From Jannaschia maritima (lineage in GTDB: Bacteria; Pseudomonadota; Alphaproteobacteria; Rhodobacterales; Rhodobacteraceae), in NCBI RefSeq assembly GCF_030973515.1, contig NZ_JARGZA010000004.1, forward strand, positions 124,001 to 188,000: a DNA stretch of 64,000 bases. The letters run 5' to 3'. The stretch's first letter is position 1, and every line of letters starts with the position of its first letter. This document shows positions 1 through 64,000 of the stretch, in pieces. Position numbers and translations under genes: made by a program. The notes beneath the pieces were generated by a model. That model was not told the DNA's origin and searched no databases. It was given only the letters and a program-made list of their open reading frames with translations.

Positions 1-804
1 CGCTTCGCCGTGATTGGGGCCATCCTCGTCGCGATCCGCGTCGCCATGGGACATTCCGACGGTCTGGCCCGCGCCGCCGCATGGGGCGGGGCGACGGCGG
101 CCGGGTTGGGCATGCTGCTCGGCGGACAAGGCCTTGCGGTGCTGGCCATCGCGGACCTGCCCGCGGGCACCGTGGCGCTGCTGATGGCCTCGACCCCACT
201 CTTCGCGGCGCTCATCGGGCACGTCGCGGGCTTCGCCCCCGTCGCGCCCGCGGGCTTCGCCGCCATCGCCCTCGGCATGGCCGGGGTCGGCGTCCTGGGG
301 GCGGCGTCGCTGGGCCTCGGCGGGGTCGTGCCCATCGTCCTCGTGCTCGGGGCCGCGCTGGCGTGGGCCTTCGGCTCGACCTTGGGAGAGCGGCTGCCGC
401 AGGCTCCCGATCCGATCCTCGCGAGCGGCATGCAGATGGTCGTAGGCGGAGCGGCGCTGGCGGCGGCCTCGTGGACGGCGGGCGAGTTCGCGCGCCTCGA
501 TCCCGCGGCCATCACCGGGGACGCCTGGGCAGCGCTCGCCTTCATGGCGCTGGCGGTGTCGCTCGTCGGGTTCCCGCTTTTCGTGCGCCTGACCGCGATC
601 GCCCCGCCCGCCATCGCCAACTCCTTCGCCTACGTCGCTCCCGCAATCTCGGCGCTCCTGGCCTTCGTCCTGCTGGGCGAGAGGTTCGGCGTGCTCCAAG
701 CGGCGGGCTGCGCGGCGATCCTTGCCTCCGTCGTGCTCCTCCTGCGCTTCGGCCACCCCGACACGCCCGTCGACCGCGCCCGCCGCGGCCGTCCGACCCG
801 CTGA
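1..804 (+). CDS. EamA/DMT-family exporter, 5' end cut by window
   Basis: A drug/metabolite transporter-type membrane protein, predicted to export small metabolites across the inner membrane. About 267 codons are visible and the frame is open to base 1, so roughly 30 N-terminal residues lie outside the window; a GTG at 10 is an unlikely start. The protein is almost wholly hydrophobic, with about nine membrane segments in two EamA repeats. The first repeat carries the typical 'LPAGTVALLMASTPLF' segment and the second 'IANSFAYVAPAISALLAFVLLGE'-type residues. The substrate cannot be read from the sequence. The alpha/beta hydrolase starts 18 bases downstream, so the two may be cotranscribed. Confidence 0.85.
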   Translation, partial: RFAVIGAILVAIRVAMGHSDGLARAAAWGGATAAGLGMLLGGQGLAVLAIADLPAGTVALLMASTPLFAALIGHVAGFAPVAPAGFAAIALGMAGVGVLGAASLGLGGVVPIVLVLGAALAWAFGSTLGERLPQAPDPILASGMQMVVGGAALAAASWTAGEFARLDPAAITGDAWAALAFMALAVSLVGFPLFVRLTAIAPPAIANSFAYVAPAISALLAFVLLGERFGVLQAAGCAAILASVVLLLRFGHPDTPVDRARRGRPTR

Positions 805-821
805 TCCCGAGGAAGATCCGA

Positions 822-1718
822 ATGACCGAGATCGTCACCGAACCCGTCCGCTTCGCTTCCGGGAAGGAAGAGCTGGTAGGTGTGCTGCACCGCCCCGCCG
901 ACGCGTCCGACGGGCCCGCGCCCGCCCTCGTGGTCACGGGGGCATGGATGACCGTCAAGGAGCAGATGCCCACCTGTTACGCCCGCGAGATGGCCGCGCG
1001 GGGCTGGACGGCGCTCGTGTTCGACTTCGCGGGCTGGGGCGCGAGCGGCGGCCTGCGGCGGCAATACGAGGATCCGCAGCGCAAAATCGCCGGCGTGCTG
1101 GCGGCGGTCGACTACCTCGCCGCGCGCGACGACGTGGACGCGCGCCGGGTCGGGGCCTTGGGCATCTGCGCGTCCTCCGGCTACGTCGTCCACGCCGCCG
1201 ACAGGAGCGACACGATCCGCTCGGTGGCGCTGGTGGCCCCATGGCTGCACGACGCGGAGATCGTCGAGGACATCTACGGCGGAGCTGACGCGGTGGCGGA
1301 CCTCAAATCCACCGGCGACGATGCGGCGGCCTCCTACGCGGACGGCACGCCCCGCCTCGTGCCCGCCGCGAGCCTCTCCGACGATCGCGCCGTGATGTTC
1401 GAGGCCCCTTACTACACGGAGACCGATCGCGGCCTGATCCCCACGTGGCGCAATGAGGCAGATCTCGCCTTCTGGCGCGGCTGGCTGGAGTTCGACGCGA
1501 TCGCGGCCGCGCCCGCCTTCGACAAGCCGCTGCTGATGGTCGAGTCCGACGCCGCCGCAGCCCCCCAAGGCGCGCGCAAGTTCGCGACCGCCATGGGCGG
1601 GCGGGCGCGCGAGGTCTGGCTCGACGACGTGACCCAGTTCGACTTCTACGACCAGGATGCGGTCGTGACCCGCTCCGCCGACGAGGCGGCCGAGCACTTC
1701 GCCGACACCCTGACCTGA
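822..1718 (+). CDS. alpha/beta hydrolase, cytoplasmic (298 aa)
   Basis: Predicted serine hydrolase of the alpha/beta fold; the substrate is unknown. The ATG at 822 follows 'ggaag' and sits 18 bases after the exporter gene. The nucleophile elbow is GICASSGY (about residues 114-121), most likely using Ser118 in the C-A-S-x-G pattern. An oxyanion-type segment 'VVTGAWM' lies near residue 38, and the C-terminus carries 'VTQFDFYD' followed by a histidine. There is no signal peptide. It is clearly paralogous to the gene at 11466, which has the same motifs plus a signal peptide. Its company of aldehyde- and oxidant-related genes suggests a role in detoxification or ester turnover, which is inference. 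Confidence 0.8.
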   Translation: MTEIVTEPVRFASGKEELVGVLHRPADASDGPAPALVVTGAWMTVKEQMPTCYAREMAARGWTALVFDFAGWGASGGLRRQYEDPQRKIAGVLAAVDYLAARDDVDARRVGALGICASSGYVVHAADRSDTIRSVALVAPWLHDAEIVEDIYGGADAVADLKSTGDDAAASYADGTPRLVPAASLSDDRAVMFEAPYYTETDRGLIPTWRNEADLAFWRGWLEFDAIAAAPAFDKPLLMVESDAAAAPQGARKFATAMGGRAREVWLDDVTQFDFYDQDAVVTRSADEAAEHFADTLT

Positions 1719-1729
1719 CACCCCCGACG

Positions 1730-1747
1730 GGGGCCGTTCGCGGCCCC
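1730..1747 (+). terminator. GC hairpin after hydrolase gene
   Basis: GGGGCCG and CGGCCCC form a 7-bp stem around a TTCG tetraloop, 12 bases after the hydrolase stop. The downstream tract is pyrimidine-rich (ggtcctccctt) but not a true T-run, so termination may be partial. Confidence 0.5.
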
Positions 1748-1782
1748 GGTCCTCCCTTCGACCCCTAGACCGGAGACGATCC

Positions 1783-2937
<1,155 letters not shown>

Positions 2938-2949
2938 ACTCGATAGACC

Positions 2950-2973
2950 GGGGCGGCCCCTCGGGGCCGCCCC
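2950..2973 (+). terminator. strong GC hairpin between AKR and pao genes
   Basis: An 11-bp inverted repeat, GGGGCGGCCCC then GGGGCCGCCCC, separated by only two bases, lies 13 bases after the AKR stop and just before the paoA ribosome site (ggaggg). There is no T-run. It may be a terminator or a processing/attenuation hairpin between the two units. Confidence 0.5.
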
Positions 2974-3000
2974 GCCACATGCACAGGGAGGGAAGATGCC

Positions 3001-3672
3001 ATGTCCGCCGACCATTACGACGGACCGCGGGGCTTGAGCCGCCGCGGGTTCCTGCAAACCGGGGGCGCCGTCGGTGCCGCCGCGGCCGCGCTGGCCGTGC
3101 CCGAGGGGGCCGAGGCGCAGTCCTGGGCCCCTACGGGCGGTTCGCTGACGGGCACGCGCTTCACGCTCAACGGCTCGGAGCGGTCGGTCACCCACGAGGC
3201 GCGCGTGACGCTGCTGGACCTGCTGCGCGAGCAGATGGGCGTGACCGGCACCAAGAAGGGCTGCGCCGAGGGGGCCTGCGGGGCCTGCACGGTGATGCTC
3301 GACGGCGAGCGGGTGAACGCCTGCATGGTGCTCGCCGCCGCCGTCGATGGGCGCGAGGTCACCACCGTCGAGGGGCTGGCCGAGGCGGACGGCACGCTGC
3401 ACGCCGTGCAGCAGGCCTTCGTCGATCAGGACGCGCTGCAATGCGGATACTGCACGCCGGGCCAGATCGTCTCGGCCGTGGCCTGCATCCGCGAGGGGCA
3501 CGCGGGCTCGGAGGCCGAGATCGCCGAGTGGATGTCGGGCAACATCTGCCGCTGCGCCGCCTACCCGCAGATCGTCGCGGCCGTGCAGCAGGCGGCCGAG
3601 ACGCTCGGCACGCCGCAGGGGGGCGCCTCGGGCGCCGTCCAGTTCACCGCGCCCGCCGCCGCGCGCGCCTGA
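3001..3672 (+). CDS. paoA: aldehyde oxidoreductase small [2Fe-2S] subunit, PaoA-like
   Basis: Iron-sulfur subunit of a xanthine-dehydrogenase-family molybdenum enzyme (223 aa). It starts with a Tat signal (LSRRGFLQTGG) ending near AEAQ at about residue 40. The plant-type [2Fe-2S] domain follows ('GCAEGACGACTVMLDG' with a later Cys), then the second [2Fe-2S] domain ('QCGYCTPG' and 'NICRCAAYPQI'). E. coli PaoA has the same order and also a Tat signal, carrying the partner subunits out with it. The FAD and molybdenum subunits follow immediately (gaps of 11 bases and -1). The holoenzyme should oxidise aromatic and aliphatic aldehydes in the periplasm. Confidence 0.92.
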   Translation: MSADHYDGPRGLSRRGFLQTGGAVGAAAAALAVPEGAEAQSWAPTGGSLTGTRFTLNGSERSVTHEARVTLLDLLREQMGVTGTKKGCAEGACGACTVMLDGERVNACMVLAAAVDGREVTTVEGLAEADGTLHAVQQAFVDQDALQCGYCTPGQIVSAVACIREGHAGSEAEIAEWMSGNICRCAAYPQIVAAVQQAAETLGTPQGGASGAVQFTAPAAARA

Positions 3673-3683
3673 GGGAGGGACCC

Positions 3684-4685
3684 ATGGATAACTTCACCTA
3701 CGACCGCGCGGGCAGCGTCGAAGACGCCGCGCGCGCGGGCGCCGGGGGCGCGGCCATCGCCGCCGGCACCACCGAGCTGATCAACTGGATGCGGCTGGGC
3801 ATCGCCGCGCCCGAGGCCGTCGTCGACATCTCGGGGCTCGACCTGCGCGGCATCGCGCGCGACGGCGACGTGCTGCTGGTGGGCGCGCTGGCCACGCTCA
3901 ACGAGGTCGGCACCTCCGACCTGGTGCGCGCGGACGCGCCGGTCCTGGCGCAGGCCGCGCTCAAGGCCGCGTCCGCGCAGCTGCGCAACCGCGCGACCCT
4001 CGGCGGCAACGTGCTGCAGCGCACTCGCTGCCCCTACTTCCGCGTCGAGGCCGCCAACGAGGCCCGCGTGCCCTGGCCCTGCAACAAGCGCGTCGCGGGC
4101 ACCGGCTGCGCGGCGCTCGACCAGCCCTTCTCGCGCGCGGCCATCCTCGGCTGGACGCAGGATTGCGTCGCCACCCAGCCCTCGGACCCGGTGGTGGCGC
4201 TGGCCGCGCTGGACGCGGTGGCCGAGGTGCAGGGTCCCGACGGCGCACGCGAGATCGCCATGACGGAGTTCCACCTGTCCCAGGAGGAGGGCGGCCTGGA
4301 CGAGGAGACCCGCCTCGCCCCGGGCGAGGTGATCCTGGGCTACCGCATCCCGGTCGACGCCGCGTCGCGCGGGTCGGCCTACCTCAAGGTGCGCGAGCGT
4401 GAGAGCTACGAATACGCGATGGTCTCGGCTGCCGTGTGCCTCGACCACGCCGACGGCGCGATCCGCTCGGCGCGCGTGGCCCTCGGATCCGTGGCGCAGA
4501 AGCCGTGGCGTCTGTCGCGGGCCGAGGCCGCTTTGGAAGGCGCCGCGCTCGACGAGGCGACCGTGCAGGCCGCGATGGACGCCGCCATGGAAGAGGCCCG
4601 CCCCCTGCCGGGGCAGGAGTGGAAGCCGCGCCTTGCGGCGAACGCCGCCGCGCGCGCGGTGATGATGGCCGGAGGAGCGATCTGA
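3684..4685 (+). CDS. paoB: aldehyde oxidoreductase FAD subunit with [4Fe-4S], PaoB-like
   Basis: Medium FAD-binding subunit (333 aa) that passes electrons from the molybdenum site. The ATG at 3684 is preceded by 'gagggaggga'. FAD-binding segments 'AAGTTELINWMRLG' and 'ATLGGNVLQRTRCPY' are present. Four cysteines (about C116, C133, C142, C161 in CPYFR, PCNKR, TGCAAL and QDCVATQPSD) match the extra [4Fe-4S] insertion that separates PaoB/YagS from other family members. It has no signal peptide of its own and is presumably exported bound to the small subunit. Its stop overlaps the start of the large subunit by one base (TGATG), indicating coupled translation. Confidence 0.92.
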   Translation: MDNFTYDRAGSVEDAARAGAGGAAIAAGTTELINWMRLGIAAPEAVVDISGLDLRGIARDGDVLLVGALATLNEVGTSDLVRADAPVLAQAALKAASAQLRNRATLGGNVLQRTRCPYFRVEAANEARVPWPCNKRVAGTGCAALDQPFSRAAILGWTQDCVATQPSDPVVALAALDAVAEVQGPDGAREIAMTEFHLSQEEGGLDEETRLAPGEVILGYRIPVDAASRGSAYLKVRERESYEYAMVSAAVCLDHADGAIRSARVALGSVAQKPWRLSRAEAALEGAALDEATVQAAMDAAMEEARPLPGQEWKPRLAANAAARAVMMAGGAI

Positions 4686-6934
4686 TGACCGTGGAAGCGA
4701 AGGTCCGGGACGTCCACCACGTCGACGTCGGGGTGAACCGCCTGATCGTGACGCCCGATGGCGCGGCGGTCGATCTACCTGCCACCGGCATCGGCTCGAC
4801 CGAGCGCCGCCACGACGGCGATGACAAGGTCACCGGCGCTGCCAAGTATGCCGGCGAGGAGCTGCCCTCGGGCACGCTCCATGGGGTCATGGTGACCTCG
4901 CCGGTGGCGCGGGGCAGCATCGCCTCGATCGATACGGCCGCTGCGCTGGCCGCGCCGGGCGTCGTCCGCGTGATCACGCCCGACGACATGCCGGACTTGG
5001 GCGCGGCCTCCGTGCCGCCCGCCGCGCAGTCCTACATGCCGATGGCCGACCTTACGGTGCGCTACGAGGGCCAGCCGGTGGCGATCGTCCTCGCCGAGAC
5101 GCTGGAGCAGGCCGAGGCGGGAGCGGCACTCGTGGACGTCCGCATCGACGCCCGCGACCCGGTGGTCTTCGAGACCGCCGAGACCGTCGTGCCCGAGACC
5201 GAGGGCAACGGCTACGTGCTGGGCGCGCTGGACCCCGCGCGCGGTGACTTCGAGGCGGGCTTCGCCGGGGCCGCGGCTACCGTCGACCAAGTCTATGTCG
5301 CGCCTACGCGCCATCACAACATGATGGAGCCCTCCGCGACCCTGGCCGAGTGGCGCGGGGGCGAGCTGCACATGCACGACAGCACCCAGTGGACCTACGG
5401 GGTGCGCTACGCCCTATCGGGGATGCTGGGGATGGAGCCGGGGCAGATCCACGTGCGCTGTCCCTTCACAGGCGGCGGCTTCGGGGCCAAAGGCTACGTC
5501 TGGCCGCATCAGGTGCTGGCGGCGGTGGCGGCGCGCGACGTCCGCCGGCCCGTCAAGATCGCTCTGACCCGCGCGCAGTGCTACACCGACACCGGCTACC
5601 AGCCCGTCGTGCGCAGCCGCGTGGCGCTCGGCGCCGACGCGGATGGCAAGCTGGTCGCGGTGGCCCACGACACCGAGAGCGTGTCTTCGCAATTCGACGA
5701 CTACATCGAGTTCGGCAACGCGGGCACGCGCAGCCTCTACCCGACGCCGAACCTCGCGCTGACCACGCGCATCCGCAAGGCCGACGTCGGCACGCCCACG
5801 GCCATGCGCGCGCCCCACGAGGGGCCGGGCATGTTCGCGCTGGAATCGGCGATGGACGAGCTGTCCTACGAACTGGGCATGGACCCGCTGGAGTTGCGCC
5901 TGGCCAATTATGCCGAGGTGGATCCGGCGAACGAGAAGCCGTTCTCGTCGAACCGCCTGCGCGAGGCCTATGCCGAGGGCGCGCGGCGCATCGGCTGGGC
6001 GGATCGCCCGATGGAGGTGCGCGCGCGGCGTGAGGGATCGCGCCTGATCGGCACCGGCATGGCCTCGGCCATCATGTCCACCTTTCGCTTCGCCGCCGCC
6101 GCGCGGGTCTGCCTTACGGCGGACGGCGCGGTGCGCGTCGAGGCCGGCACGCAGGAGATCGGCACCGGCACCCGCACGATCTTTCCGCAGATCGCCGCCG
6201 AGCGGCTGGGTATCGACGCCGAGGGCATCGAGATGGTGCTGGGCCGCACCGGCCTGCCCGAGACGGGGGGCACCTTCGGGTCGTCGTCGACCATCTCGGT
6301 CGGCTCGGCCGTGGCGGGCGCCGCCGACACCCTCCGTAACAGGATCGCGGGATTGGCGGGCGGGACCGTGCCGCCGCGCGACCAATGGCCGGACCTGCTG
6401 CGCCGCAACGGCGTATCGGAACTGGTGGGCGAAGGCGGGTTCCAGTTGCCCGGCGACGCGCCCTTCGACGCCCATGGCTGCGCGGGCGACCACTCCATGC
6501 ACACATGGGGCGCTGTCTTCGTCGAAATGGAGGTGGACGAGGCATTGGGCCTCGCCCGGATGCGCCGCTGCGTCGCCTGCTACTCGGCGGGCCGCATCCT
6601 CAACCCGGTCACGGCGCGCAGCCAGATGATCGGCGGCATCATCTGGGGCTATGGCCGCGTGATGCTGGAGGAGAGCGCGATGGACCCCCGCTACGGCCGC
6701 TACCTGAGCCAGAACCTGTCGGGCGTCCACCTGCCGGTGAACGCGGACATTCCGCAGGACATCGACGTCGCCTTCATCGAGGAGCACGACCCTTACGCCT
6801 CGGCGATCGGGGTGCGGGGCATCGGCGAGCTGGGGGAGGTCGGCGTCGCTGCGGCGATCGCGAACGGCATCCATCACGCCACCGGTCGTCGCGCGCGTGA
6901 ATTGCCGATCAAGTTCGAGGCGCTGATGAGTTGA
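4685..6934 (+). CDS. paoC: aldehyde oxidoreductase molybdenum subunit, PaoC-like
   Basis: Catalytic molybdopterin-cofactor subunit (749 aa; E. coli PaoC is about 730). Family hallmarks are the glycine-rich 'FTGGGFGAKG', the 'TAMRAPHEGPGMFALE' segment, 'GTQEIGTGTRT' and the C-terminal 'RGIGELGEVGVAAAIANG', which holds the catalytic glutamate. No signal peptide is present, consistent with piggyback Tat export. No MocA/PaoD-type cofactor chaperone lies nearby, so one must be supplied from elsewhere. The first 40 residues, before 'TGIGSTERRHDGDDKVTG', look poorly conserved. Expected activity is oxidation of aldehydes to carboxylic acids. Confidence 0.93.
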   Translation: MTVEAKVRDVHHVDVGVNRLIVTPDGAAVDLPATGIGSTERRHDGDDKVTGAAKYAGEELPSGTLHGVMVTSPVARGSIASIDTAAALAAPGVVRVITPDDMPDLGAASVPPAAQSYMPMADLTVRYEGQPVAIVLAETLEQAEAGAALVDVRIDARDPVVFETAETVVPETEGNGYVLGALDPARGDFEAGFAGAAATVDQVYVAPTRHHNMMEPSATLAEWRGGELHMHDSTQWTYGVRYALSGMLGMEPGQIHVRCPFTGGGFGAKGYVWPHQVLAAVAARDVRRPVKIALTRAQCYTDTGYQPVVRSRVALGADADGKLVAVAHDTESVSSQFDDYIEFGNAGTRSLYPTPNLALTTRIRKADVGTPTAMRAPHEGPGMFALESAMDELSYELGMDPLELRLANYAEVDPANEKPFSSNRLREAYAEGARRIGWADRPMEVRARREGSRLIGTGMASAIMSTFRFAAAARVCLTADGAVRVEAGTQEIGTGTRTIFPQIAAERLGIDAEGIEMVLGRTGLPETGGTFGSSSTISVGSAVAGAADTLRNRIAGLAGGTVPPRDQWPDLLRRNGVSELVGEGGFQLPGDAPFDAHGCAGDHSMHTWGAVFVEMEVDEALGLARMRRCVACYSAGRILNPVTARSQMIGGIIWGYGRVMLEESAMDPRYGRYLSQNLSGVHLPVNADIPQDIDVAFIEEHDPYASAIGVRGIGELGEVGVAAAIANGIHHATGRRARELPIKFEALMS

Positions 6935-7110
6935 CCCCCTCCTGTTCGCAGCCCTGCGGGGCCGCGATCGTCTCGCGCCGCACCTGTCCCGTGGCGCGAG
7001 GCCGAGGCCCCCTTCCCCCTGGGGCATCGGCACCCACCCCCGCAGGCCGCGCTGCGCGGGTGGGGCACCCTCGCCCGGTGGCTCTGCCGCCACTCCCAAG
7101 GAGACACCTC

Positions 7111-7299
7111 ATGACCCGATCCCTCCATCTTTCGCTCGTGGCGGGCCATATCCTCACCGCATGTGCGCCGACCGGCATGCGCACCTCCTCCGCCGGTTCG
7201 GACGGGGTAAACTTGTCCTGTCTCGACCGGGCCACACAGGTTGCCATCCGCATCGAGAACGGGAGCCGCGACACGAACCGCCTGCGGCCCTGCGGATGA
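7111..7299 (+). CDS. small putative lipoprotein (62 aa)
   Basis: A short ORF starting ATG at 7111 behind 'caaggagac', a good ribosome site. The first 18 residues are hydrophobic and end in the lipobox LTAC, so Cys18 would be lipidated. The mature part of about 45 residues is polar with two further cysteines (LSCLDR, RPCG) that could form a disulfide. The stop overlaps the start of the MsrB gene (ATGA), which supports a real translated gene. No family is recognised. It could tether or regulate the exported neighbours. The 176-base gap before it contains a CCACCC...GGGTGG hairpin near 7032-7067. Confidence 0.55.
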   Translation: MTRSLHLSLVAGHILTACAPTGMRTSSAGSDGVNLSCLDRATQVAIRIENGSRDTNRLRPCG

Positions 7300-7802
7300 G
7301 CGGCGGGGCGACGTCCCGCCGCGCGCTGCTGCTCGGCGGCGGCGCCGTGGCAGCTGTCGCGGCGGGGGCCTTCGCGTGGACCCGCCTCGGGGCGGGTCGG
7401 CCTGAGGGCTTGTTCGCGATCGAGCTGTCGGATGCCGAATGGCGCGCGCGCCTGACCGAGGCCGAGTACGCCGTCCTGCGCCAGAGCGGGACCGAGCAGC
7501 CCTTCTCCTCGCCGCTCAACGACGAGACGCGCCCGGGCGCCTACGCCTGCGCGGGGTGCGGCAACGTGGTCTACGACGCCGCGCACAAGTTCGACAGCGG
7601 CACGGGCTGGCCCTCGTTCTGGCAAGCCACTGCGGGCGACGTGGTGGGCCAGCGGCCCGACCCGGCGATCCTGGGGCTGGCCATCGAGGCCTACTGCGCC
7701 CGCTGCGGCGGGCATCTGGGCCATGTTTTCGACGACGGCCCGGAGCCCACGGGCCTGCGCCACTGCATCAACGGCATCGCGCTCGACTTCACGCCGGCCT
7801 GA
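7296..7802 (+). CDS. msrB: Tat-exported methionine-R-sulfoxide reductase
   Basis: Reduces methionine-R-sulfoxide in oxidised proteins (168 aa). A twin-arginine signal (SRRALLLGGG plus an alanine/valine stretch) occupies the first ~30 residues, so repair should occur at the envelope. The MsrB fold is complete: zinc cysteines in CAGC (85/88) and CARC (134/137), 'DSGTGWPSF', 'GGHLGHVFDDGP' and the catalytic Cys157 in 'RHCINGIAL'. The usual Ser after the Asn is Gly here. It overlaps the lipoprotein gene by four bases. A periplasmic MsrB needs an electron donor; none is encoded nearby. Confidence 0.92.
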   Translation: MSGGATSRRALLLGGGAVAAVAAGAFAWTRLGAGRPEGLFAIELSDAEWRARLTEAEYAVLRQSGTEQPFSSPLNDETRPGAYACAGCGNVVYDAAHKFDSGTGWPSFWQATAGDVVGQRPDPAILGLAIEAYCARCGGHLGHVFDDGPEPTGLRHCINGIALDFTPA

Positions 7803-7829
7803 CCGGCCACAGGGAGAAAGGATCCGCAC

Positions 7830-9035
7830 ATGACCCCCCTTCGAACCACCCTTCGCCTTGGCCTCGCCGCCTTGGCCTGCGGGGCGCTGCCGATCGGCGC
7901 GGGCGCGCAGGAGACGGCCTCCGCCGCGACTGGCCCGAACGTCTCCCAGATCAGCACCCATATGGGCGAGATGGCCATGTCGCTGGAGGCGGCGCAGGCG
8001 GCCGGCATGGAGCGCGAGGTGCGCGACCGGCTGCGCTTCGAGCCCTACCAGCAGCTCGGGCCCATCTTCACCCGCGGCGACCTCGTCTTCCTCATGCGCC
8101 ACGGCCCGACCGACTGGTCGAAGCTCGACGAGCCGAACGTGGCGCCCGACGACTGCGCCAACCAGCGGGTCATGTCGCCCGAGGGCATGGACAACATGCG
8201 CGATCTCGGCGCGCTCTTCGCGTCCAACGGCATCCTGCCCGCGCGGATCGTCGTCTCGGAATGGTGCCGCAACCAGCAGACCGTGGACGCGATGCTGGAG
8301 GGGATCGCCGAGATCGACGCAGGCGCGGCGGAGGCCATGCCGGTCGAGACGACGTCGGACCTCAACCTGCTGCTCAGCCTCCAAGGAAGCCCCGACGTGA
8401 CCCCGCTGGAGGCGCGCATCTCGGCGTGGGACGGTGACGAGAACCGCTCCGGCCCTCTGCTCATCGTGTCCCACTACACCAACATCGAGGAGCTGACGCA
8501 ATTTCGCGTGTTCGAAGGCGAGATCCTCGTGCTGGACCCCAAGCGCGACAACCTCGTGCTGGGCTACCTGCGGTTGCGCTCCGCCGCCCCGGACGTGGGC
8601 CATTTCGCCGACGCGCTCGCCTCGCCGCTGCTGAACGAGCGACAGGCCCTCGACATGGTCGAGCGTTACTACGAGGCGCTCAACGCCCGCGACGATGCGC
8701 TCTTCCAAGACCTCGTCGACGAGGAGTGGTTCGTCCACGGCGAGAGCCCCTCGCGGCCCACACGCGACGTCGAGGGCTATCTCGCCGAGATCGACGTCTA
8801 CAAGGAGGGCATCCCCGACATCCAGTTCGCGATCGACAGCTTGCACTATGCGGACGACGTGGTGACGGTGATCGGCACGCTCACCGGCACGCACACGGGC
8901 GAGGTCTTCGGCTACCCGGCCACGGGCCGCGCGGTCGAGTTCTCGGCCATCGCCGTCCACCGCATCGAGGACGGCGGCATCGTCGAGAGCTGGCAGATGC
9001 CCGACCGGCTGACGCTGGTCGAGCAGATCCGCTGA
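7830..9035 (+). CDS. exported histidine phosphatase fused to SnoaL-like domain
   Basis: A two-domain secreted protein of 401 aa. A Sec-type signal peptide ends near GAGAQ (residue 27). Residues ~80-250 are a histidine-phosphatase-superfamily domain with catalytic His91 in LMRHG, Arg147 in 'SEWCRNQQT' and second His215 in 'IVSHYTNI', so the active site looks intact. Residues ~270-401 are an NTF2-fold SnoaL/ester-cyclase-like domain ('ALDMVERYYEALNARDD', 'THTGEVFGYPATGR', 'GGIVESWQMPDRL'). This combination is unusual, and no substrate can be named. The gene sits between msrB and a RidA gene in the same direction. Confidence 0.75.
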   Translation: MTPLRTTLRLGLAALACGALPIGAGAQETASAATGPNVSQISTHMGEMAMSLEAAQAAGMEREVRDRLRFEPYQQLGPIFTRGDLVFLMRHGPTDWSKLDEPNVAPDDCANQRVMSPEGMDNMRDLGALFASNGILPARIVVSEWCRNQQTVDAMLEGIAEIDAGAAEAMPVETTSDLNLLLSLQGSPDVTPLEARISAWDGDENRSGPLLIVSHYTNIEELTQFRVFEGEILVLDPKRDNLVLGYLRLRSAAPDVGHFADALASPLLNERQALDMVERYYEALNARDDALFQDLVDEEWFVHGESPSRPTRDVEGYLAEIDVYKEGIPDIQFAIDSLHYADDVVTVIGTLTGTHTGEVFGYPATGRAVEFSAIAVHRIEDGGIVESWQMPDRLTLVEQIR

Positions 9036-9055
9036 GACCTGCACAGGAGCCCTCC

Positions 9056-9457
9056 ATGGCCACCGATCTCCGCCGCATCGACCCGCCCACCCTGCCGGAC
9101 GCCGCCTCGCAAGGCTACGCGCAGGTCGTGACCTGCGCTCCGGGGCGAATGGTGTTCGTGTCGGGGCAGGTGGCCATGGACGCCGAAGGCTCGCCCGCCC
9201 CCGCGGGCCACGGCGCGCAGGCAGAACGGGTCGCGCGGAACCTGCGGATCGCCCTGGAGGCGGCGGGGGCCACGCCCGCGGACGTGGTCTCGCTGCGCGC
9301 CTTCGTCGTGGGCCTCACGCCGGAGCGGCTGGCCGAGGTGATGCCGCCCTTCGCAGCGCTCTTCGGCGGACCGCTGCCCGCGGTGACCGGCGTGGGGATC
9401 GAGGCGTTGGCCGCGCCCGACCTGCTCGTGGAGGTGGAGGCCATCGCGGTTGTCTGA
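9056..9457 (+). CDS. RidA/YjgF-family protein (133 aa)
   Basis: Member of the RidA (YjgF/YER057c/UK114) family, whose canonical members hydrolyse reactive enamine/imine intermediates; some act as chaperones after chlorination. It starts ATG 9056 after 'caggagccc', 20 bases behind the phosphatase fusion. Family segments include 'GRMVFVSGQVAMDAEG', 'AERVARNLRIALEAAGAT' and the C-terminal 'VEVEAIAVV'. The arginine usually found near residue 105 in true RidA ('RS..V' or similar) is replaced here by 'AVTGVGI', so the enamine deaminase activity is doubtful and it may belong to another Rid subgroup. Last gene of the plus-strand run. Confidence 0.85.
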   Translation: MATDLRRIDPPTLPDAASQGYAQVVTCAPGRMVFVSGQVAMDAEGSPAPAGHGAQAERVARNLRIALEAAGATPADVVSLRAFVVGLTPERLAEVMPPFAALFGGPLPAVTGVGIEALAAPDLLVEVEAIAVV

Positions 9458-9473
9458 GGGCGGAGCTTGACGG

Positions 9474-9866
9474 TCAGTCGTTGTCCACGTCCGCAAGGAT
9501 GCGCCACCGCCCGTCGGTCCCGCGCAGGTAGGTCAGCGCCACACGACCACCGACCTCTAGCGCGTCGCCCCCGCCCTTGGGAGTCATCTCCACCGTGTAG
9601 CGGCCGACGACGACGCCGGTGTCGCCGTGGACGACCAACGCCTCCTCCTCCCAGCCGGAGCGGATGTCGAAGCCCGCGATCCGCGGTGCGTAGCGCTCGC
9701 GCATCACGGCGATCCCTCTCGCCGTGGGCGCACCGCCGTTGGCCATGACGATGTCGTCGTGGCAGCAGTCTAGCACGCCGTCGAGGTCGCCCCCGTCCAG
9801 CGCACCCATCCACGCGGCCACGGCGACGCGAAGGGCGGCGGCGTCGGTATTGGTGTCGATGCTCAT
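9474..9866 (-). CDS. NTF2-like/DUF4440-type small protein (130 aa)
   Basis: A small cytoplasmic protein of the NTF2-like superfamily (SnoaL/SgcJ/DUF4440 type). Typical features are the N-terminal helix 'LRVAVAAWMGALDGGDLDGVLDCCHDDIVM', a central 'TARGIAVMRERYAPRI' and the C-terminal strands 'GRVALTYLRGTDGRWRILADVDND'. Such proteins bind or isomerise small organic molecules, but the ligand here is unknown. Its start overlaps the stop of the upstream gene (9863-9866, ATGA), so the two are a translationally coupled pair. Confidence 0.75.
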   Translation of the reverse strand: MSIDTNTDAAALRVAVAAWMGALDGGDLDGVLDCCHDDIVMANGGAPTARGIAVMRERYAPRIAGFDIRSGWEEEALVVHGDTGVVVGRYTVEMTPKGGGDALEVGGRVALTYLRGTDGRWRILADVDND

Positions 9867-10171
9867 TCCGTCTCCTCTTCGGTCACGTCGGTGAAATGCT
9901 GGCCCACGATCATCTCCTCGATCTGCCCGAGGAGGGCCCGCGTCTCCGCCATCTCCGAGAAGCGCGCCCCCGCCGCACGCGCTCGGGGCGCATCGGCGAA
10001 GGTGAAGGTCTCGACGAAGAGCGTCGGGCGGTCGGGGTCCGTCGAGCGGTGCGTGCGCCAGTCCTCCACCCCCGGTAGAGCGAGGAAGGCGGCGCGCGCG
10101 CGGGCGCGGATGGGGGCCGCGGCGGCCTCGTCCTTGAGGCGGACGACGAAGTGTTCGTGGATGCGGGACAT
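9863..10171 (-). CDS. small ABM/Dabb-like dimeric alpha-beta barrel protein
   Basis: A 102-aa protein resembling antibiotic-biosynthesis-monooxygenase-type dimeric alpha/beta barrels: 'HEHFVVRLKDEAAAAPIRARA', 'LPGVEDWRTHRSTDPDRPTLFVETFTFAD', 'ARFSEMAETRALLGQIEEMI'. The start is ATG 10171 because GGAGG lies directly upstream on this strand and the match to the family begins there; an upstream in-frame codon at 10237 adds unlikely sequence. It is divergent from the LysR gene at 10255, so the 83-base gap probably holds promoters of both and the LysR protein may control this pair. Confidence 0.65.
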   Translation of the reverse strand: MSRIHEHFVVRLKDEAAAAPIRARARAAFLALPGVEDWRTHRSTDPDRPTLFVETFTFADAPRARAAGARFSEMAETRALLGQIEEMIVGQHFTDVTEEETE

Positions 10172-10254
10172 GGGGCCTCCGGTGATGGTCGGCCCTTGGA
10201 TACCGACCACGGAGCTATAGGATAACCGGACAATCACGGGACGGTGCGTGCGGC

Positions 10255-11166
10255 ATGTCGAACGATCTTAGCTTGGACGACCTGCGGGTTCTGCGCGCCG
10301 TGGCCACGGCGGGCGGCTTCCGCGCGGGCGCGGCGCGCCACGGCCTGTCGCCCAGCCGCGTCTCCGAGATCGTACGGCGCTGCGAGGACCGGATCGGGGC
10401 GCGGCTCTTCGAGCGCACCAGCCGCAGCGTCCGCCCAAGCGATCTGATGACCCGCCTGCTGCGCGACGCCGAGAGGCCACTTGCGGAGCTGGAGGATCTC
10501 ATCGCGTCGCTGGGGTCCGACGACGACCCGGCCGGCACGCTGAGGATCGGGGCCCCCGTCGCTGCGGGGCCGCTCTTCCTGACGGCGTTGGCGGCGGACT
10601 ATCTCGCGCGATACCCCGCCGTGGCGCTCGACCTGCGCTTTGAGGATGCGCCCGTCGACGGGGTGGCGGAGGGATTGGACCTCGTAGTTCGCAGCGAAGT
10701 CCTCCTCGACGCCGACCACCATGCCCTTCCCATCGGTCCCGAGGTCCAGACCGCCCTAGTCGCCGCGCCCGCCTATGTCGCGCGCAGGGGGCTTCCCGCG
10801 AGCCCGGACGAAGTGCCGGATCATGACGGGATCTGCTTCCGCATCCGCGGCACGAACCGGCTGGCACCGTGGAGCTTCGCCTTGGACAGCGCCGGACGGG
10901 TCGTGCGGATGCCCAAGCTCCGCGCGGTGGTGGACAGCCAGCCCGACGTCGCAGCCCTCGCGGGAGCGGGCGCCGGGCTGGCGCTTGCATACAGGGGCGC
11001 GGTGGCTGGCATGATCGCTGCGGGGGCGTTGATCGACGTACTGCCGGAACGGACCGCCCCGCTGCCGCGCTTCCATCTCGCCTACCGCACGAGGCGTCAC
11101 ATGGCTCCGAGCGTGCGCACGTTCATCGATATGGCGAAGCGGTGGCGGCCCGTCGGGACTGGGTGA
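10255..11166 (+). CDS. LysR-family transcriptional regulator (303 aa)
   Basis: Standard LysR layout: an N-terminal winged HTH ('LDDLRVLRAVATAGGFRAGAARHGLSPSRVSEIVRR', residues ~6-60), a linker helix and a substrate-binding domain from ~90 ('GTLRIGAPVAAGPLFLTALAADYLARYPAVALDLRF'). LysR proteins typically control the divergent gene, here the NTF2-like/monooxygenase-like pair at 9474-10171. The inducer is unknown. Confidence 0.9.
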   Translation: MSNDLSLDDLRVLRAVATAGGFRAGAARHGLSPSRVSEIVRRCEDRIGARLFERTSRSVRPSDLMTRLLRDAERPLAELEDLIASLGSDDDPAGTLRIGAPVAAGPLFLTALAADYLARYPAVALDLRFEDAPVDGVAEGLDLVVRSEVLLDADHHALPIGPEVQTALVAAPAYVARRGLPASPDEVPDHDGICFRIRGTNRLAPWSFALDSAGRVVRMPKLRAVVDSQPDVAALAGAGAGLALAYRGAVAGMIAAGALIDVLPERTAPLPRFHLAYRTRRHMAPSVRTFIDMAKRWRPVGTG

Positions 11167-11465
11167 GGGTGCCGGCGAACGCGGAGTCACTGCTCGGCCC
11201 CGTCGATCCCGACGGCGTCAAGAGGGCGGCCAGCCCGAACCTGCCATGATCGATACCGCCTCGGGCGCCGGGATCGGGCGCCCGTACCCCAAGCCCGGCG
11301 GGGAGTACCAGGTGGAGGAAAGCGTGTCCCTTGACACTAAGCTCAATCCTAGGGCGACGTGACCGTCCCGATCCTACGCAGTTCCGCGTAGGCTCGGCTC
11401 CATCTGGAACCCGCTTCCTTCCCGGAACGCTCCTTCGATGTCCAGATCATCCGAGGAGACGACCG
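11167..11465. other. 299-base intergenic region upstream of exported hydrolase
   Basis: No gene was found. Its right half carries a TTGACA at 11331-11336, a CCTAGG palindrome and the inverted repeat listed at 11373-11392, so it is best read as the promoter/regulatory region of the gene at 11466. Confidence 0.5.
11373..11392. promoter_or_regulatory. inverted repeat upstream of exported hydrolase
   Basis: CCTACGC (11373-11379) and GCGTAGG (11386-11392) form a perfect 7-bp inverted repeat with a 6-base spacer. It lies 73 bases before the hydrolase start and about 40 bases after a TTGACA. It could be an operator for one of the nearby LysR/AraC proteins or a 5' UTR hairpin. Confidence 0.4.
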
Positions 11466-12410
11466 ATGAAGCCCTACGCCCTGACCGCCGCTGCCCTCAT
11501 GCTCGGCAGCACCGCCATGGCCGAGATCACCACCGAGACCTTCACGTTCGAGAACGACGGCGCGACGTTGGCGGGCACGCTCTACTACCCCGACGGTTGG
11601 GATGGCGCGGCGACGGATGCGGTGATCGTGACCGGCGCGTGGACCTCCGTCGAGGAGCAGATGCCTTCGCTCTACGCCCGCGAGATGGCCGAGCGCGGCC
11701 TGATCGGCGTGACCTTCGACTTCCGCGGCTGGGGCAAGTCGGGCGATCTGCCCGACACCGGGGCGGGCGGTCGCTTCATCGAGGACCCGGCTGCCAAGAC
11801 CGCCGACATCCGCGCCGCGATCGACCACGTCGCGGGGCTTGCCCAAGTCGGCGAGATCCACGGGCTCGGCATCTGCGCATCGGCTGGCTATATGGTGGAC
11901 GCGACGCGCGGGGATGACCGGATCGCGTCCGTGGGCCTCGTGGCGCCGTGGCTGCAGGACCGCGCCCTCGTCGAAGCCGTCTACGGCGGCTCCGAAGGCG
12001 TCGAAGGCTTGATGCAGGTCGCCGCGACCGCCGAGGCCGAAGGCGGACAGCTCATCCCCGCCGCCGGACCCGAAGGGGCCGAAGGCGTGCTGATGCCGGT
12101 GGGGGGCTATTACTACGAGGCCGACCGCGGCGCCGTGCCGGCCTACGACAATCGGTGGAACAACGCCGGCTGGGACGACTGGCTGTCCTACCACCCTGTC
12201 GACGGCGCGGCCTCCTTCGACCGCCCGCTGGCCATCGTCCACTCGGACGCGGCGGCGATCCCCGACGGGGTGCGCGCCTTTGTGGCCGCCCTGCCCGGCG
12301 AGGCGACCGAGCGATGGCTGTCCGAGGTAACGCAGTTCGACTTCTACGACCGCCCGGACGCGGTCGAGGAAGCGGCGGACACAGTGGCGGCGCACTTTGC
12401 CGCGCACTGA
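11466..12410 (+). CDS. exported alpha/beta hydrolase (314 aa), paralogue of 822-1718 gene
   Basis: Predicted periplasmic hydrolase. A Sec signal peptide (MKPYALTAAALMLGSTAMA) occupies residues 1-19. The mature part mirrors the protein encoded at 822: 'VEEQMPSLYAREMAERG', the elbow GICASAGY with Ser139 as probable nucleophile, and C-terminal 'VTQFDFYD'. The start is ATG 11466 after 'gaggagacgacc'. The pair is thus one cytoplasmic and one exported version of the same enzyme type. Downstream, close by, are a cytochrome P460-like protein and another exported small protein, all probably one unit. The substrate is unknown. Confidence 0.8.
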   Translation: MKPYALTAAALMLGSTAMAEITTETFTFENDGATLAGTLYYPDGWDGAATDAVIVTGAWTSVEEQMPSLYAREMAERGLIGVTFDFRGWGKSGDLPDTGAGGRFIEDPAAKTADIRAAIDHVAGLAQVGEIHGLGICASAGYMVDATRGDDRIASVGLVAPWLQDRALVEAVYGGSEGVEGLMQVAATAEAEGGQLIPAAGPEGAEGVLMPVGGYYYEADRGAVPAYDNRWNNAGWDDWLSYHPVDGAASFDRPLAIVHSDAAAIPDGVRAFVAALPGEATERWLSEVTQFDFYDRPDAVEEAADTVAAHFAAH

Positions 12411-12471
12411 GCGCTCCGACTGGCTCAGATCGCCGCATGGCGGTCTGGGCCACCTGCCGAAGGACCCGTCG

Positions 12472-13104
12472 ATGACCGACTTCCGATCCGCCCGCCGTCC
12501 CGCGATCGCTCTGGCCGTGGCAATCGCCGTGGTCACCGGAATCACGGCGCAGCGCGCTGCCATGGCGGAGCCGCGCGATGGGCCGACGGAACGCGTCGGA
12601 CCCGAGTTCCGCGAGGCCATGCATCGCTATGCGATCGTGGATCGCGGCGACGGGAAGGTCTACGATCTCTATGTCGATCCGCGCACGCTGGAGGTCTGGC
12701 GATCGCAGCGTCGTCTTCCAGATGGGGCCATCTTCGCCATCGAGTCCTTCGCCCCGCACGCGGACGGCCTACGCGAGGCTTCTGGTCATCTCGTCCGCGG
12801 AGCCTCAGAGAACGATGTCCACGTCGCGGTCAAGTCGACGGGTTGGGGCAGGGAGGACGTGCCAACCTCGACCGGCCTGCTGTTCGGCCAGCCGACGGAG
12901 GACGGCCGCTGGAGGATGGACGGGTTCGACCCACGCACAGGTGCTCGAACACCGGATCTGGACATCGCGGAATGCCACGCGTGCCACCTCGACCGACGGG
13001 CGGAGGACTTCATCCTGTCGCGCGGTCTGCTCGACCGCTTCGCGCGGACCGGCGCGCCTGCTCGGATCACATTCGACTGCTTGGGAAGAGAGATATGCTT
13101 CTGA
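12472..13104 (+). CDS. exported cytochrome P460-like heme protein (210 aa)
   Basis: The signal sequence 'ALAVAIAVVTGITAQRAAMA' ends at about residue 32. The single c-type heme motif CHACH (about 168-172), set in 'DIAECHACHLDRRAEDF', and the segment 'RHLPDGAIFAIESF'-like around residue 82 resemble the cytochrome P460 family (family members include hydroxylamine-oxidising hemes and cytochromes c'-beta). No Lys crosslink residue was identified with confidence. The ATG at 12472 lies 62 bases after the hydrolase stop. Two extra cysteines sit at the very C-terminus. Possible roles are NO/peroxide chemistry or electron transfer; this is inference. Confidence 0.65.
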   Translation: MTDFRSARRPAIALAVAIAVVTGITAQRAAMAEPRDGPTERVGPEFREAMHRYAIVDRGDGKVYDLYVDPRTLEVWRSQRRLPDGAIFAIESFAPHADGLREASGHLVRGASENDVHVAVKSTGWGREDVPTSTGLLFGQPTEDGRWRMDGFDPRTGARTPDLDIAECHACHLDRRAEDFILSRGLLDRFARTGAPARITFDCLGREICF

Positions 13105-13460
13105 CCCCACTTCGCGCTGCCATCTGCGCCGGCTGTTTGATCCCCGGCGCCGCATCGGCTGACCGCGCCGCGCTGGAGGCCTATGTCGGTGCTTTCGAGG
13201 CGGGCGACATCGCCGCCTGCGAGGCCACCTTCGCCCCGGGCGCCCGCTTCATCGACCTCGGGCGGGATCTGAGCGACCGAATCCCTTGGTTCTGCGACGC
13301 GGTGATCGCGAGTGGCGGGGGCTACGTCGTCTCGGGCGTGGCGACGCAGAGCAGGACAACGACCGCTGCCTTCGTTTACGAAGCTGGAACCTACCGCGCG
13401 AGCGGCATGATCACCCTTCAGGGAGAGGATGGTCTGATCCGTTCGCTCGTCATCGAGTGA
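13095..13460 (+). CDS. small exported NTF2-like protein (121 aa)
   Basis: Starts ATG 13095, overlapping the end of the P460-like gene by 10 bases and preceded by 'gggaagagag'. A short signal peptide (MLLTPLRAAICAGCLIPGAASA) precedes a ~100-residue domain beginning 'DRAALEAYVGAFEAGDIAACEATFAPGARFIDLG', typical of NTF2-like/SnoaL folds. The ligand is unknown. Together with the genes at 9474 and the C-terminal domain at 7830, it is the third NTF2-like module within 6 kb. Confidence 0.65.
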   Translation: MLLTPLRAAICAGCLIPGAASADRAALEAYVGAFEAGDIAACEATFAPGARFIDLGRDLSDRIPWFCDAVIASGGGYVVSGVATQSRTTTAAFVYEAGTYRASGMITLQGEDGLIRSLVIE

Positions 13461-13498
13461 AGGGAGATGGCCACGCAAAGCCATGCCCGTTTAGATGT

Positions 13499-14128
13499 TC
13501 AGCGATCCTGTTCCCCGAACGCGCCGGCACCGAAGAGCATCCACGCCATCGACAGCACGAGAAGCAGCGCCATCGCGCCGTTGAACCACGCGATGCGATT
13601 GCCGGCCGCCAGCACGCGGGTCAGCGAGGCTCCTGCCACCACCCATGCCGACATGGCAGGCACGTTCACGACAAAGAACAGCGCGATCAGGACAGCGAGG
13701 CTCACGAGGTAGGCGTCCGGCACGATGTAGGTCACCGGCAGGATCAGGGCGACAGCCCACGCCTTCGGGTTCACGAGCTGGAACGTCGCCGCCTGCACAA
13801 AGCTGACCGGCGCGCCGACCGCTCGCCCTCCGCCGGACGGGATCGCGCGGCTGCGGGCAATCTTGGAGGCGAGGTGGAGGACGTAGGCCGCGCAGGCGAC
13901 CTTTAGGGCGGTGACGATGCTCGGATGGGCTCGCAGCACCTGCCCGAAGCCCAGCCCGATCACGGCGACCATCGACAGGAAGCCGAGCGAGATCCCCAGC
14001 ACGAGCGGCACGGAGCGCCGGAAGCCGAAGGTCGCACCCGAGGACAGCAAGAGGAAGTTGCCCGGCCCCGGCGAGATCGACATGACGAAGGCGAAGCCCA
14101 TCAGGGCGATGGCGGTCTCGAGGGGCAA
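13499..14128 (-). CDS. LysE-family exporter (209 aa)
   Basis: Inner-membrane LysE/RhtB-type exporter for amino acids or similar small molecules. It begins at TTG 14128, supported by GGAG six bases upstream and by the family N-terminus 'ALMGFAFVMSISPGPGNFLLLSSGATFG'. Six hydrophobic segments are visible, and 'FQLVNPKAWAVAL' is the conserved NPK segment. It diverges from the AraC regulator at 14267, its most likely controller. Confidence 0.88.
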   Translation of the reverse strand: MPLETAIALMGFAFVMSISPGPGNFLLLSSGATFGFRRSVPLVLGISLGFLSMVAVIGLGFGQVLRAHPSIVTALKVACAAYVLHLASKIARSRAIPSGGGRAVGAPVSFVQAATFQLVNPKAWAVALILPVTYIVPDAYLVSLAVLIALFFVVNVPAMSAWVVAGASLTRVLAAGNRIAWFNGAMALLLVLSMAWMLFGAGAFGEQDR

Positions 14129-14266
14129 CCCGGTCTCCGACGGTCGATGGAACGGTCTTCGTCTTCGTTCGACCGGCCCGTCCGCGCACGGCCCGACCGT
14201 CCGTCATTCCCGCCCACCCGTCCGGCACGCGGGACAGGGCGACCGCCGGGGGCATATGCTCCGGCC

Positions 14267-15190
14267 ATGCGTCACGACCTCCTCGGCGACATCTTCGAGA
14301 CCCTACGCCTGCGCGGCCGCCTTTCCTTCGTCGCCGAGCTGCGGGCGGAGGATGCCGTGGCCGTTCCGGCCGAGCGGCAGGTCGTGCGCGTCCACCTCGT
14401 CCGGCACGGGGCCTGCACCGTCGCCGTTCCCGGACACGATCCCGTCGCCCTCGCGCAGGGCGATCTCGCGCTGATCCCCCACGGGGCGGCGCAGGTCCTG
14501 CGCGGCGGAGACGCCATCGGCGAGCCCATGCCGCTGGTCGCTCTGTTGGACGCGGGCGCGCTGATCGACGGCGTGCTGCGGACCGGCGACGGCTTGGTCG
14601 GCGCGTCGCTCCTGTGCGGCTACTGCGAGGCGGACGGCGGGCATCCGATCCTCGAAGCGTTGCCCCCGGCGATGGTGCTGCAAGAGCGCGATCTCGGGGG
14701 CGATCCTTGGGCGGCAGCCGCCCTCCGGCTCCTGACCCTGGAGGCGGGCCGCATGGGGAACGGCGCGGGCGCGATCCTGACACGGACCATCGAGGTGCTG
14801 CTGATCCAGGCCGTCCGGCGCGCGGCGACCGGCCACGAGACCTCGACCGCCTTCCTTGTCGCCCTCGCGGACCGGCCCCTCGCGCGCGCGCTCGCCGCGA
14901 TCCACCGCGATCCCGCCGCGCCGTGGACCCTGCCGCTCCTAGCCCGTGAGGCGGGCCTGTCCCGGACGGTCTTCGCCGCGCGCTTTGCCAAGCTCGTCGG
15001 TCAGCCCCCGGCGACCTACCTCGCATCCTGGCGCCTGACGCTCGCCGCAGCCCATCTCCGGCGCAGGGACATGGCCGTCGAGGAGATCGCCGAGCGGGTG
15101 GGCTACGCCTCCCCCGCCGCCTTCGCGCGGCGCTTCAAGGCCGCGCACGGCCTCGGCCCCGGCGCTTGGCGGAAGATCAATTCTCAGTAG
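14267..15190 (+). CDS. AraC-family regulator with cupin N-domain (307 aa)
   Basis: An N-terminal ligand-binding domain of the AraC cupin type (residues ~1-190; 'GACTVAVPGHDPVALAQGDLALIPHG') is followed by two C-terminal HTH motifs ('WTLPLLAREAGLSRTVFAARFAKLVGQPPATYLASWRL' and 'VEEIAERVGYASPAAFARRFKAAHGLGPGAWRK'). It lies head-to-head with the LysE exporter (138-base gap). Relatives of this cupin-AraC type often control neighbouring oxidoreductases and exporters. Two cysteines (LLCGYC) near residue 116 could be redox-responsive, as in some oxidant-sensing AraC proteins. Confidence 0.88.
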   Translation: MRHDLLGDIFETLRLRGRLSFVAELRAEDAVAVPAERQVVRVHLVRHGACTVAVPGHDPVALAQGDLALIPHGAAQVLRGGDAIGEPMPLVALLDAGALIDGVLRTGDGLVGASLLCGYCEADGGHPILEALPPAMVLQERDLGGDPWAAAALRLLTLEAGRMGNGAGAILTRTIEVLLIQAVRRAATGHETSTAFLVALADRPLARALAAIHRDPAAPWTLPLLAREAGLSRTVFAARFAKLVGQPPATYLASWRLTLAAAHLRRRDMAVEEIAERVGYASPAAFARRFKAAHGLGPGAWRKINSQ

Positions 15191-15263
15191 AAACGGTGCG
15201 CGATCGATATGTCGGGTAAGAACATCTAGCTTTGCAGTATAGCCGGTGGAACGTTTCGAAAGC

Positions 15264-16454
15264 TCAGGGAGCCTCCGCGGCTTGCATCGCCCGGTGCCTG
15301 CTTCCGAAGGCGATGACGGCGAGCGCGAGGGTCGCGATCCCTGCGCCAACGAGGATCGCCGTTCGGAAGTCGGCGGCCTGGGCGATCAGCCCCGCGGCGG
15401 GCCCGGCGAGGACGCTCGTCGTCATCGTGGCGTTCCAGTAGACCGCCATCGCCTGGGCCGGGCGGTCCGGGGCGAGGGACTGCACCCAGCCGATGGCGAG
15501 GGTGGAGAAGAGGCCGTAATAGAGCCCTTCGAACGCGGCGCCGACGAGCATCTGCCCGTAGGTCTGGATCGAGGCGAGGAAGAGGATCGCCCCCACCGCC
15601 AGGACCGCCGTCGCTGTGAGCGACCGGCGTAGGCCGAAGCGGGCGATCAGAAACGGCGTGCAGGCGATGGCGACGATCTCGACGGCTGTCTTCACCGAGA
15701 AGGCGTTGCCAGGGGCGTAGCCCGGAAGGCCGACTTCGCGCACGAAGAAGAGCGGCAGCGCGGTGAAGGTGAGGAAGTGCGCGGCCGCGAGGCAGCCGAC
15801 GAAGGCTCCCGCGATCCAGAGGGCCGTGTCGGGCGTGCGCTGTCCGGGTGACATCGACGTCTCGTTCCCTCCGGTGGCTGAGCCAGCGTGCCTCGCTGCC
15901 GCCTCGCGCGGCGTGACAGCCAACCAGAGGACAATCCACACGAGAACTACGGCCGCGACGACATCGAACACGACGGTCGGACCGAAACGATCCGCGATCA
16001 CGAAGGAGGCGGCCGGCCCGATCATCCACGCCGTCGAGGTGGTCGCACGCATGAAAGCGTTGAACGTAGTGCCTTCGATGCCGCTTCGGGCTGCCACGAG
16101 CGTGCCGAGCGAGAACATCGTGGAGAGCGCGCTCGACCCTGCGCCGAAGCCTGCGATGCCCAAGGTCAGCATGACGGGTAGGATCGGCGCGAGAGCGAGC
16201 GACCCGGCCGCGACCAACGAGCCGACCGCCGCGACGCCGACCATTCGGAAGGCCGGCACCCCGGCGTCCATCGCTCGCGCGAAACGCTTGTTGAGCACCA
16301 CCACGATCACTGCGACCGCGCCAGCATAGACGCTGATGACCCACGGATCGCGCTCCAGCCCCTCCACGAGAAAGAAGCCCATGAACGGCACGATCATCGA
16401 GATCGAGAGCGTGCCCACGAAGAGCAGTGCGAGAAAGGGGGCGTAGCGCGTCAT
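15264..16454 (-). CDS. MFS transporter (396 aa)
   Basis: Major facilitator superfamily permease with about 12 hydrophobic segments. The start is ATG 16454, and the N-terminal helix is 'YAPFLALLFVGTLSISMIVPFMGFFLVEG'. The cytoplasmic loop between the halves is about 'TPREAAARHAGSATGGNETSMSPGQRTPDT'. No substrate signature is recognised; it may be an efflux pump. It diverges from the LysR gene at 16532 with a 77-base gap, suggesting that regulator controls it. Confidence 0.85.
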   Translation of the reverse strand: MTRYAPFLALLFVGTLSISMIVPFMGFFLVEGLERDPWVISVYAGAVAVIVVVLNKRFARAMDAGVPAFRMVGVAAVGSLVAAGSLALAPILPVMLTLGIAGFGAGSSALSTMFSLGTLVAARSGIEGTTFNAFMRATTSTAWMIGPAASFVIADRFGPTVVFDVVAAVVLVWIVLWLAVTPREAAARHAGSATGGNETSMSPGQRTPDTALWIAGAFVGCLAAAHFLTFTALPLFFVREVGLPGYAPGNAFSVKTAVEIVAIACTPFLIARFGLRRSLTATAVLAVGAILFLASIQTYGQMLVGAAFEGLYYGLFSTLAIGWVQSLAPDRPAQAMAVYWNATMTTSVLAGPAAGLIAQAADFRTAILVGAGIATLALAVIAFGSRHRAMQAAEAP

Positions 16455-16531
16455 GTCGGTTCCGTCTGGTTGCCCCGAGGATACTCGCCCCGCATGGTTC
16501 GCTGAACGGACGGCGACGAACGGATCAGTTC

Positions 16532-17383
16532 ATGGGTGAATCGAAGGGCACAACGAGCAAGCCCTGCCCAAGTGAGGCCAACTCAGCGTCTTGGGACGAT
16601 CTTGCGGCCTTCCTCGCCGTCGCGCGCGCCGGCGGCCTCGCGGGCGCTGCGCGGGGCCTGGGCGTCAGCGGTCCTACCCTTGGCCGGCGAATGCGCGCGC
16701 TGGAACAGGCGCTCGGGCGCGACCTCTTTCGCCGCCGCACCCACGGTTACGACCTGACCGAGGACGGGCAGCGTCTGCTCGACGACCTTGCCGGGATCGA
16801 GGCGGGCATCCTACGCGTCACCCGGCCTAGCCCGGGCGAGGCCCTGCCCCTCGTGAGGATCACGGCGGGAACCTACACGATGATGGCGCTCGCGCCCCTC
16901 GCCGGCGCCCTGACCGGCGATCCGCCCGACCTGCGCCTGCGGCTCCTCGCGGGCGAGGCCGTCCTGTCTATCGCCCGGCGCGAGGCCGACATCGGCTTTC
17001 GCGCACGCCGACCCATCGAGGCGGGCCTCGCAGGTCGCAAGCTGCGCGACGTGGCCTTCGCGCCCTACGCCGCCCCCGACGCGCCGGATCGGTGGATCGT
17101 CGTGGCCGCGGACACGCCGTCCGCTCGGTGGGTCGCCGAACGCGCAAGCCGAGACGCGGCGATCCAGACCGATACCCCGCGCGTCGCGCTCGACCTCGCG
17201 CTCGCCGGGCTCGGGCGGCTGATGCTGCCGGACTTCCTCGGGGACGCGCGAGCCGAGTTGGAGCGAGTCGGCAACGCCGTCCCCGAACTCACCCACGAGC
17301 AGTGGATTGTCACCCATGCCGACCGGCGGGCGCAGCCGGAGGTGCGGCGCACACTAGACCGGATCGAAGAGATGTTCGCCTAG
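16532..17383 (+). CDS. LysR-family transcriptional regulator (283 aa)
   Basis: An N-terminal HTH ('WDDLAAFLAVARAGGLAGAARGLGVSGPTLGRRMRALEQALG', residues ~15-60) is followed by a LysR effector domain. The substrate-binding part is shorter than usual and ends 'RTLDRIEEMFA'. ATG 16532 was chosen because it is the first good start after the divergent promoter region. The probable target is the MFS gene at 15264-16454. Confidence 0.88.
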   Translation: MGESKGTTSKPCPSEANSASWDDLAAFLAVARAGGLAGAARGLGVSGPTLGRRMRALEQALGRDLFRRRTHGYDLTEDGQRLLDDLAGIEAGILRVTRPSPGEALPLVRITAGTYTMMALAPLAGALTGDPPDLRLRLLAGEAVLSIARREADIGFRARRPIEAGLAGRKLRDVAFAPYAAPDAPDRWIVVAADTPSARWVAERASRDAAIQTDTPRVALDLALAGLGRLMLPDFLGDARAELERVGNAVPELTHEQWIVTHADRRAQPEVRRTLDRIEEMFA

Positions 17384-17409
17384 CGTGCAATCCAAAGAGA
17401 CAGCCCGCC

Positions 17410-17428
17410 GGAACGGTCGGGCCGTTCC
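17410..17428 (+). terminator. hairpin after LysR gene
   Basis: GGAACGG and CCGTTCC form a 7-bp stem with a TCGGG loop, 27 bases after the stop. No T-run follows, so this is a candidate only. The rest of the gap to 17593 shows nothing recognisable. Confidence 0.4.
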
Positions 17429-17593
17429 GTTGGGGTCCGTTCGGAGATCCAAGACGCCGCCGGGTGCGGGTCCAGGGGCCAGTGGGACACGCGGGGCGGG
17501 GCCGGGGCCATGCGATGCGTTCGCGGGTCGAGGCCGGTGTCCCGACGATGCCCCCGCCTTGACCCCCACCGCGCCCGCACCATCATCGTCCCC

Positions 17594-17944
17594 ATGCGAC
17601 GCGCCATCCTGTCCCTCGCCGCCTGTCTGCTGACCCTGCCCGCCGCCGCGCAGGACGAGCCGTCCAGCCTGATGGAACGGGGCATGCGCCTGTTCATGGA
17701 TGGCCTCATCCAGGAGATGGAGCCCGCGTTGCGGGACCTCGAAGACCTGTCCCGCGAGGCCCTGCCCCTCCTGAAGCAGTTGGAGGAGCAGATGCGCGCC
17801 ACCCTGGGCGACCTCGACGACCTGTCCGCCTATGCCGCGCCCGAGATGCTGCCCAACGGCGACATCATCCTGCGCCGCAAGGAACCCCTTCCCCCGCCCG
17901 AACCGATGCCCAAGCCGAACCCCGACGGTTCCGTCGACCTCTAG
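17594..17944 (+). CDS. small exported protein, unknown function (116 aa)
   Basis: A signal peptide (MRRAILSLAACLLTLPAAAQ) is followed by a ~95-residue acidic, helix-rich domain with likely coiled-coil character ('LIQEMEPALRDLEDLSREALPLLKQLEEQMRATLGDLDDL'). The C-terminus is proline-rich and unstructured ('PLPPPEPMPKPNPDG'). Similar short secreted proteins occur in Rhodobacteraceae without a known role. It converges on the rodA end of the mre cluster. A periplasmic or envelope-associated scaffold is possible but unproven. Confidence 0.7.
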   Translation: MRRAILSLAACLLTLPAAAQDEPSSLMERGMRLFMDGLIQEMEPALRDLEDLSREALPLLKQLEEQMRATLGDLDDLSAYAAPEMLPNGDIILRRKEPLPPPEPMPKPNPDGSVDL

Positions 17945-18357
17945 GCCGATCGGCACACGGCCCGTCTCCACCGCCATGCACGCGGCCGGTTCCGAACCCG
18001 GGGGTCCGCTTCGTCCGCGCGCGCCCATCCGCGTCGCGCCCCCTCGGTCGCCGGGATGCGGGGGCAGCGGAACGGCGGACGACCTCCGATGCGATACGCG
18101 ATCCTGTCCGACGCCCCGCAGACGCAGCGCAGACGCGACGCAGACACGCGTCGTACACCCCGCAGGACCGCCGCATCCCGGCCACCGGCGCACCCGCGAC
18201 CGGCGCCCAACCCCCGCATTTCCTGACCGAACGCCCCGGCTTGCACGCCCCCCGCGCTCTCGGTCAGACTGATACCAAGAAACGGTCTCGAACCGGCCCG
18301 ATCCGGAAAACTTATGCCGCAGCGCAGCGAAGCGCGATCCGAGTTGCCCGACCCGCG
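17945..18357. other. 413-base convergent intergenic region with 11-bp repeats
   Basis: Lies between two converging genes. No ORF is convincing. Its notable content is the GCAGAC repeat block at 18107-18150. A lower-G+C tract at about 18268-18325 (ataccaagaaacggtctc...) may belong to the rodA 3' end. Confidence 0.5.
18107..18150 (+). repeat. 11-bp-period GCAGAC repeat block, locus 1
   Basis: Perfect GCAGAC hexamers begin at 18118, 18129 and 18140, exactly 11 bases apart. The units are GCAGACGCAGC, GCAGACGCGAC and GCAGACACGCG. A degenerate unit (TCCGACGCCCC) precedes in the same phase at 18107. Matching blocks occur at 36822-36854 and 52615-52658 on the other strand, and all three finish with a GCAGACAC unit. 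Confidence 0.75.
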
Positions 18358-19527
18358 TCAGCGGCGCAGGAGCTGTCCCTCGCCCGGCAGGCGGGGGCGG
18401 TGGACATGGGCCGATTGCACCAGCCCGAACGCCACCATCAGCACCAAGAGCGCCGATCCGCCATAGCTGACCAGCGGCAGCGGCACCCCCACGACGGGGG
18501 CCAGGCCCATCACCATCGCCATGTTCACCGCGAAGAACAGGAAGAACGTCACCCCCACCCCCAGCGACACGATGGACGCGAACCGGTCCTTCGTCTTCAG
18601 CGCGGTCCACACGCAGAACGCCACGATCAGCACGTACAGCGCCAGCAGCGACAGGGACCCCGCGAAGCCGAAATCCTCTGCCAGGGTGGTGAATATGAAG
18701 TCCGTGTGCTTCTCGGGCAGGAAGTTCAGCCGCGCCTGCGTGCCCTGCATGAACCCCCGCCCCGTCAGCCCGCCCGAGCCCAGCGCGATCTTGGACTGCG
18801 TGATGTGGTATCCCGCGCCCAGGGGGTCGTTCTCCGGGTTCAGGAACGTGTCGATCCTGCGATACTGGTAGTCCTGGAGGATCTGCCAGTCCGTCCCCTT
18901 CGACTTCAGCACGGCGGTCACCAGGCCGACCCCCGCCGCCACGACGGTCGCGAAGTACGCCCAATGCACGCCCGCGATGAACATCACCGCACCGCCGCCC
19001 ATCAGCAGCAGCAACGACGTGCCCAGGTCGGGCTGCTGCACGACCAGCGCGACTGGCAGCAGGATCAGAAGGACCGGCACCAGCACCCATTGCGGGCGGC
19101 TGACCTTCGACGGCGGCAGCCAGTCGTAATAGGCCGCCAGCATCATCACCAGTGTGACCTTCATCAGCTCCGACGGCTGCAGGCGCATGAAGCCCAGGTC
19201 GATCCACCGTTGCGCGCCGCCCCCGCTCGACCCTATCACCTCGACCAGGACCAGCAGAATCAGCCCCAGCGCGTAGAACAACGCGGACACGTTCCGCCAG
19301 AACCAGATCGGAATCATCGCCACCGCGAACATCGCGGCCAGCCCCAGGGCGAAGCGCTGCATCTGCGCCTCCGCCCAGGGCCGCATCGAGCCGCCCGCGA
19401 CCGAATAAAGCACGAGCAGCCCCAGCGCGGCCACAGCGGCGACGGTGATCGTCAGCGCCCAGTTCATCGCCAGGACCTTGCGCAGGCCCGACGGCGTGCG
19501 CGCGACGTTGTATTCCAGATAGCTCAT
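18358..19527 (-). CDS. rodA: RodA, elongasome peptidoglycan polymerase
   Basis: SEDS-family glycosyltransferase (389 aa) that polymerises glycan strands for lateral wall growth with PBP2. About ten membrane segments are present. SEDS signatures include 'QPSELMKVTLVMMLAAYY', 'VQQPDLGTSLLLLMGG', 'LNFLPEKHTDFIFTTLAEDFGF' (with the essential Asp) and 'GVPLPLVSYGGSALL'. Its ATG (19527) overlaps the mrdA stop by four bases, indicating coupled translation. It is the last gene of the mre/mrd cluster. Confidence 0.96.
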   Translation of the reverse strand: MSYLEYNVARTPSGLRKVLAMNWALTITVAAVAALGLLVLYSVAGGSMRPWAEAQMQRFALGLAAMFAVAMIPIWFWRNVSALFYALGLILLVLVEVIGSSGGGAQRWIDLGFMRLQPSELMKVTLVMMLAAYYDWLPPSKVSRPQWVLVPVLLILLPVALVVQQPDLGTSLLLLMGGGAVMFIAGVHWAYFATVVAAGVGLVTAVLKSKGTDWQILQDYQYRRIDTFLNPENDPLGAGYHITQSKIALGSGGLTGRGFMQGTQARLNFLPEKHTDFIFTTLAEDFGFAGSLSLLALYVLIVAFCVWTALKTKDRFASIVSLGVGVTFFLFFAVNMAMVMGLAPVVGVPLPLVSYGGSALLVLMVAFGLVQSAHVHRPRLPGEGQLLRR

Positions 19528-21467
19528 GCGCGCGTACGCCCCCCGCCCGCGGGCGCCACGGGGGCCAGGCGCAGCGCACCCAGGCGTTCCTCCGCCTCGC
19601 CGCGCTGACCGGACGGATAGGCCTCCAGGGGCGGCACGCCGCCGTGCAGGGCATAGAGCATGATGTCGCGCGCCACCGGGGCCGCGGCCTTCGATCCGCC
19701 GCCGCCATGCTCGACCACGACCGACACGGCGTACCGGGGATCGTCGTGCGGGGCATAGCCCACGAACAGCGCGTGGTCGCGCCGGTCCCAGGGCAGGTCC
19801 TCGTTGCGGAACACGCCGCGGGCCCGTTCGGCGGCGGTGATGTTGCGGACCTGGCTGGTGCCCGTCTTGCCGGACCATTTGACGCCGGAAAGGTCGAACT
19901 TCGACCGCCCCGCCGTGCCCCGCGGGCTGTTGACGACGTCGTACATCGCCCGGCGGACCAAGTCCAAATGCGAGCGTGGTATGTCCAGCGTGCCCTGCAC
20001 GCCCGATGGCTGCGCCGCCCCGTCGATCGACCGCACGAGGCGCGGGCTGACGTTCAGGCCCGACGACAGGCGCGCCGTCATCACCGCCAGTTGCAGCGGC
20101 GAGGCCAGGACGAAGCCCTGCCCGATGGACGCGTTCAGGCTGTCGCCGACGACCCATTCCTCCGACCGCCGCTTGCGCTTCCAGGCACGGTCGGGGATCA
20201 GCCCCTCGGACACCGACGTCATCTCCAGGTCGTGACGGATGCCCAGGCCCAGCTTGCGGGCCATCGCGGCCATCCGCTCGATGCCCGTCCGCTGCGCCAG
20301 CTCGTAGTAGTAGACGTCGCAGCTTTCGCGGAGGGACTCGTTCAGGGCCACGTGCCCATGGCCGCCCCGCTTCCAGCAGTGGAATCGGCGGCCGGAGACG
20401 CGGGTGGACCCACCGCACCACACGGTCTCGTTCGGCGTGATCTCGCCCGCCGCCAGGGCGGCCAGCAGCGTGACCATCTTGAAGGTGGAGCCCGGCGGAT
20501 ACAGGCCCTGGACGATCTTGTTGTGCAACGGCCGGTGGTCGTTCTCGCGCAGCACGTCGTAGTCCGGCTGGCTGATGCCCTGCACGAACAGGTTCGGATC
20601 GAAGCTGGGCGCCGACACGGCCGCCATGACGTCGCCGTTGCGGCAATCGATCACCACCGCGGAGGCGGACTCGGACCCCAGCCGCGCCTGGGTGAAGTTC
20701 TGCAGGCCCGCGTCGATCGACATCACCACGTCGCGCCCGCTGATGCCCGGTTCGCGGTCCAGCTCGCGCATGATGCGGCCCGCGGCGTTGACCTCGATCC
20801 GCTTGCTGCCGGCACGGCCGCGCAGGCTGGCCTCCATCGCCTGCTCGGTGCCGGTCTTGCCGATCTGGAACTGCGGGACCCGCAGCAGCGGGTCGTCGGT
20901 CGTGTCACGCTCCAGATCCCGGTCCGACACCCGCCCGACATAGCCCACCACGTGGGCGAAGTCGTCGTGGCGCGGATAGACCCGGCTTAGGCCCACCTCC
21001 GGGGTGATCCCGGGAAGCGCGGGCGCGTTCAACGCGACGGCCGACAGCTCCTCCCAGGTCAGGCGCTCGGCCAGGGTCACGGCCACGAAGGACGGGCTGC
21101 GCGCCATCTCGCGCCGCGCCTTGGCGAGACGATCCTCGTCCAGGCGGATCAGGCCGCGGAGCTGCGCGATCACCGCCTCCACGTCGCCCGCATCGTCCGG
21201 GATGACCGACACGCGGTAGATCTGCTCGTTGCCCGCGATCTCGACGCCGTTGCGATCCACGATCAGGCCGCGGGCGGGCGCGATCAGGCGGACGTTGATG
21301 CGGTTCTCCTCCGCCAGGAGGCGGAACTCCTGCCCCCCGTCCAGCTGCAGCTTGGCCAGCCGCGCGGTCAACAGGCCCGCCACGCCCAGCTGCAACCCGC
21401 CCAGCACGGCGGCCCGGCGGCTGATGCCGCGCGCGGATAGCAGGGCCTCCTGCGGGTTGCGCTTCAT
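19524..21467 (-). CDS. mrdA: penicillin-binding protein 2 (transpeptidase)
   Basis: Class B PBP (647 aa) that crosslinks peptidoglycan during cell elongation with RodA. A single N-terminal membrane anchor (about residues 18-35, 'RRAAVLGGLQLGVAGLLTAR') is followed by the pedestal domain and then the transpeptidase. Catalytic motifs are S327-T-F-K330 in 'YPPGSTFKM', SCD for SxN, and KTG in 'WSGKTGTSQV'. The ATG at 21467 overlaps the mreD stop (TCAT on the plus strand), so this start is preferred over longer readings. Confidence 0.96.
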   Translation of the reverse strand: MKRNPQEALLSARGISRRAAVLGGLQLGVAGLLTARLAKLQLDGGQEFRLLAEENRINVRLIAPARGLIVDRNGVEIAGNEQIYRVSVIPDDAGDVEAVIAQLRGLIRLDEDRLAKARREMARSPSFVAVTLAERLTWEELSAVALNAPALPGITPEVGLSRVYPRHDDFAHVVGYVGRVSDRDLERDTTDDPLLRVPQFQIGKTGTEQAMEASLRGRAGSKRIEVNAAGRIMRELDREPGISGRDVVMSIDAGLQNFTQARLGSESASAVVIDCRNGDVMAAVSAPSFDPNLFVQGISQPDYDVLRENDHRPLHNKIVQGLYPPGSTFKMVTLLAALAAGEITPNETVWCGGSTRVSGRRFHCWKRGGHGHVALNESLRESCDVYYYELAQRTGIERMAAMARKLGLGIRHDLEMTSVSEGLIPDRAWKRKRRSEEWVVGDSLNASIGQGFVLASPLQLAVMTARLSSGLNVSPRLVRSIDGAAQPSGVQGTLDIPRSHLDLVRRAMYDVVNSPRGTAGRSKFDLSGVKWSGKTGTSQVRNITAAERARGVFRNEDLPWDRRDHALFVGYAPHDDPRYAVSVVVEHGGGGSKAAAPVARDIMLYALHGGVPPLEAYPSGQRGEAEERLGALRLAPVAPAGGGRTRA

Positions 21468-21994
21468 GCCCGGGCCCCCATCGTGTCCAACTCGCCCGGC
21501 GCCAGACGGCGGACGCCCAGAAGCCGCGAGACGATGGCCACCGGCCAATAGAACAGCATCGTGGCGACGGCGTGGATCGCCTGCCCACCCAGGGGCGGCG
21601 GTGCAGGGACCAGGAGGAGCGACAGGGCCAGTTGGTTCGCGGCGAAGGCCACGGCGATGCAACCGACGGCCAGCGCCGTTTCCGTGCTCCATGGCAGCGC
21701 CTCGCCGTGATCGACCCTGCGGCGCAGCCATTCCGTCACGAGGACGACGGTCAGCGTCCACAGCCCCAGGGGGCGCATCAATAACGCGTCGTCCAGCAAC
21801 AGCAGCGGCAGGAGCAGCCACAAAGGCACGTAGTCGGGACGCCGCAACACCCAGGCGATCACCAGGCACAGCATCAGGTCCGGACCGGGGATCCCCCCCT
21901 CGCCCGGCCCGAAGGGCAACAAGGCGAAGAACAGGATCGCGGTCGCGAGCGCGCCGAACAGCGCGCGGAACGCCCAGACGGTGCGTGGGGCCAT
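21464..21994 (-). CDS. mreD: MreD, rod-shape membrane protein
   Basis: A small polytopic inner-membrane protein (176 aa) of the elongasome, with about five hydrophobic segments ('FRALFGALATAILFFALLPFG', 'LMLCLVIAWVLRRPDYVPLWLLLPLLLLDDALLMRPLGL'). MreD proteins diverge strongly, and the assignment leans on the order mreC-mreD-mrdA plus the membrane pattern and the 'PDLMLCLVIAWVLRRPDYVP' signature. It shares one base with mreC and four with mrdA. Confidence 0.9.
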   Translation of the reverse strand: MAPRTVWAFRALFGALATAILFFALLPFGPGEGGIPGPDLMLCLVIAWVLRRPDYVPLWLLLPLLLLDDALLMRPLGLWTLTVVLVTEWLRRRVDHGEALPWSTETALAVGCIAVAFAANQLALSLLLVPAPPPLGGQAIHAVATMLFYWPVAIVSRLLGVRRLAPGELDTMGARA

Positions 21995-22920
21995 CACAAG
22001 GCGCCCCCTTCGGCCAGGGCTGCGGTGCCGGGCGGCGGGGGCGGCCCCTGGATGGGTGCGGCGGGCGGCTCGATCAGGGCGCCGGTGCCGGCGATCGGTG
22101 ACGCCGCGCGCGTGCGCAGGACCCGCAGGTATTCCAGCCGCTGCGTGTCGGCGGCCAGCCGGACGCGCAGGCGGCGGCTCCGGTCCAGGAACACCTCGCC
22201 CACAAGCAGGTCGGCGGGAAACACGCGCGCATCGCCCGACGTCACCACGCGGTCGCCGGGCTTCACGTCCTCCGGCACCTCGATGAAGTCGAGCGTCGGC
22301 GCCGCCGTCGTGTCGCCCGACAGGATCGCGCGCAGACCGGACGGCTTGACGGTCACGGGGATCCGGCTGTTGCCGTCCGTCAGCAGGAGCACGCGGGCCG
22401 TGCGGTCGCCCACGCCCGCGATGCGGCCCACGAGGCCGAGCCCGTCCATCGCGGCCCATCCGTCGCGGATGCCGTCCTGCGCGCCCACGTTCAGCAGGAC
22501 GGACCGCCGGAAGGGCGACCCGCTGTCGGTCAGCACGACCCCGGTCACGAAGGTCAGGTCGGGCGACAGGCGGACGTTGTTCAGATCCAGCAGGCGGGCA
22601 TTCTCCTGCTCCAACTGAATGGCGGCCTCCTGCCAGGCCTTCATGCGCTGCAGTTCGCGCCGCAGCTCGCGGTTCTGTTCGTACACGCGGGCATAGCCTT
22701 GGAAGTCGGCGATCAGGTGGCCCGTCCAGGTCAACGGCGCCAGGGCCCATTCGACGTTGGGCACCACGCGGTCCACCAGGGCCGCGCGGATACGTTCGGC
22801 CCGCGCGTTGTCGATGCGCCACAACAGCACGAGCCCCACCAGCGCCACGCAGAGCAGCGCGACGATCAGCCGGCGGACCGGCTTGCCGTAGATCTCGTGA
22901 CTGGACCGCGTGCGGGCCAT
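21994..22920 (-). CDS. mreC: MreC, rod-shape-determining protein
   Basis: Bitopic elongasome protein (308 aa) that activates PBP2/RodA. A cytoplasmic N-terminus is followed by one membrane segment (residues ~18-35, 'LIVALLCVALVGLVLLW'), a coiled coil at ~75-110 ('YARVYEQNRELRRELQRMKAWQEAAIQLEQENARL') and the two beta-barrel domains. The tail is proline-rich ('EPPAAPIQGPPPPPGTAA'). The ATG at 22920 sits 29 bases after the mreB stop. Confidence 0.95.
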   Translation of the reverse strand: MARTRSSHEIYGKPVRRLIVALLCVALVGLVLLWRIDNARAERIRAALVDRVVPNVEWALAPLTWTGHLIADFQGYARVYEQNRELRRELQRMKAWQEAAIQLEQENARLLDLNNVRLSPDLTFVTGVVLTDSGSPFRRSVLLNVGAQDGIRDGWAAMDGLGLVGRIAGVGDRTARVLLLTDGNSRIPVTVKPSGLRAILSGDTTAAPTLDFIEVPEDVKPGDRVVTSGDARVFPADLLVGEVFLDRSRRLRVRLAADTQRLEYLRVLRTRAASPIAGTGALIEPPAAPIQGPPPPPGTAALAEGGAL

Positions 22921-22949
22921 GTCGCCCCTCCGCCGGGTTCGGGCCGCCG

Positions 22950-24050
<1,101 letters not shown>

Positions 24051-24150
24051 CTAATCGCAGCCGCCGTCATGCGAAAGGCGGGGCGTCGCATTTCGGCCAC
24101 ATTTTGTGGATGTGACGCGCGACCGCATCCGCAGGCCGCGCGGCGGGTTC

Positions 24151-24660
24151 TCAGTCGTCCAGACAGGACGCGTCGGGGACCGCATCGTCCACCCAGTCGC
24201 ACAGGACGGTGACGGGCAGCGGATCGTCGCCGTCGACCAACGGAACGCCCAACAGCGCCCCGCCGGCATAGGTGCCGCCGTTCATCGCGCGATCGTCCAT
24301 CAGCACCAGCAGGTCGCCCCCGGCCAGGCCCAGCGGCGTCAGGCCCATGGCCCATCCGTCCCCCATCAAGGCCACGCCCGCGCAGAGCGGCAGGACGACG
24401 GGCAGGAACATCTCCGACGGCACGGCACGCTGACCGGCCTCCAACCGGGGACCGCGGGAGTTGGGGAAGCTGGACAGGTCCATGCGGTCCACCAGCGTCC
24501 CGACGGCGCCGCAGGGATCCAGGATCGGCTGGACGTCGAGGCGGAACGCGGCTTCGGCGGCCAGGCATTGCAGCGGCGTTCCCGGACAATCCGTGGTTTG
24601 CGCCCAGGCCGGTACGGCCGTCCATGCCAGGACGAGGAACGCGGGGGCGGCGCGGATCAC
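24151..24660 (-). CDS. exported protein of unknown function (169 aa)
   Basis: Starts at GTG 24660, overlapping the stop of the muramidase gene (GTGA), so translation is probably coupled. A signal peptide (residues 1-20, 'APAFLVLAWTAVPAWAQ') is followed by a mature domain with five or more cysteines ('TDCPGTPLQCLAAEAAF', 'LDPCGAVG', 'LPLCAG', 'VLCDWVDD', 'DASCLDD'), suggesting disulfides in the periplasm. No family is recognised. Its coupling to a muramidase suggests an accessory or immunity-like role, which is only a suggestion. Confidence 0.7.
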   Translation of the reverse strand: MIRAAPAFLVLAWTAVPAWAQTTDCPGTPLQCLAAEAAFRLDVQPILDPCGAVGTLVDRMDLSSFPNSRGPRLEAGQRAVPSEMFLPVVLPLCAGVALMGDGWAMGLTPLGLAGGDLLVLMDDRAMNGGTYAGGALLGVPLVDGDDPLPVTVLCDWVDDAVPDASCLDD

Positions 24661-25277
24661 GGCGTCTTCGCCTTCGCGGTCCTCTTGGGCACCAGCGGCG
24701 TCAGGTAGTCGGCCTCCTTGCCGCGGCGGGTGCGGTACCCGTCGCCGAAGTTCCGCAACTCCGTTTCGACGGTCGCCCAATCCTGCGCGACGGCGGCCCG
24801 GAAGAACTTGGGCGCGGCCTTCTTCAGGTCGGCGCCGTACTGGAAGGCCACGGACGCGATCACGGTCTGCGCCTCCCGCGCGAGGGCGCGGAAGCGCACC
24901 AGCTTGGGATCGGCCTTCGCGGCCACCGCGGCGTCGTAGCTCGCGGCGATCTGGTTGGCGGCCCGCGTTTTGACCGTCGTGTAGATCAACGTCGACTGCG
25001 CTTGCGTGATCGTCAGCGGCGTCTTTGCCAGGGCGGCCACGGCCTGCGTCCGCTTCAAGCCCGCATAGGGCTTGAGCAGCGCCGCCAGCGCGGGATCGGT
25101 CTTGCCGAAGAAGTCGTCGATCTGGATGGCCGAATGCTGGCCCACGTCGAAGCCGGTCGAGACTGTGACCCCCGACTGGCCCAGGACGGCGCCCGCCGCG
25201 TCCAGCGGGACATAGCCCGTCAGCCTGTCGGCCCCCTCGAGCCCCGCGATGAACTTCCAGTCGATGTTGAACGTCAT
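24657..25277 (-). CDS. pesticin-type (T4-lysozyme-like) muramidase (206 aa)
   Basis: Predicted peptidoglycan muramidase. The N-terminal part reads 'IAGLEGADRLTGYVPLD' and 'SGVTVSTGFDVGQHS', matching the pesticin C-terminal lysozyme domain, in which a Glu (here Glu14) and the T-G-F-D segment form the active site. The remainder is a helical T4L-like body. ATG 25277 is chosen because it has CGGAG about 8 bases upstream; a start 27 bases earlier is also possible. No signal peptide or membrane anchor is visible, so export would need a holin or another route. The cysteine-rich exported protein is coupled downstream and the mre elongasome genes lie beyond it. Confidence 0.75.
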   Translation of the reverse strand: MTFNIDWKFIAGLEGADRLTGYVPLDAAGAVLGQSGVTVSTGFDVGQHSAIQIDDFFGKTDPALAALLKPYAGLKRTQAVAALAKTPLTITQAQSTLIYTTVKTRAANQIAASYDAAVAAKADPKLVRFRALAREAQTVIASVAFQYGADLKKAAPKFFRAAVAQDWATVETELRNFGDGYRTRRGKEADYLTPLVPKRTAKAKTP

Positions 25278-25383
25278 TGCAATGCTCCGAAGGACCGCGG
25301 TCACGGGCGGCGCTACGGGGAACGCGCCCCCGCCGCAACGCCGAGCGCGACGGAAGGGCGGGACACCGCCGACGGGCGCCGTC

Positions 25384-26949
<1,566 letters not shown>

Positions 26950-27026
26950 GGGCGGGATCCTGTGTACCTGGGTGTCTTCTTGGCCGGCGCTGAAACCCTC
27001 CCGAGCGGTCGCGCCGATGGGCACGC

Positions 27027-27071
27027 TCAGGAGCGGCTAAGAAGAAGGTCCAGGAACAGGGTCGTGGTCAT
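27027..27071 (-). promoter_or_regulatory. leuL: leuA leader peptide MTTTLFLDLLLSRS (attenuator)
   Basis: A 14-codon ORF on the leuA strand ends 77 bases before leuA and encodes MTTTLFLDLLLSRS. Five of 14 residues are leucine, including three consecutive CTT codons, rare in this G+C-rich genome. That is the hallmark of a transcription-attenuation leader that stalls when charged leucyl-tRNA is scarce. Downstream, CGCT/AGCG at the leader end, a second CGCTC and GGCGC/GCGCC could form alternative stems. No classical T-run terminator is visible, and the ribosome site is weak. Confidence 0.7.
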
Positions 27072-27154
27072 GACAGCCAGGATACGGAAACGGATGCGGA
27101 TGTGAAGCCCCGTCTTGCCTGGACCGGGGCGATGCGTCCTCTAGGTCGCGGATC

Positions 27155-27805
27155 ATGGAGAACGCACTCGTCATCGGCGCCTCGGGCGGGATCGGGGCGG
27201 CGCTGGCGGATGCGTTGGCGGCGACCTATCACGTGGCCCGCCTGTCGCGGTCCCACGACGGTCTGGACGTCGCCGACCCTGCCTCCGTCGCGGCGCATCT
27301 GGACCCGCTGGCGGGACCCTTCGCCCGTCTGATGATCGCCACAGGCATACTGGCGCCCGACGGGCACACGCCGGAGAAGTCGCTGGACGCCATCGACGCC
27401 GATGCGATGGCGCGGACCTTCGCGGTCAACGCGATCGGTCCCGCGCTGGCGTTGCAAGCGGTCGCGGGCAAGTTGACGGACGACGCGAAGGTCGGCGTAC
27501 TGACGGCGCGGGTGGGCAGCATCGGCGACAACCGGATGGGGGGGTGGTACTCCTATCGCGCGTCGAAGGCCGCCGCGAACCAGATCGTCCACGGCGCGGC
27601 CATCGAGATCGGGCGCAGGCGCAAGGGCGCCGTCGTGGTGGCCCTGCACCCCGGCACCGTCGAGACGCCGTTCACCGAAGGGTACACCGCGAAGAAGCTG
27701 GCCCCCGCGGACAGCGCGGCCAGGCTGCTCGACGTGCTGGATGGGCTGACGCCCCGGCAATCGGGCGGGTTCTTCGACTATGCCGGAGAAGCGATCGAAT
27801 GGTAG
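27155..27805 (+). CDS. SDR-family oxidoreductase (216 aa)
   Basis: Short-chain dehydrogenase with the Rossmann glycine motif 'GASGGIGAALADAL' at residues 8-21, an 'NAIGPAL' segment and the catalytic 'YSYRASKAAAN' (YxxxK). It is shorter than classical SDRs (about 250 aa). It overlaps the photolyase start by 7 bases. SDRs of this CsgA-like type commonly accompany iron-sulfur photolyases in Rhodobacterales, so a link to light/DNA-repair physiology is likely, though no substrate is known. Divergent from the leuA leader. Confidence 0.88.
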   Translation: MENALVIGASGGIGAALADALAATYHVARLSRSHDGLDVADPASVAAHLDPLAGPFARLMIATGILAPDGHTPEKSLDAIDADAMARTFAVNAIGPALALQAVAGKLTDDAKVGVLTARVGSIGDNRMGGWYSYRASKAAANQIVHGAAIEIGRRRKGAVVVALHPGTVETPFTEGYTAKKLAPADSAARLLDVLDGLTPRQSGGFFDYAGEAIEW

Positions 27806-29334
27806 GGCGGCTGATCCTCGTGCTGGGGGACCAACTGTCCGACGATCTGTCCGCCCTGCGGGAGGGATCGAAGGACACCGACACCGTCGTCATGGCCGAG
27901 GTGCGCGCCGAGACGGACTACGTCGCCCACCACCCGCGCAAGATCGCGTTCCTGTTCGCGGCCATGCGCAAGCATGCCGATCACCTGCGGCGCGAAGGCT
28001 GGACCGTCCGTTACACGACGCTGGACGATCCGGAGAACACGCATTCCATCCCGGGCGAATTGCTGCGCGCCGCCCATGCCACGGGCGCCACGGAGGCCAT
28101 CGGGACCGAACCGGGCGAGTTCCGCCTGATCTCCGCGCTGGAGGACGGGCCCCTGCCCGTCCACCTGTTCCCCGACGACCGCTTCCTGTGCGACCACACC
28201 ACGTTCGAGGCCTGGGCCGGAGGGCGCAAGGAGTTGCGGATGGAATGGTTCTATCGCGACATGCGCCGCCGGACCGGCCTGATGATGGATGCGGACGGCA
28301 GGCCCGCGGGCGACAAGTGGAACTACGACCACGACAACCGCAAGCCCGCCCCCGACGACGTGTCCGACGCCGACGGCCCCCTGAAGTTCGAGCCCGACGA
28401 GACGACGCAGGCCGTGCTGGATCTGGTCCGCACCACCTTCGGCAACCGATATGGCAGCCTGGACGGGTTCTGGTTCGCCACGGACCGTCCGGGCGCGCTG
28501 AAGGCGCTGGACCATTTCGTGGCGCGGTCCCTGCCCAAGTTCGGCGACTTCCAGGACGCGATGGTGACCGGCGCCCCGTTCCTGTACCACGCGATCCTGT
28601 CGGTCTATCTGAATGCGGGCCTGCTGGGCTGGCGCGAGGTCTGCGAGGCGGCCGAGCGGGCGTGGAAGGACGGCAACGTCCCGATCAACGCGGCCGAAGG
28701 CTTCATCCGACAGATCATCGGATGGCGGGAATACATCCGCGGGGTCTATTTCCTCGAAGGGCCCGACTATCCGCAGCGCAACGAGCTGGGCCATTCACGC
28801 GACCTGCCCGACTTCTATTGGACCGCCGAGACGGACATGCACTGCGTGGCCGAATGCGTCACCGCGACGATGGAGGAGGCGTATGCCCACCACATCCAGC
28901 GGCTGATGGTCACGGGCAACTTCGGATTGCTGGCCGGACTGGACCCGCAGCAGGTCAGCGAGTGGTACCTGATCGTGTATGCCGACGCCTACGAATGGGT
29001 CGAGAGCCCCAACGTGATCGGGATGTCGCAGTTCGCCGACGGGGGCGTGGTCGGGTCGAAGCCCTACGTTTCGGGCGGCAACTACATCAACAGGATGTCG
29101 GACTACTGCAAGCATTGCAGCTATTCGGTCACGAAGAAGACGGGCGACGGCGCATGCCCGTTCAACCTGCTCTACTGGCACTTCCTGGACCGCCATCGCG
29201 ACCGGTTCCAGTCGAACCCCCGCATGGCGCAGATGTACCGGACCTGGGACCGCATGGACGAGGACCGCCGCCGGACGGTCATCGCAGACGGCGACAGGAT
29301 CCTGGCCAGGCTGGACGCGGGCGAACGGGTCTGA
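27799..29334 (+). CDS. phrB: iron-sulfur bacterial cryptochrome/photolyase (PhrB type)
   Basis: FAD-containing photolyase/cryptochrome of the FeS-BCP class (511 aa), whose studied members repair (6-4) photoproducts. The N-terminal antenna domain 'LILVLGDQLSDDLSALREG' is followed by the FAD domain ('GWREYIRGVYFLEGPDYPQRN', 'YAHHIQRLMVTGNFGLLAG', 'PYVSGGNYINRMSDYCKHC'). The [4Fe-4S] cysteines are C349, C437, C440 and C453, each one position before the numbering known for Agrobacterium PhrB. The His pair in 'YAHHIQRLM' and the Tyr/Asn FAD contacts are kept. It starts inside the SDR gene (ATG 27799). Confidence 0.95.
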   Translation: MVGRLILVLGDQLSDDLSALREGSKDTDTVVMAEVRAETDYVAHHPRKIAFLFAAMRKHADHLRREGWTVRYTTLDDPENTHSIPGELLRAAHATGATEAIGTEPGEFRLISALEDGPLPVHLFPDDRFLCDHTTFEAWAGGRKELRMEWFYRDMRRRTGLMMDADGRPAGDKWNYDHDNRKPAPDDVSDADGPLKFEPDETTQAVLDLVRTTFGNRYGSLDGFWFATDRPGALKALDHFVARSLPKFGDFQDAMVTGAPFLYHAILSVYLNAGLLGWREVCEAAERAWKDGNVPINAAEGFIRQIIGWREYIRGVYFLEGPDYPQRNELGHSRDLPDFYWTAETDMHCVAECVTATMEEAYAHHIQRLMVTGNFGLLAGLDPQQVSEWYLIVYADAYEWVESPNVIGMSQFADGGVVGSKPYVSGGNYINRMSDYCKHCSYSVTKKTGDGACPFNLLYWHFLDRHRDRFQSNPRMAQMYRTWDRMDEDRRRTVIADGDRILARLDAGERV

Positions 29335-29495
29335 TCCGGCGCCCGAGGGCCATCGCGGGCGAGGCGACGGCCCCCGGCCCCGATGGGATGCGGCGCCGCG
29401 GACATGCCCGCAGCATCACCGACGTTTCGCCCCAATTCGGCCCCGCCCGACGGCGATGACCGGGCGTGACGGCGTCCAGCGCGGAAGGCGAGGCC

Positions 29496-30200
29496 ATGCA
29501 GATCGAACGCATCGACGCGGAGGCGGCCGCCAAGATGGCGACGCCGGTCGCCGCCCCCCGCAAGCCGCAGGGCACGGGATCGGGATCGTGGGAGGACGGG
29601 TGGGGTCACGGCCTGCCCGACGAGGCGGTCATGAAGGCGGTGATCGCCGAAGGCCGGCGCAAGGCCCGCGCCCGCCGCGACGCGACGTCGGAGGTCGCCC
29701 CGGAACTGAAGCGCCTGCCCCTTGGGACGCGGATCGCCACGGACGTGACGAACCGCCTGCGCGCCCTGATCGGACGCCTGCGGCCCCGCCCCTGGCCCCA
29801 GGACGCCGGTGCGGAGGCCGCGACCGCTCCCGCCGCGGCGAAGGCCGCCGCGCGGGTGGAGGGAACGCTGACCCTGCACCCGATGCTGCCGGCCCGGTCC
29901 CTGATGGTCCATGCGCTGATCGCCGACCGCTTGGAGGTCGAGGCCCCGACCTGCACCCTGCACGCCCGCGTGGCCCTGTCCGCGATCCTTCGCGGCGCCC
30001 CGCTGGACGGCATCGTGGCCGAGATGGTGGTCGCCGACGGTGGCGGCCGTCCCCGCGTGGCCCTGCTGCGCGACCAACCGATGGACCGCGCCCTGGAGGA
30101 CGCGCTGAAGCGGGCCGGCCTGCCCGTGGTCGACGTGAGCGACGACCCCAAGGCGGAGGAGGTGTGGAAACGGATCCGGGGGTGGCTGCCGGGGGCATGA
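29496..30200 (+). CDS. conserved hypothetical protein (234 aa)
   Basis: No family is recognised. ATG 29496 is preferred ('gaaggcgag' upstream) over a GTG at 29466. The first ~60 residues are polar and low-complexity ('RKPQGTGSGSWEDGWGHG'); residues 65-120 are basic and alanine-rich. A compact alpha/beta domain spans the last 120 residues ('LPARSLMVHALIADRLEVEAP' to 'ALLRDQPMDRALEDALKRAGLPVVDVSDDPKAEEVWKRI'). The last part loosely resembles DUF2726-type domains, but this is weak. No signal peptide. Confidence 0.6.
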   Translation: MQIERIDAEAAAKMATPVAAPRKPQGTGSGSWEDGWGHGLPDEAVMKAVIAEGRRKARARRDATSEVAPELKRLPLGTRIATDVTNRLRALIGRLRPRPWPQDAGAEAATAPAAAKAAARVEGTLTLHPMLPARSLMVHALIADRLEVEAPTCTLHARVALSAILRGAPLDGIVAEMVVADGGGRPRVALLRDQPMDRALEDALKRAGLPVVDVSDDPKAEEVWKRIRGWLPGA

Positions 30201-30293
30201 ACGCCAGGCCGTGGCCGATCCCGTCCGCCGCCGCCGATGCTGCATGGGCGGGACACGGCGACGTGACCGTGCGGCGCGACGGCGACCAGCACC

Positions 30294-31508
30294 TTACCGT
30301 CGATTGGCGCGTGCAACCATCCGCCGCAACTGCGGGAGCGTCCGTTCGAACGCGGCGGCGAAGGGCAGGCAGAGCGCTATCGGCAGAACGACGAAGAGCG
30401 CGGCCTTTCCCGGCACGTCCTCCGGCAGGCCCGCATCCATGAGGTGCATGACCGGATAGTGCATGACGTAGATCGAGAAGCTCGCCCCTGCCCACCAGCG
30501 GATCGCGCGGATCGCGGCCCCACCGAGGGACGGCGCGACGCGGGCCATGCCCAGCAGGTGCAGCGCCAGGGCGAGGGCGATCAAGCCGTTCCATAGGACC
30601 TCCTGCCCGAAGTCGAAGACGTGGACGTGCCGTATAGGGCCCAGCCAGTCCGGGGTCGCCCGCAGCAGCGCCTCGTCGACATGGGAAAGCTTGGCCGCGA
30701 CGAGTGCGGCGATCGGAAGGATCGCGAGCGGGAGGGCGACCGCGCGCCGTCGCGGCACGCGTCCGCTGCGGATCGCATGCCACACGCCGAGCCCGGCGAG
30801 CCATGTCGGCAGCAGCAGCAGGATGGACAGGCCGAACAGCCACCCGAGCGCCGCGAGCGCCGCGACGCGGACCCAGCCCGACAGGAACAGGGCGGTGCCG
30901 AGCAGGACGTAGTAGGCCGCCTCGAAGCTTAGCGACCAGAGGGGCGCGTTCGACCCAAGTTGCACCGGCGCCCCCGCACCGCGCCATTGCTGCAAGAAGG
31001 TGAGGCCGCGGACGAGGAACTCCACGATCGGGAGCGCCGTGTAGTGACGCGGCGGGTAGGCGCCCGGGTCGATCGCGCGGCCCACGGCGTCCAGCAGGAG
31101 GGTCAGCAGCAGCGCGGGCGCGACGACGCCGAGCAGCCGGGTCAGGCGGTTGAAGGCGTACGTGCCCCACGTCCGATCACGCGCAGCGGCCCGGCCGATC
31201 ACCAGGCCCGATACCACGAAGAAGACCACCACCGCATCGGGGGCGAGGGTCCAGGACCGGACCCAGCCGAGGTCGCCATCGGTGAATCGCAGGTTGCCCG
31301 CATGGCCCAGGACGACCACGAGCGCGGCGAGGGTCCGCAGGAGGTCGAGCCAGACCGACAGCTCGGAGGACAGGTCTCCAGCCTCGGACGTGCGGGCATG
31401 CGGATGGACGGCCGAACGCGGGCCATCCGCGGCATCGGATCGAACGGGTCGGCCATGGGGATGATGAGCGTCGGTCACGCGAAACCCATAGGCGCCGCAG
31501 CGGATCAC
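30294..31508 (-). CDS. acyltransferase family 3 membrane protein (up to 404 aa)
   Basis: Integral membrane O-acyltransferase of the family that modifies polysaccharides and lipids. The conserved domain begins near residue 48 ('LSVWLDLLRTLAALVVVLGHAG', with the catalytic-type His) and has about ten membrane segments, including 'VVVFFVVSGLVIGRAA' and the C-terminal 'ASFSIYVMHYPVMHL'. The first ~45 residues are polar and histidine-rich. The true start may be GTG 31508 or GTG 31478 or further in. No glycan gene cluster adjoins it, so its substrate is open. Confidence 0.82.
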   Translation of the reverse strand: MIRCGAYGFRVTDAHHPHGRPVRSDAADGPRSAVHPHARTSEAGDLSSELSVWLDLLRTLAALVVVLGHAGNLRFTDGDLGWVRSWTLAPDAVVVFFVVSGLVIGRAAARDRTWGTYAFNRLTRLLGVVAPALLLTLLLDAVGRAIDPGAYPPRHYTALPIVEFLVRGLTFLQQWRGAGAPVQLGSNAPLWSLSFEAAYYVLLGTALFLSGWVRVAALAALGWLFGLSILLLLPTWLAGLGVWHAIRSGRVPRRRAVALPLAILPIAALVAAKLSHVDEALLRATPDWLGPIRHVHVFDFGQEVLWNGLIALALALHLLGMARVAPSLGGAAIRAIRWWAGASFSIYVMHYPVMHLMDAGLPEDVPGKAALFVVLPIALCLPFAAAFERTLPQLRRMVARANRR

Positions 31509-31758
31509 GTCCGAGAATATAACGAGATAGGGTCAAGGCCATCCGGAACCCGCCGACACCCCGTGTCGATCGACCCCGGCCTATCGCGGCACGGGCGGCG
31601 GCTTTCCCAAAGCGTGGTAGCGCAAGGTCCCGTGGGCGCATCGACCCGTGGAATGGACGTGGAGGGCGCGCCCCGAACCGTGCATGGCGACCGGCCCCGA
31701 ACGGCCCGCGATGCGGGTCCGGTTCTTTCGGCGCAGCCGTGTTCGGTGCGAACGGCCC

Positions 31759-33150
31759 CTATTCGACCACGGACCCGTCCAGCACGAAGTCGCCGCCCTG
31801 CCATTCGCCGTCCTCGACCTGGCCGGTGGCATAGCGCATGGTGCCGGGACCCTCGCGGCGGCCGGCGACGAAAGATCCCTCGTAGACGTCGCCGTTCGGA
31901 TAGGTCGCGGTGCCGGTGCCGTCGATCTCGCCGTCCGACCAGCCGCCTTCGTAGACGAAGCCGTCCGCCATCTCGATGCGACCCGTCCCGTCGCGTTCGC
32001 CGTCCACGAAGGTGCCTTCGTACACGGTGCCGTCCGCATAGGTGGCGGTGCCCTGCCCATGGCGTAGACCGTCGCGCCACTCCCCGTCGTAGCGGTACCC
32101 GTCCGGCGCGGTCATCACGCCCCGGCCGTGGTTGCGCGCTTCCCGAAAGCCGCCTTCGTAGACGAGGCCGTTTGGATACTCCGCCCGCCCCTGACCGTCG
32201 ATCAGGCCGCCCGACCATTCCCCCTCGTAGGTCGATCCGTCGGCATACACGATCCGCCCCTGCCCGTCCGCCACGTCGTCGGCGAACGACCCTTCGTAGA
32301 CAGACCCGTCGGCATAGGTCGCGCGCCCCTCGCCCGCGATGCGCCCGTCCGCCCATTCGCCGACATAGACGTATCCGTCCGTCCCGGTGAACGTGCCCTG
32401 ACCGTGGCGGCGGTCGTCCTCGAACCGGCCCTCGTACACGTCGCCGTTGGCATAGGTCACGGTCCCGTCGCCCTGCCGGCGGCCGTCCACCAGCTCACCG
32501 ACATAGACGTCGCCGTTGGGCTGGGTCAGCGTCCCCCGCCCTTCGATCCGGCCCTGCACCCATTCGCCGTCGTAGGTCAGCCCGTCCGGCGTGGTCAGGA
32601 CGCCCGTGCCGGAGCGCAGGTTGTCCTCCATCCCGCCGACATAGGTGGAGCCGTCGGAATAGGTGATCGACCCCTCGCCCTGCTTGACGCCCTGCGACCA
32701 GCCCCCGTCGTAGCGATAGCCGTCCTCCCCCTCCAGCACGCCCTGGCCGTGATGGACCGCATCGAGGAACCCGCCGACATAGACGGACCCGTTGGCATAG
32801 CGGGCGGTGCCCTGCCCTTCGATCCGGCCATCGACCCAGTCCCCGTCGTAGGTGCCGCCATCGGCGAAGGTGATCCGCCCCCGCCCTTCCGGCTTGCCGG
32901 CGGCGAACTGCCCTTCGTAGACGGACCCGTCGGGGAACGTCGCGCGCCCGTCGCCGCGGATCTCTCCGTCGACCCAATCGCCCGTGTACTCGTAGCCCGA
33001 CGGCAGGGTGTAGGTCCCCGTGCCGTGCTGCAGGCCGTCCCGGAACGTCCCCTCGTAGACGCCGCCACCGGCGTACTGCTTGGTCACCACCTCCTGCGCG
33101 GCGGCGGGCGCCGTGGCCAGGATGGCCCCCAGGACGACGATACGGAACAT
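31759..33150 (-). CDS. exported MORN-repeat protein (463 aa, 19 repeats)
   Basis: A signal peptide (MFRIVVLGAILATAPAAAQ) is followed by about 18 full and one partial 23-residue MORN repeats (pattern GxxYEGxWxDGxxxGxGxxxYxD), covering the whole mature protein. MORN repeats form elongated beta-sheet strips that bind lipids or other proteins; in bacteria exported examples are poorly understood. The repeats are very regular in protein and DNA, hinting at expansion by duplication. The tail is 'WQGGDFVLDGSVVE'. Divergent from nadE (130-base gap). The 250-base gap downstream to 31508 shows no gene. Confidence 0.9.
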   Translation of the reverse strand: MFRIVVLGAILATAPAAAQEVVTKQYAGGGVYEGTFRDGLQHGTGTYTLPSGYEYTGDWVDGEIRGDGRATFPDGSVYEGQFAAGKPEGRGRITFADGGTYDGDWVDGRIEGQGTARYANGSVYVGGFLDAVHHGQGVLEGEDGYRYDGGWSQGVKQGEGSITYSDGSTYVGGMEDNLRSGTGVLTTPDGLTYDGEWVQGRIEGRGTLTQPNGDVYVGELVDGRRQGDGTVTYANGDVYEGRFEDDRRHGQGTFTGTDGYVYVGEWADGRIAGEGRATYADGSVYEGSFADDVADGQGRIVYADGSTYEGEWSGGLIDGQGRAEYPNGLVYEGGFREARNHGRGVMTAPDGYRYDGEWRDGLRHGQGTATYADGTVYEGTFVDGERDGTGRIEMADGFVYEGGWSDGEIDGTGTATYPNGDVYEGSFVAGRREGPGTMRYATGQVEDGEWQGGDFVLDGSVVE

Positions 33151-33280
33151 GGCACACCCTCGGTCTTTCCCATCCGCGGGCACGCTAGGTCAGGGGGGGA
33201 CCGGGGGCAACCGGGCAGGCCGTTCCGCCGCAGCCCGCGCCGCCTTCCCCCCCGCCCTCCGGCGGGCTAGGTCGCGGGCC

Positions 33281-34954
33281 ATGACCGATGCACCACGCAC
33301 CTTCCGCCTGTCGCTGGCGCAACTGAACCCCGTGATGGGCGACCTGTCCGGCAACGCCGGCCGCATCCGCGAGGCCTGGGCCGCGGCGCGCGACGCGGGC
33401 GCCGACATGGTCGCGTGCCCGGAGATGGCGTTGACGGGCTATCAGCCGATGGACCTGATCCGGAAGCCCGCCTTCGTGGCCGACGCCACCGCGCATCTGG
33501 ACCGGCTGGTGACCGATTGCGCCGACGGGCCCGCGCTGGGCGTGGGCCTGGCCGTCTGGCCGCCGGGCAGCGTGAAGCCCTTCAACGCGTGGATCGTGGC
33601 GCACCGGGGCAAGGTCGTGGCGGAGGTGCTGAAGCACCACTTGCCCAACTACAAGGTGTTCGACGAGAAGCGATACTTCCATTCGGGCGACATCGCGGGA
33701 CCCTATGCGGTGAACGGCGTGCGCATCGGCACCCCTATCTGCGAGGATGCCTGGTTCGACGACGTCGCCGAGACGCTGGCCGAGACAGGGGCCGAGATCC
33801 TGGTCGTGCCCAACGGGTCGCCGTACTTCCGCGGCAAGCAGGACGTGCGGTATTCGCACATGGTCGCCCGCACGGTCGAGACGGGGCTGCCGCTGGCCTA
33901 TCTGAACCTGGTGGGCGGGCAGGACGACCAGATCTTCGACGGGGCCAGCTTCGTGCTGAACCCCGGCGGGCAGTTGACCCATCACCTGCCGTCCTTCGAG
34001 ACGGCGCAGGAGACGGTCACCTTCCGGGACACGGCGGAGGGTTGGCGGGCCGAGGACGGGCGCAAGGCGCCGCAGCCCGACGGGGTCGGCGCGGACTATC
34101 AGGCGATGGTGCTGGCGACGCGCGACTACATGCGCAAGGCGGGGTTCGACCGCGCGCTCCTGGGCCTGTCGGGCGGCGTGGACAGTGCCATCGTGGCCGC
34201 GGTCGCGGCCGACGCGCTGGGCCCCGCGAACGTGCATTGCGTGATGCTGCCCAGCGAGTACACCTCGCAGCACAGCCTGGAGGACGCGGAGGGCGTGGCC
34301 CGCGCGCTGGGGACCAAGCTGGACACCCTGCCGATCTCGGGGCCGAGGGCGGCGGTGACCGAAGCGTTGGCGGAGTTGTTCGCCGGCACGGAGCCGGATC
34401 TGGCGGAGGAGAACATCCAGTCCCGCCTGCGCGGCCTGCTGCTGATGGCGCTGTCGAACAAGTTCGGTGCGATGCTGCTGACCACGGGCAACAAGTCCGA
34501 GGTCGCGGTGGGCTATGCCACGATCTACGGGGACATGTCGGGCGGCTACAACCCGGTGAAGGACCTCTACAAGATGCAGGTCTTCGCGGCCTGCCGGTGG
34601 CGCAACCAGAACCACGTGGACTGGTTCGAAGGGCCGCCCGGCACTGTCATCCCGCCCCGCGTGATCGAGAAGCCGCCCAGCGCGGAGTTGCGCGAGGATC
34701 AGAAGGACGAGGATTCGCTGCCGCCCTATCCGGTGCTGGACGACATCCTGGAACGCCTGATCGACGGCGAGCAGTCCGTGGGCGAGGTGGTGGAGGCGGG
34801 GCACGATCGGGCAATCGTCAAGAAGATCGAATCGCTGATCTATGCCAGCGAATACAAGCGGTTCCAGTCCGCGCCCGGCGCGCGTCTGACGCAACGGGCG
34901 TTCTGGCTTGATCGACGTTACCCGATCGTCAACCGATGGCGGGATCCGAGTTGA
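33281..34954 (+). CDS. nadE: glutamine-dependent NAD+ synthetase
   Basis: Makes NAD+ from deamido-NAD+ with glutamine-derived ammonia (557 aa). The N-terminal nitrilase-type glutaminase (residues ~1-260) has Glu in 'CPEMALTGYQP', Lys in 'VLKHHLPNYKVFDEKR' and the nucleophile Cys in 'GTPICEDAWFDD'. The C-terminal ATP-pyrophosphatase domain carries 'LGLSGGVDSAIVAAV' (SGGVDS P-loop) and 'LLTTGNKSEVAVGYATIYGDMSGGYNP'. Start ATG 33281. Confidence 0.95.
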   Translation: MTDAPRTFRLSLAQLNPVMGDLSGNAGRIREAWAAARDAGADMVACPEMALTGYQPMDLIRKPAFVADATAHLDRLVTDCADGPALGVGLAVWPPGSVKPFNAWIVAHRGKVVAEVLKHHLPNYKVFDEKRYFHSGDIAGPYAVNGVRIGTPICEDAWFDDVAETLAETGAEILVVPNGSPYFRGKQDVRYSHMVARTVETGLPLAYLNLVGGQDDQIFDGASFVLNPGGQLTHHLPSFETAQETVTFRDTAEGWRAEDGRKAPQPDGVGADYQAMVLATRDYMRKAGFDRALLGLSGGVDSAIVAAVAADALGPANVHCVMLPSEYTSQHSLEDAEGVARALGTKLDTLPISGPRAAVTEALAELFAGTEPDLAEENIQSRLRGLLLMALSNKFGAMLLTTGNKSEVAVGYATIYGDMSGGYNPVKDLYKMQVFAACRWRNQNHVDWFEGPPGTVIPPRVIEKPPSAELREDQKDEDSLPPYPVLDDILERLIDGEQSVGEVVEAGHDRAIVKKIESLIYASEYKRFQSAPGARLTQRAFWLDRRYPIVNRWRDPS

Positions 34955-34963
34955 TACGGGCGT

Positions 34964-34984
34964 GTCCCGGACTCGACCCGGGAC
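34964..34984. repeat. palindromic element GTCCCGG...CCGGGAC
   Basis: A 7-bp stem with loop ACTCGAC, 10 bases after nadE. It resembles the 'CCGGG..TCAAG/CTCGA..CCCGG' palindromes scattered in alphaproteobacterial genomes and may also act as the nadE terminator. Confidence 0.55.
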
Positions 34985-35026
34985 CGTTTGCGATCTGCCG
35001 GACCGTCCGACCAGGTCGATCGAGGA

Positions 35027-35043
35027 CCCGGGTCAAGCCCGGG
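35027..35043. repeat. palindromic element CCCGGG-TCAAG-CCCGGG
   Basis: Six-bp stem with the loop TCAAG. The same loop and near-identical stem occur inside carB at 56512-56530, so both belong to one repeat family. Confidence 0.6.
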
Positions 35044-35045
35044 AT

Positions 35046-35078
35046 GGGCACCGAGACCCCTTCGCGGTCTCAGTGCCC
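35046..35078. terminator. long hairpin overlapping end of small-protein gene
   Basis: GGGCAC and GAGACC (35046-35058) pair with GGTCTC and GTGCCC (35066-35078), giving 12 bp with one mismatch and a seven-base loop. It overlaps the stop of the small minus-strand ORF and could terminate that operon or stabilise both converging transcripts. No clear T-run. Confidence 0.5.
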
Positions 35079-35141
35079 GAACATGAACAGAAGCACGCTG
35101 ATGACGATCAGGCCCAGAAGCAGCTTCATTCCGTCGTTCAT
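35070..35141 (-). CDS. 23-residue single-pass membrane peptide
   Basis: [23 protein letters not shown]: four polar or charged residues, then one continuous hydrophobic helix. Its ATG overlaps the stop of the lipase-like gene by four bases (ATGA), the usual sign of coupled translation, and a strong hairpin covers its end. No family is known. It could be a small regulatory membrane protein; it could also be chance, as the ORF is very short. Confidence 0.45.
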
Positions 35142-35917
35142 TCCACCAGCCCTTCCAGCACCGCGTCCAGTTCCTCGTCCAGGCCTATCACGTCCAGCGC
35201 CGCCGTTAGGTCGAGGTCGGGATCGAACGCCCCCCGCCGCAGGTAGCGCAAGGTCTGCGCGATGACGACCGGGTTGTTCATCATGAAGGTGTGGCTGACG
35301 GGCAGGACGACGTGGTCCTCCATCCCGTCCAGCCGGGTGGAGGCGACGGACACCTTGCCGTCGTCGGGACCCGGCAGGATCGCGGAATAGATCGCCGACA
35401 GGCTGCTGTCGCCCGCGATGACCGCCACGCCGGGCCAAGCGCCGGGCAGGTCCTCCACGATCCCGTCGGTGCCCAGCTGCCCCCCCGCCGGTCCGTTCAG
35501 CCAATCGAAGGGCGGCCAGTCCGACAGGGCGTCGACCAGTTCGGATCCCCCGTTGGGCGGAGCCAGCATCACCGTGCGGCCCGGCGGCATCGGGTTCGCC
35601 TGCGCATGGACGCGCAGGAGGATCCCACCCATCGAATGGGTCACGAAATGGATGCGCGCGGTATCCCCACAGGCCGCGATGGCGGCGGGCACGGCGCTGG
35701 ACGCGAGCGTGCGGACGTCCGCTTCGCCCGACGCGTAGTCGCTGTTGATCACGGCGAAGCCCGCCAGCTCCAACGCCTCCTCCATCACGATCAGGGAGGC
35801 GTCGCTTCGGGCCAGACCGTGCAGCAGGACCACGCAGTCGGGCCCATGGGGCAGCACCTTCGATTGTGCGGGTGCGGCGAGAAAAAATATCAGGACGAGG
35901 GCGGTGAGACGGGTCAT
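35138..35917 (-). CDS. exported lipase/esterase-like alpha/beta hydrolase (259 aa)
   Basis: A signal peptide ([19 protein letters not shown]) precedes the domain. '[15 protein letters not shown]' is the oxyanion HG segment and '[12 protein letters not shown]' the nucleophile elbow (GxSxG-like H-S-M-G-G). '[12 protein letters not shown]' holds the catalytic His. It resembles bacterial triacylglycerol-lipase/PGAP1-like proteins. The ATG at 35917 overlaps the upstream transporter stop (ATGA); a start at 35929 is possible. Likely hydrolyses esters in the periplasm or outside the cell. Confidence 0.82.
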
Positions 35918-36747
35918 GCGCGTGTCCATCTGACTGTCGCGAGCGCGATGCCCGCGAGGACGATCAGACCCGCGGAAAGGGATCGGATGGTGGGAAGTTC
36001 CTGCAACAATGCCGCCCCCAGGATCATGGCGATGACGGGCACGGACAGTTGGGCGACGCCCGCCATCGCCAGCCCGATTCGGGGCAGGATCGTATAGAGC
36101 AGCGCATATCCCAAGCCCGACGCCACGGCGCCCGACGCGACGGCGAGCGCGATGCCGGACGGGGTCCACGCCCCGCCCCACCAGACCGGCAGCAAGGCCG
36201 CGAAGAACGCGGCGGCGAGGGCGAAGTTTCCCGCGTTGCCCGCCAAAGGCCGCGGTTCGTACTTGCCGGCGTAGCTGTAGGCGGCCCAACCCAGTCCGGC
36301 GGCGATCATCAGGGCCGCATCGACAGGGGCGGCACCGGCGATGCCGGTGCCCGTGGGCCATAGCAACAAGGCCAGTCCGGCCAACGCAAGCGTCATGCCC
36401 GCCAGGCGCACGGGCCCCAACGGCTCCGCCCGCAGTGCGCCTGCGGCCAGCAGGCCCAGCTGCACGGTAGCGAACAGGATCAGCGCGCCCAGGCCCGCGT
36501 CGAGCGTGCGATAGGCCAGCGAGAATCCAAGGAGATACACGACGAGTGCGGCGGCCGCCGACCAGCGCGCGCGCCCCGCCACGGGCACCGCGCCGCGCAC
36601 CAGGATCGCCAGGGTCGCGGCACCCGCGGCCACGCGGATCGCGGCGAAGGTCAGGGGGTCGGTGCCGGCCAAGACGCCCGCCCGGGTCAGAAGCGAATTG
36701 GACGCCATCAGCGTCATCGTCAGACCGGCGAGGAGGATCAGGCGCAT
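35914..36747 (-). CDS. EamA/DMT-family transporter (277 aa)
   Basis: Ten-helix drug/metabolite exporter with two EamA domains: '[26 protein letters not shown]' at the N-terminus and '[25 protein letters not shown]' in the second half. Full length. It is coupled to the lipase-like gene by a four-base overlap. It differs clearly from the exporter at the left edge, so the two are not recent duplicates. Substrate unknown. Confidence 0.88.
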
Positions 36748-36821
36748 GGCCCATCGCTATGGCGCAGGGAACACATGCGCGCATCCGAAATCATCGTGAA
36801 GGCCCGAAAGGGACCGTTCGG

Positions 36822-36854
36822 TGCGTGTCTGCCCTACGTCTGCTCCGCGTCGGA
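36822..36854 (-). repeat. 11-bp-period GCAGAC repeat block, locus 3
   Basis: On the minus strand the units are TCCGACGCGGA, GCAGACGTAGG and GCAGACACGCA, each 11 bases. The order (degenerate TCCGACGC unit, GCAGACG unit, final GCAGACAC unit) matches locus 1 at 18107-18150. It lies in the 122-base gap between the DUF2161 and EamA genes. Confidence 0.7.
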
Positions 36855-36869
36855 TATCCGTCCGACACC

Positions 36870-37559
36870 TTATCCGCAATCCCGCCCTTGCAGAAACCCG
36901 CGGTCGCGCCCGGTCGCGCCCTCACCCGCCTCGGTCAGGGCATAGGTTCCGACCGAGACCTTGCGGAACCAACCGTAATGATCGTCGCGCATCATGGTCG
37001 TCGCCCGCGCCACGCCGGTCGCCGCCGCGACGTCGCGGCCCCGACTCGGTCCATGCGCGCGCAGGTGACCCGCGATGGCGATGCAGTCCTGCCGGTAGGC
37101 CGTGACGAGGCCGTCGCGCGTCGCGCCGCCGGGCGTGGGGTCGCCGCGACGGGCCGCGAACTCGCGCAGCAGGCGCTGCGCGGGCTTGGTCATCAGGCGG
37201 GGGCGGAACGGGCCGGGGTCGAGGCGCGGCGTGACGTGGCCGTCGGCCCCGCGCACGGTCAGCACGCCCAGCGACAACCGGCGGGCGAGCTTCAGGTTTG
37301 CCTTCAGCGCGGACCAGCCCCGGCGTCCGGCCGGGTCGGGCACGCCGAGATAGACGTGCGGCGTGACCGCCTGGCGGGCGATGCCCTGCTGCAGCAGCGT
37401 CAGCGAGAACGCGGCCTTCAACTCGACCACGACGGGGGGCTCGGCACCGCGGACGCCCACGACGTCGGCCGGCCCGACCTCGCCCTTCACGGCGTAGCCC
37501 TGGGCTTCGAGGAAGGCCTTCACCGGCGGATAGAGGGCGGTTTCAGGCAGCCGGGCCAT
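36870..37559 (-). CDS. DUF2161-family putative nuclease-like protein (229 aa)
   Basis: Soluble protein of the DUF2161 family, sometimes called putative phosphodiesterase. The N-terminal region has the PD-(D/E)xK-like pattern 'GEVGPADVVGV...PPVVVELK' at residues ~26-50, followed by a helical body and a C-terminal winged-helix-like segment ('GRDVAAATGVARATTMMRDDHYGWFRKVSVGTYALTEAG'). This suggests a nuclease-related fold with a DNA-binding tail. No biochemical role is established here. Divergent from the pyrophosphatase gene (75-base gap). Confidence 0.82.
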   Translation of the reverse strand: MARLPETALYPPVKAFLEAQGYAVKGEVGPADVVGVRGAEPPVVVELKAAFSLTLLQQGIARQAVTPHVYLGVPDPAGRRGWSALKANLKLARRLSLGVLTVRGADGHVTPRLDPGPFRPRLMTKPAQRLLREFAARRGDPTPGGATRDGLVTAYRQDCIAIAGHLRAHGPSRGRDVAAATGVARATTMMRDDHYGWFRKVSVGTYALTEAGEGATGRDRGFLQGRDCG

Positions 37560-37634
37560 GCGCGTGACATCCTGCGGGGCGGTTGCTAGGGGGACGGCGC
37601 CATTCCTCCCCCGACGTTTGATGGGACCGCTACG

Positions 37635-38552
37635 ATGACCACCCTCGTCCTCGGGCACAAGTCGCCCGACACCGATTCCACCGGCAGCCCCATCGTCTGG
37701 GCCTGGTACCTGAACCAGACCGGCACCGACGCCGAACCCGTGCTGCTGGGCGAGCCCAACACGGAGGCCGCGTTCATGCTGGACCGCTTCGGGCTGGAGC
37801 ATCCGCGCATCGTGGACCACCTGGAGGACGGCCAGCCGGTCGTGGTCGTGGACACCAACAACCCGGCCGAATTGCCCCCGGGCATCGACCGGGCGGACAT
37901 CCGGCAGATCATCGATCACCACAAGCTGGTCGGCGGGCTGGAAACGGCGGGGCCCATCGACATCACGATCCGGCCCCTGGCCTGCACGGCGACGATCATG
38001 GCCGACCTGATGGGCGGCACGCTGGACACCGCGCCCGACGGGATCAAGGGCGCGATCCTGACCTGCATCCTGTCCGATACGCTGGCGTTCCGCTCGCCCA
38101 CGACGACCGATCACGACCGCGCGGTGGCCGAACGGCTGGCGGACGACCTGGGCGTGGACATGGGCGAGTTGTCGGACGCCATGTTCGCCGCGAAGTCCGA
38201 CGTCAGCCGGTTCAGCGACGCGGAGCTCCTGCGGATGGACAGCAAGGAATACGCCGTGGGCGACACGACGTTCCGCGTGTCCGTTCTGGAAACGACCGCG
38301 CCGGACGCGATCCTGTCGCGCAAGGCCAGCCTGATGGAGAGCATGGCCTCCGTCGCGGTCGAGGACGGGGTGAACCAGGTGCTGCTGTTCGTGGTCGACA
38401 TCCTGGCGGAGGAGGCGACGCTGCTCGTCCCGAACCCGCTGGTGGCGTCCGTCGCCAAGGCCAGCTTCGGCGTGGAGCCCGAAGGCGACACCGTGGTCCT
38501 GCCCGGCGTCCTGAGCCGCAAGAAGCAGATCATCCCCGTTCTGAAGACATGA
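37635..38552 (+). CDS. ppaC: manganese-dependent inorganic pyrophosphatase
   Basis: Family II (DHH) pyrophosphatase, 305 aa, hydrolysing PPi to phosphate. Metal and substrate motifs are 'LGHKSPDTDST', 'VVDTNNPAEL', 'IIDHHKLVGG' (DHH) and the C-terminal DHHA2 'LPGVLSRKKQIIPVL', which binds substrate. It appears complete. It precedes the HAD gene by 10 bases and probably forms a unit with it. Confidence 0.95.
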   Translation: MTTLVLGHKSPDTDSTGSPIVWAWYLNQTGTDAEPVLLGEPNTEAAFMLDRFGLEHPRIVDHLEDGQPVVVVDTNNPAELPPGIDRADIRQIIDHHKLVGGLETAGPIDITIRPLACTATIMADLMGGTLDTAPDGIKGAILTCILSDTLAFRSPTTTDHDRAVAERLADDLGVDMGELSDAMFAAKSDVSRFSDAELLRMDSKEYAVGDTTFRVSVLETTAPDAILSRKASLMESMASVAVEDGVNQVLLFVVDILAEEATLLVPNPLVASVAKASFGVEPEGDTVVLPGVLSRKKQIIPVLKT

Positions 38553-38562
38553 GGCCCCTGCC

Positions 38563-39438
38563 ATGAGGATCGTCGCCTCGCTGGAGGAGATATCGGCCCA
38601 ATACGACGCGCTGTTCGTGGACGTGTGGGGCTGCGTGCACGACGGCATCCACCCCATCGCCGGCGCGCCGGAAGCGCTGGCGGCCTATCGCGCGCGGGGG
38701 GGTCGGGTGATCCTGGTGACGAACGCGCCCCGGCCCCGCCATTCGGTGGCCGAGCAACTGGACCGCATCGGCGTGACGCGCGATGCCTGGGACGACATCG
38801 CCACGTCCGGCGACAGCGCGCGCGTGGCGATGTTCACCGGCGCCATCGGGACGCGCGTGTGGCATCTGGGGCACCCGCAGGTGGACGCGTCGTTCTTCGT
38901 GCCCCCGTCGGTCCTGGACGACCCCGTGGCCATCGAGCGGGTGGAGCTGGAACTGGCGGAGGGCATCGCCTGCACCGGCCCGTTCGACCCCCTGGCCGAC
39001 CCGGAGGTCCTGCGCCCGCAACTGCTGTCCGCGAAGGTCCACGGGCTGAAGCTGCTCTGCGCCAACCCGGACATCGTGGTGGACCGTGGTGACGTGCGCG
39101 AATGGTGCGCGGGCGCGGTGGCGCGGCTCTACACGCAGATGGGGGGCGAATCGCTCTATTTCGGGAAGCCCTATCCCCCGATCTACGACCTGGCGCGGCG
39201 GCGGCTGGCGCAGGTGGCCGACGTGGCGGACGGCAACATCCTGTGCGTGGGCGACGGCGTGCTGACCGACGCGCGCGGGGCGATGGGCGAGGATCTGGAC
39301 CTACTGTTCGTGTCCGGCGGCCTGGCCGCCGCGGAGACGGGCACCGTCCACGGCGGCGACCCGGAGCCGGAGATGCTGGCGGCCTTCGCGGCGGCGGAAG
39401 GGATCGCCCCGCAATACGTGATCGGCACGCTTCGGTAA
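38563..39438 (+). CDS. TIGR01459-type HAD hydrolase (291 aa)
   Basis: HAD-superfamily protein of the NagD-like class IIA subgroup found in alphaproteobacteria. Motif I is 'FVDVWGCVHDG': the nucleophile Asp is kept but the second Asp is Trp, as in this subfamily. Motif II is 'VILVTNAPRP', and motifs III/IV are 'YFGKPYPPIYDL' and 'NILCVGDGVLTDARGA'. Phosphatase activity on a small sugar or nucleotide is likely; the substrate is unknown. 10 bases behind ppaC. Confidence 0.85.
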   Translation: MRIVASLEEISAQYDALFVDVWGCVHDGIHPIAGAPEALAAYRARGGRVILVTNAPRPRHSVAEQLDRIGVTRDAWDDIATSGDSARVAMFTGAIGTRVWHLGHPQVDASFFVPPSVLDDPVAIERVELELAEGIACTGPFDPLADPEVLRPQLLSAKVHGLKLLCANPDIVVDRGDVREWCAGAVARLYTQMGGESLYFGKPYPPIYDLARRRLAQVADVADGNILCVGDGVLTDARGAMGEDLDLLFVSGGLAAAETGTVHGGDPEPEMLAAFAAAEGIAPQYVIGTLR

Positions 39439-39755
39439 CGATCGTACGCCCGGGAGCGGACCCGCGACGCGGTGTCGGCGGTGATCGGCATCCACCGAAG
39501 TTTCGTCCGCCCGGGCGCATGGTGCAGCATGGCGGGCGCGCGGTGCAGCGCGGCGGGTGAACGGGTGCCGGTGGGCGGCGCGGCCATGCCGGCCCCGTCG
39601 AAGACGTTCCGCCGATCGCTCGGACCTGGAGCCGACGGGGCGCTTCGGGAATGGCGGGCGGCGGTGCCACACCGGACGCGGCCCGTGCCGCGTTAACCTA
39701 TCCTTAAGCGCGTTCGTTCGACCCTGTGGCTTCAGGACCAGACGGAGGGGAACGG
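39439..39755. other. 317-base intergenic region with CtrA-type box
   Basis: No gene is convincing. It has a duplicated 'GGTGCAGC' stretch around 39522-39550 and, near its right end, the TTAA-N7-TTAA site listed separately. Confidence 0.5.
39693..39707 (+). promoter_or_regulatory. CtrA-type binding site TTAACCTATCCTTAA
   Basis: TTAA at 39693 and TTAA at 39704 are separated by exactly seven bases, the full consensus for the alphaproteobacterial response regulator CtrA. TTAA is rare in this G+C-rich DNA. The site ends 48 bases before the ATG of the small membrane protein at 39756. Confidence 0.6.
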
Positions 39756-39965
39756 ATGACCGACCATGACGACCGCATGCAGACCAGGCGCCGCGAGGCC
39801 GCCATCGCGCAGTTCGAGCTGGAGGCGCGGATCATGCTGGACGACGTCCAGCACTTCACGATGCCCGCGCTGCCGCACGCGCCGCGCCATCCGCTGATCG
39901 CGGCGGGCGCGGTCGCGCTGGCCCTCGTGGCCTGGGCGCTTCCGTGGCGCGGCCCCGCGGCCTGA
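39756..39965 (+). CDS. small single-pass membrane protein, putative CtrA target (69 aa)
   Basis: ATG 39756 is preceded by GAGGGG. The polar N-terminal half contains a predicted helix ('RRREAAIAQFELEARIMLDD'), followed by one membrane segment near the end ('LIAAGAVALALVAWALPW'). The protein is therefore probably tail-anchored with a cytoplasmic head. No family is recognised. The CtrA-type box upstream suggests cell-cycle or motility/envelope regulation. Confidence 0.6.
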   Translation: MTDHDDRMQTRRREAAIAQFELEARIMLDDVQHFTMPALPHAPRHPLIAAGAVALALVAWALPWRGPAA

Positions 39966-40002
39966 CGCGCGGACCCCGGCGGGGGCGAACGGCAGGGCGC
40001 CC

Positions 40003-40488
40003 CTACTTGGCGCCCATCGCGGGATGCTCGATGGCGTCCATGTCCACCAGGTCCGGCGCCAAGCCCGCCTGGCGATAGATGCGCTTCCCCCGGCGGGGAT
40101 AGTCGCCGACGTCGTGGGGCAGGCGCTGCCCCATCACCAGGAGGCGCAGGGTCGCGGTCCCGGTGTTGCGGATCGTGTGCGCCAGCCCGCCTGCGCGGTA
40201 GCCCACGAAGTCGCCCGGCCCGATCGGGTGGTCCTCGTCCCCCGTCGTGGCGGTGGCGGTGCCGGACAGGACGAAGACGGCCTCGTCCTCGTGGTGGTGG
40301 CGGTGATACTCGGTCGTCTCGTGCCCGGGCTCGACCTCGATCAGATGGATGCCCAGGCCGGTCAGTCCGGTGGCGTCGCCCAGCGACCTGTTCCGGCGCC
40401 GGGCGTCGGGGTTCAGGAAATGGGTCTTGTCCCGCCCCGCCATCGCTTCGATGTCGGCGGCGCGCAGCAGATAGGTGTCGGTGGTCAT
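40003..40488 (-). CDS. cupin-domain protein (161 aa)
   Basis: Single cupin beta-barrel with metal-binding residues in 'HETTEYHRHHHEDEAVFVLSG' (motif 1) and 'HTIRNTGTATLRLLVMG' (motif 2), and 'IGPGDFVGYRAGGLAHTI' between. The start is ATG 40488. The dense histidine cluster YHRHHHED is notable. Possible sugar/organic-acid isomerase or dioxygenase; substrate unknown. It diverges from gatC at 40593 with a 104-base gap. Confidence 0.82.
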   Translation of the reverse strand: MTTDTYLLRAADIEAMAGRDKTHFLNPDARRRNRSLGDATGLTGLGIHLIEVEPGHETTEYHRHHHEDEAVFVLSGTATATTGDEDHPIGPGDFVGYRAGGLAHTIRNTGTATLRLLVMGQRLPHDVGDYPRRGKRIYRQAGLAPDLVDMDAIEHPAMGAK

Positions 40489-40592
40489 GGGCTCGTCCCC
40501 CTTCGGTCGGCAGGCTAGCACCGCCCGCGCGCCCCGTTGAACCCCCCTGCCCGCGCCGCTAAGGGACGGGCCGAACCGGAACGGGGGTGCCC

Positions 40593-40880
40593 ATGTCCAT
40601 CGACCGCGAAACCGCGCGTAAGGTCGCCTCGCTGGCCCGCATCCGGGTGCCGGACGACCGGCTGGACGCCCTGGCGGGCGAGTTCAACGCGATCCTGTCC
40701 TTCGTGGAACAGCTGCGCGAGGTCGACGTGGACGGCGTGGCGCCGATGACGTCGGTGACGCCCATGCGCCTGCCCCGCCGCGACGACGTCGTGACGGAGG
40801 GCGGTCAGGCCGACGCGGTGCTGGCGAACGCCCCCGAAGCGCGGGAGGGCTTCTTCGCCGTCCCCAAGGTGGTGGAGTAG
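40593..40880 (+). CDS. gatC: Asp/Glu-tRNA amidotransferase subunit C
   Basis: Small subunit (95 aa) of GatCAB, which converts misacylated Glu-tRNAGln and Asp-tRNAAsn to the correct forms. Typical N-terminus '[22 protein letters not shown]', then '[19 protein letters not shown]' and the closing '[11 protein letters not shown]'. ATG 40593; the GTG two codons earlier is less likely. gatA starts 6 bases after its stop; gatB is not in the window. Confidence 0.95.
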
Positions 40881-40886
40881 GCTGCG

Positions 40887-42374
40887 ATGTCCGACCTGAC
40901 CGACCTGTCCCTTGCGGGGGCGCGCGACGCCCTGCGCCGCGGCGACGTCACTGCCGCCGGCCTGGCGCAGGCCTATCTGGACGCGGCCGAGGCGGGGGCC
41001 GTGCTGAACGCCGTGGTCACGCCCACGCCGGACCTGGCGCTGCAGCAGGCGGCGGCGGCGGACGAGCGGCTGGCGGGGGGCGACGCGCCCGACCTGTGCG
41101 GGATCCCCATCGGGGTGAAGGACCTGTTCTGCACGAAGGGCGTGCGGTCGCAGGCGGGATCGAAGATCCTGGACGGGTTCCGCCCGGAATACGAGTCCAC
41201 CGTCACGGACCGGCTGTTCGCCGACGGCGCGGTGATGACCGGCAAGCTGAACATGGACGAGTTCGCCATGGGCAGCAGCAACGAGACGTCGACCTATGGC
41301 CCCGTCGTGAACCCCTGGCGGGCGAAGGGGTCGAACGCGGACCTGACGCCCGGCGGGTCGTCGGGCGGATCGGCAGCCGCGGTGGCCGCGGGCCTGTGCC
41401 TGGCCGCCCTGGGGACCGACACGGGCGGGTCGATCCGGCAGCCGGCGGCGTTCACGGGGATCGTGGGCATCAAGCCGACCTATGGCCGGGTCAGCCGGTG
41501 GGGGATCGTGGCCTTCGCGTCCAGCCTGGACCAGGCCGGCCCGATGACGCGCGACGTGCGCGACGCGGCGATCCTGCTGCGCGCGATGTGCGGCCACGAC
41601 CCGAAGGACAGCACCTCCGCCCCGCGCGGCGTTCCCGACTTCGAGGCGATGCTGGAGGACGGCGTCGCGGGCCGGGTCATCGGCGTGCCGCGGGAATACC
41701 GCATGGACGGGATGCCCGACGAGATCGAGGCGCTGTGGCGGCGGGGCATGGACATGCTGCGCGACGCGGGCGCCACGATGCGCGACATCAGCCTGCCGCA
41801 CACGAAGTACGCACTGCCCGCGTATTACGTCATCGCGCCGGCGGAGGCGTCGTCCAACCTGGCGCGTTACGACGGGGTGCGGTTCGGGCACCGGGCGGCG
41901 TTGAGCCAGGGCGACGGCATCACGGATCTGTACGAGAAGACGCGCGCCGAAGGGTTCGGCCCGGAGGTGCAGCGCCGCGTGATGGTCGGCACCTACGTGC
42001 TGTCGGCGGGGTTCTACGACGCGTACTACAACCGCGCGCGCAAGGTCCGGGCCCTGATCAAGCGGGACTTCGAGCAGGTGTTCGAGGACGGGGTGGATGC
42101 GATCCTGACGCCCACCACGCCGTCGGCGGCCTTTCCCCTGGGCGCGATGGCGGATGCCGATCCGATCCGGATGTACCTGAACGACGTGTTCACGGTCACG
42201 GTGAACCTGGCCGGGCTGCCGGGCATCAGCGTGCCCGCCGGGCTGGACGCCGCGGGCCTGCCGCTGGGCCTGCAGCTGATCGGCAAGCCCTGGGAGGAAG
42301 GGGCGCTGCTGTCCGCCGCCCATGCGCTGGAAGCCCGGGCCGGGTTCGCCGCCAGGCCGGACCGGTGGTGGTGA
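40887..42374 (+). CDS. gatA: Asp/Glu-tRNA amidotransferase subunit A
   Basis: Amidase-family glutaminase (495 aa) that supplies ammonia for the transamidation. The Ser-cisSer-Lys triad region is visible as '[10 protein letters not shown]' (Lys), '[16 protein letters not shown]' (cis-Ser) and '[30 protein letters not shown]' (nucleophile Ser). Full length. The amidase gene that follows overlaps its 3' end. Confidence 0.96.
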
Positions 42375-43047
42375 CCTGATCCGGGAGGTTCCCACGCCCA
42401 ACCACGGCGAACGCCGCGGCGGCGTGGTCCCATCGCTGATCGTCCTGCACTATACCGCGATGGCGGGCCTCGACCCGGTGGTGCGGTGGTTCGGGGACCC
42501 CGCGACCGAATTGTCCGCCCATTACGTCGTGGGCGGGGACGGCACGGTGGTCGTCATGGTGCCGGAGGACCGGCGCGCCTGGCACGCGGGCGCGGGGTCC
42601 TGGATGGGATGCGCGGACGTCAACTCCGCGTCCGTCGGGATCGAGCTGTGCAACAGGGGCGACCACCCCTTCGCGGCGGCGCAGATGGCCGCCCTTCGCG
42701 GGCTCCTGCGGGGGATCATGGACCGGCACGGCATCGGGCCCGCGGGCGTGATCGGGCATTCCGACCTGGCGCCCGGACGCAAGATCGACCCGGGCGCGCG
42801 GTTCGACTGGCGCGGGCTGGCGCGAAGTGGGCTGGCGGTGTGGCCCCGCGCCGCGCCGCGCGAGGCGCCGGACCCCGCCCGGTTCCGCGACCGCGCCCGG
42901 CGCTTCGGCTATACGGCAGGGGTCCCCGACGCGGCGCTGCTGGCGGCCGTGCGCCTGCGGTTCCGCCCCGGCGCCGGGGGACCGCTGGACGGGGACGACA
43001 TGGCGGTGGCGGCCGGGCTGATTGACGCGGCGCCCCTGCTGGGCTAG
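42322..43047 (+). CDS. AmpD-like N-acetylmuramoyl-L-alanine amidase
   Basis: Zinc amidase of the amidase_2 family that cuts the muramoyl-L-alanine bond, probably for wall recycling. Zinc ligands are His in 'LIVLHYTAM' and '[16 protein letters not shown]', and '[24 protein letters not shown]' matches the family. The N-terminal family part '[10 protein letters not shown]' must be included, but no ATG/GTG/TTG lies just before it. ATG 42322 (53 bases inside gatA) is the best candidate; GTG 42424 would cut conserved sequence. rnpB begins right after its stop. Confidence 0.85.
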
Positions 43048-43055
43048 CGCGCTGG

Positions 43056-43446
43056 CCGTGCGGGGGGCCGGGCGGCCGCGGGTTTCGATCCGAGGAAAGT
43101 CCGGACTCCACGAAGCGACGGTGCCGGGTAACGCCCGGGCGGCGATCGTCGGGGGAACCCGACGGGAAGCCGACGGATAGCGCCACAGAGAACAGACCGC
43201 CGTCCCGCGGGGCGGCAAGGGTGAAACGGTGGGGTAAGGGCCCACCGGGGGCGCGGCGACGGGCCCCGCATGGCAAGCCCCACCGGGAGCAATGCCGAAT
43301 AGGGACCGCACGCCGCGTGCGGCAGGGGTGCTTCGCCCCCGCGGTCCGGGTTGGCAGCTTCAGGCCCGCAGCGATGCGCGGTCGAGATGAATGGTCGCCG
43401 CCCCCCCCGGGGGACACAGAATCCGGCTTACAGGCCCCCCGCATGA
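43056..43446 (+). ncRNA. rnpB: RNase P RNA, class A
   Basis: Catalytic RNA that trims tRNA 5' leaders. The CR-I core 'GAGGAAAGTCCGGACTCCA' (43100-43118 region), 'GGTAAGGGCCCACCG' and the 3' 'AGAATCCGGCTTACAGGCC' are all present. The P1 stem is perfect: 12 bases at 43058-43069 pair with 43433-43444 (one G-U), which fixes both ends to within a few bases. P3/P12-like GC stems are present between. The promoter probably lies inside the amidase gene. Confidence 0.95.
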
Positions 43447-43556
43447 TGCCTTTCGACCGCAGGTTGAGCATCCATTAACCCTCGTCGTTGCCAAATGGGT
43501 TGCGCGACGCATGTTTACGCAAAGGCAGGGGCGGGGGCCCCGCCGCCGGAGGACGG

Positions 43557-43937
43557 ATGACCGATGCACAGATGGCCTTCGCCGCAGCCCCGCGGCCACG
43601 CCCCCGTCGCGAGGGCGGCGCGCTGGATGCGGTCCGGCGGTCGCGCGCGTGCCTGGGCCTGTTGCGACAGGACGGAACGATCGCCGTCGTCAACGCGGCC
43701 GCCCTGGACGCCCTGGGCTTCGCCCCGGAGGACGACCTGACCGGCCTGTCGCTATCGTCCTTCTGGCCCGCCCATTCCCGCGCGGGCATCCGCGCCGCCC
43801 TGCAGCAGGCCCGGTCCGGCCACGCGGTGCGGATCGCGCTGGACCTGGAGACGCTGCGCCCTGGTGGCGGATGCGTGACCCTGTCCCTGTCCCCGTGCGC
43901 GATGGGATTGGTGCTGCTGGCGCTGGACCCCGGCTGA
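43557..43937 (+). CDS. small PAS-domain protein (126 aa)
   Basis: ATG 43557 with GGAGGA just upstream. After a ~45-residue basic, low-complexity N-terminus ('PRPRPRREGG'), residues 50-125 form a PAS-like sensor domain ('RACLGLLRQDGTIAVVNAAALDALGFAPEDDLTGLSLSSFWPAHSR'). No output domain follows, so it would act through a partner. A TTAACC half-site at 43475 resembles a CtrA half box. The ligand is unknown. Confidence 0.7.
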   Translation: MTDAQMAFAAAPRPRPRREGGALDAVRRSRACLGLLRQDGTIAVVNAAALDALGFAPEDDLTGLSLSSFWPAHSRAGIRAALQQARSGHAVRIALDLETLRPGGGCVTLSLSPCAMGLVLLALDPG

Positions 43938-44042
43938 CCGGGCCATCCGCTTGACAGGGGGTCGCGGGCTGGTAAGGGGACGCTTCCAGATTTCGGCGCG
44001 GGGCCGCGTGACCCGACCGCGCCCCCTTGCAGGAGACGCGCC

Positions 44043-44210
44043 ATGGCCAAGCCGACCACCATCAAGATCCGCCTGAACTCCTCCGCCGGGACGGGGCATT
44101 TCTACGTCACGAAGAAGAACGCCCGCACCATGACCGAGAAGATGTCGGTGCGGAAGTACGACCCCGTCGCGCGCAAGCATGTCGAGTACAAGGAAGGCAA
44201 GATCAAGTAA
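44043..44210 (+). CDS. rpmG: 50S ribosomal protein L33 (55 aa)
   Basis: Short basic ribosomal protein: '[20 protein letters not shown]', '[21 protein letters not shown]' and a lysine-rich end, all family-typical. It lacks the CxxC pairs, so it is the zinc-free (C-minus) form. ATG 44043 follows 'caggagacgcc'. An intrinsic terminator follows the gene. Confidence 0.96.
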
Positions 44211-44231
44211 GATCCTGCCCATCCGGTATCC

Positions 44232-44275
44232 GAAGGGGTCGCCCGGCACGTGCCGCGCGGCCCCTTCCTCGTTTC
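44232..44275 (+). terminator. intrinsic terminator of rpmG
   Basis: GAAGGGG (44232-44238) pairs with CCCCTTC (44261-44267); an inner CGGCAC/GTGCCG stem extends it; a CTCGTTTC tract follows. Confidence 0.7.
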
Positions 44276-44288
44276 GGGGACCCCGCCC

Positions 44289-44780
44289 GTGGAACCACGC
44301 ATCGCCACGCCCGCCGACCTGCCCGCCATCGACGCGCTGCTGGCCCGCAGCTATCCGGCGCTGCTGAAGGCGGACTATCCGCCCTCGGTCCTGGTCACGG
44401 CCCTGCCATTGATATCCCGCGCGCAGCCGGCGTTGCTGGCATCGGGCACCCATTGGGTGACGACCGACGGGAGCCGCGCCGTGGCCTGCGGCGGCTGGAC
44501 CGCCGCCCCGCCCCGCGGCCGGACCGCGCCGCGCGGATGGGGCAGCGTGCGCCATCTGGCGGTGGACCCGGCCCGCACGCGGCGGGGGCTGGCGCGCGCG
44601 CTGATGGAGGCGGCCCTGGGTCAGGCGCGCGGCGCGGGCGTCCGCGCGATGCAGTGCCTGTCGACCCGGACCGCCGTGCCGTTCTATGCCTCGCTGGGCT
44701 TCGAGGTCGTGGGGCCCGTGGACGTGGCCCTGCGGAACGGGATCGTCTTCCCGTCGATCGAGATGCGGGCCCGCCTGTAA
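44289..44780 (+). CDS. GNAT-family N-acetyltransferase (163 aa)
   Basis: Acetyl-CoA-dependent acetyltransferase. Motif A is 'VRHLAVDPARTRRGLARALMEAAL' (R/QxxGxG/A type) and motif B is 'STRTAVPFYASLGFEVVGPVDV'. GTG 44289 ('MEPRIATPADLPAIDALL') is preferred because the family N-terminus begins there; GTG 44250 would lie inside the rpmG terminator. Substrate unknown. Confidence 0.8.
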   Translation: MEPRIATPADLPAIDALLARSYPALLKADYPPSVLVTALPLISRAQPALLASGTHWVTTDGSRAVACGGWTAAPPRGRTAPRGWGSVRHLAVDPARTRRGLARALMEAALGQARGAGVRAMQCLSTRTAVPFYASLGFEVVGPVDVALRNGIVFPSIEMRARL

Positions 44781-44868
44781 CGCACGAATCCTGTGCACGG
44801 GCGCGGGTTGGATGGGGGCGCGGCCATCCCGACCTATCTGCCGACACGAGAACAGGAGGGGGCGCCCC

Positions 44869-45786
44869 ATGTCCGATCACAGCATCACCGGCCTGCACCA
44901 CGTCACCGCGATCAGCGGTCCGCCACAGGCCAACGTCGACTTCTTCACGAAGGTCATGGATCAGCGGTTGGTCAAGAAGACCGTGAACTTCGACGATCCC
45001 GGCACCTATCACCTGTATTACGGCAACCGGACGGCGGAGCCGGGGACCATCCTGACCTTCTTCCCCTTCGCGCACGCCGCCCCCGGCCGGCCCGGTTCGG
45101 GCGAGGCGTCGGCCTACGGCTATTCGATCGGGGACCGCGTCGCGGACGATTGGCTGCGCGAGGTCGCGGCCAGGGGGGCCGAGGTGTCGGACCCCGTCGA
45201 ACGGTTCGGCCAGCCGGTCTTCACCGTCGCTGACCCCGACGGGAAGCGGGTCGAGCTGGTGACGGAACCCGGCGACCACGATCCCGCGGCGGGCGGCTTC
45301 CACGGCGTGACGCTTTGGCTGGACGACCTGGGGCCCACCCGCGACCTGCTGGTCGATCGCATGGGATACGCGGAGGCCGGGCACGAGGCGGCGGACGGCG
45401 CCGAACGGTTGCGGCTGATCGCCCCGGGCGAGGCGCGCGGCCGGGTCGTGGACCTGTTCCGGCAGGACGGCGCCCCCCGTGCGCGGCCCGGTGCCGGATC
45501 CATCCACCATGTCGCGTTCCGGGCGAAGGACGACGCGGAGCAACTGGCGTGGCGCGACCGGATGCTGACGGCGGGCATGCAGGTCACGCCCGTGATCGAC
45601 CGGCAGTACTTCAACGCGATCTACTTCCGCGAACCCGGCGGCGTCCTGTTCGAGATCGCCACCGACCCGCCGGGCTTCACGGCGGACGAATCGCTGGATC
45701 ATCTGGGCGAGGCGTTGAAGCTGCCCGCCCAGCACGAACCCCTGCGCGACCGGATCGAGGCGGTCCTGCCGGAGATCCGGACATGA
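44869..45786 (+). CDS. ring-cleaving dioxygenase, MhqO-like (305 aa)
   Basis: Two-module vicinal-oxygen-chelate (glyoxalase-fold) protein predicted to cleave aromatic diols or hydroquinones. Each module has its metal ligands: 'LHHVTAISG' and 'SIHHVAFRAKDDAEQ', with 'GTYHLYYGN' and 'GGVLFEIATDPPGF' supplying further ligands. It resembles B. subtilis MhqO (quinone resistance). The next gene starts within its stop (ATGA) and encodes an MhqD-like esterase, the same pairing as in Bacillus mhq loci. Confidence 0.85.
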   Translation: MSDHSITGLHHVTAISGPPQANVDFFTKVMDQRLVKKTVNFDDPGTYHLYYGNRTAEPGTILTFFPFAHAAPGRPGSGEASAYGYSIGDRVADDWLREVAARGAEVSDPVERFGQPVFTVADPDGKRVELVTEPGDHDPAAGGFHGVTLWLDDLGPTRDLLVDRMGYAEAGHEAADGAERLRLIAPGEARGRVVDLFRQDGAPRARPGAGSIHHVAFRAKDDAEQLAWRDRMLTAGMQVTPVIDRQYFNAIYFREPGGVLFEIATDPPGFTADESLDHLGEALKLPAQHEPLRDRIEAVLPEIRT

Positions 45787-46415
45787 TGCGCGGCGGTCCG
45801 GACGGCGCCGCGACCGGGCTGGTCCTGCTTCACGGGCGGGGCGGGTCGGCCGTGGACATGGCGGGGCTGGTGGCGCCCCTGGACGCCACCGGCTTCGCCT
45901 TGGTCGCGCCGGAGGCGGAGGGACGGTCCTGGTGGCCGACCTCGTTCCTGGCGCCCAGCGCGCAGATGGAACCGCATGTCGCACGCGGACTGGACGCGGT
46001 GGACGCCGCGGTGGCGGCGCTGGCCCTGCCCCGCGACCGGATCGCCGTCCTGGGCTTCAGCCAGGGCGCCTGCCTGGGGCTGGAATGGGCGGCCCGGCGG
46101 GGGGCGGGCGTCGGGGCCGTCATCGCGTTCTCCGGCGGGCTGGTGGGCACGTCGGACGTGGGCGGCCCGGACGATGCCCTCCATGGTCATGCGGGCAAGG
46201 CGTTCGACTACCCCACCGACCTGGCCGGCACGGCGGCGGTCGTGACCTGTCACGAACGCGACCCGCACATCCCCCTGGCCCGCGCCCGCGCCTCCGCCGA
46301 GGTGCTGGACGGGCTGGGCGCGGACGCGCGGATGCTGACCCATCCCGGCCCGGGGCATCAGCCCATGCCGGACGGCATCGCCGCCGCGCGCGACCTGCTG
46401 GCCCGCCTGGCCTGA
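45783..46415 (+). CDS. phospholipase/carboxylesterase-type hydrolase, MhqD-like
   Basis: Alpha/beta hydrolase (210 aa) of the carboxylesterase/phospholipase family. 'LVLLHGRGGSAVDM' is the oxyanion loop, 'VLGFSQGACLGLEWA' the GFSQG nucleophile elbow, the acid lies in 'CHERDPHIPLAR' and the His in 'HPGPGHQPMP'. It overlaps the dioxygenase gene by four bases. The two probably act together on quinone- or hydroquinone-derived compounds (inference from the mhq pairing). Confidence 0.85.
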   Translation: MMRGGPDGAATGLVLLHGRGGSAVDMAGLVAPLDATGFALVAPEAEGRSWWPTSFLAPSAQMEPHVARGLDAVDAAVAALALPRDRIAVLGFSQGACLGLEWAARRGAGVGAVIAFSGGLVGTSDVGGPDDALHGHAGKAFDYPTDLAGTAAVVTCHERDPHIPLARARASAEVLDGLGADARMLTHPGPGHQPMPDGIAAARDLLARLA

Positions 46416-46480
46416 CGCGGCCTTGACGCCACCCCGGGCGGATCCGCATATCGCCGCGGATCCGCCCGGGGGACGACATC

Positions 46481-47269
46481 ATGCATCGCGAACGCCTGCG
46501 CCGGTGGCTGGACACGCCACGGGTGCGCAACGCCATCATCGCCGTCATCCTGTTCAACGCCGTCCTGCTGGGGATGGAGACGTCGCCCGCGTTGATGGAC
46601 CGGGCCGGGCCGTTGATCGTCACGTTGGACCGCGTCTGCCTGGGCATCTTCGTGGTGGAGCTGCTGCTGAAGCTCTATGCCTTCGGGGGGCGGTTCTTCC
46701 GGTCGGGGTGGAACCTGTTCGACGCCGTCATCGTGGGCATCAGCTTGGTCCCCGGCGCGCAGACGCTGTCGGTGCTGCGGGCCCTGCGGATCCTGCGCCT
46801 GCTGCGGGTGATATCGGTGATGCCGCGCCTGCGCCGCGTGGTGGAGGGCTTCGTCAGCGCCCTGCCCGGCATGGCCAGCGTGTTCGTCCTGATGGGGCTG
46901 GTCTTCTACATCGGGGCGGTCATGGCGACGAAGCTGTTCGGCGCGTCGTTCGGCGAATGGTTCGGGTCCCTGCCCCGGTCGGCCTATTCGCTGTTCCAGA
47001 TCATGACGCTGGAATCGTGGTCCATGGGCATCGTCCGCCCGGTGATGGAGGTCTATCCGCTGGCCTGGGCGTTCTTCGTGCCCTTCATCCTGCTGACGAC
47101 CTTTGCGGTGGTGAACCTGCTGGTCGGCCTGATCGTCAACTCGATGCAGGACGCCCATGCGGAGGAAAGCAACGCCGCGACCGACGCCTATCGCGACGAG
47201 GTGCTGGACCGGCTGCGCCAGATCGAGGCGCGGCTGGAGCAGACGGACACCGCGCGCGACCGGACCTGA
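46481..47269 (+). CDS. bacterial voltage-gated sodium channel (262 aa)
   Basis: Single-domain, tetrameric BacNav-type ion channel. Six membrane segments are visible. S4 carries regularly spaced arginines ('VLRALRILRLLRVISVMPRLRRV', R100, R103, R106, R109). The pore helix and filter are 'MTLESWSMG' (176-180 TLESW), identical to the sodium-selective filter of NavAb. S6 is 'VNLLVGLIVNSM', followed by a C-terminal coiled coil ('YRDEVLDRLRQIEARLEQ') expected to hold the tetramer. The length matches known BacNavs. Likely role is motility, pH or Na+ homeostasis, but this is inference. Confidence 0.93.
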   Translation: MHRERLRRWLDTPRVRNAIIAVILFNAVLLGMETSPALMDRAGPLIVTLDRVCLGIFVVELLLKLYAFGGRFFRSGWNLFDAVIVGISLVPGAQTLSVLRALRILRLLRVISVMPRLRRVVEGFVSALPGMASVFVLMGLVFYIGAVMATKLFGASFGEWFGSLPRSAYSLFQIMTLESWSMGIVRPVMEVYPLAWAFFVPFILLTTFAVVNLLVGLIVNSMQDAHAEESNAATDAYRDEVLDRLRQIEARLEQTDTARDRT

Positions 47270-47288
47270 CGCCGACGATCCGCCAACG

Positions 47289-47316
47289 AAAAAGGGCCGC
47301 CCCGAAGGACGGCCCC
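47289..47316 (-). terminator. intrinsic terminator for Bax-inhibitor-like gene
   Basis: GGGCCG (47294-47299) pairs with CGGCCC (47310-47315). Reading leftward (minus strand) the hairpin is followed by TTTTT, a classical terminator for the gene at 47338-48087; it may also slow the converging sodium-channel transcript. Confidence 0.85.
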
Positions 47317-47337
47317 GACCTCGTCATGTCGCTGCGA

Positions 47338-48087
47338 TCACTCGCGGTTGCCGAACAGCGACAGCAGCATCATGAACATGTTGATGAAGTTCAGGTACAG
47401 GCTCAGCGCGCCCATGATGGCGGCCTTGCCCAGCCATTCCCCGTCGCCGTGGGCCGCGTGGGCCACGTACTCGGTCTTGATGCGCTGCGTATCGTAGGCG
47501 GTCAGGCCCGCGAAGATCAGCACGCCGATCGCGGACACCGCGAAGGCCAGCGCGGAGGACGCCAGGAAGATGTTGACCACCGACGCCACGATCAGGCCGA
47601 TCACGCCCATGATCAGGAACGTGCCCCAGCCGCTGATATCCTTCTTCGTGGTATAGCCCCAGAGCGACAGGGCCGCGAAGGCGATGGCGGTGACCAGGAA
47701 CACCTGCGCGATGCTCTCGCCCGTGAAGACCAGGAAGATCGAGCTGATCGACACGCCCATCACGGCGGCGAACACGTAGAACAGCAACTGCGCCGCCGCG
47801 GCGGACAGCTTGTTGATGCCCATGGACAGGCCGAACACGAAGATCAGCGGCGCGAACATCACCACCCACCGCAGGGGCGAGGTGTAGAGCGCGGCGCCCA
47901 GCGCCGTCAGTTGCCCGTCCACGACCGCCATGCCGGAGATGGCCCAGGCGGCGGCGAAGGTGATCAGCATGCCCACGGCCATCGTGCCGTAGACCTTGTT
48001 CATATGGGCGCGGAGGCCCTGATCGATCTCCGCGGCGCGGGCACCGGATACGCCGGGACCGGTGCGGAGGGTGTCGAATTGAGCCAT
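47338..48087 (-). CDS. Bax inhibitor-1/YccA-family membrane protein (249 aa)
   Basis: Seven-helix inner-membrane protein of the BI-1/YbhL/YccA family ('NKVYGTMAVGMLITFAAAWAISG' at the start; 'TAYDTQRIKTEYVAHAAHGDGEWLGKAAIMGALSLYLNFINMFMMLL' at the end with the conserved Asp pair). Bacterial members include calcium-leak channels and an FtsH-interacting protein. ATG 48087 has GGAGGAG upstream. It ends in an intrinsic terminator and diverges from the LysR gene. Confidence 0.9.
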   Translation of the reverse strand: MAQFDTLRTGPGVSGARAAEIDQGLRAHMNKVYGTMAVGMLITFAAAWAISGMAVVDGQLTALGAALYTSPLRWVVMFAPLIFVFGLSMGINKLSAAAAQLLFYVFAAVMGVSISSIFLVFTGESIAQVFLVTAIAFAALSLWGYTTKKDISGWGTFLIMGVIGLIVASVVNIFLASSALAFAVSAIGVLIFAGLTAYDTQRIKTEYVAHAAHGDGEWLGKAAIMGALSLYLNFINMFMMLLSLFGNRE

Positions 48088-48252
48088 GGAACTCCTCCAG
48101 GGGGTGAATGGATGCGGGACGCGGGTCCCTCGGGTACGGATATCGGACGGATCCGGGCCGGTTTCAAGATGCAGCGCGGGCGGGAACGGGCCGTTTCGAT
48201 TGATTGTCTCTATCGCCACTGTGGCGTTCTCCGCGTGTGGGTCATCACGTCT

Positions 48253-48271
48253 TCGAATGACGGTCATTCGA
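48253..48271. promoter_or_regulatory. 8-bp inverted repeat TCGAATGA-cgg-TCATTCGA
   Basis: Perfect 8-bp arms with a 3-base spacer, lying in the 244-base divergent gap between the BI-1 gene and a LysR gene, 61 bases before the LysR start. It is a candidate operator. The G+C content falls locally here. Confidence 0.5.
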
Positions 48272-48331
48272 TCATTCCGTTTCACCATGCGCGCCCCACC
48301 CGCTAGGGTCCGGGGGACCGTGCCTCCACCG

Positions 48332-49231
48332 ATGAGTCAAGCCATGCCCCGCAACCTCGACCTGACCGCCCTGCGCGCCTTCGCCACCGTGGCGCAGGCG
48401 GGCGGCGTGACGCGTGCCGCGGCGCTGCTGCACCTGACGCAGTCCGCCGTGTCCATGCAGTTGAAGCGCCTGGAGGAGGCGTTGGACCAGCGCCTGCTGG
48501 AGCGCGACCCCCGCGGCGTCCGCCTGACCCAGCAGGGGGAAGCCGCGCTGGTCCTGGCCCGGCGGATGCTGGCGCTGAACGACGAGATGATCGAGCGGAT
48601 GCGCCAGCAGGAGCCGGAGGGCGAGATCCGGCTGGGCGTGCCCCACGACATCGTGCCGCATGCCGTGCCCGCCATCCTGCGCGCCTTCGCCGCCGAGTAC
48701 CCCCGCATCCGTCTGACCCTGACCTCGTCGGTGACGATGAAGCTGCACGACATGTTCGTCCGCGGCGAATGCGACGTCATCCTGGGCACCGAGACGCGAG
48801 CCGGCCCCGGCGGCGAGGAGGTCGTCCGCCTGCCCCTGGTCTGGGTCGGCGCGGTGGACGGCGTCGCGTTCGCCCAGCGGCCCCTGCGCCTGGCCTTCGA
48901 GGAGGCCTGCCTGTTCCGCAGCGCGGCGCAGGCCGCCCTGGAGGATGCCGGTATACCCTGGGAGGTTGCAATCACGGCCTGCAACTCGCGCGCCATCGAC
49001 GCCAGCGTCAGCGCGGACCTGGCCTGCCACATCCTGCTAGCCGGGTTCGACACCGGGGAGCTGCGTCCCGTGCCCGCGGGCGCGCTGCCCGACGTGGGCG
49101 ACGTGGCGATCACGCTCTATTGGACGTCCACGGGGGCGGACGCGCCTCGGGACAGGTTGCTGGAGATCATCCGCGACGTCTATCGCGCGTCCGCGCGGCG
49201 GGGCGAGGCGCCGCTGTCGTCGGTCGCCTGA
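48332..49231 (+). CDS. LysR-family transcriptional regulator (299 aa)
   Basis: HTH at residues ~9-65 ('LDLTALRAFATVAQAGGVTRAAALLHLTQSAVSMQLKRLEEAL') and substrate domain from ~95 ('EGEIRLGVPHDIVPHAVPAILRAFAAEYPRIRLTLTSS'). Cysteines at 'GECDVIL', 'EEACLFR', 'TACNSR' and 'LACHILL' are numerous for LysR and could sense redox. The likely target is its own or the divergent BI-1 promoter via the repeat at 48253. Confidence 0.88.
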   Translation: MSQAMPRNLDLTALRAFATVAQAGGVTRAAALLHLTQSAVSMQLKRLEEALDQRLLERDPRGVRLTQQGEAALVLARRMLALNDEMIERMRQQEPEGEIRLGVPHDIVPHAVPAILRAFAAEYPRIRLTLTSSVTMKLHDMFVRGECDVILGTETRAGPGGEEVVRLPLVWVGAVDGVAFAQRPLRLAFEEACLFRSAAQAALEDAGIPWEVAITACNSRAIDASVSADLACHILLAGFDTGELRPVPAGALPDVGDVAITLYWTSTGADAPRDRLLEIIRDVYRASARRGEAPLSSVA

Positions 49232-49582
49232 TCCGTCGTCCCCCGATCTCGCCCGTCGTGCGCCGGTGCGGCGCGGATCCGGGTCTTCGGCGGCGCGATC
49301 CGGCGGCAGGACGTCGCCGATGCGGGGGCGTCGAGATGCGCCTTCGCACCGTCGACAAGCCCTTCGCGCCACAGGAAAATAGCTTGGAAGGCGTTCGCGG
49401 ACCTCCCCCGATGGGCGGTAAAGGTGGACGCGCCTTTGCATTCGTGGGCGCAGGTTTGCGTTGCCCTGCGGCCACTGCAGCGACTACGTTCCCTCCAGGC
49501 GGGCCGCACACGCATGGCGTGAACATTCCGGTCCAGCGCTGCGTGTTCCCGTAACCGCGCAGCCGCTCGAAAGGAGCGAACC
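49232..49582. other. 351-base intergenic region before HTH gene
   Basis: No coding or RNA gene is recognised. A lower-G+C patch (caggaaaatagcttgg, 49372-49387) and the ribosome site before 49583 suggest promoter and leader sequence. Confidence 0.45.
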
Positions 49583-49942
49583 ATGAAGCATCCCGTGGAC
49601 ATCCACGTGGGCAAACGCGTGAGGCATCGTCGCTGGATGGTGGGCATGACCCAGCAGCAGCTGGCCGAGAAGGTCGGCATCAAGTTCCAGCAGATCCAGA
49701 AGTACGAGACCGGGATGAACCGTGTCTCCGCCTCCCGCCTGTACGAGATCGCGAACACGCTGGGCGTGCCCGTCGGCCACTTCTTCGAAGGGCTGGAGGA
49801 CGGCGTCGCGCAGCACGCGGAACAGGATTTCCTGTCCGACAAGGAAGCGATGGAGCTGATCCGGTCCTATTACGCCATACCGGAGAACCAGCGTCGCCGC
49901 CTGTTCGACCTGGCCCGCGTCCTGAGCGAGAGCGCCGCCTGA
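49583..49942 (+). CDS. Xre-family HTH regulator (119 aa)
   Basis: Cro/C1-type HTH at residues ~8-62 ('VGKRVRHRRWMVGMTQQQLAEKVGIKFQQIQKYETGMNRVSASRLYEIANTLGV') and a C-terminal helical tail ('DKEAMELIRSYYAIPENQRRRLFDLARVLSE') common in alphaproteobacteria. It precedes the HisN-like phosphatase by 68 bases; this order recurs in Rhodobacteraceae. Target unknown. AAAGGAG ribosome site. Confidence 0.88.
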   Translation: MKHPVDIHVGKRVRHRRWMVGMTQQQLAEKVGIKFQQIQKYETGMNRVSASRLYEIANTLGVPVGHFFEGLEDGVAQHAEQDFLSDKEAMELIRSYYAIPENQRRRLFDLARVLSESAA

Positions 49943-50010
49943 GGGTGGCGCCCGCGCCTTGACCTTTCGGTCGGCACCGTTCAGCGGCGTGCCGAACCGG
50001 AGGGGACGGA

Positions 50011-50799
50011 TTGTCCGATCACGTCGATATGTCTACGATCCGAAGGGCGGCACGGGATGCGGCCGATGCGGCCGCGCGGATCACGCTCTCGCAGTTCAGG
50101 ACCGGGCTTTCGGTCGACACGAAGGGCGATGCCTTCGATCCCGTGACGCAGGCGGACCGTCAGGCGGAACACGCCATGCGTCAAGTCCTGTCCGATGCGT
50201 TCCCGAACGATGCGATCCTGGGCGAGGAACACGCCGCCCGCGCCGGGACCAGCGGACGGACCTGGGTCCTGGACCCGATCGACGGGACACGGGGGTTTAT
50301 CAGCGGGACGCCCACATGGGGGACGCTGATCGGACTGCGCGACGGTGACCGCATCGCCTATGGCCTGATCGACCAGCCCTTCACCGGCGAACGGTTCGAG
50401 GGGTGGGCCGGCGGCGCGACCTGGACCCGCGGCGCGGACGTCCGGCCCCTGCGCACGCGGGGCACGACCGGCCTTGGCGAAGCGACGATCCTGTCCACGT
50501 TCCCGGAGGTCGGCACGCCGAGCGAGCGGGCCGCGTTCGAACGCTTGGCGGGGGCCTGCCGCCTGACGCGGTACGGTCTGGACTGCTATGGCTATGCCCT
50601 CGTGGCGTTGGGCTGCGTGGATCTGGTGGTCGAAGCGGGGCTGCACCCTTATGACGTCGCGGGACCGATCGGGGTGGTCGAGGGGGCGGGCGGCATCGTG
50701 ACCGCCTGGGACGGCGGGCCGGCCCTGGACGGCGGACGCGTGGTGGCCGCCGCGAATGCGGAGATCCACGCCGCGGCGCTGGCGTATCTCGCGGGCTAG
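50011..50799 (+). CDS. hisN: HisN-type inositol/histidinol phosphatase, TTG start
   Basis: Inositol-monophosphatase-family enzyme (262 aa); the alphaproteobacterial group with this context is predicted to be histidinol-phosphatase. Metal motifs are 'GEEHAA' and 'WVLDPIDGTRGF' (DPIDGT), then 'LDCYGYALVALGCVDLVVEAGLHPYDVAGPIGVVEGAGG'. GGAGGGG lies just before TTG 50011, so TTG is the likely start; ATG 50029 is an alternative. Complete. Assignment to histidine synthesis versus other sugar phosphates needs assay. Confidence 0.85.
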   Translation: MSDHVDMSTIRRAARDAADAAARITLSQFRTGLSVDTKGDAFDPVTQADRQAEHAMRQVLSDAFPNDAILGEEHAARAGTSGRTWVLDPIDGTRGFISGTPTWGTLIGLRDGDRIAYGLIDQPFTGERFEGWAGGATWTRGADVRPLRTRGTTGLGEATILSTFPEVGTPSERAAFERLAGACRLTRYGLDCYGYALVALGCVDLVVEAGLHPYDVAGPIGVVEGAGGIVTAWDGGPALDGGRVVAAANAEIHAAALAYLAG

Positions 50800-50808
50800 C
50801 CGGCCCCC

Positions 50809-51411
50809 TCAGTCGCCGCCGCGCGGTTCGCGATCGCCGATCGCTTCGCGGAAGTGGCGGCGGCACAGGCTGACGTACCGGTCGTCGCCGCCCACCTCCA
50901 CCTGCGGGCCTTCGGTCACGGCGCGACCGTCGGCATCGCGGCGCACGACCATCGTGGCGTTGCGCCCGCAATGGCAGACGGTTCGAACCTCCCGCAACAC
51001 GTCGGCCAGGGCCAGGAGCGCGGCAGAGCCGGGGAACAACTCGCCCCGGAAGTCCACGCGCAGACCATAGGCCATGACCGGCACTGCCAGGTCGTCCACG
51101 ATGCGGGCGAGTTGCCAGACCTGATCGCGCGACAGCCATTGGGCTTCGTCCACGAGGAGGCAGTCGCAGGGGTGGCCGTCCCTGTGCCGCTGCATCGCAG
51201 CGAACAAATCTGTGTCCGGGCCATAGGTTTCGGCGGGCGCTTCGATCCCGATGCGGCTGGCGATGGTGCCGATGCGGCCCGCGCGGTCGTCGAACGCGGC
51301 GGTCATCAGGTGGGCGTGCATCCCCCTTTCGCGGTAGTTGTAGGCGGCCTGCAGGAGCAGCGTGCTCTTGCCCGCGTTCATCGTGGAGTAGTGGAAGAAC
51401 AGCTTCGCCAT
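50809..51411 (-). CDS. tdk: thymidine kinase
   Basis: Type II thymidine kinase (200 aa) phosphorylating salvaged thymidine. The P-loop is 'FHYSTMNAGKSTLLLQAA', 'CLLVDEAQWLS' gives the Mg site, 'YGLRVDFRGELFPGS' is the lasso region, and two pairs of zinc cysteines follow ('VCHCGRNAT' and 'SLCRRHF'). It converges on hisN with a 9-base gap and lies 35 bases downstream of the ketoacyl synthase gene. Confidence 0.94.
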   Translation of the reverse strand: MAKLFFHYSTMNAGKSTLLLQAAYNYRERGMHAHLMTAAFDDRAGRIGTIASRIGIEAPAETYGPDTDLFAAMQRHRDGHPCDCLLVDEAQWLSRDQVWQLARIVDDLAVPVMAYGLRVDFRGELFPGSAALLALADVLREVRTVCHCGRNATMVVRRDADGRAVTEGPQVEVGGDDRYVSLCRRHFREAIGDREPRGGD

Positions 51412-51446
51412 GGTCCGTCACCCCGAGCGCGGGTGGAAATCAAGCA

Positions 51447-52544
51447 CTATCGCTTCGTCAGGAGGACGGAGCCCACGGAATAGCCCGCCCCGAACGAGCA
51501 GATCAGGCCCCTGTCCCCCGCCGCCAGGTCGTCCGAATGCTTGGCGAAGGCGATGATGGATCCGGCCGACGATGTGTTGGCGTAGTCCTGCAGGATGTTG
51601 GGCTGCTCGTGCGGTTCGGGGATGCGCCCCAGGACCTTGCGGCCGATGTAGTCGTTCATCGCCTTGTTGGCCTGGTGCAGCCAGAGCCGCTTGAGGTCCG
51701 CGGCCCGCACGCCCGCATCGGCCAGGTGGTCGGCGATGTGGGTCGACACCAGGGGCAGCACCTCCTTGAAGACCTTGCGGCCTTCCTGGACGAACTGCAT
51801 GTCGCGGCGGTCGTCCATGGCGTCGCGCGTGCGGCGCAGGAAGCCGTCGTTGTTGCGGATGTTGTTGGAGAACTGCGTGGCCAGGCGGGTGGATTCCACC
51901 GTGAATCCGGGGGCTTGCGCGAGGTCGGCGCGTTCCAGCACCACCGCCGTCGCGACGTCGCCGAAGATGAAGTGGCAGTCCCGGTCGCGCCATTCGAGAT
52001 GGCCCGAACAGATCTCCGGGTTGACCACGATCGCCCGATCGATCGAGCCCGCGCGGATCATGTCGGCGGCGGTCTGGATGCCGAAGGTAGCGGAGCTGCA
52101 CGCGACGTTCATGTCGAACGCAAACCCTTGGGATCCCAGCAGATCCTGTATCTCGACCGCGATGGCGGGATAGGCGCGTTCGTGGTTGGACGCGGCGCAC
52201 AGGACCGCGTCGACCTGCCCCGCCCCGATGCCCGCCCGGGACAGGGCCCGGTCGCAGGCGTCCACGCCCATCTGGGCCATCAGCGAGGGGGCGTCGTCGG
52301 GCCGCTCGGGCAGGCGCGGGAACATGCGGTCGGGATCCAGGATCCCATCCTTGTCCATCACGTAGCGGTTCCCTATCCCACTGGCGGACATGATGAATTC
52401 GGCGGAGGAATGGGGCACCGGCGGGTCCGCGCCTTCCGCGTTGCGGCGGTCGGCATAGGCGTTGAACGCGGCCACCAGCTCGTCGTTCGTGATCGTGTGG
52501 GGCGGGGTGAAGACGCCCGATCCCGTGATGGCGACGTCGTGCAT
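51447..52544 (-). CDS. beta-ketoacyl-ACP synthase III-like enzyme (365 aa)
   Basis: Thiolase-fold KASIII with intact triad: Cys149 in 'DMNVACSSATFG', His290 in 'LWLHQANKAMN' and Asn323 in 'DYANTSSAGS'. It is longer than housekeeping FabH (about 320 aa) and carries 'ASGIGNRYVMDKDGILDP' and 'TQFSNNIRNNDGF', features of the second FabH group known from Pseudomonas that accepts medium-chain acyl-CoA and diverts beta-oxidation products into fatty-acid synthesis. A primary FabH is presumably elsewhere. Confidence 0.88.
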   Translation of the reverse strand: MHDVAITGSGVFTPPHTITNDELVAAFNAYADRRNAEGADPPVPHSSAEFIMSASGIGNRYVMDKDGILDPDRMFPRLPERPDDAPSLMAQMGVDACDRALSRAGIGAGQVDAVLCAASNHERAYPAIAVEIQDLLGSQGFAFDMNVACSSATFGIQTAADMIRAGSIDRAIVVNPEICSGHLEWRDRDCHFIFGDVATAVVLERADLAQAPGFTVESTRLATQFSNNIRNNDGFLRRTRDAMDDRRDMQFVQEGRKVFKEVLPLVSTHIADHLADAGVRAADLKRLWLHQANKAMNDYIGRKVLGRIPEPHEQPNILQDYANTSSAGSIIAFAKHSDDLAAGDRGLICSFGAGYSVGSVLLTKR

Positions 52545-52614
52545 GGCGGCCCCCGTGATGCGGTCCGGACGGGATGGCGCGCGGGGGGGCGCGGGTCAAG
52601 GGCGGCGGGTCGGA

Positions 52615-52658
52615 CCGGTGTCTGCACCGCGTCTGCGCGGCGTCTGCCCTGCGTCTGC
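52615..52658 (-). repeat. 11-bp-period GCAGAC repeat block, locus 2
   Basis: Four perfect GCAGAC hexamers on the minus strand (GTCTGC at 52620, 52631, 52642 and 52653 on plus), exactly 11 bases apart. Units in order are GCAGACGCAGG, GCAGACGCCGC, GCAGACGCGGT and GCAGACACCGG. First and last units match those of locus 1. It lies between the divergent KASIII and BrnA-like genes, 71 bases from the KASIII start. Confidence 0.8.
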
Positions 52659-52744
52659 CCCGCGACCGTGCGGTCGGACCGATGCGCCCACGATCCGTTA
52701 ACCGCTCCACCGGAGGGTGCCGCCCGAAAAGGATGGAGCCCGCG

Positions 52745-53296
52745 ATGGATCAGATACGCAGGAAGCCCGGCACGCGGCAGCGCGAGCACCGGGAGGAGTA
52801 CGCCGCCCTCGTGGCCGCCTTCGACGCGGACATGGTGGTCCATGCGGCGGAGCAGGGCGAGGTCCCAGACGAATGGGAGGGGATCTGGCGCGACCGAACC
52901 AAGCGCACCGTCAAGATGACGATCCGCGTGGACGAGGACGTCGCCAAGTTCTTTCAGTCGATGGGCCCCGGCTATGGCCCCCGGATGAACCGGGTCCTGC
53001 GGGCATTCGTGCTGTCACGGCTGGGCGGGTTCCTGCATGGCGGCGCGATGCCCGAGAAGTTCAGGAAGGACTGGATGACGTGGCATCACGGGGGCGACGG
53101 CGACATCGTGATGTCGCGTGAGTTGGTGAGCGAGATGAACAAGGTGATCGAACTTCAGGGGCGGTTGGTGACGGAGATGGCGCGGAAGGAGGAGCGGTTA
53201 CGGGAGAGGTTGGAGGCGAGCGGGATTCAGCCTTCCGCGGAGGGACATGAGCGCGTGAACAACCTCGACCATCATCAGTCTGAGAACGCCGGTTGA
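52745..53296 (+). CDS. BrnA-like RHH protein without adjacent toxin (183 aa)
   Basis: The middle segment (residues ~55-105, 'KRTVKMTIRVDEDVAKFFQSMGPGYGPRMNRVLRAFVLSRLGG') is the ribbon-helix-helix core of the BrnA antitoxin family. No BrnT toxin lies next to it. The protein is longer than classical BrnA, with an extra C-terminal coiled-coil-like part ('ELVSEMNKVIELQGRLVTEMARKEERLRERLEASG'). A TTAACC half-site lies 48 bases upstream. It is either an orphan antitoxin or a regulator recruited from one. Confidence 0.75.
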   Translation: MDQIRRKPGTRQREHREEYAALVAAFDADMVVHAAEQGEVPDEWEGIWRDRTKRTVKMTIRVDEDVAKFFQSMGPGYGPRMNRVLRAFVLSRLGGFLHGGAMPEKFRKDWMTWHHGGDGDIVMSRELVSEMNKVIELQGRLVTEMARKEERLRERLEASGIQPSAEGHERVNNLDHHQSENAG

Positions 53297-53299
53297 AAC

Positions 53300-53707
53300 T
53301 CAGATTTGCTTGAAACGCGCTTTCGGCCCCAACGTCGCCGGCAACATCAGCAAGCCACCCGCGCGGGTCTGACGCTCGATCAGGATCGCCTCCCAGTGCC
53401 ACAGCATGGCGGCTGCCTGCTTGATGGGAGGTAGCCGCTCAATGGAAGGGGGCATGAAGAGGCCTAGAACCCCGCTAGCCAACAGGGCTTAACGCTCCGC
53501 CTTCCTACGGGTCTGCCTTCGATCAATCGTTACGAGAACATGGCGGCCCGCTGGGATCATACGGGCGAACAGATCGATATCCGAGATGTCGCTCGGATAT
53601 CGGTCGCACAGGGCTACGGCCTCGTTGCCGACGTTGGCAAGGTGCGGATGAAGACTACGCGGCACCAGTGGCGACACGTTGTGGTCGAAGACGACCGTTA
53701 TCGTCAC
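53300..53707 (-). pseudogene. VapC45/DUF5615-type PIN-like toxin with in-frame TAA
   Basis: The gene starts GTG 53707 (overlapping the antitoxin stop by four bases). 'VVFDHNVSPLVPRSL', 'RYPSDISDIDLFARMIPAGRHVLVTIDRRQTRRKAER' match the PIN-like DUF5615 family, then a TAA occurs at 53489-53491. The same frame stays open for 62 more codons ('ALLASGVLGLFMPPSIERL' to 'GPKARFKQI', stop 53300), which supply the missing C-terminal half. One nonsense codon therefore splits an otherwise intact 136-codon gene. The acidic residues Asp8 and Asp in VTID are on the N-terminal part. Probably an inactivated toxin. Confidence 0.7.
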
Positions 53708-54363
53708 GCCGCGAGCGCCTCCTCGTAGGCTATGGCAGCACGGACATCTGCGACGGGGACCTCGTAGTATCGTGCCGTCCTCTCCACTCCATGCAGATCG
53801 ACGGCGCGTACAAGGGTTTCCGTAGGAACGCCCGTCGCATCGATCACGGATCGTCCGAAGGCGCGGTTTGGGTCAAGAACGACCCGTTCATGATGCTCAG
53901 GCCGCCAACGGCGCGCCCTTCCTTCTTCGTACTCCAGATCGACCAGGGTTGGTGCAACGATCTCCGCAAAGACCCGCTGAGCCGGATTCTTATGCGAAAG
54001 GCTATAGATCGCCTTTTCACCCACGAGAATGAATATGTCCCGGCCATCCGTCTTGAACCGGCTCGATGCAAACGGGCGTTCCTGACCGAACCGATCCCGG
54101 GCCAATCCCATTGCGTGTCGGATGGCTTGAAGCGGTATACCGGCTTTGCGCAATGCATTGACGACGCGGGCTTCCACGAGATCCGCGAAGCTCAGCTCGC
54201 TTGTGTCATACACACGATAGCGAGCTCCGAAGAGGGGTTCCACCTTCCTCGTGCCCCTCGTCCAGCGGCGCAGCTTGGCTTGCGACGTGCCGATCAACGT
54301 GGCCGCACGAGCGATGGGATAGACCCCCTGGCCGATTATCGAAGGCGCAACGCCGTCAGTCAT
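53704..54363 (-). CDS. VapB45-like DUF433 antitoxin/regulator (219 aa)
   Basis: The N-terminal MerR-like HTH ('QGVYPIARAATLIGTSQAKLRRWTRG', residues ~10-38) is followed by a middle region and a C-terminal DUF433 domain ('NRAFGRSVIDATGVPTETLVRAVDLHGVERTARYYEVPVADVRAAIAYEEAL'). This is the domain order of M. tuberculosis VapB45, which pairs with a PIN-like toxin. It overlaps the toxin gene by four bases and likely represses the operon. The locus has lower G+C than its surroundings, a sign of acquisition. Confidence 0.78.
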   Translation of the reverse strand: MTDGVAPSIIGQGVYPIARAATLIGTSQAKLRRWTRGTRKVEPLFGARYRVYDTSELSFADLVEARVVNALRKAGIPLQAIRHAMGLARDRFGQERPFASSRFKTDGRDIFILVGEKAIYSLSHKNPAQRVFAEIVAPTLVDLEYEEGRARRWRPEHHERVVLDPNRAFGRSVIDATGVPTETLVRAVDLHGVERTARYYEVPVADVRAAIAYEEALAA

Positions 54364-54437
54364 ACGCCGAAACTAGTCCAACCCCATGCGATTTGCGACC
54401 CCTCCCTCCGAATGTCGAGGGTGCGAAGTCGCCCCCC

Positions 54438-57830
<3,393 letters not shown>

Positions 57831-58064
57831 TGGCCCGTCCCCGTTCGCAGGATGCCGGCGCAGCCGCCATCGCGACCGGAGGACCGGCAAATCGTCGCGC
57901 TTATAGGCGGGGGGCGGGGGGGCGCAAGCGGCGGTGGCGCCAGTCCGGGGCCTGAGATCGGGCGGCGAGATCGGTGCAAACGAAATCAGGGGGTTGCCTT
58001 GAAGCGGGAAACCGGTGCTACATCTTGCGGTTGCATGCGTGCGCCGAAGGGGAGGGACGACGCC

Positions 58065-58766
58065 TTGGCCGAACCGACCGCCCTGTTCCTGGGATCCCTC
58101 GCCGCGTTGGCCGAAACGGGCGATTTGGAGCGACGCGCCCACAACCGCGCCTTCGCCGATTTCGATCTGGAGTGGATCTGGGACCCCGACGCGTTCGTCC
58201 ACCTGTCGCGGGGCCCCACCGGTCCGCGCCGGATCGCGCATTATGCGCTGGATGCGGGCTGTCGGGTCGACGCGCGCGCGGTCCATGCGGCGGCGATGGG
58301 GCATCTGGCCGATCTGGTCGGACGGCAGGGCCTGGCCCCGCGGCCCGGCGTGCTGGACACGGTGCGCGCCGCGAAGGACCGGGGCCTGGCCGTGGTGCTG
58401 GCCACCACCGCGGAGCCGGACAAGGTGGACGTCGTCCTGGACGCGCTGGACCGCGTGATCGACCCGGAGGCGTTCGCCTGGATCGGCGACGCCACGCGCG
58501 CGGCGCGGCCCAAGCCGATGCCCGACATCTATTTCGCGGCGATGGGGCGGCTGGACCTGGCCCCCCATCAGGTCCTGGCCGTCGAGACCAGCCCGGAGGA
58601 CGCCGCCGCAGCCCTGGACGCGGGTTGCGCGGTGCTGGCCTTTCCCGACGCGGTCCACGTGGAGCGGGACTTCCAGGCCGGCGTGTTGACGACCGACCGC
58701 CTGCGGCCCTGCCTGCTGGAGATGGGGGTCGAGCGATCGGTCCGCGCCCGCACGGCCGCGGAGTGA
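58065..58766 (+). CDS. degenerate HAD-like protein lacking the nucleophile (233 aa)
   Basis: The body matches CbbY/phosphoglucomutase-type HAD proteins ('[23 protein letters not shown]', '[20 protein letters not shown]', '[18 protein letters not shown]'). Motif I, normally FDVDGTLAET, reads '[11 protein letters not shown]', so the catalytic Asp pair is gone. The remainder is intact and not frameshifted. TTG 58065 has GGAGGG 8 bases upstream; ATG 58035 is the alternative. A non-catalytic binding or regulatory role is possible. Divergent from carB. Confidence 0.7.
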
Positions 58767-58838
58767 CCCGCCGCGCCGGTTGACAGCCCCGCCCGTCCCG
58801 TGTCGAAGGGCGCGCGCCATCGGACAGGGGTTATCGTC

Positions 58839-60623
58839 ATGCACGTCTATCGCACGCATACCTGCGCGGGGCTGCGCGAAGGGGATGTCGGCCAGGACGT
58901 GCGGCTGGCGGGCTGGGTCCACCGGATCCGCGACCACGGCGGCGTGCTGTTCATCGACCTGCGCGACCATTACGGCGTCACCCAGCTTTTGGCCGACGAG
59001 GACAGCCCCGTCTTCGCGCAGTTGGAGCGGTTGAGGGCCGAGACCTGCATCCGCATCGACGGCAGCGTGAAGGCGCGCGACCCCGCGCTGGTCAACGACG
59101 CGATCCCCACGGGCCGGGTGGAGGTGTTCGTCCGCGACCTGGAGGTCCTGGGCGGCGTCGACGGCGACCTGCCCCTGCCCGTGTTCGGCGACCAGGACTA
59201 TCCGGAGGAGACGCGCCTGCGCTACCGGTTCCTGGACCTGCGGCGCGACAGCATGCAGCGCAACATGACGCTGCGCTCCGACGTGGTGCGCGACATCCGG
59301 GAACGGATGTGGGGCCTGGGGTTCCGCGAGCACCAGACGCCGATCATCACCGCGTCCAGCCCCGAAGGGGCGCGGGACTTCATCGTGCCCAGCCGCCTGC
59401 ATCCGGGCAAGGTGTACGCGCTGCCGCAGGCGCCGCAGCAGTTCAAGCAGCTGCTGATGGTGTCGGGCTTCGACAAGTACTTCCAGATCGCGCCCTGCTT
59501 CCGGGACGAGGATCCGCGCGCCGACCGGTCGCCCACCGACTTCTATCAGCTGGACCTAGAGATGTCGTTCGTCACGCAGGACGACGTGTTCGACACCGTG
59601 GCCCCCGTGGTCGCGGGCGTGTTCGAACGGTTCGGCGGGGGGAAAGCGGTAGACGCGCCGGGGGACTGGCCGCGGATCCCCTATGCGGAGGCGTTGCAGA
59701 AGTACGGGACCGACAAGCCCGACCTGCGCAACCCGATCGCCATGCAGGACGTCAGCGAGCATTTCCGCGGCTCCGGCTTCGCAATCTTCGCGTCGCTGCT
59801 GGAGAAGGCGGGCACGGAGGTGCGCGCCATCCCCGCGCCGACGGGCGGGTCGCGCAAGTTCTGCGACCGGATGAACAAGTACGCCCAGGGCGAGGGGCTG
59901 CCTGGGATGGGCTACATCTTCTGGCGCGACGGCGACGACGGGCTGGAGGCCGCAGGACCGCTGGCGAAGAACATCGGGCCGGAGCGGACGGAGGCGATCC
60001 GGCAGCAGCTGGGTTTGGCGTCCGGCGATGCGGCGTTCTTCCTGGGGGGCCGAGCCGCCGACTTCGAAGGCGTCGCGGGGCGGGCGCGCACGGTGATCGG
60101 GACCGAGCTGGGGCTGGTGGACGCGGACCGCTTCGCCTTTGCCTGGATCGTGGACTTCCCGATGTTCGAGCGCGACGACGCGGGCAAGGTCGATTTCAGC
60201 CACAACCCGTTCTCCATGCCGCAGGGCGGGATGGACGCGCTGGCGGGCGACCCCGAAGGGGTGCTGGGTTTCCAGTACGACCTGGCCTGCAACGGGTACG
60301 AGCTGATCTCCGGCGCGATCCGGAACCACAGGCTGGACGTCATGTACCGCGCGTTCGAGATCGCGGGATACGGGCGGGACGAGGTCGAGAAGCGGTTCGG
60401 CGGGATGGTGAAGGCGTTCCGCTACGGCGCCCCGCCCCACGGCGGCTGCGCGGCGGGCATCGACCGCATCGTGATGCTGCTGGCCGGCGAGGAGAACATC
60501 CGCGAGGTCATGCTGTTCCCGATGAACCAGCGGGCGGAGGATCTGATGATGGGCGCCCCCAGCGACCCCCTGCCCGGCCAGTTGATGGAGCTGGGCCTGC
60601 GCGCGCTGCCACGCGACGGCTGA
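58839..60623 (+). CDS. aspS: aspartyl-tRNA synthetase
   Basis: Class IIb synthetase (594 aa) charging tRNAAsp; where GatCAB occurs, the enzyme is often non-discriminating and also makes Asp-tRNAAsn. The OB-fold anticodon domain at the start ('[26 protein letters not shown]') is followed by the class II catalytic core ('[24 protein letters not shown]', motif 2) and motif 3 ('[27 protein letters not shown]'). The bacterial GAD insertion domain is present between. ATG 58839 follows 'caggggtta'. Confidence 0.96.
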
Positions 60624-60648
60624 GGCACACGTCCGGACGCCCGCCCCT

Positions 60649-61593
60649 TCAACGCCAGTCGAAGAACCCCGCAGGCGCGCGGCCCAGCAGGTCGCGGCCC
60701 ATCGCGGCGCCCAGGGCGTCGGCGTCCGCCGCGGCGCCTTCGCCCGACACCTCCAACGCGTCCGATCCGTCGGGGCGCAACACCTCGCCCCGGAAGGACA
60801 GCGTGCCGTCCGACAGGTCGGCCAGGCCCGCGATGGGCGTTTCGCAGGACCCGTCGAGGACGCGCAGGAAGGCGCGTTCGCAGGCGATGCGCGTGCCGGT
60901 CGGCGCATCGTGGATGGGGGCCAGCAGGGCGGCCACGCGGTCGTCGCCGCGCCGCCGCTCGATCCCGATGGCGCCCTGCGCCACGGCGGGCAGCATGTCG
61001 GCGGGGTCGATGGCGGTGTGGGGCACGTCGGTCATGGACAGGCGGTTCAGGCCCGCCCGTGCCAGGAAGGTCGCCGCCGCCACGCGGTCGCGCAGCTTGC
61101 CCATGCGGGTCTGCACGTTGCCCCGGAACTCGACCAGGTGCAGGTCGGGTCGCCGCCGGGCCAGTTGCGCGCGCCGCCGCAGGGACGAGGTGCCGACGGT
61201 CGCGCCCCGGGGCAGGTCGGCCAGACGAAGGCCGTCGAGGGACACGAAGGCGTCGCGCACGTCCTCGCGCGGGAGGAACACGTCGAGGACTAGGCCGTCG
61301 GGTTGCAGCGTGGGCATGTCCTTCGTGGAATGGACCGCCAGGTCGATGTCGCCCGCGAGCAACTGTTCCTCGATCTCGCGGGTGAACAGGCCCTTGCCCC
61401 CGATCTCCTTCAGGGGGCGGTCGACGATGCGGTCGCCGGTGGTCTTGATGACCACCACGGCGAAGCAGTCGTCGTCCAGACCGTGCGCCGTCCTCAGCCG
61501 GTCCCGCGTCTCGTGCGCCTGCGCCAGGGCCAGCGGGGAGCCGCGCGTGCCGATGCGCAGGGGGTTCGACGGGTCGGGCAGATCGGCGGGCAT
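60649..61593 (-). CDS. hemC: hydroxymethylbilane synthase (porphobilinogen deaminase)
   Basis: Polymerises four porphobilinogens to preuroporphyrinogen (314 aa). 'LRIGTRGSPLALAQAHETRDRL' starts domain 1; 'KDMPTLQPDGL' and 'SSLRRRAQLARRRPDLHLVEFRGNVQTRMGKL' hold the substrate-binding arginines. The dipyrromethane Cys is in 'LDGSCETPIAGLA'. ATG 61593. Divergent from hemE with a 79-base shared regulatory gap. Confidence 0.96.
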   Translation of the reverse strand: MPADLPDPSNPLRIGTRGSPLALAQAHETRDRLRTAHGLDDDCFAVVVIKTTGDRIVDRPLKEIGGKGLFTREIEEQLLAGDIDLAVHSTKDMPTLQPDGLVLDVFLPREDVRDAFVSLDGLRLADLPRGATVGTSSLRRRAQLARRRPDLHLVEFRGNVQTRMGKLRDRVAAATFLARAGLNRLSMTDVPHTAIDPADMLPAVAQGAIGIERRRGDDRVAALLAPIHDAPTGTRIACERAFLRVLDGSCETPIAGLADLSDGTLSFRGEVLRPDGSDALEVSGEGAAADADALGAAMGRDLLGRAPAGFFDWR

Positions 61594-61614
61594 GGTCGGG
61601 TCCGTCAGGTTCGG

Positions 61615-61653
61615 TTGACACTGTGTTCCCGTCTGGACAGGGGTTGTCCAGAC
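61615..61653. promoter_or_regulatory. hemC-hemE regulatory region: TGT-N12-ACA and inverted repeat
   Basis: The divergent gap carries TTGACA (61615-61620), TGT-N12-ACA (61622-61639; the consensus of the CrtJ/PpsR tetrapyrrole repressors) and a perfect 9-bp inverted repeat GTCTGGACA / TGTCCAGAC (61631-61639, 61645-61653) with a 5-base spacer. The repeat overlaps the expected -10 region of a hemE promoter, so repressor binding here would block transcription. Confidence 0.5.
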
Positions 61654-61672
61654 GTTTCGCCCGGGGGATCCG

Positions 61673-62722
61673 ATGTCCAGCACCAAGCCCATCCTGCGCG
61701 CCCTGGCGGGCGAGGTCCTGTCCACGCCCCCGGCCTGGATGATGCGGCAGGCCGGGCGCTATCTGCCGGAATACCGGGCCACCCGCGCGAAGGCGGGGGA
61801 CTTCCTGTCGCTGTGCTACGACCCGGATCTGGCGACCGAAGTGACGTTGCAGCCGATCCGCCGCTACGACTTCGACGCGGCCATCCTGTTCGCCGACATC
61901 CTGTTGGTGCCCCAGGCGCTGGGCGCGGATCTGTGGTTCGTCACGGGCGAGGGGCCGCGCCTGTCCACGATCACCGACCGCGCGGGCGTCGACGCGCTGC
62001 GTCCCACGGACGCGATCCACGAGACGCTGGCCCCCATCTATCAGACGGTGCGCAACCTGGCGGGGGCGTTGCCGGGCCACGTGGCGCTGATCGGGTTCGC
62101 GGGCGCGCCCTGGACGGTCGCGACCTATATGATCGCGGGGCGGGGCACGCCGGACCAGGCGCCCGCGCATGCGTTGAAGGACGGGGACCGCGCGACGTTC
62201 GCGGCGCTGATCGACCGCATCACGGACGCCACGGTGGAATACCTGTCCGCCCAGATCGACGCGGGCGCGGAGGTGGTGAAGATCTTCGATTCGTGGGCCG
62301 GTTCGCTCAAGGGCCGCGACCTGGACGACTTCGCCATCGAACCCGCGCGCCGGATCACCGCCGCCCTGAAGGCGCGCCACCCCGGCATCCCGGTCATCGC
62401 CTTCCCGCGCGGCGCGGGCACGCGCAACGAAGGGATGCACGCGGCCACGGGCGCGGACTGCATCGCGCTGGACGACGACGTGGACGTGGGCTGGGCCGCG
62501 GCGCACGTGCAGAGCGGCGGCTGCGTGCAGGGCAACCTGAAGTCGTCGCACATGGTCACCGGCGGCGACGCCCTGGTGGCGGAGGTGCGGCGCATCCGCG
62601 ACGGGTTCCGGGGCGGGCCGCACATCTTCAACCTGGGCCACGGCATCACGCCGGACGCGGATCCCGACAACGTCGCCCTGATGCTGGACACCCTGCGCGA
62701 GGATGCGCGTGCGACGGCCTGA
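61673..62722 (+). CDS. hemE: uroporphyrinogen decarboxylase
   Basis: Decarboxylates uroporphyrinogen III to coproporphyrinogen III (349 aa). Signatures: '[18 protein letters not shown]' (N-terminal), '[15 protein letters not shown]', '[14 protein letters not shown]' and 'GGCVQGNL' with '[16 protein letters not shown]'. Full length. It is divergent from hemC and shares its regulatory gap. Confidence 0.96.
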
Positions 62723-62764
62723 AGGGGCCGTACCCCCGCGCCATCCGCCCCGGGCGTCCCGGCC

Positions 62765-63919
62765 ATGACCGCCACATCGGACTTCGTCGTGATCGGCGCT
62801 GGCATGATGGGCGCGCCCTGCGCGCGCCACCTGGCGGAGGCCGGACATTCCGTGGCCCTGATCGCCGCGCCCGAAACGCGGCAGGGTCCCGGCCCGCGCG
62901 CGAGCCACTGGGACGCGGGGCGCATCACCCGCCGCGTCGCGTCCGACCCCGACTGGTCCCTCCTGTCCCGACGCTCCATCGCCCGGTATCGGGATCTGGA
63001 GGCGCGGTCGGGCGAGCGGTTCTTCGGCGAGGTCGGGGCCGTGATGGCGGGGCTGCGCGAAGGCCCGCTGACGGGCTTCACCGACGGGTTGCTGACCGTC
63101 GCGGAAGGGCTGGACGACCCCCGCCCCTCCATCGGTCCGGACGGTCACGGCTGGACGCTGCCGCCCGGCTCCGTCGCCAGCCACGAGCGTCGCCTGGGCG
63201 GCTGGATCGACCCCCGCGCCGCCGCCCGCGCGCAGATCGCCTGCGCGCGCGACGCGGGATGCGTGGTCCACCACGGCCATGCGGTCGCGCGCGACGGCGC
63301 CGCGGTCACACTGGCGGACGGCACGCGCCTGTCCGGGGGCCACGTCGTCGTCGCGACCGGCCCCCACGCCGCCAGCGACGGCCTGCTGCCCGGGCGGCCC
63401 AGGCTGACCGTGTGGGGCCGCACGGTCGCCTTCGTGCGCGTGTCCGAAGCGGAAGCCGCGCGCCTGGCGGACCTGCCGACCTGCATCTGGGTGCCGGGGC
63501 CGGACTGGGATCACGACCTCTATGCCCTGCCGCCGATCCGGTATCCGGACGGGCGGCACTACCTGAAGATCGGGGGCGAGGTGGTCAGCCCGGTGCTGCA
63601 CGACGCGGAGGCCATCCGCGCCTGGTACGCCACGCCCGGCGACGCGGCCGTGGGCGAGCGCCTGCTGGCGGCTTTGCGCCTCGCCCTGCCCGGCCTGGCG
63701 GAAGCGGGGACGCACACCGAATCCTGTGCCGTGGTGTGGTCGGACACGGGATACCCCTATGTCGACGCGGCGGGGCCGGGCGTCACCGTGCTGTGCGGCG
63801 GCAACGGGGCGGCCGCGAAGTCGGGGGACGAGATCGGGCGGCTGGGCGCCGTCGTCGCGTCGGGCGGGTCGCTGGACGGCGAAGGCTACGCGGCGGACTT
63901 CCGGGCGGTGTGGGACTAG
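62765..63919 (+). CDS. FAD-dependent oxidoreductase, DAO/DadA-like (384 aa)
   Basis: D-amino-acid-dehydrogenase-type flavoprotein. The N-terminal FAD fingerprint is 'SDFVVIGAGMMGAPCARHLAEAGHSVALI' (GxGxxG), the middle has 'HVVVATGPHAASDGLLPG' and the C-terminus 'VTVLCGGNGAAAKSGDEIGRLGAVV'. It probably oxidises an amine or amino acid; the substrate is not identifiable. It starts 43 bases after hemE. The final 81 bases of the window after it contain no recognisable feature. Confidence 0.85.
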   Translation: MTATSDFVVIGAGMMGAPCARHLAEAGHSVALIAAPETRQGPGPRASHWDAGRITRRVASDPDWSLLSRRSIARYRDLEARSGERFFGEVGAVMAGLREGPLTGFTDGLLTVAEGLDDPRPSIGPDGHGWTLPPGSVASHERRLGGWIDPRAAARAQIACARDAGCVVHHGHAVARDGAAVTLADGTRLSGGHVVVATGPHAASDGLLPGRPRLTVWGRTVAFVRVSEAEAARLADLPTCIWVPGPDWDHDLYALPPIRYPDGRHYLKIGGEVVSPVLHDAEAIRAWYATPGDAAVGERLLAALRLALPGLAEAGTHTESCAVVWSDTGYPYVDAAGPGVTVLCGGNGAAAKSGDEIGRLGAVVASGGSLDGEGYAADFRAVWD

Positions 63920-64000
63920 GGGGACGCGCGCTCGACGCGGGCGGGGGCATCCCGTCGCGCGCCTGGGTTCAATGCCACTTCGCCAGGGGCGGCATGGACA

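Follow-up and report, generated by a model that had tools for sequence, protein, structure and literature searches.

Between the gene of a small, putatively exported protein and the convergent gene rodA of Jannaschia maritima, the hexamer GCAGAC recurs three times at steps of exactly 11 bp, and this locus raises the question of what such phased arrays are and what might read them. The window that was analysed is a stretch of 64,000 nt (G000:C40:124001-188000) of the J. maritima genome (G000; 3.67 Mb, 45 contigs). Genes were called with our own codon-usage gene caller, a non-standard tool, and gene names are readings of the translated proteins rather than database results. The features of the window used below are as follows.

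17594-17944, plus strand: small gene for a putatively exported protein, which ends ahead of block 1 and 413 bp short of the rodA stop
18107-18117, plus strand: degenerate lead unit, TCCGAC and five further bases (TCCGACGC at 18107), one 11-bp step before block 1
18118-18150, plus strand: block 1, three phased GCAGAC units starting at 18118, 18129 and 18140
18241-18270, plus strand: putative promoter-like pair TTGCAC ... CAGACT, part of the class A composite, 95 bp past block 1
18315-18328, plus strand: tail motif TGCCGCAGCGCAGC, conserved in the class A composite
18358-19527, minus strand: rodA, the convergent neighbour of block 1
36827-36843, minus strand: two phased GCAGAC units, at 36827 and 36838
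36844-36865, minus strand: two lead units, TCCGACGCGGA preceded by GTCGGACGGAT, with TCCGACGC at 36844-36854
52620-52658, minus strand: four phased GCAGAC units, at 52620, 52631, 52642 and 52653, 75 bp upstream of a FabH-like gene

An earlier note on this DNA had described three GCAGAC sites in strict 11-base phase, and the letters of the window bear out their phase, unit numbers and strands, as well as the degenerate first unit said to be common to two of the loci, which was found as TCCGACGC at 18107 (plus strand) and at 36844-36854 (minus strand). The pattern GCAGACN5GCAGAC has six matches in the window with one mismatch allowed, all of them exact, compared with a mean of 0.66 and a maximum of 3 in 100 shuffled versions. 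At gathering thresholds RNase P RNA (its class A form, at 43060-43446) was the only RNA family in the window, and a tRNA search of the window found none.

In the whole J. maritima genome, GCAGAC in 11-bp phase gave 101 two-unit and 53 three-unit matches; a control with the reversed pattern (45 two-unit and 9 three-unit matches) is contaminated, because the reversed pattern CAGACG..CAGACG sits in the same arrays. Loci of two-unit matches were taken with their flanks for alignment (the 101st match falls in the sampled end of C45), and 48 blocks were aligned, 4 with two exact units, 35 with three and 9 with four. GCAGAC is present in all 149 units by construction, and the base after it is G or A in 146 of them. 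The usual layout is a lead unit, GTCCGACGCGG, then GCAGACGCRNN three times and then ACGCGCCG. A lead unit of the form [TC]C[CG]GAC stands exactly one step ahead of the array in 37 of the 48 blocks, against a background of 0.28%. The 60 bp upstream contain GANTC in 25 of the 48, against a background of 4.6%. The excess of phased blocks that the earlier note had proposed to look for genome-wide was thus found in these 48 blocks; the shared terminal unit that it described, GCAGACAC, is common among them without being universal.

The blocks had also been described as intergenic throughout, which holds for the three sites of the window and, by our gene calls, for 46 of the 48 blocks genome-wide; the other two lie within coding sequence, in genes read as glnE and valS. 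As to placement, 28 blocks occupy convergent junctions, 9 and 5 co-directional ones and 2 divergent ones, 2 are in coding sequence and 2 have a gene called on one side only. Convergent junctions make up 28 of the 44 that bear arrays, compared with 23 of 211 array-free junctions (P = 9e-13; fetched loci and window, with the 4 blocks outside called junctions omitted), a background that is local since most fetched loci centre on arrays.

Thirty-two of the blocks, including that at 18118 in the window, share a longer arrangement, the class A composite, in which the array is followed by TTGC ... GCTC-N5-CANWCT, which form a promoter-like pair with about 17-18 bp between them. The distance from array to -35-like element is 91-95 bp in 27 of the 32, 104-105 bp in three, 116 bp in one and 139 bp in one, and the five longer distances (+11, +12, +12, +23 and +46 bp) fall near whole helical turns, as happened in 0.17% of trials with random sets. 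The tail YGCYGCANYGCRGC lies 43-47 bp past the promoter-like pair in 31 class A loci and 57 bp past it in one, and 26 of the 32 composites stand between convergent genes. All 19 genome matches of a 29-bp form of the promoter-like pattern are at class A loci. Most of the composites are directed towards a convergent gene and into its 3′ end, and they are possible orphan promoters or antisense or small RNA genes. The tail motif YGCYGCANYGCRGC itself has 47 genome matches, some of them beyond class A loci, and its reversed control has 8.

None of 19 other genomes of the genus has the exact GCAGAC triple; 5 of 394 family genomes including J. maritima have it, and in one of these it is a simple tandem repeat. 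The looser CAGAC triple occurs in 26 of the 394, in several of them at a single tandem place, and stands at several separate places in J. maritima (54 matches), G194 (24), G071 (9), G210 (8), G304 (3) and G215 (2). The spacing is more widely shared than the word. A de novo scan for exact triple hexamers in eight samples (1.99 Mb; seven genus genomes and the window) found 14 arrays of period 11 in six samples, with 2 in the window, 4 in G015, 3 in G006, 3 in G001 and 1 each in G014 and G008; the 200-kb samples of G013 and G019 held no such triple. Fifteen other periods from 7 to 29 that are not multiples of 3 gave 3 arrays, all in G001 and with periods 22 and 28. Multiples of 3 were left out of the scan, and the raw matches there (5 at period 9 and 15 at period 12 in G015; 3 at period 12 in the window) were put down to codon periodicity. 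A chance origin of the phased arrays is ruled out by the window shuffles and this period scan.

Arrays of the same build are spelled in different words, or dialects, in different genomes: TCACCC in G006, G014 and G008, GTGCAC in G001 and G015, and CCAGAC or GCAGAC in other genera. Three-unit matches of KCACCC (K is G or T, and GCACCC is the GTGCAC dialect on the opposite strand) occur in 12 of 20 genus genomes, with counts of 42, 21, 18, 16, 11, 10, 3, 2, 2, 1, 1 and 1, whereas the reversed control gave none in all 20. A fourth word, GTAACAC, read by eye from the valS loop of G016 and G017, has 11 two-unit matches in G016 (one of them that in valS) and 7 in G017, and none in the 18 others. Brought into a common orientation the words read GCAGACG, CCAGACG, GTGCACR, TCACCCG and TAACACR, the last without an orientation of its own that is independent. 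The lead unit is TCSGAC in 37 of the 48 J. maritima arrays and in 18 of 29 TCACCC arrays; elsewhere it is CCCGAC in 5 of 9 arrays (G071), CCATAC in 8 of 16 (G194) and GCAGAC in 8 of 16 GTGCAC arrays. The six genus genomes G005, G009, G010, G011, G012 and G019 had no array with the words tried, and G019 alone of these was sampled de novo. In a tree resting on 808 ValS columns, G016 and G017 stand beside G004, a TCACCC genome, and J. maritima beside G015, G001 and G012; G013 has 2 matches of the GTGCAC word (as GCACCC), yet stands apart from G001 and G015. Within J. maritima, a GTGCAC-word array, in the word of its sister species, lies directly upstream of lpdA (L068:949-976, G000:C41:245319-245346), 1.5 kb from a GCAGAC array, and is possibly a relic dialect.

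Different words were also found at the same sites. A hypervariable coding loop of valS carries phased repeats in 6 of the 20 genus genomes and in three dialects, as judged by eye: four GCAGAC units in J. maritima, two TCACCC units in G008 and in G003, in G014 one TCACCC unit together with a TCCGAC unit, and in G016 and G017 degenerate AACAC units; the phase-11 repeat is absent from this loop in the remaining 14. A comparison of the genes beside 150 array entries, in which some loci were entered repeatedly, gave six further shared sites.

gltD 3′ end: G004, G014, G194 and G210
lpdA upstream region: J. maritima (GTGCAC word) and G194
KpsC-like coding loop: G001, G006 and G007
zapE-like 3′ end: G006 and G015
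upstream of a sulfotransferase-like gene: G006 and G194
upstream of a gene for 142 amino acids: G001, G013 and G210, inverted between dialects

The orientation of the arrays agrees at six of these seven sites, the exception being that beside the 142-aa gene. Because GTGCAC is palindromic, its both-strand count in G001 (7 of 14) is uninformative, and its orientation was set by the lead unit GCAGACG and by the agreement of most shared sites, before the skew test described below; agreement at GTGCAC shared sites is therefore not independent, since those sites partly chose the orientation of the word. By a rough estimate, about one coincidence of same side and same orientation is expected among the compared pairs. 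Candidates at an AGXT-like gene, sufS-glnE, a GapA-like gene, rplB and the G194/G210 pair L156/L166 were left uncounted for side, distance, low identity or same word. Since orthologous sites hold arrays in different dialects, a location can outlive its word.

The direction of the arrays follows the composition of the DNA around them. The array strand is C-rich in 115 of 128 arrays (2.4-kb flanks, P about 1e-21), namely in 43/48 in J. maritima, 16/17 fetched loci of G194, 7/8 in G210, 7/9 in G071, 26/29 TCACCC arrays and 16/17 GTGCAC arrays. This holds regardless of gene direction, in 64 of 75 arrays where coding is mainly with the array and in 51 of 53 where it is mainly against it. We averaged the GC skew of third codon positions over genes of both strands to obtain a component free of gene direction, which for 129 arrays was -0.10 and -0.10 over the 1.6 kb upstream, -0.14 and -0.09 over the 1.6 kb downstream, and -0.05 and -0.02 in the 0.8 kb after that. 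For 24 arrays with long flanks, the upstream values were -0.11 (2 kb), -0.11 (2-4 kb), -0.06 (4-8 kb) and -0.03 (8-16 kb, with an interval that includes 0), and the downstream values -0.06 (2 kb), -0.03 (2-4 kb, with an interval that includes 0) and about 0 farther away; 95% of random placements stayed within about 0.07 outside the central bin. In these 24 arrays the asymmetry thus decays within 2-8 kb: farther than 2 kb downstream or 8 kb upstream it could not be told from 0. T-A asymmetry stays weakly negative on all sides, with no peak at the arrays. The effect is visible in the window beside 18118 and 52620, and rodA has a third-codon-position GC skew of -0.25 on the plus strand, the strand of block 1. 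Opposite array orientations 19 kb apart in the window leave a simple replichore rule unsupported. The cumulative GC skew of the window has its minimum region at 25000-36000, the left part being mostly negative and the part from about 36 kb positive. We infer the polarity of the arrays from composition, not from replication data.

The arrays resemble the KOPS and AIMS sequences in their orientation bias, their species-specific words and their dispersal; those sequences likewise follow strand composition. KOPS are hundreds of single 8-mers per genome, whereas the arrays are multi-unit and number in the tens (48 blocks in J. maritima, 37 loci in G194), and their bias was seen locally (2-8 kb) rather than by replichore. 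Along the chromosome, the 37 loci of G194 are evenly spaced (CV 0.67, P = 0.008; its 17 three-unit loci alone, P = 0.06), and the 18 arrays of G006 show no even spacing (CV 0.99). A likeness is also offered by the local GC-skew peaks of Rhodobacterales, probably the same bacterial order, which were found with 10-kb windows and linked to core and gene-transfer-agent genes; the portion of that source used here describes no phased repeat at the peaks (PMC9836097).

The reading that we favour, at about even confidence, is that a candidate protein with a polar action on the chromosome binds the arrays, and that the DNA sequence it recognises has turned over from species to species. In this proposal each 11-bp step, a 7-bp word and a 4-bp spacer, would hold one DNA-binding domain, and three or four protomers would sit side by side on a single helix face after the more constant lead unit. 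The sites would form a chromosome-wide set in this bacterial family, placed between genes (with convergent junctions favoured in J. maritima) and in permissive coding loops, their direction fixed to local strand composition. The most likely target of the candidate protein would be the chromosome itself, on which it would act in a polar way, for instance as a landmark for orientation, for loading or for forks or recombination. In J. maritima most copies also keep a constant helical spacing to a promoter-like sequence, and the word at shared sites would have been replaced in place as the specificity of the protein changed. The role would then be a polar one at the level of the chromosome, with a transcriptional by-role in J. 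maritima.

That the arrays are helically aligned protein-binding sites used genome-wide, as the earlier note had suggested, is supported by their strict period of 11, their cooperative-type geometry and the orthologous positions that they share; to this the present analysis adds the species dialects, the promoter-like composite, the arrays in coding sequence and the polarity with strand composition. On sequence grounds they would belong with phased direct-repeat binding sites, a known kind, with the binding putative. For M. tuberculosis PhoP, the portion of the source used here describes 7-bp motifs with a strict 4-bp spacer and tighter binding of three- and four-motif arrays (PMC4832192). Since the 7+4 geometry and the arrays of three or four match this case, the site is most economically read as one for cooperative head-to-tail binding. 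The binding protein, its tandem binding, its change of specificity and its chromosomal role are what we infer from these observations.

More tentatively, and with confidence somewhat below that given to the favoured reading, the family may possess a polar landmark system: tens of phased arrays and a rapidly re-coding binding protein, with whole sets of sites that change their word from one sister species to the next but keep positions and direction, each array centring a zone of a few kb of strand-specific mutation or repair, possibly underlying the Rhodobacterales GC-skew peaks. If so, the specificity of tens of DNA sites and of their reader would have shifted in concert, several times in a single genus and with the positions unchanged, which to our knowledge is rarely seen in bacteria. 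Such co-evolution of protein and site could be traced stepwise, in G004 versus G016/G017 and in G001/G015 versus J. maritima. Local GC-skew peaks would moreover have a concrete candidate cause, and polar chromosome processes such as replication, segregation, recombination and gene-transfer-agent packaging could be measured at dozens of fixed sites in each genome.

Among the alternatives, the one that survives best is that the arrays are operators of an ordinary OmpR/PhoB-type response regulator with a large regulon, whose recognition helix drifted between species, composition and intragenic copies being side effects; we regard this as unlikely, while still taking it seriously. The arrays resemble PhoB, PhoP and OmpR sites in their 11-bp direct repeats of head-to-tail units with 6-7 conserved and 4-5 variable bases, a geometry that alone is no proof of a protein of that type. 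A number of arrays precede a gene start or a promoter-like sequence (at genes read by us as pgk, mgtE, fdxA, ppk, aat, a tRNA gene and FabH-like), lpdA is preceded by an array in two genera, and the class A distance between array and promoter-like pair shifts by whole helical turns, all of which a regulator would account for. Its operators would be expected at promoters, however, and the arrays lie mostly at convergent junctions, with some in coding loops (valS, glnE and the KpsC-like gene) and a minority upstream of genes, class A bringing its own promoter-like pair. Unlike PhoB, PhoP and OmpR sites, moreover, they differ in word within a genus, and their orientation tracks strand composition rather than gene direction. 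A simple promoter regulon is weakened by the array positions; convergent junctions, arrays within reading frames and polarity indicate that promoter control is not the whole function, and hence favour the chromosome-level polar role. In alphaproteobacteria, the portions of two sources used here mention an 11-bp putative ChvI motif and a 14-bp BvrR motif; these are response regulators of related bacteria, and the same portions describe neither phased multi-unit arrays nor a link to the present words (PMC3687685, PMC9491525). Titles and the beginnings of abstracts in the literature searched, with most subscription literature outside the scope, gave no account of such arrays.

Less probable still is a dispersed copy-paste repeat of MITE or REP type that carries the arrays, the dialects being successive subfamilies that overwrote one another at permissive sites. 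The earlier note had allowed for a small mobile repeat with fixed ends, and this is supported in part, for class A of J. maritima, the only set of copies with homology between defined ends. Linker and leader are homologous between its copies (median identity 0.64, against 0.56 and 0.53 when shuffled), and there is about no homology outside the composite (flanks 0.575 and 0.55, against 0.56 and 0.54). At the rodA junction of G001, the closest relative, the stop codons of the orthologues are 3 nt apart and the element is absent, so the composite was gained in J. maritima or lost in G001. Several G001 arrays (L262, L264, L265, L269 and L280) have upstream flanks of about 100 bp that look alike by eye, which suggests recent copying, and a repeat of this kind would also fit arrays in permissive loops and at gene ends. 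As in REP and MITE repeats, tens of copies are intergenic, often behind stop codons, and lineage-specific. Unlike them, the arrays have no hairpin common to all (by inspection), are helically phased with fixed internal spacing, and share positions across genera. The J. maritima copies have diverged, with identities of at most 0.80 between linkers and at most 0.79 between whole elements (one 40-bp leader pair reaches 0.90), while the strict spacings and the lead unit were retained. Arrays at orthologous sites in different genomes, across genera and in different words, show that recent insertion does not suffice to explain the sites. The divergence of copies in J. maritima and the sites shared across genomes weaken the case for recent transposition as the only cause.

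An RNA-level element, such as a Rho-utilisation or protein-binding site in 3′ untranslated regions, would fit arrays that often stand behind stop codons and the T-rich hairpin seen by eye after some G071 arrays, but it is very improbable, given that the period and the class A spacing shifts are those of the DNA helix, that some arrays precede genes and that arrays occur in both directions with respect to genes, and that orientation tracks DNA strand composition.

Some further observations concern single loci and distant matches. As regards a possible phage origin, three dialect patterns matched 1, 1 and 25 contigs of IMG/VR. Among the matches listed, Chitinophaga sp. E66 (L327, L332, L374 and others) has the GCAGACG pattern at 33-bp steps, probably a protein repeat without relation to these arrays. 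In J. maritima, a four-unit array (L071, G000:C42:178713-178751) lies between two co-directional genes, and because one of these is BchY-like, it is probably in a photosynthesis gene cluster. The array at L059 (G000:C33:20264-20291) stands just upstream of a TTGACA promoter-like sequence, which is followed, as judged by eye, by an apparent tRNA gene.
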